Made by a program: the position numbers and the translations under genes. From Cytobacillus pseudoceanisediminis (GTDB lineage Bacteria; Bacillota; Bacilli; Bacillales; Cytobacillaceae), in NCBI RefSeq assembly GCF_023516215.1, contig NZ_CP097349.1, positions 3,100,001 through 3,164,000 on the forward strand: DNA of 64,000 nucleotides, given 5' to 3'. Positions 1-64,000 of this stretch are shown piece by piece (position 1 is the first letter of the stretch; each line of letters starts with the position of its first letter). The notes below the pieces were generated by a model, which worked only from the letters and a program-made list of their open reading frames with translations, was not told the origin of the DNA and ran no database searches.

Positions 1-134
1 ATATATACCATTCCAATTGGCACAAGAAGAGAGAATATCACACCGCTATTAAAAAAGGCTATTTCCACAAAGAGAAAGACAATGCCCAATATGATAATCC
101 AGCTCATATAATCGCTTTTGTTGTTAATGTTCAT
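1..134 (-). CDS. liaF: LiaF-like membrane protein, N-terminal fragment (runs off left edge)
   Basis: Only about 44 codons are present; the rest lies left of the window. The start at 134 is preceded by a strong AAAGGGGG ribosome site. The visible protein begins MNINNKSDYMSW and continues into a hydrophobic segment (IIILGIVFLFVEIAFF), as expected for the N-terminal membrane part of LiaF, the inhibitor of the LiaS kinase in the cell-envelope stress system. Its place downstream of liaI and liaH on the same strand supports this, since the usual order is liaI-liaH-(liaG)-liaF-liaS-liaR. The fragment is too short to exclude another small membrane protein such as LiaG. A 374-bp gap holding a repeat element separates it from liaH. 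Confidence 0.5.
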   Translation of the reverse strand, partial: MNINNKSDYMSWIIILGIVFLFVEIAFFNSGVIFSLLVPIGMVY

Positions 135-164
135 GTGGCATCCCCCTTTTGTGTATATGGAATG

Positions 165-347
165 ATAAGAAATGCGGCAGCGCCTTCGGAACAAGCCAAA
201 ACGCTTGTTCCTGCGAAGAACATCCAAGGAAGCCTTGCTTGGTGCTAACCCCCGACAAGCACAAGACGAGCCTCACGGAAAGGCGTCCTTTGCCTTTTTG
301 AGAGGCTCGGCTTGTGACCTCGAGGGGTGGCGCTGGAGCTAACAGTT
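165..347. repeat. Dispersed REP-like intergenic element, copy 1
   Basis: This stretch lies in the gap between liaH and the liaF-like gene. It begins with a GCAGCGCCTT block and ends with GGCGCTGGAGCTAACAG, so the two ends are inverted copies (AGCGCC / GGCGCT). The interior contains several self-complementary blocks (CGAGCCTC / GAGGCTCG; ACAAGC / GCTTGT) and should fold strongly as RNA or single-stranded DNA. No reading frame of note crosses it. Related end sequences recur at about 6.47-6.70 kb and 47.14-47.20 kb. It resembles intergenic elements I recall as common in Bacillaceae genomes; no function is known to me. Confidence 0.6.
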
Positions 348-508
348 ATAGACTTAAAAGGCGCAGTATCTCTACGCCTTTTTAGAATACCATTTTTTGT
401 TCATAAAATAGAAAGAGTTTTTATCTTTTTTGGGAAAAAGATAATACAGGCAGGCTTCATTTTTGTTTTATTGCATGTTCCAAACTATTTCTGACTTATT
501 TTCGAATA

Positions 509-1141
509 TTACAATACAGGCTTCTTCTCAAGCTCTTTTTCCAGCTGTGCGATGCGGGCATCAATTGTGCTGCGGTGATAGGAGCTTTTCACCTGATGTT
601 CAAGATGGTCAAGATAGGATTCGATTTCCTGGAATCTTGTAAAGTTTTTATCATTGTTTTGATCAAGCACCTTATCCATTTGGTGATTTGCGCGTGTGAT
701 GTTTTCACGGCCCATCAGCTCCATGCGGCGGATATGCATATCCTTCAGTTTATGCTTCATTTCCTCGTATTTTCTTTCAAGGTCACCCATTTGCTGTACA
801 GCCTGGTTCAGAAGATCCTTCAAACGGCTGGCACGCTCTTCATACTGCATTTGCTCCTGAGCTGCAAACTGATAGAGTTCTTCCTCACCTGCCTGCGATG
901 CAACCTCTGCCTGGCGCTTGCGTTTGTCTGCAAGGTTTTTCGCCTGCTCGTATTCTCGAGTGAACTCTTCTTTCAATGTATATTGACGTTCCAAAAGCTT
1001 GCGGACCTTTTCGGTTTCACGCTCACATTCACGAAGGTATTGGTTTAAAAGTGCGATTGGATTCTTTTTCTCCTTTTTATCCAACACTTCGTGAAGGTCT
1101 GCCATTACTGTATCTTTGATTCTCGTTAATAGGTTTGCCAT
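509..1141 (-). CDS. liaH: LiaH, PspA/IM30-family phage-shock protein
   Basis: The 210-aa product is almost wholly charged coiled-coil, typical of the PspA/IM30 family. It starts MANLLTRIKDTVMADLHEVL, where an amphipathic N-terminal helix is followed by the family's long heptad region (about residues 25-190). LiaH forms large oligomers that are recruited to the membrane by LiaI when lipid II-cycle antibiotics damage the envelope. Length and start fit the family, and the ribosome site AAAGGAGAG precedes the ATG. It lies 16 nt downstream of liaI, so the two are co-transcribed. The gene ends before the repeat-bearing gap to the liaF-like gene. Confidence 0.88.
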   Translation of the reverse strand: MANLLTRIKDTVMADLHEVLDKKEKKNPIALLNQYLRECERETEKVRKLLERQYTLKEEFTREYEQAKNLADKRKRQAEVASQAGEEELYQFAAQEQMQYEERASRLKDLLNQAVQQMGDLERKYEEMKHKLKDMHIRRMELMGRENITRANHQMDKVLDQNNDKNFTRFQEIESYLDHLEHQVKSSYHRSTIDARIAQLEKELEKKPVL

Positions 1142-1157
1142 ATCTATCTCTCCTTTT

Positions 1158-1505
1158 TTAGTTTCTGTTTAAATCCGCCCATTGCTTTTCAAAGTTAGCA
1201 AAAGGGTCATTTTCCTCTTCCACTGCACTTGAGCTTGAATCGTTCCATTTTTTATATACCAGATATAGAACATATGCAGCTGCAAGCCCTAAAATTGCCG
1301 GGAAGTTGGAAGCGGTTGCCATCAAAGCGATGAACCCGATGATTCCATAGCCGATTTTTGCCATCGTGCTTTCTGCTTTTATAAATTGTTTAAACACAAA
1401 GTATAGAATCGCCGCGCTTACTGCCAGACCCACTATTGGTCCAAGATTTGAAACCAGCACCATGGCTGCAATTCCACCTGCTATCAGTAATCCAAGTTTT
1501 TTCAT
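1158..1505 (-). CDS. liaI: LiaI-like small membrane anchor protein
   Basis: The 115-aa protein has about four hydrophobic segments in its first 85 residues (GLLIAGGIAAMVLVSNLGP, VGLAVSAAILYFVF and two more) and an acidic cytoplasmic tail (VEEENDPFANFEKQWADL). This layout matches LiaI, the membrane partner that docks LiaH. The start at 1505 is chosen because AAAGGAGG lies 8 nt upstream; a longer in-frame start at 1532 has no ribosome site. Gene order liaI-liaH on the minus strand supports the call. A promoter and candidate LiaR box lie at 1540-1600. Confidence 0.8.
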   Translation of the reverse strand: MKKLGLLIAGGIAAMVLVSNLGPIVGLAVSAAILYFVFKQFIKAESTMAKIGYGIIGFIALMATASNFPAILGLAAAYVLYLVYKKWNDSSSSAVEEENDPFANFEKQWADLNRN

Positions 1506-1540
1506 TTTCGTTTCCTCCTTTCTTGATTTCATCTTACCTG

Positions 1541-1598
1541 TTTCGTGTAAATGCTATAACGAGCCTCAGCTTTATTTTCAAATAAGACCTGAGACGTA
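1541..1598 (-). promoter_or_regulatory. Candidate liaI promoter with LiaR-box-like site
   Basis: On the minus strand, a TTGAAA hexamer and TATAGC are separated by 17 nt about 40 nt upstream of the liaI start. Just upstream, at 1583-1598, is TACGTCTCAGGTCTTA, an imperfect match to the gapped GTC...GTC pattern I recall for LiaR operators. The promoter hexamers are read directly; the LiaR assignment is inference from operon identity. Confidence 0.4.
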
Positions 1599-1752
1599 GC
1601 AGATAGTCGGCCTCTTTCGACCCAGATGGGAAATATGGAAAAAGAATGTACGTTAATGCGGAAAAATGCGGGGTACACATGGGGTAGGCAAACAAATAAT
1701 GAAGCTGCATCGCGCAGATTTTTCATACAGCTATGGAAATGGAGGTCCTCCC

Positions 1753-2265
1753 ATGTTTGGGTATGATGATTTTTTGAAATTTATTCAAGCCTTTTTTGTG
1801 GTTTACCCGGCGGTCACACTGATTCATTTATTGGGGCATATATTCTTTGCAGGCATTTTTGGCGGAAAAGGGATCCGTGTTATCATTGGCACAGGCAAAA
1901 TCCTATTCTCAATGAGGTTTTTAGAGGTTAGACGGTTTTACTTCTGGTATGGAGGATGTGAGTTTTCAGCATTAAAATACAGCAATAAACTGACCAAATC
2001 TCTTATTTTTTTAGGAGGGTCTATTTTTAACATAGGCAGTATTTTTATTGTGAATTACCTGATCCGGCTGGGCATTCTGGATGCAAACATGCTGTGGTAC
2101 CAATTTGTATATTTCTCCTTTTATTACGTCTTTTTCGCCCTGCTGCCAATGGATATGGCAGATGGCACACTTAGTGACGGGAAGGCTATGTACAAGCTCT
2201 TGTTTAATAAAAATAAAGATGATTCCTCAGCAGACTGCCAGCTGGTTGATGAGGAGAAAAGATAG
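1753..2265 (+). CDS. M50-like membrane protein lacking the catalytic glutamate
   Basis: The 170-aa protein has three or four membrane segments. It shows the layout of an M50 (site-2 protease) core: a first segment with HLLGH (about residues 25-29) where active enzymes have HExGH, then GGSIFNIG resembling the usual GPxxN element, and late LLPMDMADGTLSDG resembling the LLPxxxLDGG zinc-ligand motif. The two His and the final Asp are present but the catalytic Glu is Leu, so proteolysis is unlikely. The start at 1753 is set by GGAGG seven nt upstream; a longer in-frame start at 1666 has no ribosome site. Possible roles are binding or chaperoning a membrane substrate, which is inference. It ends just before a short phased repeat. 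Confidence 0.55.
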   Translation: MFGYDDFLKFIQAFFVVYPAVTLIHLLGHIFFAGIFGGKGIRVIIGTGKILFSMRFLEVRRFYFWYGGCEFSALKYSNKLTKSLIFLGGSIFNIGSIFIVNYLIRLGILDANMLWYQFVYFSFYYVFFALLPMDMADGTLSDGKAMYKLLFNKNKDDSSADCQLVDEEKR

Positions 2266-2267
2266 GT

Positions 2268-2340
2268 GAGCTGCCAAAATTCTGTTTTTTGGACGGAATT
2301 ACAAAGTTATGAGCGAAACCTCAAAATTATCCGCAAAAAC
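2268..2340. repeat. Short 20-bp phased degenerate repeat (about 4 units)
   Basis: Related cores CTGCCAAAA, GGACGGAAT, GAGCGAAAC and CCGCAAAAA begin at about 2271, 2291, 2311 and 2331, which is 20 bp apart. The tract fills the space between the M50-like gene and the terminator of sqhC. It belongs to the same style of repeat as those at 15.66, 45.08 and 56.03 kb. Confidence 0.45.
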
Positions 2341-2360
2341 CCTGATTAATAAGCCAATAA

Positions 2361-2395
2361 AAAAGGAAGCCCCGATCATTCGGAGCTTCCTTTTT
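2361..2395. terminator. Bidirectional terminator
   Basis: Stem AAAAGGAAGC / GCTTCCTTTTT with runs of A and T on both flanks. It overlaps the last codons of sqhC on the minus strand and can also stop transcription from the M50-like gene on the plus strand. Confidence 0.75.
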
Positions 2396-4268
2396 GCATG
2401 AATTTCATTTCATAATGGCCTAGTGCCAATAGCGGCCAAATATACCGGTAACTGTGATAGTGCATGTATAGGAAACCGGCCATTCCCTGACCTTTTGGGT
2501 AATTTGTCGTCCAGTCATTTCTTTGGCCTTCGCGAATCAGGAAAGCCATGCCTTTTCTGATCTCAGGGCTGTTTTCATGAGAAACGGCAATTAAAGCATC
2601 AACGGCCCAGGCAGTATGTGTTAATGTACTGCTTCCCAATGGAACATAGCGTTTTTCAATATCGCTTCTGCAGGATTCTCCCCAGCCGCCGTCCTCATTC
2701 TGGACAGACTTCAGCCACTCAACCGCTTTTCTGATGTACTTCTCATCTTCCTTTTCCCCTGCAGCGGCGAGGCCGGTAAGGGCTGCCCAGGTTCCATACA
2801 GATAGCAAACCCCCCAGCGCCCATACCAAGAACCGTCTCTTCTCTGATTCTTTTTCAGCCAGCTTATTCCTCTTTTAATTGAAGTTTCAGCTCCTGTAGT
2901 GAAAGTACATAAATATTCAATGGTTCTGCCAGTTAAATCTGCTGTGGACGGATCAGTGAGAATAAACTCTGCTCCTTGAATAGGAATTAGATTCAGAAGG
3001 CGGTTATCTACGTTTTTTTCAAATGCCGGCCATCCTCCATCACGGTTTTGCATGGATAGAGTCCATCGGTCTCCTCTCTGCCTGGATTTCTTGGCAGCTG
3101 CTCCCGTTTGATTGTGAAGGCTCCTCAGACTGGCGGTCGTATCATCCACATCGGGATGCATGGTATTGAAGTCTGAAAATCCCCAGCCTCCAGGAAGCCC
3201 CTTGCGGTTGTGGACCGTCCAGTCTCCGTGACGGGTTTGCTGCCTTGAAAGCAAATAGTTATTCGCGTTTAAAATCGCCGTATCTGATTCATCTACACCT
3301 GCCTCCTGGAGAGCGTGGGAAATTAAAGCCGTATTCCATACTTTAGCGTCTGTTAACTGAAAATGGATATGTCCATCTATTGTGCAGGACATTCCCTTTA
3401 ATCCCTTTACCGCCTTGATGATCACTGGATCTTTTGGAGAGCAGCCGAGAGCGAGGAGGGCAAATATCATATAAAAAGTGCTGCTGAAATAATTTAATGA
3501 TGTTCCATCCGGTTCAATCCGCTCTAGCAAATATTGCTTTGTTCCCTCATATGCCATGCTGCGGAGCCGATCAGGCAATCCAATTAAGCTTTCGGCCATA
3601 TCGGTAAGAATATCAGCAAGTTTTCTCCATTCATCAGAACGGCTTTCTTCCCATAGTTCTTCCCTGTCCCTTGTTCCATAGATTTCATCCAAATCAGGAC
3701 TATTTTCCGTTCTTCGCCTGAATTTTTTGCTGCCAAGCAGGATCACCGGCAAGAGATGAATTCTGGCAAAGCTCGAAAGCTGGTAGATGCTGATTGGGCT
3801 GGATGGAGGAAGCAGCACTATTTCGATTGGCACTGGAAAAACAGCCGGCCATGGATATTGGCCTGTCATGGCAAGCATGATTTTCGTAAATATTCCTCCT
3901 TTTTTTATCCCGCCCTTTGATAAAATAAATTTCCGTGCAGCTGAAAGAGCCGGGTCATTCTTCTGCCTATAGCCTGAGTACAAAAGGGCGTAGTACGCTT
4001 CAATGGTCAAAGATAGATTTCCTTCTTTTTCGTCTCTAAAAAGCTTCCACGCACCACTCTCATCCTGGCGGCTTTCTATTCTTTCCGCCAGTTTCCGAAT
4101 TAGCTCTTCATCCTTCGTTTTGAGCGTCCTCAGCAGGATAATCATATAAACATCAGTCATGATTCCAATTTCAAACGGATATGCCCATGAGCCATCCTGT
4201 GATTGGCTCCTTTTCAGCAAATCGGTTAGCCGGGTAATTTCTGCCTTGACTAGCTGCACATTCCTCAT
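2376..4268 (-). CDS. sqhC: Squalene-hopene/sporulene cyclase family protein
   Basis: The 630-aa length equals that of the Bacillus cyclases. The catalytic DxDD motif is present as DVDD (MHPDVDDTTASL, about residue 375), and repeated QW-type motifs are seen (QDGSWAYPF, RDGGWPAFE, RDGSWYGRWG, EDGGWGES). These enzymes fold and cyclise linear C30-C35 isoprenoids. In Bacillus the orthologue SqhC makes sporulenes from tetraprenyl-beta-curcumene in spores; hopene synthesis from squalene is the alternative and cannot be separated by eye. The gene is divergent from the vanW gene and ends within a shared terminator. No squalene synthase gene is in the window. Confidence 0.88.
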   Translation of the reverse strand: MRNVQLVKAEITRLTDLLKRSQSQDGSWAYPFEIGIMTDVYMIILLRTLKTKDEELIRKLAERIESRQDESGAWKLFRDEKEGNLSLTIEAYYALLYSGYRQKNDPALSAARKFILSKGGIKKGGIFTKIMLAMTGQYPWPAVFPVPIEIVLLPPSSPISIYQLSSFARIHLLPVILLGSKKFRRRTENSPDLDEIYGTRDREELWEESRSDEWRKLADILTDMAESLIGLPDRLRSMAYEGTKQYLLERIEPDGTSLNYFSSTFYMIFALLALGCSPKDPVIIKAVKGLKGMSCTIDGHIHFQLTDAKVWNTALISHALQEAGVDESDTAILNANNYLLSRQQTRHGDWTVHNRKGLPGGWGFSDFNTMHPDVDDTTASLRSLHNQTGAAAKKSRQRGDRWTLSMQNRDGGWPAFEKNVDNRLLNLIPIQGAEFILTDPSTADLTGRTIEYLCTFTTGAETSIKRGISWLKKNQRRDGSWYGRWGVCYLYGTWAALTGLAAAGEKEDEKYIRKAVEWLKSVQNEDGGWGESCRSDIEKRYVPLGSSTLTHTAWAVDALIAVSHENSPEIRKGMAFLIREGQRNDWTTNYPKGQGMAGFLYMHYHSYRYIWPLLALGHYEMKFMQKGSSE

Positions 4269-4493
4269 TCCCTCACTAAAGTTTTATTACACTATATTCC
4301 TTAATCAATTAAAGAATTCGGCCTTCCGGGAGAATGTGCCAGGGGCTTTTTAACGGACAGAGGATGCAGAAGTCCGGGGGCATGATGACAGAGCTTCATG
4401 GCAGCTTCAAAGTGAAGCCAATATTCAATCATTTTTTCGGCACATGAAACAATTCTCTCCTGTCCATACTAAGGGCGGAGGTGCACCTGCGAT

Positions 4494-5429
4494 ATGAAAT
4501 TCTCATGGGTATTGGGGATCATGCTATTAACACAAACACAAACTGCCAGTCTTCCTGATGACTTATCCATTGAAAATGACGGCAAATCCATTGCAAGAGT
4601 CAACAGGACGGAATATGAAATGCCTTTTCCCGGGCTTCCGCTAGTGGACGGTGAACGGTTCACTCAGCTGCTGGAAAAATTAAATCGCCAGACGTATATT
4701 CCGCCTAGGAACGCGTACATAGGCGAAAGCGGACGCATCGTTGCTGAGAAGCCTGGAAAAATACTGCACCGCAAAGCATTCACAGATATTTTTTATACAT
4801 ATTTTTATAATAACGGGCCAGCCAGAATTGAGATCCCAACGCTCCCCGTATACCCGAGAGTGGATCGTGATCTTATCTCCCATATCCGAGTTAAAATGAT
4901 CGGCCAGTACGTTACTTATTTTAATCCGAATAACACCTCACGCTCCCATAATATTCAGCTTGCAGCCGAAGCCCTTGATAATTATGTTGTTTTTCCGAAT
5001 GAAGTATTTTCTTTTAACCGTGCTGTCGGCAAAAGAACGGCGGGGAAAGGCTATCAGCGTGCTCCGGTCATCGTTAGAGGAGAACTGTCAGAAGATATCG
5101 GGGGCGGGATCTGCCAGGTATCCTCCACTCTGTTCAATGCAGTTGACCGGGCAGGTGTCAAAGTGATCGAGCGTTATTCCCACAGCAAAAAGGTTCCCTA
5201 TGTACCGCCTGGCCGGGATGCAACTGTAAGCTGGTATGGCCCAGATTTCACCTTTAAAAACCGTTACAGTTCTCCCCTGCTCATTCGGGCACAAGCTATG
5301 CATGGCCAAGTGGTAATCAGAGTATACTCCTCTGATGAAATTGACTATGAGCCCCGAAGGGTCCCGAAAGCTTCAACAATGCTGCCGGAAGAAATCAGCA
5401 TTGAAAAGGAAGCAGTTTTAGAGAACTGA
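4494..5429 (+). CDS. VanW-family secreted/cell-envelope protein
   Basis: This 311-aa protein begins with a short hydrophobic leader (MKFSWVLGIMLLTQTQTASL). The C-terminal half carries the VanW domain signature: FSFNRAVGKRTAGKGYQRAP, then GGGICQVSSTLFNA, then YSHSKKVPYVPPGRDATVSW. VanW proteins occur in vancomycin resistance operons and widely in Firmicutes (e.g. YoaR); their biochemical role is not established. A GGAGGTG ribosome site lies about 12 nt upstream. It is divergent from sqhC, with 225 nt between the two starts, and no van resistance genes are nearby, so a general envelope role is more likely than glycopeptide resistance. Confidence 0.8.
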   Translation: MKFSWVLGIMLLTQTQTASLPDDLSIENDGKSIARVNRTEYEMPFPGLPLVDGERFTQLLEKLNRQTYIPPRNAYIGESGRIVAEKPGKILHRKAFTDIFYTYFYNNGPARIEIPTLPVYPRVDRDLISHIRVKMIGQYVTYFNPNNTSRSHNIQLAAEALDNYVVFPNEVFSFNRAVGKRTAGKGYQRAPVIVRGELSEDIGGGICQVSSTLFNAVDRAGVKVIERYSHSKKVPYVPPGRDATVSWYGPDFTFKNRYSSPLLIRAQAMHGQVVIRVYSSDEIDYEPRRVPKASTMLPEEISIEKEAVLEN

Positions 5430-5484
5430 TAGCTTTGTCAGCTGCATTCAGGCAGGCATCCAAATCTGACAAATTTAATGTCAT

Positions 5485-5742
5485 CTATAAAATAAGGCTG
5501 ATGACCATTATTGCCAGCCCGAAGATCGCAGAGCCGCGCTTCACGCTTCTATTTTGCCGGGGCTTTAGGAATAAACTGATTATAAAACCAGCTGGCAATA
5601 CAATGCCATTAATGCTAAAAGTAAATGTGCCTAACAAATAATAACCAATCAGTTTCAGGATCAAATGCTCTTCTTCCTCATTCCTGCTGCGGAACAAAAG
5701 ATAAATGCCGGCTGCCCAAAATAGTATAAATATTATAAACAT
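5485..5742 (-). CDS. Small membrane protein, unknown function
   Basis: The 85-aa product has a hydrophobic N-terminal segment (MFIIFILFWAAGIYLLF), a charged loop (RSRNEEEEHL) and two more hydrophobic segments, so probably three membrane passes. The start at 5742 is chosen because AGAGGGGGTGC lies just upstream; a longer frame to 5805 runs back into the next terminator. I do not recognise the family. It converges with the vanW gene and lies downstream of the rraA-like gene, separated from it by a terminator. Confidence 0.6.
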   Translation of the reverse strand: MFIIFILFWAAGIYLLFRSRNEEEEHLILKLIGYYLLGTFTFSINGIVLPAGFIISLFLKPRQNRSVKRGSAIFGLAIMVISLIL

Positions 5743-5791
5743 ATGTGCACCCCCTCTTAATACGGTATTCTGTGCTAAGCAGGAAAGTGCT

Positions 5792-5824
5792 ATAAAAGGA
5801 AACACCCGCTTTTCAGCGGGTGTT
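5792..5824 (-). terminator. Terminator of the rraA-like gene
   Basis: Perfect 10-bp stem AACACCCGCT / AGCGGGTGTT with a 4-nt loop, followed on the minus strand by a T-rich stretch. Confidence 0.7.
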
Positions 5825-5829
5825 CAGCT

Positions 5830-6308
5830 TTATACAAGGGCTTTTGATGAGACAATCACACCATCTTCATCTGCATAGACATATTCTCCCGGCTTCCAGT
5901 CAATCCCTCCGAACGTAACTGGGATGTTTCGATCCCCTTTTCCTTCTTTTCGGCTTTTTAAAGGATTGCTGCCTAGTGCGAGGATGCCTGTATCAAGGCT
6001 TCCGAGCTCTACTGTATCCCGGACGCACCCATAAATGATCACACCGGCAAGCTTTCTCGATTGAGCAATTTCACCAAGCCTGTCACCCATTAAGGCGCAT
6101 CTTTTTGATCCGCCGCCATCCACCACCAGCACACTTCCCTCTGGAATGGACTCCAGTGCCTCTACTACCAGCACGTTATCTTCAAACACTCTAACCGTTG
6201 AAATGGGACCGGAAAACTTTCTTTTTGCCCATAAGATTTAAACTCCTGCTGACAAATGAGCAGTTCTTTGCTGTGGTCATCACATAAATCGGCCGTTTTG
6301 AAATCCAA
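5830..6308 (-). CDS. RraA-family protein (frame broken once in a homopolymer)
   Basis: Two frames join into one RraA-like protein of about 159 aa. The N-terminal part begins at a TTG at 6308 behind AAGGAGGGG and reads [17 protein letters not shown]...[11 protein letters not shown]. The rest reads [16 protein letters not shown]...[15 protein letters not shown]...[19 protein letters not shown]. The frame is lost at an A4 run (6213-6216); one extra base restores the family sequence exactly where RraA proteins continue. RraA folds either bind RNase E in enterobacteria or act as 4-hydroxy-4-methyl-2-oxoglutarate/oxaloacetate aldolases; GCVRD carries the Arg-Asp pair associated with the aldolase activity. 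Function here is therefore open. Confidence 0.75.
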
Positions 6309-6469
6309 AAGAGATCCCCTCCTTTAGCGCTTTTGGCTGTAAAACACTTTATGCCATCTTCTTTACTTCGATATGCAGCACCCTGTTCCCTTCCTTTTTT
6401 AATAATCGAAAGGGAAAGATTGAAGATTTCAGGCATATACCTTTTAGTAAGGAAACGCTCTTGGTTCAG

Positions 6470-6712
6470 AAAAGCGGAAGCGCCTTGCCCACAAATGTAT
6501 GCAGACTCGCTTTCGGTCGTGCGATGTTTATGCTTTCGAAGCCTTCCCTGTCCTGCGGGCCTCAGGCATAAGACGGTTCCTGTAAGAAGGCGTTCATCCT
6601 TCTGATAGTAAAGGCATAGATCTGAGAGTCCCTAGGAGCCGCAACAAGACATGCTTGCAGCATTGGGTGGGCAGGCGGCTGCTTGCGCTGGACAGTTATC
6701 GGCGTTCAAAAT
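6470..6712. repeat. Dispersed REP-like intergenic element, copy 2 (degenerate)
   Basis: Begins AAAAGCGGAAGCGCCTTGCC and ends CTTGCGCTGGACAGTTATC, the same end words as the elements at 165-347 and 47.14 kb, but the interior differs. It occupies most of the 434-bp gap between the rraA-like gene and the 47-aa gene. No convincing gene lies inside; reading frames here have no ribosome sites and no family resemblance. Confidence 0.5.
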
Positions 6713-6742
6713 TCTATCTTTTAAAAATATGGAGGTTAAAGG

Positions 6743-6886
6743 ATGGCTCTAATGTGGGCAATTACAATCGGTTTTATGGTTTCATTGGGACTGGCCGGAT
6801 TTATGCTTGTCCATTTTTTAAGGGGTGCAATGGATTCCAGTGATTCCACGACAGTTGATAGGATTCAGAGTGATCCGGAAGAGTAG
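6743..6886 (+). CDS. 47-aa single-pass membrane protein
   Basis: A short gene with GGAGG seven nt upstream of ATG and a strong terminator right after its TAG. The product starts MALMWAITIGFMVSLGLAGF, a single hydrophobic segment, then HFLRGAMDSSDSTT and an acidic tail ending DPEE. The combination of a good ribosome site, a membrane helix and a terminator makes it a likely real gene. The family is unknown to me. Confidence 0.6.
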   Translation: MALMWAITIGFMVSLGLAGFMLVHFLRGAMDSSDSTTVDRIQSDPEE

Positions 6887-6888
6887 AG

Positions 6889-6916
6889 AAAAGAGGCTGC
6901 AGTATGCAGCCTCTTT
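6889..6916. terminator. Terminator shared by the 47-aa gene and the Fpg/Nei gene
   Basis: Stem AAGAGGCTGCA / TGCAGCCTCTT with a 3-nt loop followed by TCTT. It sits between convergent genes. Confidence 0.7.
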
Positions 6917-6917
6917 C

Positions 6918-7727
6918 TTAGTTTTGGCAATTTGCGCAGTAGAATGTTTTCCGGGAAGAAATTTCTTCTTTCACTATAGGGCTGCTGCAGCGGAGGCAGG
7001 GTTCTCCTTCTCTGTCATACACTCTGCACTGCTCATTATATCCCCCGGTTTTGGCATCTCCTTTAAACAAAGGCTCTTCCATATAGCCCCCAAACTGAAT
7101 GGCCCGGGTTAATACGCCCTTCATGGACTGATACAGGATTTTTATTTCATCCTCATCCAATTCATCTGCTTTTCTCATAGGCAGCAGCCCAGCCTCAAAA
7201 CAGATTTCATCGCTGTAGCAGTTGCCGATTCCCGAAAGAAACTGCTGATTGATGAATGTCGTTTTCAGCATGCCTCTTCTGGTTCCGATCCGTTCGCGGA
7301 AGGCCGGAAATCCCAGCGTTTGACCCAGAGGCTCCGGCCCAAGATCTGAAAGCTCCTTTTCCACCTCTGTGTCTGTCAGCAAGTGCAGATAGCCAAGTCT
7401 TAGTCCAATAAAATAGAGCTTTTTATCTCCAAAAGAAATAATAACCTGTTTCGTGCGGTCAGGATTGTCCGCTTCATTGCCAATATACATCCAGCCGCCC
7501 AGCATCAGATGCAGCAAAAGATTTTTACCGGAACTCAGCTTGAAAATAAGATGTTTAGCCCTTCGGGTGATTTCGGTTATTTGTGCATTTATCAGCTGAC
7601 TTTTTAATTGGGCAGGCTGCACGTTGATGGACTTTTCCCGATTTACTTCTACATCAGTAATGACTTTACGGGCCAGCTGCTCCGTTAACAGCCTTCTGTA
7701 GGTTTCCATTTCCGGAAGTTCAGGCAT
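6918..7727 (-). CDS. Fpg/Nei-family DNA glycosylase
   Basis: The 269-aa protein begins MPELPEMETYRRLL; after Met removal the N-terminal Pro and the following Glu are the catalytic pair of formamidopyrimidine-DNA glycosylases. The helix-two-turn-helix region (INQQFLSGIGNCYSDEICFEAGL) and a C-terminal zinc finger (CRVYDREGEPCLRCSSPI...FYCANC, four Cys in pairs) are intact. Such enzymes excise oxidised bases and nick the DNA strand. The sequence is not the usual polA-linked MutM in context, so it may be a paralogue with different lesion preference. It converges with the 47-aa gene and shares its terminator. Confidence 0.85.
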   Translation of the reverse strand: MPELPEMETYRRLLTEQLARKVITDVEVNREKSINVQPAQLKSQLINAQITEITRRAKHLIFKLSSGKNLLLHLMLGGWMYIGNEADNPDRTKQVIISFGDKKLYFIGLRLGYLHLLTDTEVEKELSDLGPEPLGQTLGFPAFRERIGTRRGMLKTTFINQQFLSGIGNCYSDEICFEAGLLPMRKADELDEDEIKILYQSMKGVLTRAIQFGGYMEEPLFKGDAKTGGYNEQCRVYDREGEPCLRCSSPIVKEEISSRKTFYCANCQN

Positions 7728-7896
7728 AGTGTCAGCTCCTTCCTCAAATACTGTATCCTTAGTATTTAATGGAAGGAATCACTTCATTCCTGAAAACTGC
7801 CACCTTGAATTTTTTTACAAATGTTCAATATTTCGCAACAGTAGTTTCCAATATTTTGATGTTGGAAATGTTGAAATTAAAGGGAGGTTTTTCCAA

Positions 7897-8388
7897 ATGA
7901 AAAAGAACTATTCCAGCAAGCAAACTTTTATGTTTTTTATTATTTATTTTGCGTTATTATGCTGTTTAATTTTTGCGGCTGTCACCCTTAAACCTTCTTT
8001 TCAAAAAGAACAGACTTCAGAAATTTCTTCTGCTTTTTCAAAAGAACTCCAGATTCAGAAGAACAAACAGGAAATGAAAGCAGCTGAGAATGAAGGGAAA
8101 TGGCAGCCATCCAATACCTTTGTGATCACAGCCATTTCCATTGGCTCTTGCCTGGATATCATCATCGTGCTTCTTTGGGCCCGTCATGAAAACAAAAAGA
8201 AACAGCAAGGGCAAGTCTCTAACCCGAATAGATTGACCAATAAGAAGTGGTTCTGGTACTTGGTTTCAATGGGGATTGTTCTGCCCAAGGATGGCAAATT
8301 GACATTCAGCCTGAAAAACTTCGTCTTAACTGTTACCTTGTTGGTTTTATTGAAGCATTGGCTGTTTGACCAGCTTGAGAGCATCTAA
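7897..8388 (+). CDS. Membrane protein, unknown function
   Basis: The 163-aa product has a hydrophobic segment near the N-terminus (TFMFFIIYFALLCCLIFAA), a charged middle (EQTSEISSAFSKELQIQKNK), a second segment (FVITAISIGSCLDIIIVLLW) and a third near the C-terminus (FVLTVTLLVLLKHWLF). The start at 7897 is chosen for the GGGAGG site; frames starting further upstream have no ribosome site. No family is recognised. It converges with the PLP enzyme gene, only 3 nt away. Confidence 0.6.
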   Translation: MKKNYSSKQTFMFFIIYFALLCCLIFAAVTLKPSFQKEQTSEISSAFSKELQIQKNKQEMKAAENEGKWQPSNTFVITAISIGSCLDIIIVLLWARHENKKKQQGQVSNPNRLTNKKWFWYLVSMGIVLPKDGKLTFSLKNFVLTVTLLVLLKHWLFDQLESI

Positions 8389-8391
8389 TAG

Positions 8392-9528
8392 TCATCCCAG
8401 ACTCCGAATAATAGCCTTATTCAGCTGCGCAATAATATCATCCGCATGTTCAATTCCGATGGATATCCGGACCAACTGCTTAGTAATGCCAAGTTCCCTG
8501 CATACTTCAGGAGGCAGTGTCCTGTGCGATGTGGTCAGAGGGTGGGATACGGACGTTTCAACACCCGCAAGTGTCGGCACAATTTTAATCCACCCCAGCT
8601 CTTTAAAAAACTCATTCACATCAGCACTGTCAGCCAATTCAATCGTAACAATGGCGCCGAATCCTTCTTCACCGTGCTGAAAAGGATAATAGACATTTTT
8701 TATTTCTTGATTTTGCCTTAATGCCCTTGCCACTCTTCCGGCATTTGCTGACTGCTGCTTCATTCTGAGAGCCAGAGTTTTCGCTCCCCTGCATGTCAGC
8801 CAGGCTTCAAACGGACTTAAATTAACCCCGAGGTTTACAATTTTTCCGCGTGCCTTTCCGATCAGCTCTTCATCTCCAGCCAGGACACCTGCTGTAATAT
8901 CGCTATGCCCGCCTAGATATTTGGTTGCACTATGGACGACTAAATCAATGCCTATCAAATAAGGCTGGCAATGAAATGGAGTGGCAAATGTATTATCGAT
9001 CAGGGTAACGAGATTATGCTTCTTCGCCAGGCGGACGACTTCTTCAAGGTTTTCCACCCGCAATAAAGGATTTGTGATGGATTCAGAATAAAGAAGTTTT
9101 GTATTCTCCTGTATGGCTCCCTCCACCTGCACAGCATCAGAGAATGGAACAACGGTTACTTCTATGCCGAGCTGTGTCAGCTCTTCCTTGATTAAATGGA
9201 AGCTGCCGCCGTACAGGTCATCTGCTGCCACAATATGGTCGCCGCTTTTGACTACAGCAAGCACTCCCGCCAGAATGGCGGATAAACCGGATGAGGCAGC
9301 CGTCCCGGCCGGTGCTCCTTCCAGGGTGGCAATTAATTCACCAAGCTCATCCGTATTCGGATTGCCGACCCGGGAATAAAGATAATTGCCGTTTCCCTGA
9401 TAAAATCCCTCCAGCTCATCCAGATCATTGAATGCGAAGGCGGAAGTTTGATAGATCGGTGTTACTTTACTTTTAATCTTGCGTTTGCTCTTATTTTTCA
9501 AGTGCAGAACAGAAGTCTCGAATTTCAT
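8392..9528 (-). CDS. Cys/Met-metabolism PLP-dependent enzyme (cystathionine synthase/lyase family)
   Basis: A 378-aa fold-type I PLP enzyme. The signature around the PLP lysine is present (HSATKYLGGHSDITAGVL, Lys about residue 194), as are the N-terminal YSRVGNPNTDELGELIATLEG and C-terminal SVSHPLTTSHRTLPPE motifs. The family includes cystathionine gamma-synthase, cystathionine beta/gamma-lyases and methionine gamma-lyase, which act on sulfur amino acids. The exact reaction cannot be told from sequence alone and no partner sulfur gene is adjacent. It starts behind GGGGAAAGG just after the likely terminator of the ger operon. Confidence 0.82.
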   Translation of the reverse strand: MKFETSVLHLKNKSKRKIKSKVTPIYQTSAFAFNDLDELEGFYQGNGNYLYSRVGNPNTDELGELIATLEGAPAGTAASSGLSAILAGVLAVVKSGDHIVAADDLYGGSFHLIKEELTQLGIEVTVVPFSDAVQVEGAIQENTKLLYSESITNPLLRVENLEEVVRLAKKHNLVTLIDNTFATPFHCQPYLIGIDLVVHSATKYLGGHSDITAGVLAGDEELIGKARGKIVNLGVNLSPFEAWLTCRGAKTLALRMKQQSANAGRVARALRQNQEIKNVYYPFQHGEEGFGAIVTIELADSADVNEFFKELGWIKIVPTLAGVETSVSHPLTTSHRTLPPEVCRELGITKQLVRISIGIEHADDIIAQLNKAIIRSLG

Positions 9529-9544
9529 TTGGCCTTTCCCCTTT

Positions 9545-9578
9545 AAAAGAAATAAGGGCTGGACAATGCCCAGACCTT
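9545..9578 (-). terminator. Probable terminator of the ger operon
   Basis: Hairpin AAGG-CTGG / CCAG-CCTT with one mismatch and a 6-nt loop, followed on the minus strand by TTATTTCTTTT. It lies between the gerC stop and the ribosome site of the PLP enzyme gene. Confidence 0.5.
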
Positions 9579-9647
9579 CAAAAATTAGCTGAATTATAGA
9601 AAAATTATATCAATACAGCTTTTATGCGTCAATGAAGGAAAGAATCT

Positions 9648-10838
9648 CTATTTTACTTCCTTCAGAAAGCTTTTAGTCCTGATGCCTGTTCGCCGAATGA
9701 TTAAAGTTGTGTCTACATTTATATCAGCATCAGCAAATTTTTCGTCCCAGTTTTTCTGGACTTTTTTGAAATTCTGATAATCCTGTCTAAGCACATCTTC
9801 ACCAAAGCCAAAAATATCGGTGCCATATTCCTGCTGAACCTTCTCAATCGTTTTTGTGACCATTTCATTAATCTGTTTTTGGGCAGTTTCTCCACTTTCT
9901 TTATATGTCTTTGCTTTATCAAGCTGATTGTTGCAATGAGTTCCGTCAATATATGCCTCTGCTCTGATTTTTACATTAATCTTTGCTTTCCCATTTTCGA
10001 GTTTCCCTTTAATCTTTGTCCTTGTATCATATACTCTAAGCCCCATATACTCGCTTTCACTGCATTTTACGGTAATGGATGTTTTATTGATTTTATTCTG
10101 AATCCATAAGTAATTTCTTGAATCCTCCAGTGTCAGAAATCCTTCGAGCTTATCACCTTTGAATATAGCCAGTGAGTCCAGGACCACAAGCGCATCCGGG
10201 GTGACCTTCATCATATTTTCCGCACTCGCGCCAGCTTCCGGGTCACCCTTAATCCTGACAGCGGCCATTACAGGCTGACGTCCCGGTGCTGTCCAGGCTG
10301 TAATGACATCATTCATCCTCACTCCTGGGTCTCCCCCCAATCCTTCATCATGGTGTCCAGCTGAGTGTGCAATTTTAAAGAAGTAGATTTCTGAAATTGA
10401 TACGTCACTTTTAATACATCCGATCCCTTCCCCCCTTGCAATCAATATATTAAAATCATCCCGGATTTCCCGATTTCTCTCCAGAAAATCAATAAAGTCA
10501 ATAATGCCTTCTTTAGCAAGTTCCTCCCCAATAATCAAAGTGCGCATGTGGGAATAGATCAAATGCCTGGATATCCCTTCATTCACTCTATAGGTCAGTT
10601 CTGCCAGAGTGTTTCCTTCAGCAGAATAAACAATAGATGGCGCATTTCCGCTGGCGGTGCGGTTATTCAATTCTGTCGCATTTATGCCTTCTACAGTCAG
10701 GATATACTTATCGTCCTCGCCCTTATCCACAGCCATTCCTGTTACAACAGTTATTTCACTCAGCTCTCTCTGATCCCAGCATCCTGAAAGCAGAATAGCC
10801 GTCAAAATAACGGCAAACATCACACCATATTTTCTCAA
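9648..10838 (-). CDS. gerKC: Ger(x)C-family spore germination lipoprotein
   Basis: The 396-aa protein has a lipoprotein signal peptide with lipobox LLSGC (Cys20) and then WDQRELSEITVVTGMAVD, the family opening. The C subunit sits on the outer face of the spore inner membrane with the A and B subunits in a nutrient germinant receptor. It overlaps the end of gerA by 4 nt (ATGA), showing translational coupling. The operon order A-B-C is changed to B-A-C here. The symbol follows the GerK/GerA type by analogy; the cognate germinant cannot be inferred. Confidence 0.88.
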   Translation of the reverse strand: MRKYGVMFAVILTAILLSGCWDQRELSEITVVTGMAVDKGEDDKYILTVEGINATELNNRTASGNAPSIVYSAEGNTLAELTYRVNEGISRHLIYSHMRTLIIGEELAKEGIIDFIDFLERNREIRDDFNILIARGEGIGCIKSDVSISEIYFFKIAHSAGHHDEGLGGDPGVRMNDVITAWTAPGRQPVMAAVRIKGDPEAGASAENMMKVTPDALVVLDSLAIFKGDKLEGFLTLEDSRNYLWIQNKINKTSITVKCSESEYMGLRVYDTRTKIKGKLENGKAKINVKIRAEAYIDGTHCNNQLDKAKTYKESGETAQKQINEMVTKTIEKVQQEYGTDIFGFGEDVLRQDYQNFKKVQKNWDEKFADADINVDTTLIIRRTGIRTKSFLKEVK

Positions 10839-12421
10839 TTGGACTGCTCTCCTTCCATTGGAGGAGGAGAAGGCGACCCGGTCTTTGGAAACTTTTCAGG
10901 ATTCTGTGACTTTAGATAAGCTGGCCGCTTCCTCATGCTCCAAACCGGGAATCGGAAAAAGACATCTTTCTGCTGCTCGATGATAAATGGAGCAACCGGT
11001 GAAAGATACGGAACGCCAAAGGATCTGAGTGAGCTTAAATGGGCGACAATAAAAACAAGTACTATCAGGACCCCATACAGGCCCAGGAAAGCCGATACAA
11101 TGATCAGCAGGAATCTTAACAGCCTTGCTGCTGCAGCAAAACTATAAGTGGGTGATACAAAATTGGCAATGGCTGTAATGGCAACAATGATGACCATTAT
11201 ATTCGATATAATCCCTGCTTCAGCTGCAGCCTGTCCGATGACGAGCGCGCCAACAATTGAAACAGTCTGCCCGACAGCCCTTGGCATTCGAACACCGGCT
11301 TCACGCAGAATCTCAAAGGTAACTTCCATCAATAACACTTCAATGACTGCCGGAAATGGCACCCCTTCCCGCTGTGCAATGATCCCGAGAAGCAGAGGTG
11401 TAGGCAGAAGCTCATGATGAAAGGTTAAGATTCCGACATATAAGGATGGCGTAATCAAGGCAATCATAAACGATAAATACCTGATCATTCTTAAAAAGCT
11501 TCCCATCATGAAGTTTTGATAATAATCTTCTGCAATGGAAAAGAAATCTACCAGAACAGCCGGAACCACCAGCACAAAAGGAGTCCCATCAACAAGGATG
11601 GCAATTTTCCCTTCAAGCAAATTGGATGCCACGGCATCAGGCCTCTCTGTATTCAGTGCCAGCGGAAAGGGTGTAGCGGATTTGTCTGCAATCAGCTCTT
11701 CAATATTTCCAGATTCAAAGATTGCGTTCACTTTGATTTGACCAAGCCTTTTGCGGACTTCCTGGACGATCTTCTCATTTGATATGCCTTCCATATATCC
11801 GATGTATACGGAAGTATTAGTCTCAGATCCAATGATGAATTTTTCAAAACGAAGATTTCTGTTCTTAATTCTTCTCCTCAGGAGACGAACATTTGTTGAA
11901 ATCGATTCTACAAACCCATCCTTTGGACCCCTTATCACGGTCTGGGTGCTTGGCTCTGTTACTGACCGGTCTTCACCTGAAGCCATGGAAAGGGAAAGCG
12001 CTTTTTCCATATCTTTAAAAAAGATAATGATGTTTCCATAAAGCAGAGCAGTAATGATATTATCGAACGATTCAACCAGCTGGTAGCCTGCCCCTCCGAA
12101 TTTCTCCTTGCATAGTGATTTCAGATCGTCCTCCGTTGTTAACTCAATGCCATCCTCCTTCCCGCTGAGTGATTGAAGAATCGTTTCCTTTAATAACTTT
12201 GTATCAATCATAGTTGTAAGGTAGATGAGCAAAGCATCTTTCCCTTCTGTTTTCAGCTCATCCATGCTTAAATCAACCGTGCTTCCGAACTCTGCATTTA
12301 TTCTGTTTTTCAGCTGTTCCAGGCTCATGCTTTTAAGATCTGGGTCAGTGTTTGCAGCTTCCTGAGGCTGAACAGGATATTCTTTTTTGCGCATTTTTAA
12401 TAGTGATTTAAGAATACTCAA
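10835..12421 (-). CDS. gerKA: GerA-family spore germinant receptor subunit A
   Basis: 528 aa with the family layout: a long hydrophilic N-terminal domain to about residue 290, with TNTSVYIGYMEGISNEKIVQ and IAILVDGTPFVLVVPAV, then several membrane segments (MIRYLSFMIALITPSLYVGI through LIIVSAFLGLYGVLIVLVFI) and a basic/proline-rich tail. The A subunit forms the oligomeric membrane core through which germinant binding is thought to open ion flow. It is the third gene of the operon and overlaps gerB by 4 nt upstream and gerC by 4 nt downstream. Confidence 0.9.
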   Translation of the reverse strand: MSILKSLLKMRKKEYPVQPQEAANTDPDLKSMSLEQLKNRINAEFGSTVDLSMDELKTEGKDALLIYLTTMIDTKLLKETILQSLSGKEDGIELTTEDDLKSLCKEKFGGAGYQLVESFDNIITALLYGNIIIFFKDMEKALSLSMASGEDRSVTEPSTQTVIRGPKDGFVESISTNVRLLRRRIKNRNLRFEKFIIGSETNTSVYIGYMEGISNEKIVQEVRKRLGQIKVNAIFESGNIEELIADKSATPFPLALNTERPDAVASNLLEGKIAILVDGTPFVLVVPAVLVDFFSIAEDYYQNFMMGSFLRMIRYLSFMIALITPSLYVGILTFHHELLPTPLLLGIIAQREGVPFPAVIEVLLMEVTFEILREAGVRMPRAVGQTVSIVGALVIGQAAAEAGIISNIMVIIVAITAIANFVSPTYSFAAAARLLRFLLIIVSAFLGLYGVLIVLVFIVAHLSSLRSFGVPYLSPVAPFIIEQQKDVFFRFPVWSMRKRPAYLKSQNPEKFPKTGSPSPPPMEGEQSN

Positions 12422-13538
12422 AACTTCATCCCCTTCACGCCGGGTTTAGCCTTTTTCTTTCGCCGCTTCCATAAAACCGCGATCAGCAGAAGTGATGGCA
12501 GTCCGAACTGCAATGGCAAGTGCAAAAAGTATGGGACCATCTCAAGCCCCTCCTGCCAATGATCACCGAAGTTCACGGATATTAATATAGAAAAGGATGA
12601 AACAATCATGGCTACAGGCAATGAAAAATACCGGTAAGGAAGGCGGAAGGTGTACTCAAGGCCTTTCAATCCTGCAAACATGAACACAGAACCCTTTACC
12701 AGAATCCCCAGCATCATAATAAATACAACGAGTGCATCAATTCTTTCAATGAAATTGCCGATGGAGACCTCACGAGCTGAGCTGAGCATGGGAAAATTGG
12801 AACGCTGCAAAGCATCAGCCCCCAGTGTGACAATCATCAGAAACATTGCAAATAATAAAAGCGCACCTGCAATTCCCACTCCGAGCATGGACACACGCAG
12901 GCAATATTTAAAGTTGGTTACAACTGGAAGAATGAGTGTAAATGCAATAAGCTCTCCGAAAGGGAACACGATCAAAGTTGGAAATAGCGCATTCAAAACC
13001 GGTTTAAGCCCATCTCCGAGCACAGGCTTAATCTCATATAAATTGGCATTGCCGCTTGCAAATAATAGGATGGTCAAAAGAAACAAAAAGCCGAATAAAT
13101 AAGGAGTAAAAATTTCCGAGGTTCTGCCAAGGACTTCAAGACCGAGATATAAAATATAGGCCATCAGCAGACAGATAGTCAGCGAGATAATTTCAATCGG
13201 CGTCGACGGCAGAATGGCCGAAGCAATCAATTCGCCAAAATCACGGACCACCCTGCAGGCAAGGTATAAGAAATAAACCACGTAAGTAATAGAAAAAATA
13301 ATTGCAATCGGCCTTTTAAAGCCAAACTCCATAATCTCGAAAAAATTTTTCCAGGCACACGGCTAATTAGGAGGTAATAGAATAGCATGACTCCAAACCC
13401 TATCATTATGGCGGCTGCGATCGCAATCCAGGCATCCTTCTTGGCATCCCCGCCTACTCCGACAACAATGGCGCTTCCTAAAAGGAAATTGATCAACAAT
13501 GTCAGCAGCTGGCTGAGAGAGATATTCTCTTTTAACAT
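12418..13538 (-). CDS. gerKB: GerB-family germinant receptor subunit (frame broken once in a homopolymer)
   Basis: Two frames make one GerAB-type transporter-like protein of about 373 aa. The first begins at 13538 (MLKENISLSQLLTLLINFLLG) and runs to VPGKIF; the second continues EIMEFGFKRPIAIIFSITYVV to the C-terminus. One extra base in the run of six A at 13340-13345 joins them into a continuous ten-segment, APC-like membrane protein. GerB subunits bind the germinant in the spore inner membrane. It lies 30 nt after the 85-aa membrane protein gene and overlaps gerA by 4 nt. The break is probably a base-calling error. Confidence 0.85.
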
Positions 13539-13568
13539 TCCATCACCAATCCCTTTTAAAATGTTCGT

Positions 13569-13826
13569 TCAGTTAGCATGTCCCAGCGATTCCTTACCTG
13601 GATGACCCTGATTTTTTTTCGCTTTAAAAAGACGAAAATCAATGACTGCACTTGAAAGCAGTCCAATAAGTACAGAAACAACAACGATCATTCTTCCAGT
13701 GGCAATTTCTGTATACAGTAAATTCCTCAAAGCTTCCAATATCGTATAATCAAATATTTTCATATCAAAAAGTGCAGCTAATATAGTCAATAGCAGAAAA
13801 ATGCTCAGATAGCTAAATGTAATCAT
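13569..13826 (-). CDS. 85-aa membrane protein heading the ger operon
   Basis: Two hydrophobic segments (SYLSIFLLLTILAALF and MIVVVSVLIGLLSSAVI) flank a short polar loop, and the C-terminus is basic (KAKKNQGHPGKESLG). It starts at 13826 and ends 30 nt before gerB on the same strand, so it is probably the first gene of the operon. I do not recognise the family. Small extra membrane subunits are known in some ger operons (the GerD-type 'fourth' proteins), and position suggests a role in receptor assembly or tuning, which is inference. Confidence 0.6.
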   Translation of the reverse strand: MITFSYLSIFLLLTILAALFDMKIFDYTILEALRNLLYTEIATGRMIVVVSVLIGLLSSAVIDFRLFKAKKNQGHPGKESLGHAN

Positions 13827-14038
13827 GACTGTACCCCATTAACATTCGATACTGTATATCTTTTCTCGGCCTGCACATTTTATCCAGAAATGATGAAAAA
13901 AACAGTGAAAAACCGGTTTCACCCTTCCACCTGATTAATTAACAATTTAATGGGTATGGTTATAGAAGGAGAATTTGTATAGGAATAGGGTTTGCAGGAA
14001 AAATTATGAACGAATATAACGTTACAGGAGGACAGGGT

Positions 14039-15565
14039 ATGACGACATCCAACCACAAAACGCCCCAATATCCAGAGCCTTATTGGAGGGAGGAGGAACT
14101 TCCGGCCTTTGATAAGCTCAGAGAAGATGCTCAAACGGAAATTGCCATTGTAGGCGGCGGCATCACAGGCATTACAGCGGGTTACCTTCTTGCCAAAGAA
14201 GGCTATAAAGTGTCCATTCTTGAAGCCGGCAATATATTAAACGGGACTACCGGCCATACGACAGCAAAATTAACAGCACAGCATGGATTAATTTATGATG
14301 AATTGATCAGTCATTTTGGCGAGGAAAAAACCAAACTCTATTATCAGGCTTCAACAGATGCTATAGAATTTGTCCGGAACATTGTATCAGAAAAACAAAT
14401 TGATTGTGATTTCAGTAACGAAGAAGCAATCATATATGCTGTTTCAGAAGAGTATGCACGAAAAGTTGAAAAAGAGCGGCAAGCATACGAAAAACTCGGA
14501 ATTCCAAGCGGAATGAAAGAGAGCATTCCTTTTAACATCAACACAACAGCGGTGCTCTCCATGTTTGATCAAGCCCAGTTTCATCCGCTGAAATACCTGA
14601 AAAAGCTTCTTAAAGAGTTTGTGGATTTGGGCGGTATTGTTTATGAAAATACAACAGCTGCAGACATTGAAGATGGCAGCCTGCCTGATGTCGTGACCAG
14701 AGAAGGCCATCGCCTGAAATGCAAATATGTCATTGCAGCTTCCCACTTCCCTTTTGCGGATAAGAAAGGTTTTTATTTTGCCAGATTATCTCCGGAAAGA
14801 TCTTATGTACTTGGCGTAAAAACTAAAGAGGATTTTCCTGGAGGCATGTATTATAGTGCCGATTCACCGACCCGCTCACTGAGGTACACACCCTATAACG
14901 GAGACAAACTCATTTTAGTGAGCGGCGACAGCCACAAGACGGGTCATGGACCAGATACGATGAAGCATTACGAAGCCCTTGAAGCCTTTGCGGAAGAGGT
15001 GCTCGGCATAACCGATTATCCTTATCGCTGGTCTGCCCAGGATTTATATACGCTTGATAAAGTCCCGTATATCGGCCCAATTACGTCCAAACAGAAGAAT
15101 ATCTTTGTCGCAACAGGCTACCGGAAATGGGGAATGACAAACGGGACAGCAGCTGCAATGCTGATAAAAGATCAGATTATGGAAAGGGAAAACCCTTATG
15201 CCGAGCTGTTTACCCCATCCAGATTTCAGGCTGACCCAAGCATCAAGAAATTTATTGCAGCCAATACTGATGTAGCTGGACAGCTGATTAAAGGGAAGCT
15301 TGAGTTTGTGCCTAAAGAAACGGCAGATCTGTCTCATGATGAAGGCGGGGTCGTGATGATCAATGGGAAGCGGACAGGTGCTTACAGGGATCCTGAAGGC
15401 AGCCTTCATCTTGTAGATACAACCTGCACCCACATGGGATGTGAATGCGAATGGAACCACGGCGACCGCACCTGGGACTGCCCATGCCACGGCTCCCGCT
15501 TCTCCTATGACGGAACAGTCGTTGAAGGTCCGGCAGCCAAGCCTCTGAAAAAGGTTGAAGAATAA
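14039..15565 (+). CDS. yhfW: FAD-dependent oxidoreductase fused to a Rieske [2Fe-2S] domain (YhfW-like)
   Basis: 508 aa. Residues 30-400 form a DAO-type FAD enzyme with the dinucleotide motif EIAIVGGGITGITAGYLLA and TTGHTTAKLTAQHG. The last 90 residues are a Rieske domain with both ligand pairs: CTHMGC and CPCHGSRF, ending GPAAKPLKKVEE. This arrangement matches Bacillus YhfW. The substrate is not known; amine or amino-acid oxidation with electrons passed to the cluster is plausible. The start at 14039 is set by AGGAGG eight nt upstream; a longer in-frame start at 14006 has no such site. A terminator follows. Confidence 0.85.
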   Translation: MTTSNHKTPQYPEPYWREEELPAFDKLREDAQTEIAIVGGGITGITAGYLLAKEGYKVSILEAGNILNGTTGHTTAKLTAQHGLIYDELISHFGEEKTKLYYQASTDAIEFVRNIVSEKQIDCDFSNEEAIIYAVSEEYARKVEKERQAYEKLGIPSGMKESIPFNINTTAVLSMFDQAQFHPLKYLKKLLKEFVDLGGIVYENTTAADIEDGSLPDVVTREGHRLKCKYVIAASHFPFADKKGFYFARLSPERSYVLGVKTKEDFPGGMYYSADSPTRSLRYTPYNGDKLILVSGDSHKTGHGPDTMKHYEALEAFAEEVLGITDYPYRWSAQDLYTLDKVPYIGPITSKQKNIFVATGYRKWGMTNGTAAAMLIKDQIMERENPYAELFTPSRFQADPSIKKFIAANTDVAGQLIKGKLEFVPKETADLSHDEGGVVMINGKRTGAYRDPEGSLHLVDTTCTHMGCECEWNHGDRTWDCPCHGSRFSYDGTVVEGPAAKPLKKVEE

Positions 15566-15573
15566 CTTGAAGA

Positions 15574-15607
15574 AAAAGACAGTTCTCCTGAGAAAACTGT
15601 CTTTTTC
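15574..15607 (+). terminator. Terminator of the yhfW-like gene
   Basis: Stem AAAAAGACAGTT / AACTGTCTTTTT with a 9-nt loop directly after the stop codon. Confidence 0.75.
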
Positions 15608-15654
15608 TATGGATTTATCAGCATTTTTGCGAGGATTCACTTGCTTGTTTTGGA

Positions 15655-15895
15655 GATAGTACCAATTTATGAGCGGATAAGCACTTTTCTGTGCAGATAC
15701 CCCACTTTTATGTGCGGATAGCTTATTTTTATGTGCGGAAGCACTTTTACTATATAAATCTGGCTGCCTGAGAGATTGTGACTGCTTTTACTTTCGGATA
15801 GCTGGGTTTTACTTGCAGATAGCTCTTTTTTATTTTCGGATAAACCCTTTTATTGCCGTATAACTCATTTTTATTTTCAGATAGCCTTTTTCACG
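15655..15895. repeat. 20-21 bp phased degenerate repeat array (about 11 units)
   Basis: Non-coding tract between the yhfW-like terminator and the insertion sequence. GGATA/AGATA cores, usually within TTTTATNTGCGGATAGC, start at about 15675, 15695, 15716, 15737, then after two or three weaker units at 15796, 15817, 15838, 15858 and 15879. Spacing is 20-21 bp throughout. Units are degenerate and no protein-coding potential is seen. Compare the array at 56.03-56.84 kb. Confidence 0.7.
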
Positions 15896-15905
15896 CCTAA
15901 CAAAA

Positions 15906-15930
15906 AATCCTCCTTCTATAAAGGAGGATT
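15906..15930. repeat. 25-bp palindromic direct repeat flanking the IS, left copy
   Basis: An exact 25-bp copy of 17490-17514. It is itself a hairpin (AATCCTCCTT / AAGGAGGATT with a short loop). With the T-run on its left as read on the minus strand, it is the rho-independent terminator of the small gene at 17521-17655, duplicated by IS insertion. Confidence 0.8.
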
Positions 15931-15942
15931 CAGTTTGTAGAC

Positions 15943-15980
15943 AAAAAGAGTTCGGAATAGTCTCATTCCGAACTCTTTTT
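15943..15980. terminator. Terminator inside the IS left end
   Basis: Perfect 16-bp stem AAAAAGAGTTCGGAAT / ATTCCGAACTCTTTTT with a 6-nt loop. It ends transposase transcription and may also shield the element from outside transcription. Confidence 0.8.
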
Positions 15981-16041
15981 TTGATTTTTTGTAGGACTTC
16001 AAGTAGTTACAGAGAATTGCAGACCTCTCCGAGGTTATCAT

Positions 16042-17399
16042 TTAGGCCATTTCTGGACCTTGCCAAGTCCAGTTGGCCATTTTCTTCAAATTCATGGCAG
16101 CGAAAGTAAGCATCGCCTGCATCGACATTTTTTTAAGTCCCCTGAGGGTTGTCCAACGCATGCCATGCTTTTCTTTTGCATCTGCGAATACTCGTTCAAT
16201 TGTTTCTTTGCGTTTTTCATAGATCGGTTTGACGTCTTGATGGTGGCGAAGATGATCTGCTTCTTCCACATGTTCCTCCCACACATGACGTTGAATCAGT
16301 TTTTGATGTGCTTGACTCTGTGTGCATTGAGACAAGAAAGGGCATCCAGCACAAATTCGAGGATCTGATTTATATTGACGATAGCCTTCCTTTGTAGTTG
16401 TAGTATATTTTAATATCTCACCAGTTGGGCAAATGTAACAGTCAAAATGCTCATCATAAACATACTCATGTTTTCTGAAGAAACCCTCTTTTGTGCGAGG
16501 TCGTGTGTAAGGTAAAGCAGGTGTGATGTCGTTTTTCAATAAGTAGCTCGTGATAGCAGGTGTTTTATAGGCTGCGTCTGCCGCAACAGCTTTTGGTTTA
16601 CTAACTTTCTCAATGACTTGTTCTACCAATGGCTCTAAAATATGACTATCATGCGTGTTACCAGGGGTTACAATTGCGCCTAACACGAAGCCGTTGCGGT
16701 CTGCAGCCGCATGGAAAGAATAAGCGAACTGTTTTGTACGCTCATCTTTTACATAGTAGCCACTCTCTGGATCTGTTGTACTTTCCTTGATTTCTTTGTA
16801 TTCTTCTTTATCAAACTTATCAGGTGGAAACGGCTTTTTCCATGATCCTCGCGGTCTTGGTTAATCTCCTCTTGAAGGCGTTCTTGATAAGCACGGGTTT
16901 CTTTTCGAACAACTTTCTTTTCAAATTTGCGTTTATTTGCACTCGCTTTTACATGAGTAGAATCTACAAAAACGTGTTCAGCACTAATTAAATTCTTTTC
17001 AGCTGCGGTTTTTAAGATTCGGTAAAATATTTGTTCAAAGAGATCGGTGTCTTTAAATCGGCGCTCATAATTTTTACCGAAAGTTGAGAAGTGAGGAACT
17101 TTATCGTGAAAGCCATATCCTAAAAACCATCGATAAGCCATATTCGTTTTCAATTCTTCAATTGTTTGACGCATGGAGCGAATACCGAAGGTATATTGAA
17201 TAAATGTGAGTTTAATTAATATTACAGGGTCAATACTTGGGCGGCCTTTTTCTGAATACTTATCTTTTACCAAGTCATAGATGAATGAGAAATTAATCGC
17301 CGCTTCAATTTTGCGGACCAAATGGTCCGCCGGTACAAGTTCGTCTAAAGCAACCATTTCAATTTGATCCCGTTGAATTGGATTATGTTTTGAAAGCAT
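16042..17399 (-). CDS. IS1182-family transposase (frame broken once in a homopolymer)
   Basis: Repaired length is about 452 aa, normal for the family. The N-terminal part (17399 to about 16840) has the DUF772 region and HFSTFGKNYERRF, with the first catalytic Asp in HVFVDSTHVKASANKRKF. The C-terminal part has the second Asp (VAADAAYKTP), a Cys-rich stretch (CYICPTGEI...RICAGCPFLSQC) and the Glu in KRKETIERVFADAKEKHGMRW. Frames join when one base is added to the T5 run at 16835-16839, giving HGKKPFPPDKFDKEEYKE across the junction. Programmed frameshifting is not a feature of this family, so a sequencing error or a real inactivating deletion is meant. Confidence 0.85.
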
Positions 17400-17489
17400 T
17401 TAAATCACCTCAAGCATTGTATTACTTCTATTTTAAAATAAAAAAGACTGCAGACAAGCACGATTTTCATCGAGTTTGTCGACAGTCTG

Positions 17490-17514
17490 AATCCTCCTTC
17501 TATAAAGGAGGATT
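17490..17514. repeat. 25-bp palindromic direct repeat flanking the IS, right copy
   Basis: Exact copy of 15906-15930. It lies 6 nt after the stop codon of the 44-aa gene and keeps the stem-loop, but its T-run was displaced by the insertion to the far side of the IS. Confidence 0.8.
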
Positions 17515-17520
17515 TGCTCA

Positions 17521-17655
17521 TCAGTCCTGCACGTTGTTTTCTTTCTTTTCTTTGCTTCCCGTTGTGAATTCAACAAGCTCTTCGCTTGTGCGCTGCGGTC
17601 TGTGTTTATTGTTATTGCGCTGTGCATTGCCGTTTCCGCGTTTAGTTCTGCCCAT
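17521..17655 (-). CDS. 44-aa basic hydrophilic protein
   Basis: A short gene read from ATG at 17655 behind GGAGCAGATGAG. The product starts MGRTKRGNGNAQRNNNKHRP and ends SKEKKENNVQD; it is rich in Arg, Lys, Asn and Gln with no hydrophobic segment. Small basic Asn/Gln-rich proteins are common among spore-associated proteins of Bacillus, but I cannot name a family. Its native terminator hairpin was the IS target, so its transcript now reads into the IS right end. Confidence 0.55.
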   Translation of the reverse strand: MGRTKRGNGNAQRNNNKHRPQRTSEELVEFTTGSKEKKENNVQD

Positions 17656-17717
17656 ATTCTCATCTGCTCCTTTTTTGTTTTTCAGAAGTAGTATGAGTCA
17701 ATTAACCGGCAGTTATT

Positions 17718-19193
17718 CTATGCCAGCACTCCAAGTTCTGGAGCTTTCCTATGCCTGGTGGCATGCTCAAAGGCATAAGCAAGCTTAATAAGGAGCGGCT
17801 CACTGTAGGCAAGTCCTGTAAATGTAATGCCCACAGGCTCACCTTCAGGCGTATAGCCGGCCGGTACTGTGATGGATGGATATCCCGCTTTTGCAGGGAT
17901 GCCTGCTCCATAATTATTCGGAAACACGATGGCATCGAGGTGATGCTCTTTCATCACGTAATCAATGCCCTTCTCTCTTGAAAAATAAATATCTTTCTCA
18001 AGTGCAGATATATAGGCCATTTCCGTCAGATTTCCGCTTGTCTCCTCTGCCTCAATCAGGATGGATTGGCCGTATTTTAAGCACTTTTCGCTATTATTTT
18101 CATTAAAATGAATGACATCGGACAGGGTGCGAATATTAAGGTGCGGTGCGACCGTTCGCAGGTAAGCATTCAAATCTGCCTTAAATTCATATGTCAGGAC
18201 ATCTCGGCTCCACTCCTCTTTAGTGGATGGGATCACCACCTCGTCTACCACCTCTGCACCCAGCTCCTTTAAATCGTTTACTGCCTTATTCATGACTGAG
18301 AGCTTTTCAGAACTTAGGTAGTCAAAATAAGTCTCCCGGGCAATGCCGATTCGTGTACCTTCTAATCCGGCTTCATCAAGGAAAACGGTAAAATCCTTGC
18401 CCCGCAGATCTTTATTTGTCATGGTAATCGGATCATTTTCGTCAGGTACTGCAAGTACGTTTAATAATAAAGCGGCATCCTTAACCGTTCTCGCCATAGG
18501 ACCGGCAGTATCCTGGCTATGGGCAATTGGAATAATGCCGGTTCGGCTGACAAGTCCGACTGTCGGCTTAATTCCAACGAGAGAATTCTGACTGGCAGGA
18601 CTTAAAATGGAACCTGATGTCTCCGTTCCGATGGCTGCGGCCGCAAAATTAGCGGCGATGGCTGCACCCGATCCTGCACTGGAGCCACCCACATCAAATT
18701 TACCCGGTCCATATGGATTCAGCGTCTGTCCGCCTCGTGAGCTGTATCCGCTTGGCATCCCTTCCGTCATAAAATTGGCCCATTCTGTCATATTGGTTTT
18801 TCCTAAAATGACGGCTCCCGCTTGCCTTAATTGAGAGGCCACAAACGAATCCTTCTGTGCACAATGATTCTTCAAGGCAAGTGAACCTGCAGTTGTCTGC
18901 ATTTTGTCCCCTGTATCGATATTATCCTTTAACAATATGGGAATGCCGTGAAGAGGGCTGCGCGGCCCCTGTTCTTCTCTTTCCGCATCTAGAGCAGCTG
19001 CAATATGCAATACATCCGGATTGAGTTCTAACACAGAATGAATGTTTTCATCCAGCTGTCCAATCCGGTTCATGTACATCATTACAAGGTCTTTGGAGGT
19101 AATTTCCCCATTCTGCAATTTTTCCTGCAATTCATCTATCGTCGCTTCAAGCAGATCTTCATCATGAAAGCTCTTTAGCCTTGGATTCTCCAT
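17718..19193 (-). CDS. Amidase signature family protein
   Basis: 491 aa with the complete Ser-Ser-Lys triad of the amidase signature: Lys in [12 protein letters not shown], the cis-Ser in [16 protein letters not shown] and the nucleophile region [23 protein letters not shown]. These enzymes hydrolyse amide bonds. GatA is excluded as the best call because gatC and gatB are absent and the N-terminal extension differs; a stand-alone amidase on small amides or peptides is more likely. The start follows AAGGGGAAA. It is separated from the helicase gene upstream by a terminator. Confidence 0.85.
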
Positions 19194-19274
19194 TATTTGA
19201 TTTCCCCTTATTCTTTAGTTAAATAAAGCTCCACTTACTAATTCGCTTAGAAAAGGGGAAATTCCTTTATATAA

Positions 19275-19312
19275 GAAAAATGCCAGGCACCAACTGATAT
19301 AGGTGCCTAGCT
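19275..19312 (-). terminator. Terminator of the DEAD-box helicase gene
   Basis: Stem GCTAGGCACC / GGTGCCTGGC with a 10-nt loop followed on the minus strand by ATTTTTC. Confidence 0.7.
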
Positions 19313-19321
19313 GTTTGATCT

Positions 19322-20446
19322 TTATACGATATGGCCGCCTCGCATTACTTTCTTTTCTGCAGTGTGGCCTAGTTCTTTTGCCATTTTCTTGAGTTCGCGC
19401 TCTTCTCTTTCAGTAACCAGAGAGATAACGGTTCCGCTTGCACCGAATCTTCCTGTTCTTCCCGAGCGATGGACATATTGATTCATATCTTTCGGGAAGT
19501 CGAAATGCACCACATGGGTGACTCCTTTGATGTCCAGCCCTCTTGCCGCAACATCTGTAGCAATCAGCATATTGGTTTTGCCTGTGCGGAAGTTTTTGAT
19601 TGCTTTCTGTCTGTCGAATTTGCTCAGATCGCTGTGCAAAGTGCTTGAAGAGATGTTTTTAAAATCAAGCTTTTCTGCCATGACGGTCAGGTTGCCAATA
19701 TCCTTAACGAATACCAGTGCTTTAATGTCCTCAAGCCTTGAGATTTTTTCGAGCATCTTAATTTTATCCCTTGCTTCTGCCACAAAATAAATATGGTCCA
19801 CACCTGCAGCCTGAATGGTTTCATCCTTCTCAACACGAATCACTTCAGCATCAGCTGTCAGCTCTTTCGCAAGCTGTTCAACAACCGGAGGCAGTGTGGC
19901 TGAGAATAGCAGGACCTGGCGTTCTTTAAGCGTAGACTTAACAATATTTTGGACAGTCTGAGCATGTTCTGGAACAAGAAGCTGGTCTCCTTCATCGAGA
20001 ACAACTGTTTTCACTTCATGCATTTTCAGCTTTTTCTGTTTAATCAGCTCAAGCACCCGGCCTGGCGTTCCCAAAGCAATATGCGGATGCTTCTTCAATT
20101 TTTCAAGCTGCCTTTTTACGTTGGCTCCGCCAATAAAAGAAGCGGCTTTAATCCCACTGCCTTCTGCCCATTTTTGGATCTCGCTTAATATCTGCATCAC
20201 AAGCTCCTGTGAAGAGGCTAAAATGACGGCCTGAACCGCCTGTTTATCCGGGTCAATATTTTCAAGGACCGGCAGCAAGTAAGCAAGTGTTTTGCCTGTT
20301 CCAGTCGGGGACTCGGCAATAATATCCCTGCCTTCCAAAGCCAGCGGAACCGCCTCTGCCTGAACGGTCGTCGGCTGTGCAAATGCAGACTTTTCCCATG
20401 CCTTCTGGATAAATGGCTTCATATCTTCAATAAAAGATTGTGTCAT
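19322..20446 (-). CDS. yfmL: DEAD-box RNA helicase (YfmL-like)
   Basis: 374 aa, close to the length of YfmL and lacking any C-terminal RNA-binding extension. Motifs in order: Q-motif region PTTVQAEAVP, motif I SPTGTGKT, GTPGR, motif II DEGD (not DEAD), motif III SATLP, motif V ATDVAARGLDIKGV and motif VI HRSGRTGR. These enzymes unwind short RNA duplexes; YfmL in B. subtilis is linked to ribosome biogenesis. The DEGD variant is within the family range. The ribosome site is AAAAGGAG. It is transcribed alone. Confidence 0.85.
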   Translation of the reverse strand: MTQSFIEDMKPFIQKAWEKSAFAQPTTVQAEAVPLALEGRDIIAESPTGTGKTLAYLLPVLENIDPDKQAVQAVILASSQELVMQILSEIQKWAEGSGIKAASFIGGANVKRQLEKLKKHPHIALGTPGRVLELIKQKKLKMHEVKTVVLDEGDQLLVPEHAQTVQNIVKSTLKERQVLLFSATLPPVVEQLAKELTADAEVIRVEKDETIQAAGVDHIYFVAEARDKIKMLEKISRLEDIKALVFVKDIGNLTVMAEKLDFKNISSSTLHSDLSKFDRQKAIKNFRTGKTNMLIATDVAARGLDIKGVTHVVHFDFPKDMNQYVHRSGRTGRFGASGTVISLVTEREERELKKMAKELGHTAEKKVMRGGHIV

Positions 20447-20571
20447 ATGTTACTCCTTTTAACTTTATTACGTGTAATCAAATAATTATTTTTAGTATAG
20501 CCGAAAATCGGAAAAAACTAGTATCGGTAATGATACTAGCTTATAGGCAGGAAGTTGTCCACCCTTAACAG

Positions 20572-20606
20572 AAAAAGGCGCGAAGCCATTTCTGGCTCGC
20601 ACCTTT
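20572..20606 (-). terminator. Terminator of the M6 protease gene (first copy)
   Basis: Stem AAAGG-GCG-GCC / GGC-CGC-CCTTT with single mismatches, 6-nt loop, then TTTTTC on the minus strand. Confidence 0.65.
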
Positions 20607-20611
20607 AAATC

Positions 20612-23002
20612 TTATTTGTGAATCCATACGGCTCCGGCAGAGTTGTCCTTTGCTTCACCGACCACTTGGAATTTCAGGCCATGTTCCGGAACAATTCGTC
20701 CAGCATCAGGAATGAGGCTGTTGATGTATGTTTTAGAATCATCAAAAACAGATATTCCCTTTAAACCTGGGTAGTCATAATCACCGCGGGTTGGCGAGCT
20801 TACTTCCCATGCTGGTGTTTTGTCCAAGGAAAACGCAGCATCTGCAATCTGATATCTTGTGCTTTGAGATACCGTTTCTTTTCCATCTAGCAGACCGGTA
20901 ATGGCTTCCGGATGTGAATCCACCACTCCAAGGAAACCTTCTCCAGGATGCACGCCAACCCAGTTATCTGTGTGGCTGTCATCTGCATACCAAACAACTA
21001 AACCAGTGTTATATTTTACTCCTCTTGATTGGGCAAGTGCCGTATCAGAGCCTGAGTAATTTCTCCACTCCAGATAATAATGGTTCTTCGCATAGCTGAT
21101 TCCGTTGGAAACAATGAATCCGTCAAGAGTCATCTGAGATTCGCCTTCAGCATCGTCGGTAAAAATAACTTCCTCATCAGCCGTTACGGAAATATTATCA
21201 ATAGCAAATCCATCTAATGCCAGTCCGCCATCTGTTACATATTCGAATGTCAGGCTAACTTTTTTACCGGCAAATTCGCTTAAGTCATATGTCTTATCTG
21301 CCCATTGTCCTTTTGAAGATTCAGCACGGGCATCGCCATCTGTATCATCATCACCAATGACATCGAGCTCAGCTTCTGTCCCATCGGCTGCTTTTGCAGT
21401 AACCGTTAGATAATCATAATCAAACTCAATATCATAATAAACTTTCGCATTGAAGGCAGCTGTTTCAGCATTTGTTAAGTCAAATTCAGGTGTCGTCAAA
21501 GTGGTATGAAGGTCATCGCCTTTTGTGCTGTAGTAATATTTCTCACCGAACGCAGGTGCAATTCCCTTCACTTCTTTTTCAGGAAGATTTACTTTTACAA
21601 TTCCCGGGTTTTTAGATTTGGTTACACTTTGGTCAATAACAGTTGCCAAGCCTTTTTTATCAATATCTGCATAATTTATTTCCATAATATTGGCCCAGTT
21701 TCCGCCCATGCCTTTTTGAAAGAATTCTTTGTTTTGCGGCGAGAAGCTTGTAGGCTCAGTACCTGCAATTTTTCCGTTCCAGCTGCCGCCGCTCATGATG
21801 GACCAGGAAGCAACCGGCTCACCTTGACCGGTGTATTGTGTATCATACTCATCCGGCAATCCCAAATCATGTCCGAACTCATGTGCAAACACCCCGACAG
21901 CTCCGTCTTCAGGCTGAATCGTATAATCAAATGCGCCCATTTTTCCGCCCCAATAATCTACCTTGGCAGTTGTATTCGGAACTGCAAATACTCCGTCAAG
22001 CGTCCAGCGGTGAGACCAGATGGCATCATCACCGAGCGCACCTCCGCCAGCTTCCTGCCCTGTACCAGCGTGGATAATCATGAGATGGTCAACTAATCCA
22101 TCAGGCTCATTAAAGTTACCATCTCCATCTAAATCATATAGATCAAATTCATCGTATGCAGAAAGATCCATTCCAGCGTCTGCAGCTGCTTTTAAAGCCT
22201 CTTTTACTAAGTCCCGTGGCCCAAGAGGAGATAGATTGTCATGGCCTCCGTTAGGGCTATCATCACCATAATCACTCGCATTTCCAGGGATCGTCAGCCA
22301 TTCAGAAACAGTGCCGTCAACCGTATAGCTGCCTCCGGACTGTTCTTCATAGAACTGCTTAAATGTTTTTACTTTATCTCCATTAAATAATTCAAACTCA
22401 GTATCGCCAAACATTAGTTTTTCATAGTGCTCTTTGCTGAAATCATCAGCATACATATAGCCCTCTTCCTGTATTACATTGTTATGCTTGAAATCTTCAA
22501 ATTCAGTTAATAGCACAAGCACTTTGTCTGTTCTGACACCGCCATTGTAGTTTGCTTCTTTGGCCGGATCTACTTTTACATAGCCGTCCGGTTTGCCCTT
22601 TTTATAGTTTTTATGGCCTTTATTCAGCTGCTTTGACAGCTTGTCTTTTTGTTTGGTTAAGAAATCTTTTGTTTTTTTGTCAAACTCATCCTTATGGTCA
22701 TGGCTATTTTTTGTACTTCCAGGCTGCTTTTCACCTTGTTTTTCATTTATGTAATCCTTTACTGCCTTTTCTACTTCTTTTGAGGAAGCATCCTTTTTAA
22801 CTAATCCTCTTTCTTTTAATGCCTTTCCCAGGCGTTCTTCATTCACAATGTTCAAATCAATCGGTGCAGAAAGTTCCTCAGCTGAAGCTTTTGAAGGAGC
22901 TGCTGTTGTCCCGGCAAAAGATCCCGCAAATAGTGCAGCTGCCATCATCGTGCTGGCTGTAATGGAAGATACAACCTTAAAAGGTTTATTCTTATTACTC
23001 AT
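20612..23002 (-). CDS. inhA: Immune inhibitor A-type secreted M6 metalloprotease
   Basis: 796 aa. A Sec signal peptide ([20 protein letters not shown]...AAPSKASA) is followed by a pro-region, then the M6 catalytic domain with zinc motif [14 protein letters not shown] (about residues 375-388) and SIMSGGSW, the downstream Met-turn. The rest is a beta-rich region ([20 protein letters not shown], the M6 C-terminal domain) with Asp-rich calcium-site candidates ([16 protein letters not shown]). InhA proteases degrade host defence peptides in pathogens and general protein in soil species. The ribosome site is AGGAGG. A second M6 gene lies at 59.7-61.5 kb. Confidence 0.9.
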
Positions 23003-23195
23003 TCTTATAGCCTCCTATTTAGTTTTTCTGAATTTTCGAAGTGCGAGATTAATTCTATCAAACTAACATAAAGTTTTTAATAGTCTAACAATACTGTTAT
23101 TTTAATATTTTGATAATATTTGAATGGGTAATTGTAATTAATTCATTCGCTGAAACGAGAAAAATAGGTACTTTCACCTATTTTGAGGACATATA

Positions 23196-23233
23196 GAAAA
23201 GGGAGCATCAGACTGCTCTGATGCTCCCTTCCT
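23196..23233 (-). terminator. Terminator of the yfkN-like gene
   Basis: Perfect 12-bp stem GGGAGCATCAGA / TCTGATGCTCCC with a 4-nt loop, followed by TTTTC on the minus strand. Confidence 0.8.
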
Positions 23234-23234
23234 A

Positions 23235-26200
23235 TTATTTATTCAATTTTGTAATCCTTCCTTCAACCGCTGGGTTTACTTCTTTCTGTTCTTTGATGTA
23301 GCTGATTAAAGCATCAAGGTCGACAATATCCACTGTGCGGTTTTTACCGTTTAAAAGAGCGCTGTAGCCGTCTCCGCCATCAGCCATATAGTTGTTTACC
23401 GTCACAGAATATTCCTGTTCAGCAGCGATTGGCGTTCCATCTGTCTTTACTAAAGATACGATCCGATCTCCGGCAGCTCTCGAAGAATCATACGTTACCT
23501 TTAAGCCGGAAACATGCATGATTCTCTCTTTTGAACCCCATTGCTGTTCAAAAAGTTCTTTTATCTGGGCACCGGTCAATGTCAATGTCACAAGGTCATT
23601 TCCGAAAGGCTGTACCGTAAAAGCTTCTTTCCACGTAATATCTCCAGCATCAATGCCTGCACGGACGCCGCCTGAGTTCATGAAGGCAAAATCGGTATTG
23701 GTCTGCGCAATCATGGAATCTGCAATCAGGTTGCCCATCGGAGATTCTCCATCAGCATTTACCTCTCTCGTAATACCTGTTGAAGAATGACCGATGACTT
23801 CATTTAAAATCGGAGCGACATCAGCAATATAAGCATCAAGCATTTGCTTAATTTCTGCAACAGGTTCAACGTCACGTGTGGCGCTTACGATTTCAGCCTT
23901 TTTAGCAACAATATCTTTTGTCACTGGATCAATTGTTAAGTCCACATCGGAAAAAGCAGTTCCATACGAATAAGATTGAACAAGCAATTTCCCGTCCACC
24001 ACAGTATTTGTGTACTGATGGTTATGGCCGCCAAACATCACATCCACTTCATCATCAACTGCATTCGCAATGTCAGCGAGTTCCTCTTGAGGGTTAGACC
24101 CATCTATATCGGACTTTACAGGGTTATGAGTAATGACCACAATCGATTTAACACCCTGTTCCTTCAGCTCAGCTGTGTACTTGTTGATTGCTTCCGCTTC
24201 GTCCGTGAATTCTACACCTGCCGTTCCGCTTGGCGTAACAATTCCAGGAGTATCGGAATAGGCAATGCCAATAAAGCCGACTGGCACTCCATTTACTTCT
24301 TTAATTACATAGGGATCAAGGATTGGCTCCTTTGTTGTTTCATCCACTACATTAGCTGCAACATACGGGAAGTTTGCTCCTTCAAACTCGCCATACTTCT
24401 CCACAGTTTTTGGATGGGCCCCGCCATTGATAAGGCGTCGCATTTCGTCTACCCCTTCATCGAATTCATGGTTGCCGACTGTACCTATATCAAAGCCGAT
24501 CTCATTAAGCATTTTAATTGTTGGCTCGTCCTGAAGAAGGGCCGAAACAGGGGAGCTCGCCCCTACTGCATCACCTGCATGCAGCATAATTGTATTGGGA
24601 TTCTCTGCTTCACGCTGTTTTAAGTGTGCAGCTAAATACTCGATTCCACCCGCATTCAAACCGGAATTAAATGTATCAAGCTGACCATGGATATCATTGA
24701 TCCCCAAAAGTTGGACTTCAAATGGCTTTGGCTCCGGGAATTGAAGCGAATATTTCGCAAAGCCATTGGCTGCTTCCCCGCATAGCCGATTCCGCTGCCT
24801 TCAGCAATCGCATCCTTTGCATCCGGTGAAGATTCGAACGTTACATTTACGCCACCGGCAACCGGTGCAAATGACCAATTGGCATCTGCAGAAGGATCGA
24901 TGGTTTGTTCTTCTCGGATATAATCAATGATCGCCTGGCGGTTTTCATCCGGATAAAGCTCTACTGCCGTGTTGTTTCTAACTCCAGGGAAAGTGCCGCT
25001 GGCCCGATAATTATTTGTCACAACGATGAATTCCTGATCCGGATCAATAGGTGCTCCGTTATACTGAAGATTTTTGATTCTGTTTGCATCAGCATTAACC
25101 TGCTTGCCATCTTTATCATACTTAGCAGGTTCTGTTACATCGATCTCATATGTCACACCATCGATTACATCATAGTTATAAGTAGGGAAATCATTATTAA
25201 TGAGTGACTGTTCTCCCGCTTCATTATCTTTTATCTGATTGAACTGGCCTGCAGACATTTCAAGCCATTCCTTCACATCTGCCCCTTTAATTTTTACCGT
25301 AGCGACTGTATTCGGATACAGGTATAGATCGGCTACATTTTTAATGGCGATTGTGCCTTCAGGGATATATGTGTAATAGCTTGCCCCGTTGCGGCCGCCT
25401 GCTTTAAAAGGAGCTCCCGCCGAAAGCACTGGTGTATTTTCATCTGGTGTTCCTTTTAATTGCTTCTCAATATACCACTTCTGTGCATTCGTCACAATTT
25501 GAATGGACGGGTCATCTTTTACAAGTGCAAAATAGCTGTGGATATCAGCTTTTGTTTCCCCGACAGGCTGGCGGACATAATTCACGGTTCCTTCATGCTC
25601 TTCCTTTACAGCTTTCAAAATAGCAGGATCTGCATCTGCAAGACTTTCCTTGACGGTCGCGCCGGATTCATTTTTATAACTTCTAAAAATAGACCTTAAA
25701 GATGACTGGGAATCCTTAACCTCCCACTTGCCCTTTACCTTGGCAATAGTCAGGTCCATAACGCCAAGCTGATTGCCCCAGCTGCCAGGCATGATGAAGG
25801 GCACCCCGTTGACCGTTCCCTTTTCTGCATCCACTTCAGGAAGATCGGTGAAATCTCCCGGAAAATTCTTATGGTTGTGTCCGGAAATAACCGCATCAAT
25901 GCCTTCTACTTTTGTTAAGTCGTAGGCTGCATTCTCTTCCATCTCAGCATATGCTGCGTCCCCCATGCCGGAGTGCGCAAGTGCAATGATAATGTCCGCA
26001 CCTTCTTCTTTCATTTTAGGAATATTGGCTTTTACTGATTTTACAATGTCTTTTGTGATGATTTTTCCATCAAGATTGGCTTTGTCCCATTGTGTAATCT
26101 GCGGAGTCACAGCACCGATAACCCCAACCTTAATGACCTGTTTTCTTCCTTTTTCATCAACGACTTTTTCTTGATGATTTTATATGGTTTAAAGTAATTT

Positions 26201-26751
26201 TTATCGTTTTCCGGATTATTATCATCGTCGTCTTTGTAGACATTGGCATTTACATAAGGAAATGGCGCATCATCCAGAACCTCATCCAGATATTCGAGGC
26301 CATAATTGAATTCATGGTTTCCTACCGTAGCGGCATCATAATCTAATAGTTCCATAGCCTTGAACACGGGATGCATTTCCCCATCCTCAAGCTGATCTAC
26401 TTTTGCTTTATAATCGCCAAGCGGATTACCCTGAATGAGGTCTCCGTTGTCAAATAATAATGTATTCTTTGCTTCTTTTCTTGCCTGTTTGATTAAGGTA
26501 GCTGTTTTAGCCAGACCAAATTCAATGGTTTCTGCATCTTTATAGTAATCATAGTTATAAAGGTGTGTATGTATATCTGTTGTTCCCAGTATCCGCAGGC
26601 TTACTTCATGGCTGAATTTAAGTTCCGGTTTCCCTGTATGATCAGGCTTTGCCGCCATGACAGAATCATATGAAATAGGAGCTGCTAAGACAGATAGGGC
26701 CATCGTTGTTGCGAGTATCGTCTTTCCAAGTTTGCGCATAGGCTTTTTCAA
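23235..26751 (-). CDS. yfkN: YfkN-like double 5'-nucleotidase / 2',3'-cyclic phosphodiesterase (frame broken twice in homopolymers)
   Basis: Three frames form one secreted protein of about 1172 aa. It begins at a TTG (26751) behind GAGGAG with a signal peptide (KLGKTILATTMALSVLAAP). There are two tandem metallophosphoesterase plus 5'-nucleotidase C-domain modules: the first with LGTTDIHTHLYNYDYY, GNHEFNYGLEYL and SGHNHKNFPG; the second with LGINDIHGQLDTF, VGNHEFDEGVDEM and FGGHNHQYTNTV. One base added at the T5 run 26165-26169 and one at the C4 run 24776-24779 restores the frame through GEAANGFAKYSLQFPEPKP. It dephosphorylates extracellular nucleotides for phosphate and nucleoside recovery. 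No LPXTG anchor is seen, unlike the longer YfkN of B. subtilis, so it may be released. Confidence 0.87.
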
Positions 26752-26897
26752 ATGAATACATCTCCTCAAATTATAGTAGATTAGGATGATAACATTCATA
26801 ATTCTATCTATTTTTAGACTTATTTGAGAATGAGCAATTAGTCGGAATTAACATAGGAAAATTATTAAATTTTTGTAAAAAGAAGCCTATTTGCCTA

Positions 26898-26928
26898 ATA
26901 AAATACAGCACCCTCATAGGGTGCTGTA
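26898..26928 (-). terminator. Terminator of the sensor kinase gene
   Basis: Perfect 10-bp stem TACAGCACCC / GGGTGCTGTA with a 5-nt loop and a TTTTATT stretch on the minus strand. Confidence 0.6.
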
Positions 26929-27011
26929 CGATTTCGAATAGTATTATTATAATGTCAGTTACTAATTTCCAGGTCTGCCCTGTATATTAAATGACATCAC
27001 CCTGAATTCTT

Positions 27012-28250
27012 TTATTGGGTTGGCTGCTCTATAGGAATAGTAAGAGTCACAATTGTCCCTATCCCCTTTTCACTTTCAAACGTGATTTCCGCCTTGTGTT
27101 CATCCACAATCTGCTTGGTAACCATCAGCCCTAAACCGGTTCCATCCGGCTTAGTTGTATAAAATGGATCCACGACCCGTTCCATATTCTCAGCATCAAT
27201 CCCGCAGCCTTCATCTTTAATGCTGATTAAAACCTTGTCACCCTCCGCCACTTTGGCCGAAATCAGGATCGTGCCGCCTTCTGGCATAGATTCCATCGCA
27301 TTCTTGATCAAATTAATAAAAGACTGCTTCAGCATATTTTCGTCACACTGAACTTTAGGAACAGCTTCCAGATTTTCTGTTTCGACACGGATATTCTGAT
27401 TGGCTGCCTGTTCATGTATGATCGAGATGACATAGTTAATCACTGCATTCAGTTCAACTTTTTTAAACAGAGGAAGCCTTGGCTTGCTTAGGATCATAAG
27501 GTCATCGGCAATCAGATTAATGCGGTCGATTTCCTCAATCATGATCTTGTAGCGGTCCTGGTCTTCAGGATGTTTTTCCATCTGCAGCTGAGTAAATCCT
27601 CTTAAAGCTGCTAAAGGATTTCTTACTTCATGGCCGACTGCGGAAGCCATCTGTCCGACAGCAGCCAGCTTTTCAGTCTGGCGGAGCTCCTGGAAAACAT
27701 GTGTAAGCGAGTGAATATAGGAATAGAAGCGATTCAGCAGAACATATGAAACACTTGAAAAAATGGCCATAAGCACGATTGGCACCATTACCTTTTGGCT
27801 GCTCAACAGTAAACCAGCCAGAAGATACTTCGCAATCATTCCGCCGGTTACTATCCAAAAATAGCGCTTATTCACAAAAATCGGCGCAAATATAATAAAT
27901 AAAAGTTCTACTGCGCTTCCGCTCTGAAATTCCTTCGACTCACCGAAATAGATCAGCATGCTGTTACTAAAATCTATCAGGAAAAAGCCTGCAAAAAATA
28001 AGTATTTTACCTGAAAAGGGCGTTTTGTCCTGATTAAATACAGCGCTAAGGGCAGGAGTCCGATAATAGCCAGATAATACCCCCATCCAAGCCCGCCCTT
28101 TGGCAGGCCGGTACTGCCGCCAGTATTGAGGGGAAACAGATAATAATAAAACAAATCATAAAGTGTTAATATAATAAAGAATAGCCATATAAAAAGCTTA
28201 ACTGCTTTTGTTTCTTCTTTTATCAAAGTCTGTTGGTTAAAGCCTTTCAT
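27012..28250 (-). CDS. Membrane sensor histidine kinase, sporulation-kinase type
   Basis: 412 aa with about six membrane segments in residues 18-180 (KLFIWLFFIILTLYDLFYYY to MVPIVLMAIFSSVSYVLL). Then a HisKA domain with H-box VGHEVRNPLAALRGFTQLQ and a HATPase domain with N-box LIKNAMESMPEGG, G1 DEGCGID and G2 GTGLGLMV. The domain order and absence of a partner response regulator resemble the KinB-type kinases that feed the Spo0 phosphorelay. The start at 28250 is chosen for AAGGAG at 7 nt. The input signal is unknown. A similar orphan kinase lies at 62.1 kb. Confidence 0.8.
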   Translation of the reverse strand: MKGFNQQTLIKEETKAVKLFIWLFFIILTLYDLFYYYLFPLNTGGSTGLPKGGLGWGYYLAIIGLLPLALYLIRTKRPFQVKYLFFAGFFLIDFSNSMLIYFGESKEFQSGSAVELLFIIFAPIFVNKRYFWIVTGGMIAKYLLAGLLLSSQKVMVPIVLMAIFSSVSYVLLNRFYSYIHSLTHVFQELRQTEKLAAVGQMASAVGHEVRNPLAALRGFTQLQMEKHPEDQDRYKIMIEEIDRINLIADDLMILSKPRLPLFKKVELNAVINYVISIIHEQAANQNIRVETENLEAVPKVQCDENMLKQSFINLIKNAMESMPEGGTILISAKVAEGDKVLISIKDEGCGIDAENMERVVDPFYTTKPDGTGLGLMVTKQIVDEHKAEITFESEKGIGTIVTLTIPIEQPTQ

Positions 28251-28348
28251 TTCCATGCTCCTTGGTTAACTCTATTAATAATGTGTCTTTAGCACTATTA
28301 TATACGTTTATGTCGAAATATGTATATTATGTTATATTCTTAAACTTC

Positions 28349-28380
28349 AAAAAACCAGCCAGGGTATATCCAGGCTGGTT
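28349..28380 (-). terminator. Terminator of the alcohol dehydrogenase gene
   Basis: Stem AACCAGCC-GG / CC-GGCTGGTT followed by TTTTT on the minus strand. Confidence 0.7.
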
Positions 28381-28388
28381 TGTGTTTG

Positions 28389-29522
28389 TTAAGGTTTTAA
28401 GATGACTTTAATGCAGTCATCTTCATGGTCATTAAAAATTTTATACGCCCGATCAGCTTCTTCGAGCGGAATCTGATGGGTGATGATAGACTTCGGATCG
28501 AATTCCTTATTCGTTATTTTTTCAAATAGCTCAGGCATGTAGTGAACCACAGGCGCCTGGCCCATTTTAATGGTGATGTTTCTCGAGAAAAATTCCTCCA
28601 GCGGGAACATATTATAAGTCAGCCCGTACACACCTGTCAGCTGGACAGTTCCGAATTTGCGGACAGCTTTCGTCGCGATTTGGATCGGGCCCAGCGTTCC
28701 GCCCTGGAGCTTAAGCTTCTGCTCGATTTTTTCAACAGCGGATTTCTTCCCGTCCATGCCGACACAATCAATGACTACATCAGCTCCGCCCTGGGTGATT
28801 TCTTTTAGATAAGCTCCCATGTCATCATATTTCGTAAAGTCATAGACTTCCACATCATTGGTAAGCTTGGCGTGATTGAGACGGTAATCGAGATGATCTA
28901 CTGCAATTACCCGTTTAGCTCCTTTCATCCAGGCAAATTTCTGGGTCATTAACCCGATGGGACCGCAGCCGAGGACGACGACTGTGTCTCCCGCTTTAAC
29001 GCCTGAATGTTCTACACTCCAATAGGCTGTCGGCAGAACATCCGATAAAAAGAGCAGTGATTCATCCTCCAGTTCGCACGATTCCGGTATAACAAATGGC
29101 ATGAAATTGCCAAACGGCACCTTTAGAAACTCTGCCTGGCCGCCCGGATGGTTTCCGTATTTCTCGGTATAGCCAAAGTAGCCGCCTGAATCATTATGCG
29201 GGTTCGAATTATCACATTGGCTTTCCATATCATGCTGGCAATAGAAGCAATGCCCGCACGATACATTAAATGGGATGACCACCCTGTCGCCTTTTTTTAC
29301 CCGTGTCACATCAGGACCTGTCTCCTCAACGATCCCCATGGGTTCATGCCCGATAACATAACCTGGCCGCAATGGCATATTCCCCTGATATAAATGAAGG
29401 TCCGATCCGCAAATGGCGGTTGACGTGATGCGGACAATGACATCATCCCGCTTTTCAATTCTGGGATCCTCTACATTTTTTACTTGAATATCTTTCGCTC
29501 CCTGGTAGGTTACAGCTCTCAT
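28389..29522 (-). CDS. adhB: Zinc-dependent alcohol/formaldehyde dehydrogenase-like protein
   Basis: 377 aa, medium-chain dehydrogenase/reductase family. Catalytic zinc ligands are seen in ICGSDLHLY and GHEPMG, and a structural zinc cluster with CGHCFYCQHDMESQC. The NAD site is VVVLGCGPIGLMTQKFAW. The insert after the zinc cluster (NPHNDSGGYFGYTEKYGNHPGGQAEF) is typical of the formaldehyde dehydrogenase-like subgroup and of Bacillus AdhB. Substrate is uncertain: formaldehyde adducts or secondary alcohols. The ribosome site AAAGGAG precedes ATG, and the gene is transcribed alone. Confidence 0.8.
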   Translation of the reverse strand: MRAVTYQGAKDIQVKNVEDPRIEKRDDVIVRITSTAICGSDLHLYQGNMPLRPGYVIGHEPMGIVEETGPDVTRVKKGDRVVIPFNVSCGHCFYCQHDMESQCDNSNPHNDSGGYFGYTEKYGNHPGGQAEFLKVPFGNFMPFVIPESCELEDESLLFLSDVLPTAYWSVEHSGVKAGDTVVVLGCGPIGLMTQKFAWMKGAKRVIAVDHLDYRLNHAKLTNDVEVYDFTKYDDMGAYLKEITQGGADVVIDCVGMDGKKSAVEKIEQKLKLQGGTLGPIQIATKAVRKFGTVQLTGVYGLTYNMFPLEEFFSRNITIKMGQAPVVHYMPELFEKITNKEFDPKSIITHQIPLEEADRAYKIFNDHEDDCIKVILKP

Positions 29523-29662
29523 ATTTCACACTCCTTTATTGACTTAATAGGCTATACCCTCGTTGGGGATCAAATAACTCCATTTATATCCAATTTACAG
29601 ATTGAAATATTTTCCTCGAATGTAAATTTTCATTAAAATCAGAAAAATAGTACAAAAGGTCC

Positions 29663-29718
29663 GTTTAATTATTCTGAATTTTGTAAATATAATAGAGTCA
29701 CAGCTATTCAGCTGTGAC
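29663..29718 (+). promoter_or_regulatory. Protease promoter and 5'-terminal mRNA stem-loop
   Basis: TATAAT at 29688-29693 follows a TTTAAT hexamer by 18 nt. The expected transcription start falls at about 29697-29701, and a perfect 9-bp hairpin GTCACAGCT / AGCTGTGAC with an ATTC loop occupies 29697-29718. A hairpin at the extreme 5' end is known to stabilise the aprE mRNA in B. subtilis, so a similar role is inferred here. Confidence 0.55.
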
Positions 29719-29745
29719 CATACATATTCTGAGAGGAGATTTTGG

Positions 29746-31001
29746 ATGAAGAAAAAAGAGTCATTGGGTCAGCATTACTAAGTGCAGCAATGGGACTATC
29801 TGTATTTGCGTCAGGGGCATTCGGTCAGCAGGTTGAGAGCAATGAAACCTATCGGGTTGTCATTCAGGGCCCAAGTGCAGAAAAAGCAAAGGCAAAATCG
29901 AACTATGGAGCACGATGGGATTTTGGCCAGAAAGGTTTTACTACTACGGTTAATGCTAAACAGTATCAGGCACTTTTAAAAAATAAAAACTTAAAGATTG
30001 ATAAAGTTGAAGAAGTAAAGAACTCACCTGTGACCGCAGCAAAACCTGGATCAGGGGCTGCATCAGCTCCGGCAGACGGTACACCTTGGGGAATTGAGGC
30101 CATTTATAATGACAGCTCCATCCAAAGCACTTCAGGCGGAAACGGGGTAAAGGTTGCCGTGCTGGACACAGGTGTAAATACAGCACATGCTGATCTTGCC
30201 GGACAAGCTGAACAGTGTAAGGACTTTACACAAAGAAAGTCACCTTTAATTGACGGCAGCTGCGGGGATAAGAACGGACACGGCACACATGTTGCGGGTA
30301 CTGTACTGGCTCATGGCGGTGATAACGGACAAGGTGTTTATGGGGTAGCCCCAGACGCAGATCTCTGGGCATATAAAGTGTTAAATGACAGAGGATCAGG
30401 GTATTCTGATGACATCGCCGGAGCTATTAAGCATGCGGCCGATGAAGCGGTCCGCACAGGATCTAAAGTGGTCATTTCCATGTCATTGGGTTCAAGCTCT
30501 AAAAGCACATTGATTGCAGATGCAGTTGATTACGCCTACAGCAAAGGTGTCCTGGTAGTTGCTGCTGCCGGAAATGATGGTCCTGCCGATAACACGATTG
30601 GCTATCCTGGCGCATTGGTGAATGCTGTTGCAGTAGCGGCTCTTGAAAATGTTCAGCAAAATGGTTCTTACCGTGTTGCAGATTTTTCATCAAGGGGCAA
30701 CCCTGCTACTGATGGCGACTACCTAATCCAGGAGCGTGATGTCGAGCTCTCTGCACCAGGCAGAGCAATTGAATCCACCTGGTATGATGGCAGCTACAGC
30801 ACAATCAGCGGTACATCCATGGCTACTCCTCATGTATCCGGATTAGCTGCTAAGATCTGGGCTCAGAATCCATCCATGAGCCACACCCAGCTTCGCAGCG
30901 AGCTTCAGAACCGGGCCAAGCAAAATGATATTCTTGGCGGAACAGGAGCTGCAGCTGGTGACGATTATGCATCAGGCTTTGGCTTCCCTCGTGTTAAGTA
31001 A
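29746..31001 (+). CDS. Secreted subtilisin-family (S8) serine protease, copy 1 (start region broken in a homopolymer)
   Basis: About 418 aa. Behind GAGAGGAG the ATG reads MKKKESLGQHY and stops; adding one A to the run of six at 29752-29757 gives MKKKRVIGSALLSAAMG, a proper signal peptide that matches the paralogue at 39.7 kb. An I9-type propeptide follows (ETYRVVIQGPSAEKAKAK...KQYQALLKNKNLKI), then the catalytic domain: Asp in VAVLDTGVNTAHADL, His in NGHGTHVAGTVLAHGG, Asn in AAAGNDGP and Ser in GTSMATPHVSGLAAK. A Cys pair (EQCKDF, GSCGDK) probably forms a disulfide near the active site. Role: extracellular protein breakdown. A TTG four nt earlier is in the long frame but would give a poor signal peptide. 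Confidence 0.87.
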
Positions 31002-31011
31002 GAGAATAATA

Positions 31012-31047
31012 GAAAAGCTTGGACATTTACGGTCCAAGCTTTTTTTG
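31012..31047 (+). terminator. Terminator of subtilase copy 1
   Basis: Stem AAAAGCTTGGAC / GTCCAAGCTTTT with a 7-nt loop followed by TTTT. Confidence 0.8.
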
Positions 31048-31067
31048 TGTTTTGATTTTTATTATAG

Positions 31068-31792
31068 TTACTGCAAAACAGCCTGCTTTTTCTGCTTTCG
31101 GTTATAAATGATTTTGGACAGGCTTACACTCACCTCGTACAGCAGCAGGAGAGGCAATGTAACCAAAATATCTGAAATAAAATCGGGCGGTGTAACTAAA
31201 ATCGCCACCACAATCAGCACGAAATAGGCATACTTCCTTATCTTCTGCAGCGAATAGGGATTGAGGATGCCAAGGCTGGTCAGGAACATAATCACAACCG
31301 GAAGCTCGAACAGAAAGCCGAATGGCAGTGTTAAATGCAGCACGAATTGAAAGTATTTTTCCGTTGTAAAAAAGGCGGTGAACATATCTCCCGATAAGGT
31401 CATTAAAAAATTCAGAACCAGCGGCAAAAGAATGAAATATCCGAATGCTATACCGGTAATGAACAGGAAAAATAACGCGGGAATATAGGATAAGGCTACC
31501 TTTTTTCCATTCCGGTAAGCGCCGGGCTGACGAACAGCCAGATTTGATGGGCAGCTACCGGGATGGCGGCTGCAATGGCGACAACAGACGCAAGCATAAA
31601 ATAGACCCATAGAATCTCAGAAGGACCGAGAACAGCCAATTTAAAATCCAGATCCCTAACCAGCCACTGGTAAATGTCGCTGACAAAAATAAAGGATAGT
31701 GCCAAGAACGCTATAAAGACAGCCGCTATAATCATCAGCCTCTTCCGAAGCTCTTCAAAATGCTGGAGGACATTTACTGCCTCATTATTCAT
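31068..31792 (-). CDS. tatC: TatC twin-arginine translocase subunit (frame broken once in a homopolymer)
   Basis: Repaired length is 241 aa with six membrane segments. The N-terminal frame starts at 31792 behind GAGGTGA and has the TatC opening HFEELRKRLMIIAAVFIAF through HQIWLFVSPALTGMEK. The second frame continues KVALSYIPALFFLFITGIAFGYF, FELPVVIMFLTSLGI and YAYFVLIVVAILVTPPDF, all family motifs. One base added to the T6 run at 31501-31506 joins them. TatC recognises RR signal peptides. It is the third gene of phoX-tatA-tatC, so its main client is likely PhoX. Confidence 0.88.
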
Positions 31793-31837
31793 ATTATTCA
31801 CCTCACTATAAAAGGAAGGAAGATATCTCTCCCTTCC

Positions 31838-32032
31838 CTATTCATTCTTATAGCAATTCTTTTTCTTTTCTTCCGGCTGTTCGTCTGAAACCAGTTCGCG
31901 TGTGGATTTTTTAAATTCTTTCAGGGTTGTGCCGAATGCCCTGCCGATTTCAGGAAGCTTGGATGGGCCGAAAATGATCAGCGCCAGCACTAGAACAATA
32001 ATCAATCCTGGTATCCCGATATTTGATAGCAT
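31838..32032 (-). CDS. tatA: TatA-type translocase pore subunit
   Basis: 64 aa with one membrane helix ([18 protein letters not shown]), the hinge [19 protein letters not shown] as an amphipathic helix, and a charged tail. The family FGP hinge is intact. TatA forms the protein-conducting assembly with TatC. It starts behind AGGAGG, 9 nt after the phoX stop codon, and tatC follows 45 nt later. No TatB is expected in Bacillus minimal Tat systems. Confidence 0.9.
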
Positions 32033-32041
32033 AATAACCTC

Positions 32042-33682
32042 CTAGTATTTGAAGCCTGTAATCGCCACAACTCCCGGGCGCGGCATAGTATCTCCCTTGC
32101 GGTGCGGCCATTTGCTTGTCAGATTGTTCAGGTCTTCCGTCTCTTCTCCCGGATGCTGAATGGACAGGAACAGGGTTGTTTCGTTTGGTGTAAAGGATGG
32201 TCCAGTTAGTTCTGCTTCAACGGGAGCTGAAGCAAACTGAAAGGCTTCGCCGGTATTTTTTCCGATAGTCGGGATGACGAACATGCCATTGTTGGCGAAA
32301 TGCGTGTAGATTCCTGTATTCAGCTTGCTTGATGACATATCTGTTACCGTCCAGAGATTGCCAAGGCTATCGAAAGTTAGATTATCAGGTGCACTGAAGC
32401 CACTCTGTTTTCCGCCGGCTGCGAAAATTTCAAAATCAAAAGTCAGTGCACCCAAGTCATCTCCCTCTTCAATAAATCTAGTAATATGGCCGTGGAAGTT
32501 GCCATGTTTGTCATTGTTGGTGTGGGCAATGAATACCGTTTTATCAAACGGGCTGATTTCCACATCTTCCGGACGGTCAGTAGGTGTTCCGCCAACAAGC
32601 AGAGCTGCTTCATGGCAGTGAACAGCCACATCGGCCTGTGTTTGGAATTTCTTTAAAAGATCTGCATTCCCCTTGACAGCTTTCTGCACATTTTCGATAG
32701 TTAATGGCACCCATTTTCCGCTGCCCATATTAGCCACATAAAGCGTCCCTTCTTCAAGAAGGTCTGCATTTGCTTTTCCGCGGGATTTTACATATTTATT
32801 TTTGCTGATGAACTTATACACGCATGCATCTTTCTTATCATCACCCATATAAACCACAACCCGATTGTCATTGGTCAGGCCGACTGCTGCATTTTCATGG
32901 TTAAAGCGACCAAGGGCGGTGTGCTTGCGCGGCTTGAAATTAGGATCAAACGGATCGATTTCCACAATCCAGCCATAATGAGTTTCATTTAATCCTGCAT
33001 CCTTTGAGGTAGATTCGAAATTCTCCTCAGCTGATAAAACCGTGCCCCACAATGTCATGCCGCCAGAACAATTAGCAAAAGTTCCCTGTACATTCGTTGC
33101 ACCACCCACTGCTTTTGAACCTTTGGCAGGACCTGTGAGCTGGAATGGAGTCAAGCCTGTAATACGGCGCGCATATTTGGAATCCGTGTCCATTTTCCAG
33201 GTGCCTTCTTTATCACGGTATACCTCGATAATTGATCCTCCCTGGTTGTATAGCATTTTCTGAATTTGCGCTGCCGTATACTTGCCATTTGCCGGCCTTG
33301 CACCATGAACAAATAGATCGCTTGAATATTCATGATTCACCCATAAGAGACCACGCTTGTCCTTATCAATTGGAAAATATAATGTAAAGTCATTGTTAAA
33401 GCCGAATGTATCGCCTTTTTTGTTAATGACATCTCCATATGCTGCCACAACATCGTATTTGTATCCACGTGGTAAAACAAGGTCATCTTTATCTGTCGGG
33501 TCAATCGGCTTAAAATTTAATCCAGAGATTTTCTTCTGGAATCCGAATAAATGGGAGGCTGCCTCAACACCCTTAGCTTCCGCTTTTGGAACCATTGCCC
33601 CCAAACCTGTCGAAGCGACAGTCAATGCTCCCACACCTGTACCTACATACGTTAAAAACTTGCGGCGATTCAATTCAGTCAT
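32042..33682 (-). CDS. phoX: PhoX-family alkaline phosphatase with Tat signal
   Basis: 546 aa. The N-terminus has a twin-arginine signal (MTELNRRKFLTYVGTGVGAL). Family features include LLWVNHEYSSDLF, LSAEENFEST, LGRFNHENAAV, VVYMGDDKKDACVYKFI, PEDVEISPFDKTVFIAHTNN and LSIQHPGEET, the metal-binding loops of PhoX beta-propeller phosphatases, which use Fe3+ and Ca2+. It releases phosphate from organic phosphates outside the cell. The start at 33682 is chosen for GAGGTG at 7 nt. It leads the operon with tatA and tatC, and candidate PhoP boxes lie upstream. Confidence 0.9.
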   Translation of the reverse strand: MTELNRRKFLTYVGTGVGALTVASTGLGAMVPKAEAKGVEAASHLFGFQKKISGLNFKPIDPTDKDDLVLPRGYKYDVVAAYGDVINKKGDTFGFNNDFTLYFPIDKDKRGLLWVNHEYSSDLFVHGARPANGKYTAAQIQKMLYNQGGSIIEVYRDKEGTWKMDTDSKYARRITGLTPFQLTGPAKGSKAVGGATNVQGTFANCSGGMTLWGTVLSAEENFESTSKDAGLNETHYGWIVEIDPFDPNFKPRKHTALGRFNHENAAVGLTNDNRVVVYMGDDKKDACVYKFISKNKYVKSRGKANADLLEEGTLYVANMGSGKWVPLTIENVQKAVKGNADLLKKFQTQADVAVHCHEAALLVGGTPTDRPEDVEISPFDKTVFIAHTNNDKHGNFHGHITRFIEEGDDLGALTFDFEIFAAGGKQSGFSAPDNLTFDSLGNLWTVTDMSSSKLNTGIYTHFANNGMFVIPTIGKNTGEAFQFASAPVEAELTGPSFTPNETTLFLSIQHPGEETEDLNNLTSKWPHRKGDTMPRPGVVAITGFKY

Positions 33683-33795
33683 CCTAAGCACCTCTTCATA
33701 TTATTCAATAATATTTGCATCGTATTTATGTACCAAACCCAAGTACAATACTAAAAGATGAATATTAAGAGAATGCTAAGAAATAACCTGAAAAT

Positions 33796-33821
33796 TGTAA
33801 AAGTAGTTTAAAGATTGTAAA
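33796..33821 (-). promoter_or_regulatory. Candidate PhoP (Pho box) repeats upstream of phoX
   Basis: On the minus strand TTTACA (33821-33816), TTTAAA (33812-33807) and TTTACA (33801-33796) occur as direct repeats 9-11 bp apart. PhoP of B. subtilis binds TT(A/T/C)ACA-like hexamers spaced by about 5 nt (11-bp period). They lie about 50 bp upstream of a TAGTAT hexamer that could be the -10. Binding is inferred. Confidence 0.4.
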
Positions 33822-33846
33822 AAAATGCCCGGCATCAGCCGGACAT
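33819..33846 (-). terminator. Terminator of the alanine/Na+ symporter gene
   Basis: Hairpin GTCCGGC / GCCGGGC with a 4-nt loop followed by TTTTTTT on the minus strand. It abuts the candidate Pho box. Confidence 0.7.
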
Positions 33847-33860
33847 CTCTTATCTTTCTA

Positions 33861-35318
33861 TTAAGATACTTTTTCTTCCTGCGGCTTGTATTCCTCTTCC
33901 CAATACTCAGCATTTTTAATGCCAAGCTTTTTGGAATTGAATACTGGATCAAGACCTTGTTTCTTCTGGGCTTCGTAATCTTTCAGTGCAATCAGAGCCG
34001 GTTTTCTTAAGATAACGATGGCAATTAAGTTCAGCCAAACCATCAGTCCCAAACCAACATCTCCGAGAGCCCATGCCAGGCCTGCTGTTTTAACAGCGCC
34101 ATAGAATGTTGCAGCAAGCAAGACAATTTTCAGGATAAACATAGCCAGCTTGCTGTTCTTGCCATTAATTAAGTAAGCTACATTTGTTTCAGCTATATAA
34201 TAGTAAGCCATAATTGTTGTAAAAGCGAAGAAGAACAGAGAAACAGCAACGAATCCGGCACCAAAACCAGGAAGTGCAGATTCAACTGCCGCCTGTGTGA
34301 AACCAGGGCCGGCTTCCACTCCAGGAAGGTTTTCTACAATTGGAGTCTTTCCATCAGCTCCAACTGTATTGAACATGCCTGTAAATAGAATCATGAAAGC
34401 AGTTGCGGAACATACGAATAACGTATCAATGTATACAGAGAATGCCTGCACGAGACCTTGCTTAGCAGGGTGGGAAACCTCAGCAGCTGCAGCTGCATGC
34501 GGGCCTGTACCCTGACCAGCTTCGTTTGAATAGATACCGCGCTTGACTCCCCATGCGATCGCGCTTCCGATAATTCCGCCAAACATGGAATCTGCACCAA
34601 AGGCACTGCTGAAAATTAACGAAATAACACCAGGCAGTTCGCCAATGTTCATGCCAATAATAATTAAAGCGACTAAAATATAACCCACAGCCATAAATGG
34701 TACAGCATATTGAGCAACATTTGCAATACGCTTAACACCGCCGAAAATAATCAGTGCAAGTAACCCGATTATAATAAGGCCTGTTACTGTTTTATCAATG
34801 CCAAACGCATTTTCCATTCCAAGTGCAATTGAGTTTGACTGGATGCCAGGCATTAAAAGCGCCATAGCCAGCAATGCAGAAATAGCGAAAAGGACGGCAA
34901 ACCATTTAATTCCGATTCCCTTTTCAATATAATAGGCCGGACCGCCTCGGTATAGCCCGTCTTTTTTCACTTTGTAAATCTGTGCCAGCGTCGATTCAAC
35001 GAATGCACTGCCTGCTCCGATAAAAGCAATGGCCCACATCCAGAATACAGCACCAGGTCCACCCATTGCGATGGCAGTGGCAGTACCTGCGATGTTACCA
35101 GTTCCTACACGGCCGGAAAGAGCAATAGATAAGGCCTGGAAAGACGAAACGCCCGCTGCGGAACTTTTCCCTTTAAACATGAGCAGTACCATATCCTTGA
35201 TATGGCGGACCTGTAAAAATCGAGTTAAGACAGAGAAGAACAACCCTATAGCTAAACAGATATAAATAACAGGTGTACTCCATAAAATGCCGTTTAGCTG
35301 ATTAACAAAAGCTTCCAA
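33861..35318 (-). CDS. AGCS-family alanine/glycine:Na+ symporter
   Basis: 485 aa with about ten membrane segments. Family motifs: FQALSIALSGRVGTGNIAGTA near the N-terminus, GGPGAVFWMWAIAFIGAGSAFVES, RGGPAYYIEKGIG and GVKRGIYSNEAGQGTGPHAAA. These carriers import alanine or glycine with sodium (AlsT/AlaP type); glutamine uptake is known for one B. subtilis member. The start is a TTG at 35318 behind AAGGGGAAG. It is monocistronic, with its own terminator. Exact substrate is not resolvable. Confidence 0.88.
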   Translation of the reverse strand: MEAFVNQLNGILWSTPVIYICLAIGLFFSVLTRFLQVRHIKDMVLLMFKGKSSAAGVSSFQALSIALSGRVGTGNIAGTATAIAMGGPGAVFWMWAIAFIGAGSAFVESTLAQIYKVKKDGLYRGGPAYYIEKGIGIKWFAVLFAISALLAMALLMPGIQSNSIALGMENAFGIDKTVTGLIIIGLLALIIFGGVKRIANVAQYAVPFMAVGYILVALIIIGMNIGELPGVISLIFSSAFGADSMFGGIIGSAIAWGVKRGIYSNEAGQGTGPHAAAAAEVSHPAKQGLVQAFSVYIDTLFVCSATAFMILFTGMFNTVGADGKTPIVENLPGVEAGPGFTQAAVESALPGFGAGFVAVSLFFFAFTTIMAYYYIAETNVAYLINGKNSKLAMFILKIVLLAATFYGAVKTAGLAWALGDVGLGLMVWLNLIAIVILRKPALIALKDYEAQKKQGLDPVFNSKKLGIKNAEYWEEEYKPQEEKVS

Positions 35319-35545
35319 ACAACTTCCCCTTTTTCATATATATTCTGAATCTTTTTCCTATTAGGAATTATAGAATAAATACTGTTATAAGACAATGTTT
35401 TTTTCACGGACTCTGGTAAAAATGTCATAGAAAATTCGGCCTTTCCTTAAAAAAGCCGTTTTTATCATGGTTATCAGGATATATAAAAATTAGATTGATA
35501 GCATACCCCTTCCTCTTTTTAGAAATTTTTAGTATTATATATTTA

Positions 35546-35564
35546 GGGAAACGAAATGTTTCCC
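35546..35564. promoter_or_regulatory. Perfect palindrome between promoter and MFS gene
   Basis: GGGAAACGAAATGTTTCCC is a perfect 7-bp inverted repeat around a 5-nt centre, 19 nt before the MFS start and just after a TATATA-like -10. This is a typical place for a repressor operator. No regulator gene is adjacent. Confidence 0.45.
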
Positions 35565-35583
35565 GGAAAGAAGTGTTTCAAAT

Positions 35584-36792
35584 ATGATAAAACAGACGAA
35601 AAGAAATCTAATGATCATGTGGTTTGCCAATTTCTTTGTGGCAGGCAGCATGACGATGGTGCTTCCCTTTATTTCGTTATATATAGAAAGTTTTGGCGAC
35701 TACTCTCCAACTTATGTACAGCATTGGTCAGGGTGGACATTTGCGATCACATTTGTGACTGCATTTCTTTTTTCTCCTGTGTGGGGAAGAATCGGGGACC
35801 TTTTTGGGCGCAGGAAAATATTGATACTGTCCGGAATCGGGATGGGCATATCCATATTCCTGATGGGGTACGTGACAAACGTCTGGCAGCTGTTTTTTCT
35901 CAGACTGTTTACGGGGATTTTTACCGGCTTCATCGGAATGTCCCAGGCGTTTATATCCACACAGACTCCGAAGGAAATTGCCGGCAGGGTGATGGGGACA
36001 CTGCAGACCGGAAGCATTACAGGTTCATTGATGGGCCCCCTTCTCGGCGGAGTCCTAGCTGATTTATTCGGTTTTTCAGATACCTTTAAATGGACCTCCA
36101 TCGCCATCTTTGTTTCTGCCTTTCTTGTCTTTTTTACAAAAGAACACAAAGTCCAAACAAAAAAGGGCGAGAAAACGCGGTATTCAAGCAAGGCGGTCAT
36201 CCAGCATATTATCAGCAATCCCGTTTTGCTGACAGTTATGCTGATCTCAACGCTTGTTCAAATCGCACACTTTAGCATTCAGCCTATATTATCTTTATAT
36301 GTCAGTGAATTGCATGGACCTGAAAATCTGGCGTTCTTTGCGGGAATTGCCTTTTCGGCTGCAGGGCTTGGCAATCTGCTGATGGCCAGGCAATGGGGAA
36401 AAATCGGGGACCAGCATGGCTATATAAAAACATTGGTTATTCTCCTCTTCCTCGCAGGCGTGTTTTATCTTCCGGGAGGATTTGTCTCAAACATGTGGCA
36501 GCTTGTACTTGTCCGCTTTGCGCTTGGAATAACCATCGGGGGCATCATCCCTGTCCGGATCGCTTATATCCGCCAGGAAGCCCCGGTTGCCATGCAAGGT
36601 GAAGTGCTCGGCTACAACACTAGCCTCCGCTTCTTCGGCAACATTATCGGTCCGGTCATCGGCGGTTTGATCTCCGGCTATCTGGGTTTTTCTGCAGTCT
36701 TCGTTGTCACAAGCTTACTCCTCATCCTGAGCGGGCTGATTCTGCTCGGAGCGATGAATCGCCATCCCAAGCTTGCGAAGGATTCTTATTGA
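35584..36792 (+). CDS. MFS drug-type exporter
   Basis: 402 aa with twelve predicted membrane segments. Motif A is seen between segments 2 and 3 as GRIGDLFGRRKIL, and motif C-like glycines in GSITGSLMGPLLGGVLADL, which mark DHA1 drug:H+ antiporters. The N-terminus is MIKQTKRNLMIMWFANFFVA. It probably exports a small lipophilic compound; identity is unknown. A perfect palindrome in the leader suggests repression by a ligand-responsive regulator. It converges with the VOC gene over a shared terminator. Confidence 0.82.
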   Translation: MIKQTKRNLMIMWFANFFVAGSMTMVLPFISLYIESFGDYSPTYVQHWSGWTFAITFVTAFLFSPVWGRIGDLFGRRKILILSGIGMGISIFLMGYVTNVWQLFFLRLFTGIFTGFIGMSQAFISTQTPKEIAGRVMGTLQTGSITGSLMGPLLGGVLADLFGFSDTFKWTSIAIFVSAFLVFFTKEHKVQTKKGEKTRYSSKAVIQHIISNPVLLTVMLISTLVQIAHFSIQPILSLYVSELHGPENLAFFAGIAFSAAGLGNLLMARQWGKIGDQHGYIKTLVILLFLAGVFYLPGGFVSNMWQLVLVRFALGITIGGIIPVRIAYIRQEAPVAMQGEVLGYNTSLRFFGNIIGPVIGGLISGYLGFSAVFVVTSLLLILSGLILLGAMNRHPKLAKDSY

Positions 36793-36798
36793 TAACTG

Positions 36799-36829
36799 AA
36801 AAAGCTGCCATAAAGTGAGGCAGCTTTTT
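36799..36829. terminator. Bidirectional terminator
   Basis: Stem AAAAAGCTGCC / GGCAGCTTTTT with a 9-nt loop between convergent MFS and VOC genes. Confidence 0.8.
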
Positions 36830-36831
36830 CC

Positions 36832-37179
36832 TTATTCTTTAAAATGGCATACCCCCAGCTTATTGCCGTCAGGGTCTTCAAACTCAAACCACTTTACCGT
36901 TCCATCATCCTGGATTGGGCCGGCTTTCACCTTATGCCCTGCCAGATGCTGATGTGCTTCAACAATATCGGAAACATAAAAGTTAAATGGCATATGAGAG
37001 GAAGGAATTACTTTTTCAGAACGGACAAGGGTTAAAGGTGTTTCCCCGATTTCCAAGGCTGCATACCCTCCCTGGTCATCCCTCCATCTTACCGGGAAGC
37101 CAAGCACAGTGCTATACCATTCAATGGCTTTTCCGAAATCAATTACCTGCAGAAAGACTGTATCGATTCTTGTAAACAT
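36832..37179 (-). CDS. VOC/glyoxalase-fold protein
   Basis: 115 aa. The start at 37179 is chosen because GGAGGCTGAA precedes MFTRIDTVFLQVID; a frame extending to 37233 has no ribosome site. The paired beta-alpha-beta-beta-beta units are seen as IEWYSTVLGFPVRWRDDQGG and WFEFEDPDGNKLGVCHF, the latter with a metal-ligand-type Glu. The family includes glyoxalases, fosfomycin-modifying enzymes and dioxygenases. Function here is not resolvable. Confidence 0.75.
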   Translation of the reverse strand: MFTRIDTVFLQVIDFGKAIEWYSTVLGFPVRWRDDQGGYAALEIGETPLTLVRSEKVIPSSHMPFNFYVSDIVEAHQHLAGHKVKAGPIQDDGTVKWFEFEDPDGNKLGVCHFKE

Positions 37180-37250
37180 TTCAGCCTCCATAAAAGGGAT
37201 TTTATATGGACAATATTCAACATCTTCTTGCAAAAACCTCCTGAGAAAAC

Positions 37251-37278
37251 TAAAAAGCCAGCGTTTCCGCTGACTTTA
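37251..37278 (-). terminator. Terminator of the CoA-disulfide reductase gene
   Basis: Stem AAAG-CAGCG / CGCTG-CTTT with a GAAA loop followed by TTAG on the minus strand. Confidence 0.6.
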
Positions 37279-37280
37279 AT

Positions 37281-38615
37281 CTATTTTTTCGCTGCGTTGC
37301 TTGCGATATGGACAGCATCCCAGACACCCGCAAAAGGCGGGGCATAACAAAGATCCACCATGCCAAGTTCTTCTGCTGCCATATTATTATGGATGGCAAC
37401 GGCAAATACATCGATTCGGAGGACCGCCCCTTTATTGCCGATGGCGTGGGCTCCGAGGATTCGGTTTGTTCCTTTTTCACAGATCAGCTTGATCCAGATA
37501 GGGGTCTGATTCGGGTAATAGCTTGGATGATCTGCGGCTTTCACAAATTCAGTTGTATAGCTGACGCCAAGCTTCTTTGCATCTTCCTCGGAAAGTCCCG
37601 TTCTTCCAAGCTCCATATTAAAAATTTTAATCGCGGCGCTTCCCAGAGTTCCCACATAGTTTTCATGGCTGCCGGCTATATTGGCCCCAGCCAGGCGGCC
37701 GCATTTATTCGCGTTTGTTCCCAGCGGGATATAATCATTTTCTTCAAGCACTTTGTGATAAACCTGAGCGCAGTCCCCCGCTGCATAAACACCTTCAATA
37801 TTTGTCCGCATTTCACGGTCGATGATGATGGCTCCATTTTCCGCCAGCTCTATACCCGAACCTTCCAGAAACTTGGTAGCAGGTTTTACACCTACAGCAA
37901 CAAGCACTAAATCAGCTTTATAAGTTCCTTTATCCGTTTTCACACTCTCCACTTTCCCATTGCCGCTGAAGCTCTCTACCTTTTCTCCCAGATTCAATTC
38001 TACACCGTGATCACGAATTTCTTTTTCAGCGATATCTGTTATTTCCTTATCGAAAGGAGCCAGGATTCTCTCTCCCATTTCAATGACACGCACATTTTTG
38101 CCGAGGGTTTTCATCGCTTCGACCACTTCGATTCCAATATAGCCTCCGCCAACAATGACAACATCTTTCACTTCTGATTTGCGGGAAATTTCTTTTAATA
38201 CCATCCCATCTTCCATTGTTTTCAGCACCTGAACATTCTCAAGATCAGCTCCAGGAAATGGAGGCATGATGGGAAACGTGCCTGTTCCGATCATCAGCTT
38301 ATCGAATGTATCCGTAAACATTTCTCCTGATGCAAGGTCTTTAACAGTTACTTCCTTCTTGCTTGTATCCACTTTTAACACTTCATGCTGAAGATGTGTT
38401 TTGATGTTCCTCTCAGAAAATTGCTCCTGTGTTCTTGCGATCATTTTTCGGTAATCATCATTTTCTCCAGATATATAATAAGGAAGACCGCAGGCACCGT
38501 AAGATAAAAACTTGCCTTTTTCGTAGACGGTAATTTCAGCTTTTTCATCCATTCTCCTTAATTTTGATGCGGCTGACATACTTGCAGCCACCCCGCCAAT
38601 GACCAGCAGTTTCAT
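37281..38615 (-). CDS. cdr: CoA-disulfide reductase-like FAD/NAD(P) oxidoreductase
   Basis: 444 aa. FAD site VIGGVAASMSAASKLRRM at the N-terminus; single redox Cys in SYGACGLPYYISG (about residue 43), the hallmark of CoA-disulfide reductases; NAD(P) site VVIVGGGYIGIEVVEAM; FAD second motif VYAAGDCAQV; C-terminal dimerisation domain. Such enzymes keep CoA reduced in Bacillus and Staphylococcus, which rely on CoA and bacillithiol. NADH oxidase and related persulfide reductases share the fold, but lack of a rhodanese domain favours plain CoADR. The ribosome site is GAGGAGAG. Confidence 0.8.
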   Translation of the reverse strand: MKLLVIGGVAASMSAASKLRRMDEKAEITVYEKGKFLSYGACGLPYYISGENDDYRKMIARTQEQFSERNIKTHLQHEVLKVDTSKKEVTVKDLASGEMFTDTFDKLMIGTGTFPIMPPFPGADLENVQVLKTMEDGMVLKEISRKSEVKDVVIVGGGYIGIEVVEAMKTLGKNVRVIEMGERILAPFDKEITDIAEKEIRDHGVELNLGEKVESFSGNGKVESVKTDKGTYKADLVLVAVGVKPATKFLEGSGIELAENGAIIIDREMRTNIEGVYAAGDCAQVYHKVLEENDYIPLGTNANKCGRLAGANIAGSHENYVGTLGSAAIKIFNMELGRTGLSEEDAKKLGVSYTTEFVKAADHPSYYPNQTPIWIKLICEKGTNRILGAHAIGNKGAVLRIDVFAVAIHNNMAAEELGMVDLCYAPPFAGVWDAVHIASNAAKK

Positions 38616-38716
38616 CGGAATCTCTCCTCGCGTTTCAATAAGGTATTCAAGATAGGTTTCGTTAAAAGGTTGAAATTATACAACATTACTATACCCTTAT
38701 AGCTATCCCACTTCGG

Positions 38717-39505
38717 CTATTTTAAAACGTTTTTCAAGACTTCTTCGGTTACTTTTTGAACAATGCTTTCGATCATTTCTTCTTGCAGACCGGGAGCTGT
38801 CCGGATATTCTTATCATTGCCAGGAACCGGTATTCCGCCTGTTTTAATGCCCATTTTCTCACGGATTGAGATCAAATCTGCAATTTGTCCTGTGCTTAGT
38901 TCGTTTGACTTCTGCATGATGTGTTCTGAATACATCAGCATGAGTGCATAGTGTTCCAGTGATTCCATTCGAAAATAGGCCTCTGTGATATCCCTGCCCC
39001 AGGTCAGGGCGCCATGGTTGGCAAGAAGAACGGCATTGTAATCCCTGCAGTATGGGGCAATTGAATCAGGAACTTCCTGTGTGCCCGGAGTGGCATACGG
39101 GGCAACCGGCACTTTGCCAAGCAGGACTATCACTTCCGGTGATACAGGTTTTTCCAGGCTGATTCCGGCTATGGCAAACGTAGTGGCGACAGGCGGATGG
39201 GCATGGACAACTGCCTTTGCTTCAGGGTTTTCCTGATACACTCTGAGGTGCATCTTCACTTCGGAAGAAGGCTTCAGATTGCCCTCTAGCACGTTGCCTA
39301 AAAGATCCATTTTGACCATCATTTCAGGGGTCATAAATCCTTTGCTTACTCCAGTTGGTGTTGTCCAGAGTTCATGGTCGCCCACCTTAATGGAGATATT
39401 TCCGTCGTTTGCTGCAACGAAGCTTTTATTGTACACTCTTTTGCCGATTTCACAGATCAGTTCCTTTGCTTCCCGATCGCTTATATATGTATTTTGAACA
39501 GCCAT
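38717..39505 (-). CDS. Class II aldolase/adducin-family protein with C-terminal helical extension
   Basis: 262 aa from the ATG at 39505 (AAGGGAG upstream; an alternative ATG at 39535 also has AGGGAG). Aldolase features: NDGNISIKV, TPTGVSKG, Glu and zinc ligands in SSEVKMHLRVY and VVHAHPPVAT, and NHGALTWG. Such enzymes cleave deoxy-ketose 1-phosphates to DHAP and an aldehyde. MtnA and MtnK genes lie 2 kb upstream on the same strand, so a 5-deoxyribose/methylthioribose DHAP shunt is plausible. After residue 215 there is a Gly/Pro linker (GGIPVPGNDKNIRTAPG) and a terminal amphipathic helix (EEMIESIVQKVTEEVLK) beyond the normal family length. Confidence 0.8.
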   Translation of the reverse strand: MAVQNTYISDREAKELICEIGKRVYNKSFVAANDGNISIKVGDHELWTTPTGVSKGFMTPEMMVKMDLLGNVLEGNLKPSSEVKMHLRVYQENPEAKAVVHAHPPVATTFAIAGISLEKPVSPEVIVLLGKVPVAPYATPGTQEVPDSIAPYCRDYNAVLLANHGALTWGRDITEAYFRMESLEHYALMLMYSEHIMQKSNELSTGQIADLISIREKMGIKTGGIPVPGNDKNIRTAPGLQEEMIESIVQKVTEEVLKNVLK

Positions 39506-39652
39506 GGCTGTCAGCTCCCTTCTATTTACATCCACTCCCTATTGTATATTCAAAAGTGATTTGCATCAGCAATTTTTACAAGTTTTCATCTTTCGCTAAA
39601 ATATGATCATTTCCGCGGAAATATTATGTAATTCGAGGAGATTCATTCTACT

Positions 39653-39686
39653 AAAAAAACTGCCCGATCAGAGGATCGGACGGTTC
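39653..39686 (-). terminator. Terminator of subtilase copy 2
   Basis: Stem AAC-G-CCGATC / GATCGG-C-GTT with a 4-5 nt loop followed by TTTTTTT on the minus strand. Confidence 0.75.
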
Positions 39687-39709
39687 TTCGGGGGTATGTT
39701 GCTGATTGC

Positions 39710-40980
39710 TTATTTCACGCGGGGATATCCAAAGCCTGATGCATAGTCATCACCAGCTGCTGCTCCATATCCGCCTTTAATGTCATATTGCTTGGCACGG
39801 TTTTGAAGCTCTGTGCGAAGCTGAGTATGGCTCATGGATGGGCTGGATGACCAAATTTTTGCTGCAAGGCCAGCTACGTGAGGTGTAGCCATGGATGTTC
39901 CGCTGATCGTGTTATAGCCTCCGTTATACCATGTAGACTCGATGCTTGCTCCCGGTGCAGACACTTCCACGTCTTTTTCCTGAATGACATAGTCACCGTC
40001 AGTGCTAGGATTTCCGCGGGACGAGAAGTTGGCTACACGGTATGTACCGTTTTGCTGGACGTTTTCAAGGGCTGCAACTGCAATCGCATTCTTTAATGCT
40101 CCAGGATAGCCGATTGTATTAGCGCTGTATCCGGAATTTCCTGCTGCGGCAACAACAAGGACACCTTTGCTGTAGGCATAATCAACCGCACTGCTGATTA
40201 GAGAATCTTTGCCGCTTGAACCAAGTGACATATTAATGACTACTTTTGATCCTGTGCGGGATGCTTCGTCCGCAACGTGGCGGATTGCTGCTGCAATATC
40301 ATCTGAGTAGCCTGAGCCATTATCGCCAAGTACTTTGTATGCCCATAATTTCGCCTGTGGAGCTACTCCATAGATTCCCTGGCCGTCGTATCCACCATGT
40401 GCTAAAACCGTCCCAGCTACATGTGTACCATGTCCCTGACGATCAGTACATGAGCCATTTACAATCGGGCTGGATTGAGTGAAATCCTTACATTGCTCTG
40501 CAGAGCCTTCCAGGTCAATATGGCTTGTATGAACGCCTGTATCAAGAACAGCAACCTTAATGCCGCTTCCGCCTGACGTACTGGTAATGCTGCTGTTATT
40601 ATAGATGGAAGCAATTCCCCATGGTGTCTGATCACTAGGATATCCCGCTGCCTGAATAGAAACCGAATCTTTCTTGGACACTTCCGTTCTGGCAGTATCA
40701 AGAGTAACTTCGCTTACCTTTTCAATCTTTAAGTTCTTATTTTTGAGCAATGCCTGGTATTGCTTTGCATTGACTTCAGCAGTCATGCCATCACTGCCAA
40801 AATCCCAGCGCTTGTCCACCTGTGAATTCACAGAAGCTTTAGCGTTTGACGGCCCCTGGATCAATACCCGGTAGGTTTCGTTTTGAGTCTCTGGTTCTTT
40901 TGCAAATGCCCCCGCTGTAAAAACTGATAAACCCATTGTCATACTTAGAAGTGCTGCTCCTAATGCCCTTTTTTCTTCAT
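39710..40980 (-). CDS. Secreted subtilisin-family (S8) serine protease, copy 2 (start region broken in a homopolymer)
   Basis: About 423 aa. From ATG 40980 behind GAGGAG the frame reads MKKKGH and stops; one base added to the T6 run at 40969-40974 gives MKKKRALGAALLSMTMGLSV, a normal signal peptide. The I9-type propeptide (ETYRVLIQGPSNAKAS) and catalytic domain follow: Asp in VAVLDTGVHTSHIDL, His in QGHGTHVAGTVLAHGG, Asn in AAAGNSGY and Ser in GTSMATPHVAGLAAK. A Cys pair is conserved with copy 1 (EQCKDF, GSCTDR). The two copies are close paralogues about 10 kb apart on opposite strands. This one sits between mtnA and the aldolase gene. Confidence 0.87.
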
Positions 40981-41336
40981 CCTTTTTCTCCTCTCGAATC
41001 TATATTTTTTCTGTCGGTTCTTGTTGTATTTAAAGTATATTTAAAATATTCAGACTCTAACAATATGCTAAATTATTTAATTCTCATACTTTAGAATCAG
41101 GTACAGAAACATAGTTTCTTAAAAAGTATCAGGTATTTTGGAGGGTTTACAAATACTTTCTACTATCTGAATGGTAATTACTTCATAATTTTTCCATAAA
41201 CTATAGGATTACCCCAAATAAAATAGTACTTTTGATTGATGGAAAGAGTTAAATTACACTCTATTTTTATCGGAATCAGGGATATTTTCCTAGTTAAACG
41301 CTTTAAAGATATAAAGAATAGAAGTGGAAGCATGAA
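40981..41336 (-). promoter_or_regulatory. Upstream region of subtilase copy 2
   Basis: A 356-bp AT-rich stretch without a gene. On the minus strand TTGTTA and TATACT, 18 nt apart (within about 41037-41066), form a likely promoter. It includes CTGAAT-TTTT-AAATATA resembling the promoter of subtilase copy 1. No other feature is seen; short frames here lack ribosome sites. Confidence 0.4.
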
Positions 41337-41366
41337 AATGCCCCCTGACCACTTGGCCAGGAGGCG
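41337..41366 (-). terminator. Terminator of mtnA
   Basis: Stem CGCC-CCTGGCC / GG-CAGGGGGC, partly mismatched, followed by ATTTTC on the minus strand. Confidence 0.6.
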
Positions 41367-41375
41367 GAATTCTTC

Positions 41376-42440
41376 CTATTTAAACATCTTAGACAGACTT
41401 TCAGTAAACGGTGCATAAGCTATGCCATTCTCCGTAATAATGCCTGTAATCAAATCATGATCTGTGACATCGAATGCGGGGTTATAGGTTTGTACACCTT
41501 CTGGCGCCATCGGCTTTTCGTACCATTTAGAAGTAATTTCTTCTGAATCTCTTAATTCAATATGGATATCGTCCCCTGTTTTGCATGCGAGATCGACTGT
41601 TGACAGAGGGGCACAAACATAAAAAGGTATTTTATAATGTTTTGCGAGAATCGCAACGCCAGAAGTTCCAATCTTATTGGCTGCATCCCCATTGGCTGCC
41701 ACGCGGTCACAGCCGACAAGTACCGCTTGAATCTTGCCTTCTTTCATTACGATGCTGGCCATATTGTCACAGATCAGCGTAACATCGACACCTGCTTCTT
41801 CGAGCTCCCATGCTGTCAGGCGGGCCCCCTGCAAAAGCGGGCGGGTTTCATCAGCGTATACTTTAAAATCATATCCCTTTTCCTGGCCTAAATAAATCGG
41901 AGCAAGAGCTGTTCCATATTTAGCGGTGGCAATCGTACCTGCATTGCAGTGTGTCAGAATACCCCAACCAGGCTCAAGTACAGAAAGCGCGTGCTGTCCA
42001 ATCGACTCGCAAACCTTTTCATCCTCAGCCCGTATTTTTTCTGCTTCCACTTTTAGGGCTTGCTTTATTTCGGCTGCAGCTTTGCCTTCTTCCTTCAGGA
42101 AACGGGCTTCCATGCGGTCGAGCGCCCAAAACAGATTAACTGCAGTTGGCCGTGATGACGCCAGGTATTCCTTCGCCTTTTTAAAATCCATATAAAGTTC
42201 TTCATAGCTTACTGCTGCTGATTGCTTTGTGCCCAAATAGACACCGTAAGCCGCCGCTATTCCAATGGCAGGTGCACCCCGGACCTTCAAATGATAGATT
42301 GCTTCCCATATATCCTTTAATTCTTTCAAATGCAAAAAGTTCTTTTCATTCGGCAGAACTGTTTGATCTAATAGAATGAGCGTGTCGTTTTCATCATCCA
42401 ATCTGACAGACTGGATGACATCCACTGGTTTTCCCATCAT
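41376..42440 (-). CDS. mtnA: S-methyl-5-thioribose-1-phosphate isomerase (MtnA/DrdI family)
   Basis: 354 aa. Family motifs: KVRGAPAIGIAAAYGV, RPTAVNLFWALDRM, GILTHCNAGTIATAKYGTAL with the catalytic Cys, and IQAVLVGCDRVAANGDAANKIGT with the catalytic Asp. It converts methylthioribose-1-phosphate (or 5-deoxyribose-1-phosphate) to the ribulose form. It starts at 42440 or 42437 (two consecutive ATGs behind AAAGGAGG), about 10 nt after mtnK. The later methionine-salvage genes mtnW, X, B and D are not in the window, which raises the alternative of 5-deoxyribose disposal. Confidence 0.88.
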   Translation of the reverse strand: MMGKPVDVIQSVRLDDENDTLILLDQTVLPNEKNFLHLKELKDIWEAIYHLKVRGAPAIGIAAAYGVYLGTKQSAAVSYEELYMDFKKAKEYLASSRPTAVNLFWALDRMEARFLKEEGKAAAEIKQALKVEAEKIRAEDEKVCESIGQHALSVLEPGWGILTHCNAGTIATAKYGTALAPIYLGQEKGYDFKVYADETRPLLQGARLTAWELEEAGVDVTLICDNMASIVMKEGKIQAVLVGCDRVAANGDAANKIGTSGVAILAKHYKIPFYVCAPLSTVDLACKTGDDIHIELRDSEEITSKWYEKPMAPEGVQTYNPAFDVTDHDLITGIITENGIAYAPFTESLSKMFK

Positions 42441-42450
42441 GCTGCCTCCT

Positions 42451-43674
42451 TTAGAACCTTTTTTCACAGTCTTTTAGAATACGTACAAAATCCTCACCTG
42501 TTTTAAAAGATTCCCTATCCATAATAAACATTTTTCCGGCTGCCAGACAAATCTTTTCCGCTGCAGCTCTGCTGCTGTATTCTTCAATGGAAGTGACATC
42601 CTTGACAGATGCCAGCCCGATAATTCTTCTGCACAGTTCAAGTCCCGTGACAGCTGCTGTGTCACGCAGGACTGCATCCAGATAATATTCTTTAAACCCA
42701 TCATAACGGGCTGTTTGCTCAGTTGCTTTCTCCTCCCATGCCCGGAGGAATTTCTTTTTGAACAAGTCTATAATATCTTCCATTGTATTTTCGAGATATT
42801 CCAGCTGAACCTGTCTTTCTTCACCATCTGCCATTGTATATTTCGCGTTCACATAGGCGAAAATCAGGTTGGCGATCACGTTGCCGACATCGTAGCCGGC
42901 AGGGCCGCAGAATGCGAATTCGGGATCAATGATTTTAGTAGAATCTTCTTTTACAAAAATCGAGCCTGTGTGCAGATCGCCATGCAGAAGGGACTGGGCA
43001 TGGGTCATAAACTCGAATTTAAGCTTTGCAGTTTCAAGCTGAAGCTTCGGGTCTTCCCATATTTCCCTTTTGGCAAATTCCCTGGTGCCTTCAAACACTT
43101 CATTTCTCGGACAATCGTAAAACGGTTCTGTGAAGACGAGGTCCTCTGAAATTTCGCATAATTCCGGGTTGGTGAATTTTTGGACCAGCTCTTTCTTTTC
43201 CTTATGCCCCATTACAACATCGGAAGTAAGCAAAAGGGTATTTACCAGGAAAGTCGAGATATGGTCAGCAAACAGCGGGAATTTTTCATGCCGCATTAAG
43301 GCTGTTCTCATGATGGTATAATCAGACAGATCCTCCATCGCGGTACAGTTCATAATGGGATCGTAGCTAAACACTTTTGGCACAAAACCTGGAGCGAGTT
43401 TGTTTTGCAGATCCAGAATTTCGTATTCAATGCGGTTGCGGTCAGGAGACAGCTTAAATTCATCAGAGATTCTGGCAACCGGACCAGCCTGCTTGATGAT
43501 CAGAGACTTATTGTGTTTATGGTCCGTCAGCTTGAACACATAGTTTAAATTGCCATCGCCAATTTCCCTGCAGTCCAATTCGGCATCTGGAGCAAAATAA
43601 TTCAGTCTTGTTTTGGCATATTCAATGGCTTCCTGTTCAGTCATTGTAAAATAGGCGGATGTAAAAACAGTCAT
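42451..43674 (-). CDS. mtnK: S-methyl-5-thioribose kinase (MtnK/DrdK family)
   Basis: 407 aa with a protein-kinase-like fold: DGNLNYVFKL and SLIIKQAGPVAR near the N-terminus, the catalytic loop LLHGDLHTGSIFV and metal-binding IIDPEFAFCGPAGYDVGN. It phosphorylates methylthioribose, a by-product of spermidine and ethylene-type SAM chemistry. The start at 43674 is chosen for GGAGG 8 nt upstream; it is followed by mtnA in an operon. No SAM riboswitch is seen in the 100 nt upstream. A 5-deoxyribose kinase role is the alternative. Confidence 0.88.
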   Translation of the reverse strand: MTVFTSAYFTMTEQEAIEYAKTRLNYFAPDAELDCREIGDGNLNYVFKLTDHKHNKSLIIKQAGPVARISDEFKLSPDRNRIEYEILDLQNKLAPGFVPKVFSYDPIMNCTAMEDLSDYTIMRTALMRHEKFPLFADHISTFLVNTLLLTSDVVMGHKEKKELVQKFTNPELCEISEDLVFTEPFYDCPRNEVFEGTREFAKREIWEDPKLQLETAKLKFEFMTHAQSLLHGDLHTGSIFVKEDSTKIIDPEFAFCGPAGYDVGNVIANLIFAYVNAKYTMADGEERQVQLEYLENTMEDIIDLFKKKFLRAWEEKATEQTARYDGFKEYYLDAVLRDTAAVTGLELCRRIIGLASVKDVTSIEEYSSRAAAEKICLAAGKMFIMDRESFKTGEDFVRILKDCEKRF

Positions 43675-43784
43675 GCAAAAAGCCTCCAATACGAATCTTT
43701 TTTGATAGTAGCTATGTTTTGTGAATTTAATATATTTGAAAATATCTAAATACTATCATGGGAGTGGGGGTTCGACAATATTTT

Positions 43785-43816
43785 TTTATATAAAAAGAAG
43801 CCGCTTCAGCAGCTTC
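43785..43816 (-). terminator. Terminator of the RsbR-paralogue gene
   Basis: Stem GAAGC-GC / GC-GCTTC followed by TTTTTATATAAAAAAATA on the minus strand. Confidence 0.55.
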
Positions 43817-43827
43817 AATCATTTAAT

Positions 43828-44643
43828 TTATTTAATGCTTCTAATCGCCTGCAGGACGTTCGAATATACTTCAAGGGATGATAAGTCAATGCCAAGGGTA
43901 ACGGCTTTCTTTGCCAAATCCGGTCTGACACCTGTGGCAATGGTGTTGACACCGATCAGCAGGAGGATATTCCGGATATCAAAGATGTGCTTGGCGATTT
44001 CAATATCTATATTCACCGTGCCGGAAAAGTCGATAATTAAGGTTTCAATTCCCAGCTGGCTTACCCGCGGGACTGTTTTCTCAATGATGATTTGTGCTCT
44101 GTCGTAGTCTATGCTGCCGATCAACGGCAGAATGGCAATGCTGTCCTGAATCGGTACAATTGCAGCAGACAGTTCATTTACCTGGGATTGGGTCTCCTTT
44201 AATTGTTCCTCCGAGTGCCGTTCAAAAGCAAATACGGTTTCATTAATGCTTATGTCGAGTATGTAGTTTACTTTTTTCACAATAGAAATAACTTCATCCG
44301 CTGTTAACTCAAATTCCATCCCTATATTACGTAATCTATCAGTAAAAACAATGCGGGTGTCCGGATATCGGGTGACTATATCGGAAATTTTTCCTCCCAG
44401 GGAGGCAGCACGTTCGCCGTTTCCCTTACTCCACTCGACCAGTCCTTCAGGAACCCGATTTTCGCTGTTAGCAATCATGACTCCCAGATAATTTATAAAC
44501 TCAACATACATCGAAACGGCCGCATCAATTTCCTGTTTGGGAATTTCGAAACCAAACCGGCTTACGATTTCTGCAACAATCTCTTCTGATAATACCTCCG
44601 CATTTTGAGTAAGATACGCTGAAACTTTTCGAATAGGCTCCAT
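43828..44643 (-). CDS. RsbR-type stressosome co-antagonist paralogue (STAS domain)
   Basis: 271 aa. The N-terminal half (residues 1-150) is a helical globin-like sensor domain of the RsbR kind; the C-terminal half is a STAS domain (AIVPIQDSIAILPLIGSIDYDRAQIIIE, then ETLIIDFSGTVNIDIEIAKHIF, then GVRPDLAKKAVTLGIDL). RsbR paralogues assemble with RsbS into stressosomes that release RsbT and start the sigma-B cascade. At the two positions where RsbR carries phosphorylated Thr (VGT and DITG), this protein has Ser (IGS, DFSG). It stands alone, without RsbS/T genes, like the rsbRB-D paralogues. Confidence 0.78.
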   Translation of the reverse strand: MEPIRKVSAYLTQNAEVLSEEIVAEIVSRFGFEIPKQEIDAAVSMYVEFINYLGVMIANSENRVPEGLVEWSKGNGERAASLGGKISDIVTRYPDTRIVFTDRLRNIGMEFELTADEVISIVKKVNYILDISINETVFAFERHSEEQLKETQSQVNELSAAIVPIQDSIAILPLIGSIDYDRAQIIIEKTVPRVSQLGIETLIIDFSGTVNIDIEIAKHIFDIRNILLLIGVNTIATGVRPDLAKKAVTLGIDLSSLEVYSNVLQAIRSIK

Positions 44644-44763
44644 CTGTATGTATATCCCCTCTCTTATGTCCTGCTTCGATTATATCCTACTATATCTTCA
44701 AAATAACAGAATGGAGAATAAATAGGAGGATTTCCTTAAGAGGAAGAGTCATTAACTATGGTT

Positions 44764-45060
44764 TTAAAGCCATTCCTCATAATCTTCTTCCTTTATTTCG
44801 CTGATCAGCAGAGATTCAAACCTTCTGTAAAGCTCCTGAATGTCGGCATTGCTGTTAATCAGCGGCAGCTTGTTTTGATAGTCTTCTTCCGACTTAAAAA
44901 AACTGATTTCTGTCCACTTTGTCTCATCTATCTTGTTTTTTAACATTTTGGTCTGAACATCGATGTAATTCCGGTAGATATGACCGGCTTTCCGCTGGAG
45001 CAGCATCAGTTCCTGTTCGTTTTCCGGGCGGATATGATATTGATAGAGTTTTATGTACAT
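44764..45060 (-). CDS. Small alpha/beta protein, possibly ABM-like dimeric barrel
   Basis: 98 aa from ATG 45060 behind AAAGGAG; a frame extending to 45093 lacks a site. The sequence MYIKLYQYHIRPENEQELML...WTEISFFKSEEDYQNKL...FESLL has the beta-alpha-beta rhythm of dimeric alpha-beta barrel proteins such as the antibiotic biosynthesis monooxygenase fold, where the first strand and the 'TEISFFKSEEDY' strand-helix are usual. The match is by pattern only and function is unknown. A phased repeat begins right upstream. Confidence 0.5.
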   Translation of the reverse strand: MYIKLYQYHIRPENEQELMLLQRKAGHIYRNYIDVQTKMLKNKIDETKWTEISFFKSEEDYQNKLPLINSNADIQELYRRFESLLISEIKEEDYEEWL

Positions 45061-45083
45061 GGCAGCTCCTTTAGTTCCTGGCG

Positions 45084-45170
45084 TTATGGGCAAGCTTGAG
45101 ATGTTTTGAGTGATTTTTTGTGTTTATGGGCGAAAGTCAGATCTTATGAGCGAATCCAGTTTTTGAGTGA
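45084..45170. repeat. Short 20-bp phased degenerate repeat (about 5 units)
   Basis: Cores GGGCAAG, GAGTGAT, GGGCGAA, GAGCGAA and GAGTGAC, each preceded by a TTATG- or TTTTG-type sequence, start at about 45088, 45108, 45128, 45148 and 45165. Spacing is 20, 20, 20 and 17 bp. The tract lies between two minus-strand genes and has no coding potential. Confidence 0.5.
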
Positions 45171-45207
45171 CATTCAGATAAAAAGATTCTCAACCAGCAT
45201 CAGTTTT

Positions 45208-45972
45208 TCAATCTCCCAGCTTCTTATAGAAGCCCAATGCTTCAATTAAAAATTCCTTATCATACCCTGTCTTTTCATGAATCCGGGCAGACCATTCTTC
45301 AATAGTATCCACAGGAGCGTCATGATACAGGCCTTCTGTTGTACTGAGGAAGCTTTCCCAATTATAAAATTCCCAATGGGCGGTTTCATTTTTATAGGGA
45401 ATCCGCTGTTCCAGCAATGCCTTTGGATAAATAGTGTTCTGAGATCGTTCAGCTGCTTCCAGGAAAATGTTCATGGCTGCCGGATCCGTATCATAACTCT
45501 GCCGCGATATTTTTCCGTTTGGGCGGTGATAAGCAATTTCCAGCTGTCCGTCTTCAGATGAGACCTGAACATCTGCTGCCGGGAAAAATCCGCTTACTTT
45601 TTCCGGCGTAAAGTCTCTTGCCTCCGGATCAATTAATATGGGCTGCAGCCATTGGTCGCCCAGGTCACATAGAAAGCGGCGCCCCTCTTCATCCACTGCC
45701 ACCACTGCTGCATGGGCTGAAGATGTTTTCAATTCGTGGCCAACCGGATAGGCATCGATTCCAGCCTGCTTAAATTCATGAAGAAGCCAGATCGCCAGGT
45801 CAAAACAGTTTCCGGTAATGCCATACTGATCATGGTGCTCCTTCATTAAGGAAACCTCCCGCTGCTTTTTAATGCCGGCTTTATCGTAAAACCATGCTTT
45901 TGTCAGGGTCTCCATCGGAAAGCGATCAAATTTTTTCCAAACTGACAAAATCGAATGGGGTGCGTTCAACAT
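45208..45972 (-). CDS. Arylamine N-acetyltransferase/transglutaminase-like protein
   Basis: 254 aa. A Cys-His-Asp triad is laid out as in NAT enzymes: GNCFDLAIWLLHEF (Cys about residue 55), SSAHAAVVAVDEEG (His) and FLCDLGDQWLQPI (Asp). The C-terminal half is not typical of NAT and may bind a different acyl donor. The start at 45972 is chosen since AAAGGATGATT precedes the second ATG. It could acetylate aromatic amines or act as a cysteine-type acyltransferase or peptidase. No neighbour suggests a pathway. Confidence 0.6.
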   Translation of the reverse strand: MLNAPHSILSVWKKFDRFPMETLTKAWFYDKAGIKKQREVSLMKEHHDQYGITGNCFDLAIWLLHEFKQAGIDAYPVGHELKTSSAHAAVVAVDEEGRRFLCDLGDQWLQPILIDPEARDFTPEKVSGFFPAADVQVSSEDGQLEIAYHRPNGKISRQSYDTDPAAMNIFLEAAERSQNTIYPKALLEQRIPYKNETAHWEFYNWESFLSTTEGLYHDAPVDTIEEWSARIHEKTGYDKEFLIEALGFYKKLGD

Positions 45973-46097
45973 AATCATCCTTTCGTATATATACCATTTT
46001 ACTATTCTTTGTCGATTGTAAATTTCCTCTTCCTTTTGTTTGAACCGCTATGTATGATAGAGTAATTTTAGAAGAAAGCATTTAAAGGAGGCTTCAT

Positions 46098-47138
46098 ATG
46101 GCCAAGTACAGAGGATACATAGGAACATACACAAAGGGTGAAAGTGAAGGGATTTATTCATTTGTTCTGGATGCAGAAGCAGGCAGAATTTCCGATGTGA
46201 AAACGGCAGCAAAACTGGATAATCCCACTTATTTAACAATCAGCCAGGATAATCAATTTTTATACTCGGTTGCCAAGGAAGGCGAATCCGGCGGAGTAGC
46301 TGCCTATCGTTTGGACAGCAGCGGTTCACTTGAGAAAATCAACAGCCAGGTGGCAGATGGCTCTCCTCCTTGCCACGTCAGTGTCGATACATCTGTCCGA
46401 AATGTTTTCAGTGCAAACTACCATAAAGGGACAGTGGAGTCCTACTTAACAAATGAAGACGGCTCTCTAAACCCTGCCGTTTCGGTAATTGAACATAGCG
46501 GATCCGGACCTGACAGCAGGCAGGAAAAACCGCATACTCACTATGCAGGACTTACTTCGGACGAAAAATATTTAGTTGCAGTTGACCTGGGAACGGACCA
46601 GGTGATTACGTATGAAGTGAATGATGGAATTCTGAAGGAAAAAAGCATCCTGTCTGTAAAGCCGGGCTGCGGTCCGAGACACCTTGTGTTCCACCCAAAT
46701 GGAAGGTACGCCTATGTAATGACTGAGTTTAGCTCAGAGGTTCTTTTGCTTCAGTACCATGAGGATGGAAGCTTAGTTCAAAAGCAGGCTATTTCCACGA
46801 TTCCGGAAGGTTTTACGGAAAATAACCAGGGAAGCGCCATTCATATTTCTTCAGACGGCCGCTTCATTTATGCCGGCAACCGCGGACACGACAGCATTGC
46901 GGTGTTCTCCGTCAATCCGGATAATGGAGAGCTTGCTTTTGTGGAGCATACCTCCACAGAAGGAAACTGGCCGCGCGACTTTGTGCTTGATCCAACCGAG
47001 AAATTTGTGATTGGCTCCAACCAGAATTCCAGCAATATTGTTTTGTATTCCCGTGATGAGAATACCGGGAAGCTTTCATTACTTCAATCTGATGTTATGG
47101 TTCCGGATCCGGTTTGTGTGAAGTTTTTACATGTGTAA
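46098..47138 (+). CDS. pgl: Lactonase-family beta-propeller (6-phosphogluconolactonase type)
   Basis: 346 aa, seven-bladed propeller of the YkgB/Pgl kind. Motifs: GYIGTYTKGESEGIYSF at the start, DGSPPCHVSVD, SGPDSRQEKPHTHYAGL with the active-site His pair, GCGPRHLVFHPNGRYAYV, and ISSDGRFIYAGNRGHDSIAVF late. B. subtilis YkgB has 6-phosphogluconolactonase activity, giving the second step of the oxidative pentose phosphate pathway. The ribosome site is AAAGGAGG. It is monocistronic, and a REP-like element follows. Confidence 0.82.
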   Translation: MAKYRGYIGTYTKGESEGIYSFVLDAEAGRISDVKTAAKLDNPTYLTISQDNQFLYSVAKEGESGGVAAYRLDSSGSLEKINSQVADGSPPCHVSVDTSVRNVFSANYHKGTVESYLTNEDGSLNPAVSVIEHSGSGPDSRQEKPHTHYAGLTSDEKYLVAVDLGTDQVITYEVNDGILKEKSILSVKPGCGPRHLVFHPNGRYAYVMTEFSSEVLLLQYHEDGSLVQKQAISTIPEGFTENNQGSAIHISSDGRFIYAGNRGHDSIAVFSVNPDNGELAFVEHTSTEGNWPRDFVLDPTEKFVIGSNQNSSNIVLYSRDENTGKLSLLQSDVMVPDPVCVKFLHV

Positions 47139-47142
47139 GAAA

Positions 47143-47201
47143 AGCGAAAGAGCCTTGCCCGCCCCCGGCACCTCGAGGGGGCAGGCTCTGGAGCTAGACA
47201 G
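47143..47201. repeat. Dispersed REP-like intergenic element, copy 3 (short form)
   Basis: Begins AAAAGCGAAAGAGCCTTGCC and ends GGCTCTGGAGCTAGACAGG. The body is one long hairpin (GAGCC-TGCC-CCCC / GGGG-GGCA-GGCTC). End words match the elements at 165-347 and 6.47 kb. Confidence 0.55.
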
Positions 47202-47210
47202 GAAGAAACA

Positions 47211-47250
47211 GGGTGAGACACTGCTTTTCGCAGAATCTCACCCCTTTTTT
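47211..47250. terminator. Terminator between pgl and the quinone oxidoreductase gene
   Basis: Stem GGGTGAGA / TCTCACCC with a loop that itself folds (CTGC-TTTTC-GCAG), followed by TTTTTT. Convergent genes flank it. Confidence 0.7.
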
Positions 47251-48244
47251 ATACACTAATTTTAAAAGCAATCTTCCCCCATTGTTCTGCGTTATCGAGT
47301 CTGTCAAAAGCTTTCTCGAATTCTTCCAGCGGAAGCGCCTGATCCAATACCGGCCTGATTTGATGCTTTTCAATAAACTGGAGCATTTCATGGTATTCCT
47401 CCGCGCTGCCCATTGTTGAGCCAAGCAGGTTTTGCTGGGCATAAAAAAGGCTGCGGAGATTTAGTTCCAGCTGATCTCCTGTGGAGGAGCCAAATGTTAC
47501 GATGGTGCCGCCATTACGCAGGATTTCGAGCGATTTATTGAATGTCGCAGGGCCAACTGATTCAATGACAAGATCCACTTTTTCCCCGCCAAGGACTCCA
47601 TTCCAGTCTTCACTGCTGTTCAGGGCTTTATCCGCACCGAGTTCAAGTGCTCTCTGACATTTTTCCTCCGAACGGGAAGCTGCGTAAACGGTTGCTCCCG
47701 CTGCTTTTGCAAATTGCATTAAGAAGGTTGCAACTCCTCCTCCAATCCCTGGAATGAACACCTTCATGCCTGACTGAAGCTTTCCTCTTGTGAACAATGC
47801 TCTGTAGGCGGTTAGTGCAGACAGGGATAGGACGCCCGCTTCCTCCCAGGTTAAATACGCCGGCTTGGGTGCTGTGTTTTCAGCAGGAATGGTGATATAT
47901 TCAGCGAATGTGCCATGAAACGGCAAGCCGACGATTTCAAAGCCTGCTGGCGGTGCATCGCTCTTTTCCTTCCATCCCAGTCCGGGATTGATGATGACCT
48001 CATCACCTGGCTTCACGTGTGTAACGCCTTCTCCGACTGAGTCTATGACTCCCGCTCCGTCTGAACCGATGACAAGCGCAGGATCTTCTGGCTTGTGGCG
48101 GTTCAGGACAAATAAATCACGATGATTCAAGCCTGCCGTTTTTAATTTCACCCTCACCTCGCCGTTACCCGGATCGGACTTTTCCAGTTCACCATAAGAT
48201 AATCCCGCGCGGCCTGCTACTCCTTCATGAATGATCGCTTTCAT
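47249..48244 (-). CDS. Zinc-type/quinone oxidoreductase (MDR family)
   Basis: 331 aa. GroES-like domain with LKTAGLNHRDLFVLNRH and VIGSDGAGVIDSVGEGVTHVKPGDEV, and a Rossmann domain with FIPGIGGGVATFLMQFAKAAGA as the nucleotide site. The cofactor-binding motif and lack of a structural zinc cluster place it among quinone oxidoreductase or enoyl reductase-like MDRs (YogA-like). It probably reduces alkenals or quinones with NADPH. The start at 48244 follows AGGTGA. It is expressed alone. Confidence 0.78.
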   Translation of the reverse strand: MKAIIHEGVAGRAGLSYGELEKSDPGNGEVRVKLKTAGLNHRDLFVLNRHKPEDPALVIGSDGAGVIDSVGEGVTHVKPGDEVIINPGLGWKEKSDAPPAGFEIVGLPFHGTFAEYITIPAENTAPKPAYLTWEEAGVLSLSALTAYRALFTRGKLQSGMKVFIPGIGGGVATFLMQFAKAAGATVYAASRSEEKCQRALELGADKALNSSEDWNGVLGGEKVDLVIESVGPATFNKSLEILRNGGTIVTFGSSTGDQLELNLRSLFYAQQNLLGSTMGSAEEYHEMLQFIEKHQIRPVLDQALPLEEFEKAFDRLDNAEQWGKIAFKISV

Positions 48245-48322
48245 TTCCTTCACCTGCTTTTCTTTAAAAATTTCGTCTATTCTATCATATCTTGAAAGTG
48301 CCAGGAGGAAAAAGCGATATGC

Positions 48323-49579
48323 CTACTTTGCACTGCTAAGCCTTAGTTTCACAAATTTTCTTTTGCCTGCCTGCAGAACTAATCCGTCTGTGATTTTCAC
48401 GAGCATCTGAACATCGCCGACTTTCTGTCCGTTTAAACGGATGCCGCCGCCCGCAATCATTTTTCTGGCTTCCGTTTTGGAGGAAAGCAGGCCGAGGCCG
48501 GCAAGCAGGTCTGTAATGAGGACTTCACCTTCACCCTTCCATTCGGCTTCCGGGATCTCATCCGGCATGGCTCCCTTTTGGAAAATAGTTTTGAAATGCA
48601 GTTCGGCTTTATCGGCTTCACCTGTGCCATGGTACATGCGGACGATTGTTTTACCTAAAAGCATTTTGGCGTCACGCGGATGAAGTGTGCCGTTTTCGAG
48701 CCCCTCTGCGATTTGCTGTTTTTCTTTTACTGGCAGATCTGTTGCGAGATTGAAGTATTTTGGAATCAGCTCATCCGGGATGGACATGGTTTTGCCGTAC
48801 ATATTATTGGGATCTTCATCGACACCAATGTAATTGTTTTTTGATTTGGACATTTTCTCTTTGCCATCCAGGCCTTCAAGGAGCGGCATCAGGATGACCA
48901 CCTGCTTTTCTTTTTGGAAATGCTCCTGCAGATGGCGTCCCATCAGGACATTGAAGTGCTGATCATTCCCGCCAAGCTCGATATCGCTTTCGAGTACAAC
49001 CGAGTCATATCCCTGCATCAGCGGGTAGAAAAATTCATGAAGAGAGATCGGTTTGCCTGTGGACAGGCGCTCTGAAAAGTCATTGCGTTCCAGCAGGCGG
49101 GCAACTGTTATGCTGGCAGACAGGCGGATGACGTCTTCAAGCTGGAGATCCGAAAGCCATGCTGAGTTGTAGTGAAGATCGACCTTATTCATGTCCAGCA
49201 CTTTGCTGAATTGCTCGAAGTATGTTTTGGCATTACGTTTCACCTCTTCATCGGTGAGCTGGTTTCGGGCTGCGGATTTGCCTGTCGGGTCGCCAATTTT
49301 TCCGGTAAAATCGCCAATAATCAGCTGGATGATATGGCCATTGTCCTGGAACTGCTTTAGTTTATTCAGCACAACCGTATGGCCGATATGGACATCCGGT
49401 GCAGAAGGATCAAGCCCCAGCTTAATTTTTAAAGGCTGGTTTTGAAAAATGGACTTGGCTATTTTATTCTTTAGCTCTGCTTCAGGCAGAATATCCTGGA
49501 CACCATTGCGGTATACCTCCAGCTGCCTCTCTGTTTCGTGTTTTTGCTGGGCTGTTAATTTTCCAAAAAAATCCCCCAT
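48323..49579 (-). CDS. tyrZ: Tyrosyl-tRNA synthetase, TyrZ type
   Basis: 418 aa. Class I motifs HIGH ([16 protein letters not shown]) and KMSKS ([14 protein letters not shown]) are intact; a C-terminal S4 domain follows ([19 protein letters not shown]). The spacing with [14 protein letters not shown] and [14 protein letters not shown] is of the second TyrRS type (B. subtilis TyrZ) rather than TyrS. The start at 49579 ([15 protein letters not shown]) is the likely one, behind GGATGGGGGA; upstream in-frame codons fall in the leader. A T-box controls it. Confidence 0.88.
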
Positions 49580-49608
49580 GTCCCCCATCCTTTCTATTAT
49601 CGGAATAC

Positions 49609-49822
49609 AAAAAACCACGCCCCTAAAGAAAGGGACGTGGCTAACGCGGTACCACCCTTTTTGAAGATTGCTCTTCCACTCAGCGGATTAACGGCCCGTG
49701 CCGTTCCCTGCTACTCCTGTTCACAGAGAAAGTTCAAGAAGGTAATTCACTGTTATCTTTGTGCTGATTTTCACCAGGCATCAGCTCTCTAAAACAGGGA
49801 GATAAGCAGCTACTTGTTTCTG
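49609..49822 (-). promoter_or_regulatory. Tyrosine T-box riboswitch with terminator
   Basis: On the minus strand the core T-box GGTGGTACCGCG occupies 49656-49645, followed by a terminator hairpin (CCACGTCCC / GGGGCGTGG then TTTTTT, 49640-49609). Upstream are the Stem I elements AGAGAGCTGATG and GGTGAAAATCAGC. A candidate specifier codon TAC (Tyr) lies in GTGAATTACC. Uncharged tRNA-Tyr should bind, form the antiterminator and allow tyrZ expression. Confidence 0.88.
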
Positions 49823-49933
49823 TCATTACGTTTAAATTTGAAATTTTTATTATTTTAGCGGAATGGAGGACATTGTTCAAGTGTTTTTTCTCAAGCAATA
49901 TTAGATGAAGGTTTTTCAACCGTAATACTATAT

Positions 49934-49962
49934 AAAAACCAGGAACATGCAATGCCCCTGGT
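49934..49962 (-). terminator. Terminator of the methionine aminopeptidase gene
   Basis: Stem ACCAGG-GCAT / ATG-CCTGGT followed by TTTTTAT on the minus strand. Confidence 0.65.
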
Positions 49963-49968
49963 CCATGG

Positions 49969-50724
<756 letters not shown>

Positions 50725-50767
50725 TCAATAGTTGTTATTTCTCTATTATAATCTAAATGTGGCGTGC

Positions 50768-51334
50768 TTAATAAGATTTCGCCTTTTCTGTTGCTAAAAA
50801 CCTAATAATCAACAGGAAAGTGATAAGGCCTGTTAAGGAAAACAGCAATGCTTCGAGCAGATGTCCTCCATCATTATTAGATTCTGCACGACTTGGTGTT
50901 CTTGCTTCACCGCTCAGTATTTTTCCGTAAAAACCCTCATGACCTGATAAAATTCTGCCATCCTGCACTTGGACCATTCCATTGGGACCGGCAACGGGAA
51001 CAAGAAAGCGGGCTTCCTTTGTTTTCTCCCAAAATAACAGGAACTTGCCTCCATCCTGCTGATATTCCTCAGCCCATCCTTTATCGTAAACATCAATGCC
51101 TGCCGTGATGGTTTCTGTTGCTTTTCCTTTATATACTTTCTCGACTTGAAACTGCCTTCCGTAAAAATTCCCCTTGCTTGATTTTTGTTTGCTTTTAAAA
51201 TTATATGTTCCCAGCACAATAACTTGTGAGCGGGATTCGACCATTTCGGGATTAAGTTCAAGCCATTTTGTTGCGAATGATGATGAACCCCCTGCCAGCA
51301 AAAGCGCAAAAAGTATGAAGAACACCTTTCTCAT
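50768..51334 (-). CDS. Secreted/membrane-anchored protein, unknown function
   Basis: 188 aa. It has a signal peptide (KVFFILFALLLAGGSSSFA), a beta-rich domain (QVIVLGTYNF, FQVEKVYKGKATETITAG, FLLFWEKTKEARFLVPVAGPNGMVQ) and one C-terminal membrane helix (LEALLFSLTGLITFLLIIRFL). The topology is therefore outward-facing and anchored. The start at 51334 has GAAGGGAAG upstream; an in-frame ATG at 51355 overlaps the Nudix stop codon as ATGA and could be used. No named family is recognised. It is co-transcribed with the Nudix gene. Confidence 0.6.
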   Translation of the reverse strand: MRKVFFILFALLLAGGSSSFATKWLELNPEMVESRSQVIVLGTYNFKSKQKSSKGNFYGRQFQVEKVYKGKATETITAGIDVYDKGWAEEYQQDGGKFLLFWEKTKEARFLVPVAGPNGMVQVQDGRILSGHEGFYGKILSGEARTPSRAESNNDGGHLLEALLFSLTGLITFLLIIRFLATEKAKSY

Positions 51335-51351
51335 TGTCTTCTTCCCTTCAA

Positions 51352-51984
51352 TCATACCTTTGATTGAACAATCTGTTCACGCATCGAATGCAGCACACGC
51401 TTATAATAGTAATCCTGATGCGGGACAAAGTCCGTTTTCCTTACATTTATGGAGTTGGGGATTCTTATGCCATTATCCACCTGGAATCCTTCTGCCTCAA
51501 TGAGTTCTTTTCCGCCAAACCACAGTCCATAAAACTCCTCCATTGCAATCTGGTATATCCCAGTAACCTCTTCAGGCTGCGGGCTAAACTCTTCTAAGGA
51601 ATAATTGCTGTGATACAGGAAAACGTGGGCCAGTTCTTTGTCGATAAAATTTTCTTTCTCTGCTATGTAATCAATGACGCCCAGTGGCACCAAGTCCGCA
51701 AAATCAACATGAATCCCCAGTTCTTCCTCCACTTCTCTCATGCCGTCCATGACAGATTCATGGCTTAAGAGGTGGCCAGCAGCAGTTATATCCAAAAGGC
51801 CAGGGTAATCCTTTTTCTCCTTGCTGCGGTATTGAAAATAAATATAATCCTGATCTTTTTCCCTGCTGACGAACCAGCAATGGAACGTTTCATGCCAGTG
51901 GCCTTGTTTATGGACCTCTTTACGAGATGCGACACCGATTTGTTTTCGGTTATCATCAAATATATTCAGAAGTTCTGTTTCCAA
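51352..51984 (-). CDS. Nudix hydrolase
   Basis: 210 aa. The Nudix box is intact: GHLLSHESVMDGMREVEEEL then GI (GX5EX7REUXEEXGU). The opening LNIFDDNRKQIGVASRKEVH...GHWHETFHCWFV is typical of the isopentenyl-diphosphate isomerase-like Nudix group (YfcD type). The start is TTG at 51984, set by AAGGAGG eight nt upstream, right after the stop codon of the YjaZ-like gene, so the genes form an operon. The substrate, a nucleoside diphosphate derivative, is not determined. Confidence 0.82.
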   Translation of the reverse strand: METELLNIFDDNRKQIGVASRKEVHKQGHWHETFHCWFVSREKDQDYIYFQYRSKEKKDYPGLLDITAAGHLLSHESVMDGMREVEEELGIHVDFADLVPLGVIDYIAEKENFIDKELAHVFLYHSNYSLEEFSPQPEEVTGIYQIAMEEFYGLWFGGKELIEAEGFQVDNGIRIPNSINVRKTDFVPHQDYYYKRVLHSMREQIVQSKV

Positions 51985-52805
51985 TTAAATGGCCTCCTTG
52001 ATTATATAGCTATTAAATATTTCATGCGGGTCTGCCTGATATAAATCCCGATACCTCTCAATCTTCTCCTGCTCCGCATAATGCCTTACCATTTTATAAG
52101 CAAAAGAATAGCCGGCAAATACCGGGATTCCCATCTCTTTATTGCCAAAACAGATTTTGCTTTTTAAGACATCGTCTGCTGTACTCAGGTTTTGCCGGGC
52201 AATTTCTATATAATTCTGCTCGATTTCCTCAGTAAATTCCTTCTTCCACCAGCGTTTATCCTTATAAAGCGAAAGACTGAAATACTCGGCGCCCCCTCCA
52301 TTTTATACCAGTCCGCGAGAGTAAAGGTTTCCAATGTAAGATTGTAGATCGGATTTTCAGGGGAAGCATGATGGAGCTCATGGGCAATCATATAGTTTAA
52401 AAAGTCGGTGTCCGGCTGTGGGGGAATAGCTATAATGATGGTATCTGGACCTATTGTGTAGCCATTTGTCCACATGGATTGATCAAAACTCTGAAACCAT
52501 GGGAAAGGAAGTGCTGGAACGATTGTTATGGTTAGGCTTTCAAAGTGAAGATGGCTCTCAGCTTCTTTGCACGTTTCTTCAACGATCGCTTCGATTTCCT
52601 TAGGATTCCAGCTGTATTTAAGAGCCTCCGCTTCTGGCAAAGCTGCAAATGCAAATAGCTGAAATCTTTTGGCGAGCTGTTCCCAGTCCTGCATCCAGGA
52701 TTTCCTGCCGATTAAGGGACTGATCTGAGATTGAAGGAAGCCCTTTAGGTTTATCCGGTTTTCAATTAGTTCTTCAGGTGTAATTTGATTGAGGGTGTAC
52801 TTCAT
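51985..52805 (-). CDS. yjaZ: YjaZ-like DUF2268 zinc protease domain protein (frame broken once in a homopolymer)
   Basis: Repaired length is 273 aa. The first frame runs from 52805 (behind AAGGAGG) and contains the zinc motif MIAHELHHAS (HExxH) and ADWYKMEG. The second frame continues GGAEYFSLSLYKDKRWWKKE and ends FNSYIIKEAI with the stop at 51985-51987. Adding one base to the C5 run at 52292-52296 joins them. DUF2268 proteins are predicted secretory-type Zn proteases, but no signal peptide is seen here. It is the first gene of an operon with the Nudix gene. Confidence 0.8.
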
Positions 52806-52863
52806 AGAAAGTCCTCCTTATTAGAGGTAAGCAGAAGGGATACTCATCTTCCGCCATCCCCTG

Positions 52864-53274
52864 TCACTGCTTTCCTGATTGGTTCTGATAATTCCGCTGC
52901 ACCATTCCGGATGATTTAATCATTCCGAACTTTTCATAAAACGGCTGTAATTCAGGGTCACACATAATATCGATCATATAAATACCGTCCAGCTCTTCCA
53001 GCATGCGGGTGACCAGCTTTTGACCGATTCCCTGCTGCTGATAATCAGGCAGTACTTCAAGCAGCGGAATGTAGGCTGATAGCACTCCATCGCTGATTGC
53101 TGTGATGAACCCAACCACTGCATGTTTATCACGGTCAATGGCAAGCACGATTTTCGTGCTGTTTTTTAGAAGCTTCAGATGCTTTTCAGGGCTCGGCGGA
53201 TTTTGCCACCCATCAAAAAAACCGTCCAGCATATCTGCTGATATTCCTTCTGGATCCACTGCATATTTGATCAT
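52864..53274 (-). CDS. GNAT-family N-acetyltransferase
   Basis: 136 aa. Acetyl-CoA site in IPLLEVLPDYQQQGIGQKLVTRMLEEL (R/Q-x-x-G-x-G/A pattern) and a following strand IDIMCDPELQPFYEKFGM, the GNAT motif B. The N-terminus is MIKYAVDPEGISADMLDGFF behind GGAGCTGAT. The substrate is unknown. It is transcribed separately from the YjaZ-like gene downstream (58-nt gap). Confidence 0.8.
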   Translation of the reverse strand: MIKYAVDPEGISADMLDGFFDGWQNPPSPEKHLKLLKNSTKIVLAIDRDKHAVVGFITAISDGVLSAYIPLLEVLPDYQQQGIGQKLVTRMLEELDGIYMIDIMCDPELQPFYEKFGMIKSSGMVQRNYQNQSGKQ

Positions 53275-53462
53275 TTTATCAGCTCCAATTTCTATCAGAA
53301 AGAAGCATCCAAAAATCCTCCTGACCTTTTAATCAATTAATTTTCGACAAATATGCAGGAAAAGCCTGTACATTTTTTTGAAAAATTCAAACGGGTTATT
53401 TTTCATTTACTCTTTAATCCATTAGAATAATGTTAACTAACTTGGTTAAAGGGGTTCTGAGG

Positions 53463-55231
53463 ATGCTGGAACTGCTGATTACGATGCTGGAGCGGCTTGG
53501 AATCATTGTCACCATTGCGCTGATTCTGACAAGGTTCCGCTTTTTCAGAGAGATGATTTATGGCGAAAGATTAAAACGGCAGCAGGAGTATAAAGCCATT
53601 CTTTTTTCGGCTTCTTTGGCATCATTGGAACCTATTCAGGGCTGGCCTTCAATACGGACACACTGCAGTTTAACCGCTGGGCATCCGAACTTGCTACAGA
53701 TGAAGCCATTGCCAATTCCAGGGTGATCGGGGTTGTGCTCGCCGGATTGCTTGGCGGTCCTAAAGTAGGAGTTGGGGCAGGAATTATAGCAGGATTCCAC
53801 CGATTTACGCTTGGCGGCTTTACCGGGATTGCCTGCGGTTTGGCATCGATAGTGGCGGGGCTACTTGCCGGATTTTTCCGCCGGAAAAATGAACATGTGA
53901 AGCTATCGTCGGCATTCTTCATCGGTGCTACGGCTGAAGCCGTGCAGATGCTGATTATTCTCGGTATGTCACGGCCTATAGAAAAAGCAGTTGCGCTAGT
54001 CGAAATGATTGGAATTCCCATGATTATAGCAAATGGTCTTGGCAGTGCCCTATTTTTACTGATCATAAAAAATGTCATAAACGAAGAAGAAAAAGCAGGA
54101 GCTTTTCATGCACAGAAAACACTTCGGATTGCTGACCAGACGCTTGCACACCTTCGTGAAGGGATTAATCATAAGTCCGCACTGGCAGTCTGCCTGATTT
54201 TACATAAGGAACTTCAGATGAAAGCAGTTGCAATCACCAATCACACCGAAATCCTTGCCCATGTCGGCCTTGGAAATGACCACCACCGCTCCGGAAGCCC
54301 GATCCAGACACAGATAACACGGGATGTCATTCAGAACGGGGAAATTGTGGTTGCCAATGACCAGACCATTCACTGCCGGCAGGAAAACTGTCCTCTTGGC
54401 GCAGCCATTGTCGCTCCTTTAAAGCTGCGCGGCGAAACCATCGGAACGCTGAAGTTTTACTTCACTTCGGAAAAAGAAATGACTAATCTCGTGATGGAGC
54501 TAATTTCCGGGCTAAGTGTACTGCTCAGCAATCAGCTCGAGATCGCTGAGGCTGATAAAGCCTACCAGCTGGCAAAGGAAGCTGAAATTAAAGCACTGCA
54601 GGCGCAAATATCACCGCATTTTTTATTTAATTCATTAAATACGATTATTTCCCTTGTGCGGATCGAGCCTGCCCAGGCAAGGAAATTGCTCGTTTCCTTA
54701 TCTCATTTTCTGCGGCAAAATCTGACGGCCACAACAGTCAGCTGTACGACCCTTGAACAGGAGCTCAGACATGTAAAGGCCTATCTGTCAATTGAAGAAA
54801 CCCGGTTTGTGGATCGGCTCGAAGTTATATACGACATTGATGAAGATGCCCTTTTGGAAAGAATCCCGCCGCTCACTCTGCAGCCGATTGTGGAAAATGC
54901 CGTAAAGCATGGGATTAAGAACAAGGAACAGGACTGTATCATTATGATCAAAATTCAGAAACAGGATGGAATGACGTTAGTAAAAGTGAAGGATAATGGA
55001 CAGGGAATGAGCCGGGAAAGAGCCGAACAGCTCGGCAAAGAAACCCTGCAGTCAGAATCGGGCTCCGGACTTGCATTGTACAATGTAAACCGCCGGCTGA
55101 CCATGATGTTTGGTGAGGAAGCTTCGCTGCAAATTGCCAGCACTCCAGGCTTCGGCACTGACATACAATTCGCCATTCCGCAAACGGAGGAAAAAACTGA
55201 TGGAAAAAACGATCCGAATTTTAATCGCTGA
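53463..55231 (+). CDS. lytS: LytS-type sensor histidine kinase (frame broken once in a homopolymer)
   Basis: Repaired length is about 589 aa. The start at 53463 (MLELLITMLERLGIIVT) follows GGGGTTCTGAGG. The first frame ends after KQQEYKAILF; one base added to the T6 run at 53602-53607 gives FFGFFGIIGTYSGLAFNTDTL and continues into the second frame. Domains: 5TMR_LYT membrane sensor (residues 1-190), GAF-like region (to 360), His-kinase region with ISPHFLFNSLNTIISLVRIEP and HATPase motifs IVENAVKHGIKN and DNGQGM. LytS-type kinases sense pyruvate in B. subtilis and E. coli (BtsS). It overlaps lytT by 32 nt, and a further missing A near 55191-55196 would give the commoner TGATG overlap. Confidence 0.87.
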
Positions 55232-55930
55232 TGACGAACGATACAGCAGAGATGAATTAAAGCATTTACTCGAGGAGTTTCCTGCTATCCAGGTTGTCGG
55301 CGAGGCTGAATCTGGCGAAGCGGCCGTGATGAAAGCCATCCAGCTTCAGCCGGACGTCGTTTTCCTTGATGTGGAGATGCCCAGGATGAACGGGATGGAA
55401 GCTGCCAAATCATTGCAGGAGCTAAAAAAAGTGCCGCTCATTATCTTTGCAACCGCCTACCCGCAGTTTGCTGCTGAAGCCTTCCGCTATGAAGCAACCG
55501 ATTATTTACTGAAGCCCTACGACGAGGAGCAGCTCGAACAGACCATCAGGCGAGTGGAAAAATTGATTGGTGCCAAAAAAGAAAATGACACCAGCAAGCC
55601 CGCCGGCAAACTGGCTGTTGAAGAAGATGGAGAAATACTTTACTTGGAGCCAAAAGAAATCCTCTATATCTACCGGGATGAAAAAGTATCCAGAATTATA
55701 ACCAGAACCGGTGAGCATGAAACTAAAACCCCCTGAAAGATTTGGAGAGCCGGCTGCTTCCCTTTAGCTTTTTCCGGATTCATAAAAGCTATCTGGTGAA
55801 TCTGGATTATGTCACACGACTCACCCCCTGGTTCAACGGGGCATACCAGCTTGAGATGGAAGGCCGGGAAGAACTTCTGTCTGTGAGCCGGAACTATGTG
55901 AAGGCACTGCGGGTGCGATTGGAATTGTGA
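55200..55930 (+). CDS. lytT: LytTR-type response regulator (frame broken once in a homopolymer)
   Basis: Repaired length is 243 aa. The receiver domain is complete: ILIADDERYSRDEL acidic pair, phospho-Asp in DVVFLDVEMPRMNGMEAAK, then FATAYPQFAAEAF and YLLKPYDEEQL. The LytTR DNA-binding domain starts AVEEDGEILYLEPKEILYIY and continues after the break as LKDLESRLLPFSFFRIHKSYLVNLDYV. One base added to the C5 run at 55729-55733 joins the two. The start at 55200 is set by GGAGG nine nt upstream. LytTR domains bind two direct half-sites about 21 bp apart. cstA lies 1.1 kb downstream, after a large repeat array. Confidence 0.87.
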
Positions 55931-55934
55931 AAAT

Positions 55935-55957
55935 GCATCGGTGACGGTGCCTTTTTG
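55935..55957 (+). terminator. Terminator of lytST
   Basis: Short stem GCATCG / CGGTGC (one G-T pair) with a GTGA loop followed by CTTTTTG. Confidence 0.5.
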
Positions 55958-56029
55958 TTTTTTGTGGGGGAAGTTTTTGAGGGGGATTGCAGTGATTCAG
56001 AGATTGATTGCTTTTCTGAGGGGGTCTGA

Positions 56030-56845
56030 AATCGGGTTTGGGCTCTTTTATTGGGAATTGCGCCAAAATCGATGGGGATTGCGCTCTCCTGCTTCGGTTT
56101 CGCGCTGTTATTGTGTCTGTTTGCGCTTATCTGGGATGTTTTTGCGCTTTGAGAACGGGTTTGCGCTCTTTTTACTGGGAATTGCGCCAAAATCAATGGG
56201 GATTGAGCTTCCCTGCTTCGGTTTCTCGCTGTTATTTTGCCTGTTTGCGCTTATCTGGGAGGTTTTTGCACTTCGAGAACGGGTTTGCGCTCTTTTTACT
56301 GGGAATTGCGCCAAAATCAATGGGGATTGCGCTTCCCTGCTTCGATTTCACGCTGTTATTGTGTCTGTTTGCGCTTATCTGGGATGTTTTTGCGCTTGGA
56401 GAACGGGTTTGCGCTCTTTTATTGGGAATTGCGCCAAAATCGATGGGGATTGCGCTCTTCTGCTTCGGTTTCGCGCTGTTATTTTGCCTGTTTGCGCTTA
56501 TCTGGGAGGTTTTTGCGCTTTAAGAACGGGTTTGCGCTCTTTTTACTGGGAATTGCGCCAAAATCGATGGGGATTGCGCTCTTCTGCTTCGGTTTCGCGC
56601 TGTTATTATGTCTGTTTACGCTTATCTGGGATGTTTTTGCGCTTTAAAATCGGGTTTGCGCCCTTTTTACTATGAATTGCGCCAAAATCGATGGGGATTG
56701 CGCTCTTCTGCTTCGGTTTCGCGCTGTTATTTTGCCTGTTTGCGCTTATCTGGATGTTTTTGCGCTTTGAGAACGGGTTTGCGCTCTTTTTACTGGGAAT
56801 TGCGCCAAAATCGATGGGGATTGCGCTCTCCATATCGCTTTGGCA
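56030..56845. repeat. Higher-order tandem array: 124-bp units built of 21-bp GCGC-phased subunits
   Basis: The GCGCC at the head of each unit starts at 56060, 56184, 56308, 56431, 56555, 56679 and 56802, so the period is 123-124 bp with about 6.5 copies. Inside a unit, GCGC or a one-base variant occurs at offsets 0, 21, 42, 63, 84 and 103, then 124. In the first unit all six are intact; in the second some are GAGC, TCGC or GCAC at the same positions. About 39 cores are therefore phased at 21 bp (one 19-bp step per unit). Weaker 21-bp spacing extends left to about 55968. Since 124 is not a multiple of 3, long open frames crossing it cannot encode a repeat protein. It fills the 1.1-kb space between lytT and cstA. 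Confidence 0.88.
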
Positions 56846-56975
56846 CTATATATTTAGTTTAACTGGACTGCTAACCACTAAATATAACGAATTTTCTATA
56901 CATTCCCACCCTTCGATGCATGTTAATCCCCCATCACTGCATTTTAATCTTTGTTTTTTACATGTTGGACACAAA

Positions 56976-57024
56976 TTGTTCAAATTTCCTTCTCTTCTTA
57001 TATAATTAATGTAAACGCATTCAT
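56976..57024 (+). promoter_or_regulatory. cstA promoter with CcpA cre site
   Basis: TATAAT at 57001-57006 preceded by TTGTTC about 19 nt upstream. At 57009-57024 lies ATGTAAACGCATTCAT, which matches the cre consensus WTGNAANCGNWNNCAW at every position. The cre overlaps the expected transcription start, a placement that gives CcpA repression when glucose is present. Confidence 0.7.
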
Positions 57025-57035
57025 AAAGGGGGATA

Positions 57036-58490
57036 ATGATGATTACTTTTTTAGTCTGTATTGCACTTTTAATTATTGGTTATTTTACGTACGGCAAGTT
57101 TGTTGAAAAAGTATTCGGTGTGAAGGAGGCACGGACGACTCCGGCCTACACGCATGCTGACGGTGTGGACTATATCGCAATGAGCACACCAAAGAACTCG
57201 TTGATTCAGCTATTGAATATTGCAGGTACTGGTCCGATTTTCGGCCCGATTATGGGAGCGCTTTACGGACCTGTAGCCTTTATCTGGATCGTGGTCGGCT
57301 GTATTTTTGCCGGTGCCGTTCATGATTATTTAACTGGAATGATTTCGATCCGCAACCGCGGCGCGCATTTGCCTGAGCTTGCGAGCAAGTTCCTCGGGAA
57401 AGTCATGAAGCATGTTGTGAACGCTTTCGCCGTTCTTCTTCTGTTATTGGTTGGTACGGTGTTTGTTACAACTCCGGCTGATCTGCTTTATGTGGTAATG
57501 GATCAAAAAATCTCACTAACTCTAATCATTGCTGCAATTTTCATCTATTATATTTTGGCGACTTTGCTGCCTGTTGATAAAATCATCGGACGCCTGTACC
57601 CATACTTTGGCGCATTGCTTTTAATCAGCGCATTTGGCGTAGGTATTGGTTTAGTGGCAACTGGTGCCGATATTCCGGAAATTTCTCTGCAGAATTTCCA
57701 TCCGGCTAACGCACCTATTTTCCCATTGCTGTTTTTCACTATCACTTGCGGTGCTCTTTCCGGTTTCCATGCAACACAGACGCCGATTATTTCCCGTACA
57801 ACTCAGAATGAAAATCAGGGACGCAAGATTTTCTATGGCATGATGATTGCAGAAGGTGTTATCGCCATGATCTGGGCTGCTGCCGCAATGAGCTTATTCG
57901 ATGGTTATAACGGATTAAGTGATTTCCTTGCTAACGGAGGTCCTGGTGCCGTTGTAAGCGAAGCTTCTACCTTAATGCTTGGGGCAATCGGCGGAACACT
58001 TGCGATTCTTGGTGTCGTGGTCCTTCCGATCACTTCCGGAGATACAGCTTTCCGAAGTGCACGAATGATTATTGCTGACTATATTAACTTCTCCCAGAAG
58101 AAAATTTCCAGCCGTTTGTGGATCGCTATCCCATTGTTTGCTCTTTCTTTGGCACTTACGCAAATCGACTTTAACATCTTATGGAGATACTTCAGCTGGG
58201 CTAACCAATCAACTGCGGTTATCGCGCTGTTTGTCGGTGCCATGTACTTGTATATCGCGAAGAAAAATTACTGGATTTCCCTTATACCTGGAATCTTCAT
58301 GCTGTTAATGGTCCTAACGTATATCTTTAATGCGCAAATCGGGTTCGGTTTATCAATGAATGCTTCCTGGATTGGCGGAGCCATCGGTACCGTCATTCTA
58401 GTGGCACTATTCTTCTCCGCTGCTAAAAAGGCTCGGGCGAATAACCTGCCGCTGGAAGAAGATATTTCCGGCTGGAAGAAATCCGCTTAA
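57036..58490 (+). CDS. cstA: CstA-family carbon starvation/pyruvate-type transporter
   Basis: 484 aa with 12 or more membrane segments. Family motifs: TPAYTHADGVDYIAMSTPKN, LNIAGTGPIFGPIMGALYGP, GAVHDYLTGMISIRNRGAHLPEL, and HATQTPIISRTTQNE. This is the short (about 480 aa) CstA form common in Firmicutes. Family members BtsT and CstA of E. coli take up pyruvate and peptides, and BtsT is driven by a LytS/LytTR pair. The start at 57036 follows AAAGGGGGAT (a second ATG follows at once). Control is inferred to be CcpA repression plus LytT activation. The next gene overlaps its stop codon. Confidence 0.88.
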   Translation: MMITFLVCIALLIIGYFTYGKFVEKVFGVKEARTTPAYTHADGVDYIAMSTPKNSLIQLLNIAGTGPIFGPIMGALYGPVAFIWIVVGCIFAGAVHDYLTGMISIRNRGAHLPELASKFLGKVMKHVVNAFAVLLLLLVGTVFVTTPADLLYVVMDQKISLTLIIAAIFIYYILATLLPVDKIIGRLYPYFGALLLISAFGVGIGLVATGADIPEISLQNFHPANAPIFPLLFFTITCGALSGFHATQTPIISRTTQNENQGRKIFYGMMIAEGVIAMIWAAAAMSLFDGYNGLSDFLANGGPGAVVSEASTLMLGAIGGTLAILGVVVLPITSGDTAFRSARMIIADYINFSQKKISSRLWIAIPLFALSLALTQIDFNILWRYFSWANQSTAVIALFVGAMYLYIAKKNYWISLIPGIFMLLMVLTYIFNAQIGFGLSMNASWIGGAIGTVILVALFFSAAKKARANNLPLEEDISGWKKSA

Positions 58491-58636
58491 TGGGCTGCTG
58501 CAGTCCAAAATACCGTGAAACGGTAAATGAGGAAGAGAAGAAAGTAAACGAAAAAGGGACAGATTCTCTTCCTCTCCTTGCTAAATTGATTTTTGGTGCA
58601 ATATTTGTAATCGGATTATTCTACTATTTAACTTAG
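58490..58636 (+). CDS. 48-aa membrane protein translationally coupled to cstA
   Basis: Its ATG overlaps the cstA stop as TAATG. The product begins MGCCSPKYRETVNEEEKKVN, with vicinal Cys at residues 3-4, a charged linker, and ends in a membrane helix (LIFGAIFVIGLFYYL). A terminator follows the TAG. Short proteins with this MGCC...EEE opening occur in other Bacillus as I recall, unnamed. Coupling to cstA suggests a partner subunit, comparable in position to the small YjiX/YbdD proteins encoded after cstA in enterobacteria, to which it shows no sequence likeness that I can see. Confidence 0.7.
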   Translation: MGCCSPKYRETVNEEEKKVNEKGTDSLPLLAKLIFGAIFVIGLFYYLT

Positions 58637-58637
58637 C

Positions 58638-58665
58638 AAAAGTGCACGTTCATGCGTGCACTTTT
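58638..58665 (+). terminator. Terminator of the cstA operon
   Basis: Perfect 10-bp stem AAAAGTGCAC / GTGCACTTTT with an 8-nt loop. Confidence 0.75.
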
Positions 58666-58692
58666 CCATTTAACCTAAGGAGGCACAAAAAA

Positions 58693-59613
58693 ATGAGAAT
58701 ATTAGTTGTCGGAGCCGGCGCCATTGGCGGCTATTTTGGCGGAAGACTTTTGGAAAAAGGCGAGGATGTTACTTTTTTGGTAAGGGAGAAACGAAAGCAG
58801 CAGCTTGAGAAATACGGGCTTCTAGCGGAAAGTGTGCATGGGGATATGACTTTTCCTGAGCCGAAAACGATCCAGGCCGGAGAAAAGGCAGATGCATTCG
58901 ATGTCATCCTGCTCTCTACAAAAGCCTATCATCTTGAGGGAGCTATAGAGGATATCCGTCCCTTCACAGGCGATAGTACCTTGATTCTTCCTCTCTTAAA
59001 TGGAATCGCACATATGGATCAACTAACAGCCGCTTTTGGGGCAGCGAACGTTCTTGGCGGCCTTTGCTTTATTGAAACCACTCTTGGTGAAAATGGGAAA
59101 GTGATTCAGACAAGCCCGGTCCATGACTTTGTTTTTGGGGAACGATCCGGTGAAAAAACAGAGCGGATCCTGAAGCTTCAAGAGGCATTTTCAGGTACAA
59201 AAGCAAACTTCCGCCTATCCGAAAATATCGAGCAGGAGATGTGGCATAAGTACCTCTTTATCTCCACACTTTCTGGTGTCACTTCCCTGTTCCGTTCACC
59301 CATCGGGCCGATTCGAGATCAGGCATTCGGATTAAATACCGTTAAAATAGTTTTGAAGGAAGCATCTGCTATTATGAGGGGCTTGGATGCTCCGCTGGCT
59401 GATGGGATTGAAGATGCGCAGGTGCAAAAAATAAACGAAATGGGCTATGAAATGAAATCCTCCCTGCAGCGCGATATGGAAAAGCAGCAGGCTATCGAAG
59501 CCGATCATTTCTTTGGATATTTGCTGAAAAAAGCTGAGCTGCTGGATTTGGATGCTCCTGTTATCGGTGCGATTTATGCTAACTTAAAAGTTTATGAAAA
59601 AAATAGTCTTTAA
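58693..59613 (+). CDS. panE: Ketopantoate reductase family (PanE/ApbA)
   Basis: 306 aa. NADP site RILVVGAGAIGGYFGGRLLEKG at the N-terminus; catalytic Lys region in LLSTKAYHLEGAIE; LPLLNGIAHMD; and EQEMWHKYLFISTLSGVTSLFR with C-terminal ...SSLQRDMEKQQAIEADHFFGYLL, where the last motif (E-x-D-x-F-G) binds substrate. It reduces 2-dehydropantoate to pantoate for CoA synthesis; paralogues on other 2-keto acids exist, and closeness to a possible pyruvate/CstA locus makes that worth noting. The start at 58693 has AAGGAGG nine nt upstream. Confidence 0.8.
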   Translation: MRILVVGAGAIGGYFGGRLLEKGEDVTFLVREKRKQQLEKYGLLAESVHGDMTFPEPKTIQAGEKADAFDVILLSTKAYHLEGAIEDIRPFTGDSTLILPLLNGIAHMDQLTAAFGAANVLGGLCFIETTLGENGKVIQTSPVHDFVFGERSGEKTERILKLQEAFSGTKANFRLSENIEQEMWHKYLFISTLSGVTSLFRSPIGPIRDQAFGLNTVKIVLKEASAIMRGLDAPLADGIEDAQVQKINEMGYEMKSSLQRDMEKQQAIEADHFFGYLLKKAELLDLDAPVIGAIYANLKVYEKNSL

Positions 59614-59616
59614 ACC

Positions 59617-59649
59617 AAAATCCGAGCAGGCCAACCCGCTCGGATTTTT
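59617..59649. terminator. Bidirectional terminator
   Basis: Stem AAAATCCGAGC / GCTCGGATTTT with a 10-nt loop between convergent panE and M6 protease genes. Confidence 0.75.
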
Positions 59650-59655
59650 AGTTTA

Positions 59656-61490
59656 TTATTTTTTGCTGCTGTTTGTATTATAGTAGAATTTCGCCGTGAT
59701 GGATCCATCGGCATTTTCTTTAATGTCAGTTACATGGATTCCGGAATCAGCCGGCGTTGAGCTATAGCCCTTCCAGAAGTAGTAAGAACCAGTGTGAACA
59801 TTTCCGGATACAGGTGTGATTTTCCCTCCGGTTTTGAAGAAATCTCCTGCATCACCGCGGTTTAGATTTTTCTCCAAGTCATACTTGCCATCAGCCTGAA
59901 GAACAGATAAACCGTAGTGAGTTACAACTGTACCATCACTTGCTGTTTCAGATTGGTTGTACTGGAAGCGTTTGTTCATCCAGTTTTCCACATTATTCGG
60001 ACGGAAGCCGGCAGTCTGGTACAGGTTGATGATGTTCTCATCTACGTGCCATGCCATTAACCCTTTAGAATCTGCCCCTGGCGAATTAAGCCTTTGTTAA
60101 AGCCATCCTGCTGAACGTTTTCAAATAGGAAGTATTCAGTGCCATTAGAGCCCGGCACTTCCATTTTGACGATGCCGTTATCAGCAGTTGCTTTATTGAT
60201 CGCCGGAAGCGTGATTTCTTTCACGCCATCTTCAGGCTTTACTTCAATTGGATTTACCCACCCCAAGAATATCTTAGAGAACGGATCAAAGTGCGTTGGA
60301 GAGTTTCCTGCATAAGCTGCAGCATCCGGATAGCGCATCCAGGAGCCGCCTGCCATCATTGAGTAGTTTCCTACACCTTCAGAGCTGTAAACCGTATCAT
60401 AGAAATCAGGCAATCCTAGCGCATGTCCAAATTCATGAGCGTAAACCCCGGTTTGTGCAGGGAATGGACCCGTTTTTGCTTCTTCTTTGTAGGTATTAGT
60501 AGCTGCATCGAAACCGGCAACGTTTCCGCCGATGCCTGGCTGAATGTTGTAGTTATTGACTACTACTCCGTCATAGGTCATATCTTCTGCAACTGTTTTA
60601 TTAATCCATTCATTTTGAGACATGCCAGCATGTACATCTGCAGGTTTGCCAGTTTCATAGTATTTCCCATAATATAAAGCACTTAGCAGGCTCCACTTAT
60701 GTGACCAGAACTGTGCCGGGTCACGGCTGAATTCAGCTCCTGTACCTTCATGAATGACGAAGATATTAGGCACTTCCCCATTCTCAGCATACTTCGAGAA
60801 GTCAACCTGCTCGTCTGCCGCTTTCAGCAAGTCACGGATGAATTCGCCTGTATGGGCATCCCCATTCACATTGCCATTAACGTATGTACCATTTTCAGCA
60901 TATTTACCTTCCTGATCCAAGTAGTATGAAGCACCTTTAGGCATCTCTACCCATACAAATTCGGTGTTTTCCTTGCGGACCAGGTTGGTTTTTCCATAGC
61001 TGGATTCTTTATAAGCATTTTGCATCGTGCGGTCCTTTGGAACATTCTCACCATCATATTTCTGGAATTGAGGAAGCTCATAAGGATTATACTCTGTTCC
61101 AAAAATTAAATCCTCATAATACTCAGCTGGAACTTGTCCAGGCATATCACCGACCGGCTCATCACCATCCGAATACTTTGCCAGAAGAACAAGAACCGGT
61201 ATATCTCCTGTTGCTGCTTTATACGCCACATGATTGTCACCAGGCTGCTGGAACTTGGCTCCTGCCTTTGCTGCTTTCTCAGCCGGATCGACCTTTGATA
61301 GATCGATTCCCAATTCCTTTGCTTTTGCAGCAAGCTCCGGCGACGCACCTACATGATGGGCAAGACTGATTTGATATTTACTTTCCTGCTTTGCCTGAGT
61401 ATCTGCCGGTCCCGCTCCTGCAAAAACGGCACTTCCTGCTAAAGCAAGGGATAAAGCTGAAGTGGATAGAACTTTTAACATTTGACTCAC
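59656..61490 (-). CDS. Secreted M6 metalloprotease, second copy (frame broken once in a homopolymer)
   Basis: Repaired length is about 611 aa. The first frame starts at 61490 behind AGGGAGTGAG with a signal peptide (LKVLSTSALSLALAGSAVFA), then a pro-region, and the M6 domain with HEFGHALGLPDFYD and YSMMAGGSW. It runs to GLIRQG and the second frame continues ADSKGLMAWHVDENIINLYQ to KFYYNTNSSKK. One base added to the C4 run at 60075-60078 joins them. It is shorter than the InhA-like paralogue at 20.6 kb and lacks its beta-rich insert. Role: extracellular proteolysis. Confidence 0.85.
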
Positions 61491-61698
61491 TCCCTATAAT
61501 CTGTTTCTGTAATCTAAATAGTACAAAATATTCAGTATTTTCAAAATAGGAACAAAGGATGGTTTATAAGATTTCTCGTGGTCTAAAAGACTTATTTTTC
61601 TGAAAAGTTACAGGTAAAAAGATTATTTCTCTGTGAAATTTCCTTTAACTGTTTAATGATTTATAATAGAGGGATATGTAGATAAAGGAGACTCTAAC

Positions 61699-61886
61699 AT
61701 GACTCATATAGAAGACAATAATCGAAAAAAATCAGCTTAAAAGAAGCAATGAAACAGCAGCTTATGAATAAAAAACAAGAGCAGGCAGGCGGAAAGTTCA
61801 ATAATACTCCGGTTAAATCGGCGAAAGCATTGAAAAGCCAGCAGACAAAGAAGACCAATAACCAGCGGAAACGGACGGGTGTATAA
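61699..61886 (+). CDS. Small basic protein before ywbE (frame broken once in a homopolymer)
   Basis: From the ATG at 61699 behind AAAGGAG the frame stops after MTHIEDNNRKKSA. Adding one A to the run of seven at 61725-61731 gives about 62 aa (MTHIEDNNRKKISLKEAMKQ...RKRTGV) whose stop overlaps the next start as TAATG. The product is rich in Lys, Gln and Asn with no membrane segment. The clean end-to-start overlap with ywbE supports the repaired frame. Family unknown; nucleic-acid binding is possible from composition only. Confidence 0.6.
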
Positions 61887-62080
61887 TGGAAGGGCAGAAT
61901 CGCGCTGCAATCGCGCCTGGGTTAAAAGTAAAAATTGTTCTTAAAAAGGATCAGCGGACAGGTGTGCTGACAGAAGGAATAGTGAAAGACATTCTAACAA
62001 AGTCACCTTCTCACCCGCACGGTATAAAAGTGAGACTCGAAGATGGACAGGTTGGCCGGGTAAAACAAATTTTACGTTAA
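61886..62080 (+). CDS. ywbE: YwbE-family (DUF2196) protein
   Basis: 64 aa, matching the family length. It contains the characteristic VLKKDQRTGVLTEGIVKDIL, SPSHPHGIKVRLEDGQVGRV and KQIL. The fold is expected to be a small beta-barrel (SH3/KOW-like); cellular role is not established. The start at 61886 overlaps the stop codon of the small basic gene, so the two are translationally coupled. Confidence 0.82.
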   Translation: MEGQNRAAIAPGLKVKIVLKKDQRTGVLTEGIVKDILTKSPSHPHGIKVRLEDGQVGRVKQILR

Positions 62081-62128
62081 TAGGGACAGTTCCCTTACAC
62101 TAGATTTGGTTATACTGGGAGGAGACTA

Positions 62129-63382
62129 TTGGTTACACTGATCAAGCCTTTACTGGTAAACATTACAATACTTTTTTCATTTACGTTTAACGGGAATTTG
62201 TTTTTTCCATATCAGACAAAGACCCCTCTTACCCTTAAACAAAAATTGATTTACGGACTTCTCGGCTCATTCGGAGCACTTTTATGCATGTTTTATCCTA
62301 TTGAAACGCTGGGGGAAACCCATTTTGATTTGCGCATGGTCGCCATCATGATCGTGACGCTGTATACAGGATGGCTTCCCGGCTCTATTGTGATGCTGAG
62401 TACCGTCATTACCCGCTATTTAATAGGCGGACAGTTCATTTATATTGGAATTTTGGTTTCCATTCTGGCATTTGTGATTACCCTTTCCCTAAGACGAGTG
62501 TTTCTTAATTCCAGCCATCGGGTAGTGACTGGTTCTTTTATTCTGTTCTTTTATTTTTACTTATATATATCCATCATTGCCACAGCCGTCATTTTTCTTG
62601 ATACATTCTTTTACCTGACTTACTTCGTTGCGTTTTACCTGACATTTATTGCACTTATTTTTGTCATCGAAAATCTTTTCAAAACGAATAAACAGATCAG
62701 TGAAATGATGTATATGGATAAGCTGACAATGGTCGGCCAGCTGGCAGCTTCCATCGCACATGAAATCAGAAATCCTTTATCCACTGTGAGGGGCTTCATT
62801 CAATATTTGAGCCAGGATACGTCGGATGAGAGCTTAAAAAAGTTCTCCCCGCTCATTATTGAGGAATTGGATCGTACAAACAGCATCATTACAAACTATT
62901 TAAAAGTCTCAAAGCCCGAGCAGTTCCATCTGGCTAATGTCCCCCTGCATGACGTGATTCAGGATTGCGTACTGCTCATGAGACCCCTTGCTTCTTATGC
63001 CAATGTGGTGATTGAATACGCGGATAAAGGGCCTTTTTATGTGCAGGGAGATGAACACCACCTAAAACAGGCCATCATGAATGTGATCAAGAATGGTATA
63101 GAATCAGTCCCGGAAAAGGGAAGGATTCAAATTTTCACCTCTGCTGATTATTTTCACAACACGGTTGAAATAACCATTTCAGACAACGGCCGGGGCATGA
63201 CATCCGAGCAATTAGAGAATATCGGACTGCCTTTTTATACAACAAAGACGAAGGGAACTGGACTTGGCAGCATGGTTACGAACAAAATCATCCGTGAAAT
63301 GCAAGGAACGATAGAATATGACAGCGATATTGGCAAGGGAACGACAGTGAAAATCATACTGCCCCTGCTGAAGAGTGAATAA
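62129..63382 (+). CDS. 5TM-LYT sensor histidine kinase, sporulation-kinase type
   Basis: 417 aa from a TTG at 62129 (GGGAGGAG upstream). The N-terminal 190 residues are a 5TMR_LYT-type sensor (KLIYGLLGSFGALLCMFYPI, DLRMVAIMIVTLYTGWLPGS, and three further segments). Then HisKA with IAHEIRNPLSTVRGFIQYLS and HATPase with NVIKNGIESVPEKG, DNGRGM and GTGLGSMV. It has no cognate response regulator beside it. This architecture is that of KinB-type kinases feeding Spo0F. It resembles the kinase at 27.0 kb only in the catalytic half. Confidence 0.82.
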   Translation: MVTLIKPLLVNITILFSFTFNGNLFFPYQTKTPLTLKQKLIYGLLGSFGALLCMFYPIETLGETHFDLRMVAIMIVTLYTGWLPGSIVMLSTVITRYLIGGQFIYIGILVSILAFVITLSLRRVFLNSSHRVVTGSFILFFYFYLYISIIATAVIFLDTFFYLTYFVAFYLTFIALIFVIENLFKTNKQISEMMYMDKLTMVGQLAASIAHEIRNPLSTVRGFIQYLSQDTSDESLKKFSPLIIEELDRTNSIITNYLKVSKPEQFHLANVPLHDVIQDCVLLMRPLASYANVVIEYADKGPFYVQGDEHHLKQAIMNVIKNGIESVPEKGRIQIFTSADYFHNTVEITISDNGRGMTSEQLENIGLPFYTTKTKGTGLGSMVTNKIIREMQGTIEYDSDIGKGTTVKIILPLLKSE

Positions 63383-63401
63383 GGAAAGAAAAATTGCCAA
63401 A

Positions 63402-63427
63402 AAAAGAGTGCCTGAGTGCACTCTTTT
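63402..63427. terminator. Bidirectional terminator
   Basis: Stem AAAAGAGTGC / GCACTCTTTT with a 6-nt loop between convergent kinase and exonuclease genes. Confidence 0.75.
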
Positions 63428-63440
63428 GCTGTATTGCCTT

Positions 63441-64000
63441 TTAACCAAGCCGGCCCTGCATCGCAGGCTGGTATTTTCTCATCGGACCTTTTGCCAGAAC
63501 ATCACGCATATAGAAATCCCCGGCAGGATTTGTTTTTTTCAGCAGTTCTAAGAGGTATGTAATATCATCCATAGCCCTATGCGTCTGGCTTTCTGCAATC
63601 TGATGGGACTGAAGGAGCGTCAGCAGCTTGCTGTCTGTAAAACCATATTCCTTCCATGGGACACTTCTCATTGTGCAATACCATTTTAATTCGTTGATGT
63701 CTTCAGGATACATCCGGTATAAAAAGCTGCGGTCAAAGGATGCATTATGAGCGAAAACGGAATCGGCATGAAAGAAATATTTTTTTATTTTGATATCATC
63801 AAAGCATTTACCGCTGACAGCTTCATAAGGAATTCCGTGAACTCTAAAAGCGCGGCTGTAATTGTTTTTGGCCGATTTGCTTATGGGCTCCCGCAGGAAT
63901 GCAGCTTTATCCTTAATATCAAGGATCTCCCCTGTATCCGCACGGTAGGAAAACAGCTTTAATGCCAGTTCGATGATTTCATCGGAATTTGGTCCAAGTC
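63441..64000 (-). CDS. DnaQ-like (DEDD) 3'-5' exonuclease, C-terminal part (runs off right edge)
   Basis: The frame is open from the right edge to the stop at 63441, giving at least 186 residues. Visible motifs: FRVHGIPYEAV, ExoII AHNASFDRSFLYRM and ExoIII HRAMDDITYLLELL; the ExoI DxE motif lies beyond the edge. Such enzymes trim DNA or RNA 3' ends, either alone or as proofreading subunits. A stand-alone exonuclease is likely, as no polymerase domain is seen. An internal Met at 63713 is not the start, because the upstream sequence continues the family match. Confidence 0.82.
   Translation of the reverse strand, partial: LGPNSDEIIELALKLFSYRADTGEILDIKDKAAFLREPISKSAKNNYSRAFRVHGIPYEAVSGKCFDDIKIKKYFFHADSVFAHNASFDRSFLYRMYPEDINELKWYCTMRSVPWKEYGFTDSKLLTLLQSHQIAESQTHRAMDDITYLLELLKKTNPAGDFYMRDVLAKGPMRKYQPAMQGRLG

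Follow-up and report, generated by a model that had tools for sequence, protein, structure and literature searches.

STAR elements of Staphylococcus are short, GC-rich direct repeats that occupy intergenic regions at many loci and whose function is unknown (PMC3532100). Their spacers are locus-specific and often recur inside a locus, the number of repeats expands and contracts, and their locations differ between species (PMC3532100). The STAR core is the 14-bp sequence T(G/A/T)TGTTG(G/T)GGCCC(C/A), and successive cores are separated by 40 bp or more (PMC3532100). The GCGC arrays described here are likewise dispersed and intergenic (nine loci) and have mostly locus-specific spacers; however, they carry a 6-bp TTGCGC every ~20.6 bp and are grouped into higher-order units of five or six monomers, and helical phasing is not mentioned for STAR elements in the part of the source consulted (PMC3532100). 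Seven aligned units of the array analyzed contained no GGCC, and its core-to-core step was 19-21 bp. Because the core differs and STAR spacing is at least 40 bp, this array is not a STAR element. The original prediction that no described element has such an architecture was too strong, since STAR elements, as far as that part of the source describes them, are close in kind (PMC3532100).

The BrickBuilt element of Porphyromonas gingivalis is a minisatellite-MITE with 19 intergenic occurrences of a 23-nt tandem repeat in a single genome; it has one repeat sequence and a leader and tail with inverted-repeat ends, according to the part of the report consulted (PMC4596501). In contrast, the core here varies from array to array, and a non-systematic inspection of the GCGC arrays revealed no terminal inverted repeats common to them. 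MITEs carry terminal inverted repeats and a target-site duplication; neither was seen by eye when the array was compared with relatives that lack it. In plasmid origins, iterons are direct repeats of ~19-22 bp that match the helix and are bound by an initiator. The GCGC arrays resemble them in having direct repeats of about two helical turns, but are chromosomal, lie at many loci, and have a core of only ~6 bp. Eukaryotic alpha satellite consists of diverged 171-bp monomers in a near-identical, tandemly amplified multi-monomer unit. The GCGC array also groups diverged monomers into an amplified higher-order unit, although it is bacterial, has a 20.6-bp monomer, and is <1 kb as a whole. CRISPR arrays have identical, longer repeats with unique spacers; here the spacers come back in every unit, and CRISPR was rightly excluded at the outset. 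Among the matches listed in our search of the open-licence literature (titles and abstract openings), none describes ~20.5-bp or 52-bp intergenic arrays in Bacillaceae.

The locus is best read as an intergenic minisatellite of STAR-like type whose sites follow the helical pitch and which would act, if at all, at the DNA level. Somewhat short of probable, in our judgment, is the fuller proposal that this genus of Bacillaceae and its relatives share a class of intergenic arrays in which helix-matched sites are read at the DNA level, and that this array is a member.

Architecture of the array between the lytT-like gene and cstA

The window, i.e., the whole 64-kb stretch of DNA that was analyzed, covers positions 3100001-3164000 of the first of two contigs in a 5.69-Mb genome. 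TRF detected a 124-bp repeat of 6.5 copies at 56033-56831 of the window (91% matches), representing head-to-tail units of 123-124 bp on the + strand; the spacing between successive unit starts was also 123-124 bp. The consensus unit contains six GCGC-type cores at positions 7, 28, 49, 70, 91, and 112, separated by five steps of 21 bp and followed by a step of 19 bp to the first core of the next unit; these are the predicted offsets of 0, 21, 42, 63, 84, and 103 with the origin shifted. Thirty-three of the 39 core positions are exact (29 TTGCGC and 4 TCGCGC, the latter counted by eye), all on the + strand, and the six inexact positions hold 6 changed bases in total. GCGC occurs 33 times inside 55968-56845 and 101 times across the rest of the 64-kb window, and GCGCAA is absent from that interval. 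A self-match scan covering lags of 5-69 and 100-129 gave values of >0.38 at lags 19, 21, 42, 61, 63, 103, 123, and 124. The TRF result, unit starts, and self-match lags bear out the two-level organization originally claimed, and the array is confirmed as genuine.

The array had been assigned to 55968-56845. It is present in this interval, but the first ~65 bp (55968-56032, + strand) lack full units and consist of degenerate leading monomers at a ~20-bp step (TTGCAG and TTGCTT positions), which were also recognized by eye in Cytobacillus oceanisediminis 2691. The view that the length of the 124-bp unit is non-coding was upheld. Genome-wide, the exact pair TTGCGC-N15-TTGCGC had 29 matches and the reversed pattern had none, and the spacings of exact TTGCGC pairs clustered at 19-22 and 40 bp; core phasing is therefore not due to chance.

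Upstream of the array, on the + strand, is a response-regulator reading frame (55200-55736) that is LytT-like by resemblance and matched only the receiver domain PF00072. It stops early compared with its relatives, near a short C run that differs from those of L037 and L040, and the early end is either a real frameshift or a homopolymer assembly error. A terminator-like hairpin between this gene and the array (55935-55950, + strand) is a consensus match only, and such matches in the region numbered 3 against 2.4 expected from shuffles. Downstream lies a gene for a CstA-family transporter (57036-58490, + strand; PF02554), which was 79-100% identical across the 80 loci kept for comparison. Its protein was 100% identical in C. 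oceanisediminis 2691 (L037) and 96-99% identical in the eight records that follow (L038-L045), most of which bear Cytobacillus or Bacillus in their titles. Gene and genus names were taken from record titles and Pfam rather than from phylogeny.

Arrays elsewhere in the genome and in relatives

Exact TTGCGC pairs 10-40 bp apart numbered 65 in the genome, 22 of which were in the main array; among the other 43, 23 were spaced 19-22 bp and 9 were spaced 40 bp. GCGC arrays were located at nine loci, namely the main array and those at 0.534, 1.37, 2.55, 2.64, 2.70, 2.78, 2.90, and 3.22 Mb. The 2.55 Mb locus is irregular (spacings of 19 and 17) and the 2.70 Mb locus has one exact pair only; a lone pair at 4.55 Mb (21-bp spacing), which is found in relatives too, was left out of the count. 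An absence of further copies from the genome and its relatives had been set beforehand as evidence against the prediction, and several other copies exist. TRF gave 103-bp units with five cores at 0.534, 1.37, 2.64, 3.22, and 2.78 Mb, compared with six cores in the main array; 103 bp corresponds to five monomers and 124 bp to six. Identity between the 1.37 and 2.64 Mb arrays is 82%, and no other pair among the eight arrays of this genome compared (2.55 Mb omitted) shared spacers at E 1e-5. According to rough reading-frame calls, the arrays are intergenic, and their core strand is antisense to both flanking genes at 1.37, 2.55, 2.64, and 2.70 Mb, sense to the neighbors at 3.22 Mb and in the main array, and mixed or unclear at the remaining loci.

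The window also contains two further ~21-bp arrays on another core (TTTTATGTGCGGATAGC / TTTTACTTTCGGATAGC) within 15666-15880 on the + strand (TRF rows 15666-15749 and 15786-15842, the remainder by eye). We took a TRF census of 424 kb of this genome, including the window, which had been chosen for its array, and of same-genus genomes (400 kb of G005 and 100 kb each of G009 and G006), using cut-offs of our own choice (period ≥15, copies ≥2.1, score ≥55) and a rough reading-frame test for intergenic position. Outside long reading frames the census gave 18 arrays, and the basic period of every one was either 20-21 bp (11 arrays, the main array being entered by the 21-bp spacing of its cores) or 52 bp (7 arrays), some of the latter also showing 104, 156, and 207. 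Four arrays inside reading frames, with periods of 52, 21/33, 24, and 42, were set apart. In the same-genus stretches sampled, 52-bp arrays are thus common, and so are arrays with other cores at a pitch of ~20-21 bp.

Arrays of 52 bp in this genome were located at L163:904-1330, L168:9988-10472, L169:13169-13641, L174:13064-13643, L161:17960-18236, L158:13465-13584, L031:270-558, and L035:1-483. They comprise several unrelated sequences, some with a higher order of 104, 156, or 207 bp, and some contain inverted arms (TTCGGAC...GTCCGAA; ATGACGAC...GTCGTCAT).

Outside the genus, TRF periods were less uniform: 22, 22/44, 24, and 35/70 in G064; 41, 20/39, and 18 in G087; 21/42, 53, 53, 23, and 23 in G060; 21 in G207; and none in G040. 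A total of 160 kb (40 kb from each of four genomes in other families of the class) yielded periods of 18, 36, and 18 and an in-frame 18, a sample too small to settle the contrast. The 80 cstA neighborhoods contained 20-bp arrays on TCGCTATAAAAA or TCGCCAATAAAA in Mesobacillus and similar records (L097, L100, L102, L104, L108, L110, and L113), a 19-bp array on AGCGCATAACCC in L105, 52-bp arrays in five records (L058, L077, L081, L084, and L086), and periods of 17, 18, 24, 25, 40, 51, and 125. In two Mesobacillus-like records (L102:960-1010 and L110:933-982), the first monomer doubles, by eye, as the right-hand arm of an inverted repeat (ATTGGCGAACTGGAAA...TTTCCAGTTCGCCAAT), and array and hairpin are therefore joined. 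Arrays of 25 bp with the palindrome TGAGCCTGGCTCA lie 3' of cstA in Rossellomorea and Bacillus records (L074:5688-6102, L094:5665-6033, L103:5697-5864, and L106:5686-6178); 25 bp does not fit whole helical turns.

The TTGCGC triple was present in 17 of 398 class genomes, and the repeated wording of the matches suggests that many of them may be coding. Matches to the reversed control of this search brought to light arrays in f46, a family of the same class, where the CGCGTT core is repeated mostly every 20 bp (triple matches: 24 in G207, 30 in G427, 7 in G315, and 4 in G386). On G427 contigs C3, C5, C8, C42, and C52, such arrays begin within ~45 bases of the contig ends, which suggests that the repeats may break assemblies. 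The exact TTGCGC pair was found in 41 of 101 relatives, with just one or two matches in 30 of these, and its reversed control in 25 of 101. A clear excess over the control was limited to a few genomes (G005, 12 versus 0; G024, 10 versus 0; G068, 10 versus 1; G087, 6 versus 1), and the counts in G064 (21 versus 16) were non-discriminating.

Helical pitch, copy number, and sequence change

The mean core pitch in the main array is 20.6 bp, not 21. In a scan from 9 to 12 bp per turn, which scored seven arrays of this genome (the 2.55 Mb locus was left out, as was own_2.78, for which one run had too few cores), the core phases of the main array agreed best at 10.30 bp per turn, with a coherence of 0.87, compared with 0.27 at 10.5. 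Together with the arrays at 0.534, 1.37, 2.64, and 3.22 Mb, five of the seven had a best fit of 10.28-10.36 and a coherence of 0.81-0.95; the four-core 2.70 Mb array fitted 10.50, and the 2.90 Mb array fitted 10.18 (coherence 0.63). Of the claim that ~39 cores lie on one face of the helix, the 39 core positions stand; however, one face needs ~10.3 bp per turn, and with a pitch of 20.6 bp the cores leave a common face at 10.5. "Two helical turns" describes the monomer well, and "exactly 21 bp" does not. In other arrays, the pitch was 20.0 (L100 and L151), 20.2-20.5 (L102, L110, L149, L150, and L154), and 20.9 (L148); L105 gave 19.5, but its coherence was poor. Monomers of the proposed class would be ~20.5 bp, or two helical turns, with only a short core in common, which is TTGCGC in the window array. 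Copies inside one array are not independent, and the recurrence of the same unit lengths in arrays with unrelated spacers is the stronger argument.

The higher-order units of five (103 bp) or six (124 bp) monomers vary in copy number in the manner of a minisatellite. As assembled, the window has 6.5 units; C. oceanisediminis 2691, whose flanks are closely similar, has about half a unit (by eye) at the same intergenic site, and TRF gives 2.1 copies of a 123-bp unit in G005. The drop in a close relative with a complete genome bears both ways on the concern that unit number might collapse; copy number does drop, but this is readable as variable copy number. At the same site, the monomers of L038 and L039 have diverged and follow one another every 19-21 bp, with no 124-bp higher order, L041 has two recognizable cores by eye, and L042, L044, and L045 have no array by eye; the array is therefore dispensable in these three. 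The 124-bp array is thus either a young expansion or has contracted in C. oceanisediminis 2691.

This behavior is consistent with a neutral or selfish minisatellite, a distinct possibility that we would not call probable but rate level with sites read at the DNA level, in which duplication and unequal recombination make and erase arrays and no factor reads the cores. The periods of ~20.5 and 52 bp would then come from amplification, for example, if slippage or exchange on helical DNA favored a certain step. The presence of many unrelated cores at a similar pitch also favors this explanation, as does the rate of change. Divergence from relatives' arrays was 0.155 per site, a figure inflated partly by alignment of non-equivalent copies, and thus three times that of flanking intergenic DNA (0.051). 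Indel events per substitution in related arrays were ordinary (0.090 versus 0.114 in flanking intergenic DNA), with no significant depletion (p = 0.30), and the idea that spacing is more constrained than the core gained no support. In the window's own units, changes affected 6 of 156 sites in 4-bp cores versus 30 of 643 elsewhere (p = 0.83) and 6 of 234 sites in 6-bp cores versus 30 of 565 (p = 0.09); recent copies thus show little or no core constraint.

Against a neutral minisatellite, cores changed two-fold less than spacers between arrays. Over nine pooled alignments (of 11 planned pairs; the last two, both with L041, were left out), 81 of 909 core sites (8.9%) and 403 of 2441 spacer sites (16.5%) differed, giving an odds ratio of 0.49 and a p-value of 1e-8 before allowing for non-independence. 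The core/spacer rate ratio of 0.54 was below those of all 40 control hexamers (0.58-1.62, mean 1.00; 400 random hexamers drawn, 51 qualified, first 40 scored), and the two lowest-ratio controls mostly overlap the core. Two of the nine pairs showed the opposite trend, with cores not having fewer changes (2.90 Mb versus G024 and cstA versus L039). In 17 arrays fitted without core anchoring, conservation along the monomer was uneven (combined p = 4e-7; 6 of 17 singly at <0.05), although a single contiguous conserved block was supported at p<0.05 in only three, and some of the 17 are mutually homologous. Since repeat copies are non-independent, these p-values overstate the evidence. The same core also occurs at loci with unrelated spacers, and we know of no established mechanism for a preferred 20.5-bp amplification step, which counts against this explanation.

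Possible roles of the arrays

If the helix-matched sites are indeed read at the DNA level, a core repeated at this pitch would form a row of sites in register. The putative reader would be a DNA-binding protein, either nucleoid-type or a regulator, and phased bends may act with it or in its place; a local nucleoprotein or curved segment would thereby form between transcription units. Array size would be set by tandem amplification via unequal recombination, spacers would be free to drift, and bending would be a frequent by-product of pitched sites. This reading is favored by the common core and step of the nine loci, the best fits of 10.28-10.36 in five arrays, the lower rate of change in cores, and the high modeled curvature of the main array. 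Cooperative protein binding or DNA curving, as originally predicted, is thus possible; however, the many different cores with similar pitch argue against one specific protein. An array of GCGC methylation targets would call for a GCGC-specific methyltransferase; the genome has one PF00145 match (a C5-methyltransferase, on the second contig), which may or may not have that specificity.

It is improbable that intrinsic curvature is itself the function, with T-tracts and GC cores in phase giving a static bend. A wedge model with provisional parameters, which weakens this case, predicted 108 degrees per 103 bp for the main array versus 41 for shuffles, and 101 versus 39 for shuffled-unit repeats; predicted curvature exceeded that of 99% of window positions. 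All 14 arrays modeled were above the median of their shuffled-unit controls (mean percentile 0.79), but only four reached the 95th percentile or higher and 10 were below it. Compared with repeats of random genomic DNA, 9 of 11 arrays were above the median and L169 and L174 were below it. Curvature was near background in own_2.70, own_2.90, own_3.22, and G024_0.534, and it was therefore set aside as a property common to the arrays.

A direct pair, TGCATGTTAATC / TGCATTTTAATC (TGCATNTTAATC), 21 bp apart, lies outside the array and upstream of cstA at 56917-56949 (+ strand), beginning 86 bp 3' of the array end. Period-21 TRF rows occur directly upstream of cstA in L064, L066, L074, L080, L089, L094, and L106, with a more divergent row in L109. 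From its geometry, we take this pair to be perhaps a LytTR-type operator, and as a candidate operator it would suit better than the array. The array might then be an extension or decoy of the operator of the LytT-like regulator, and the monomer TTGCGCTTATC is loosely similar to the pair; however, GCGC arrays lie at eight other chromosomal loci and the pair, varied in form, is kept in the array-less L042, L044, and L045, and we set aside this very improbable explanation.

An RNA-level element (a structured 3' UTR, terminator, or antisense RNA) is just as hard to credit: the T-rich strand of the main array runs in the same direction as both flanking genes and the array holds two weak terminator-like matches (with a total count near the shuffle mean), but Rfam gave no match on 55900-57040 at E up to 1 and just two unrelated families on seven loci of this genome, two units folded no better than shuffles on either strand (z +1.9 and -0.5), and a structured RNA family was rejected on these grounds. 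Core strand relative to the genes also varies among the other loci, and this variation and the lack of excess folding favor a role at the DNA level.

A wider reading, which we consider rather unlikely, is that the arrays belong to an extensive and so far undescribed class in the intergenic DNA of this genus and other Bacillaceae, whose units are whole numbers of turns (~20.5 bp, two; 52 bp, five; 103 bp, ten; 124 bp, 12). Cores would diversify fast between loci and species, while pitch would be conserved and maintained by a nucleoid protein or by an amplification process that measures it. Such a wider helical-pitch pattern would be a bacterial satellite-like system, and it is what most deserves to be followed. 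Should the pitch prove functional, the arrays would mark chromosome sites that build nucleoprotein or bent segments from helix-matched repeats, comparable to eukaryotic satellites; if it is a mere by-product, it would reveal an unrecognized length preference of tandem amplification. In either case, the arrays are candidate loci for strain typing.
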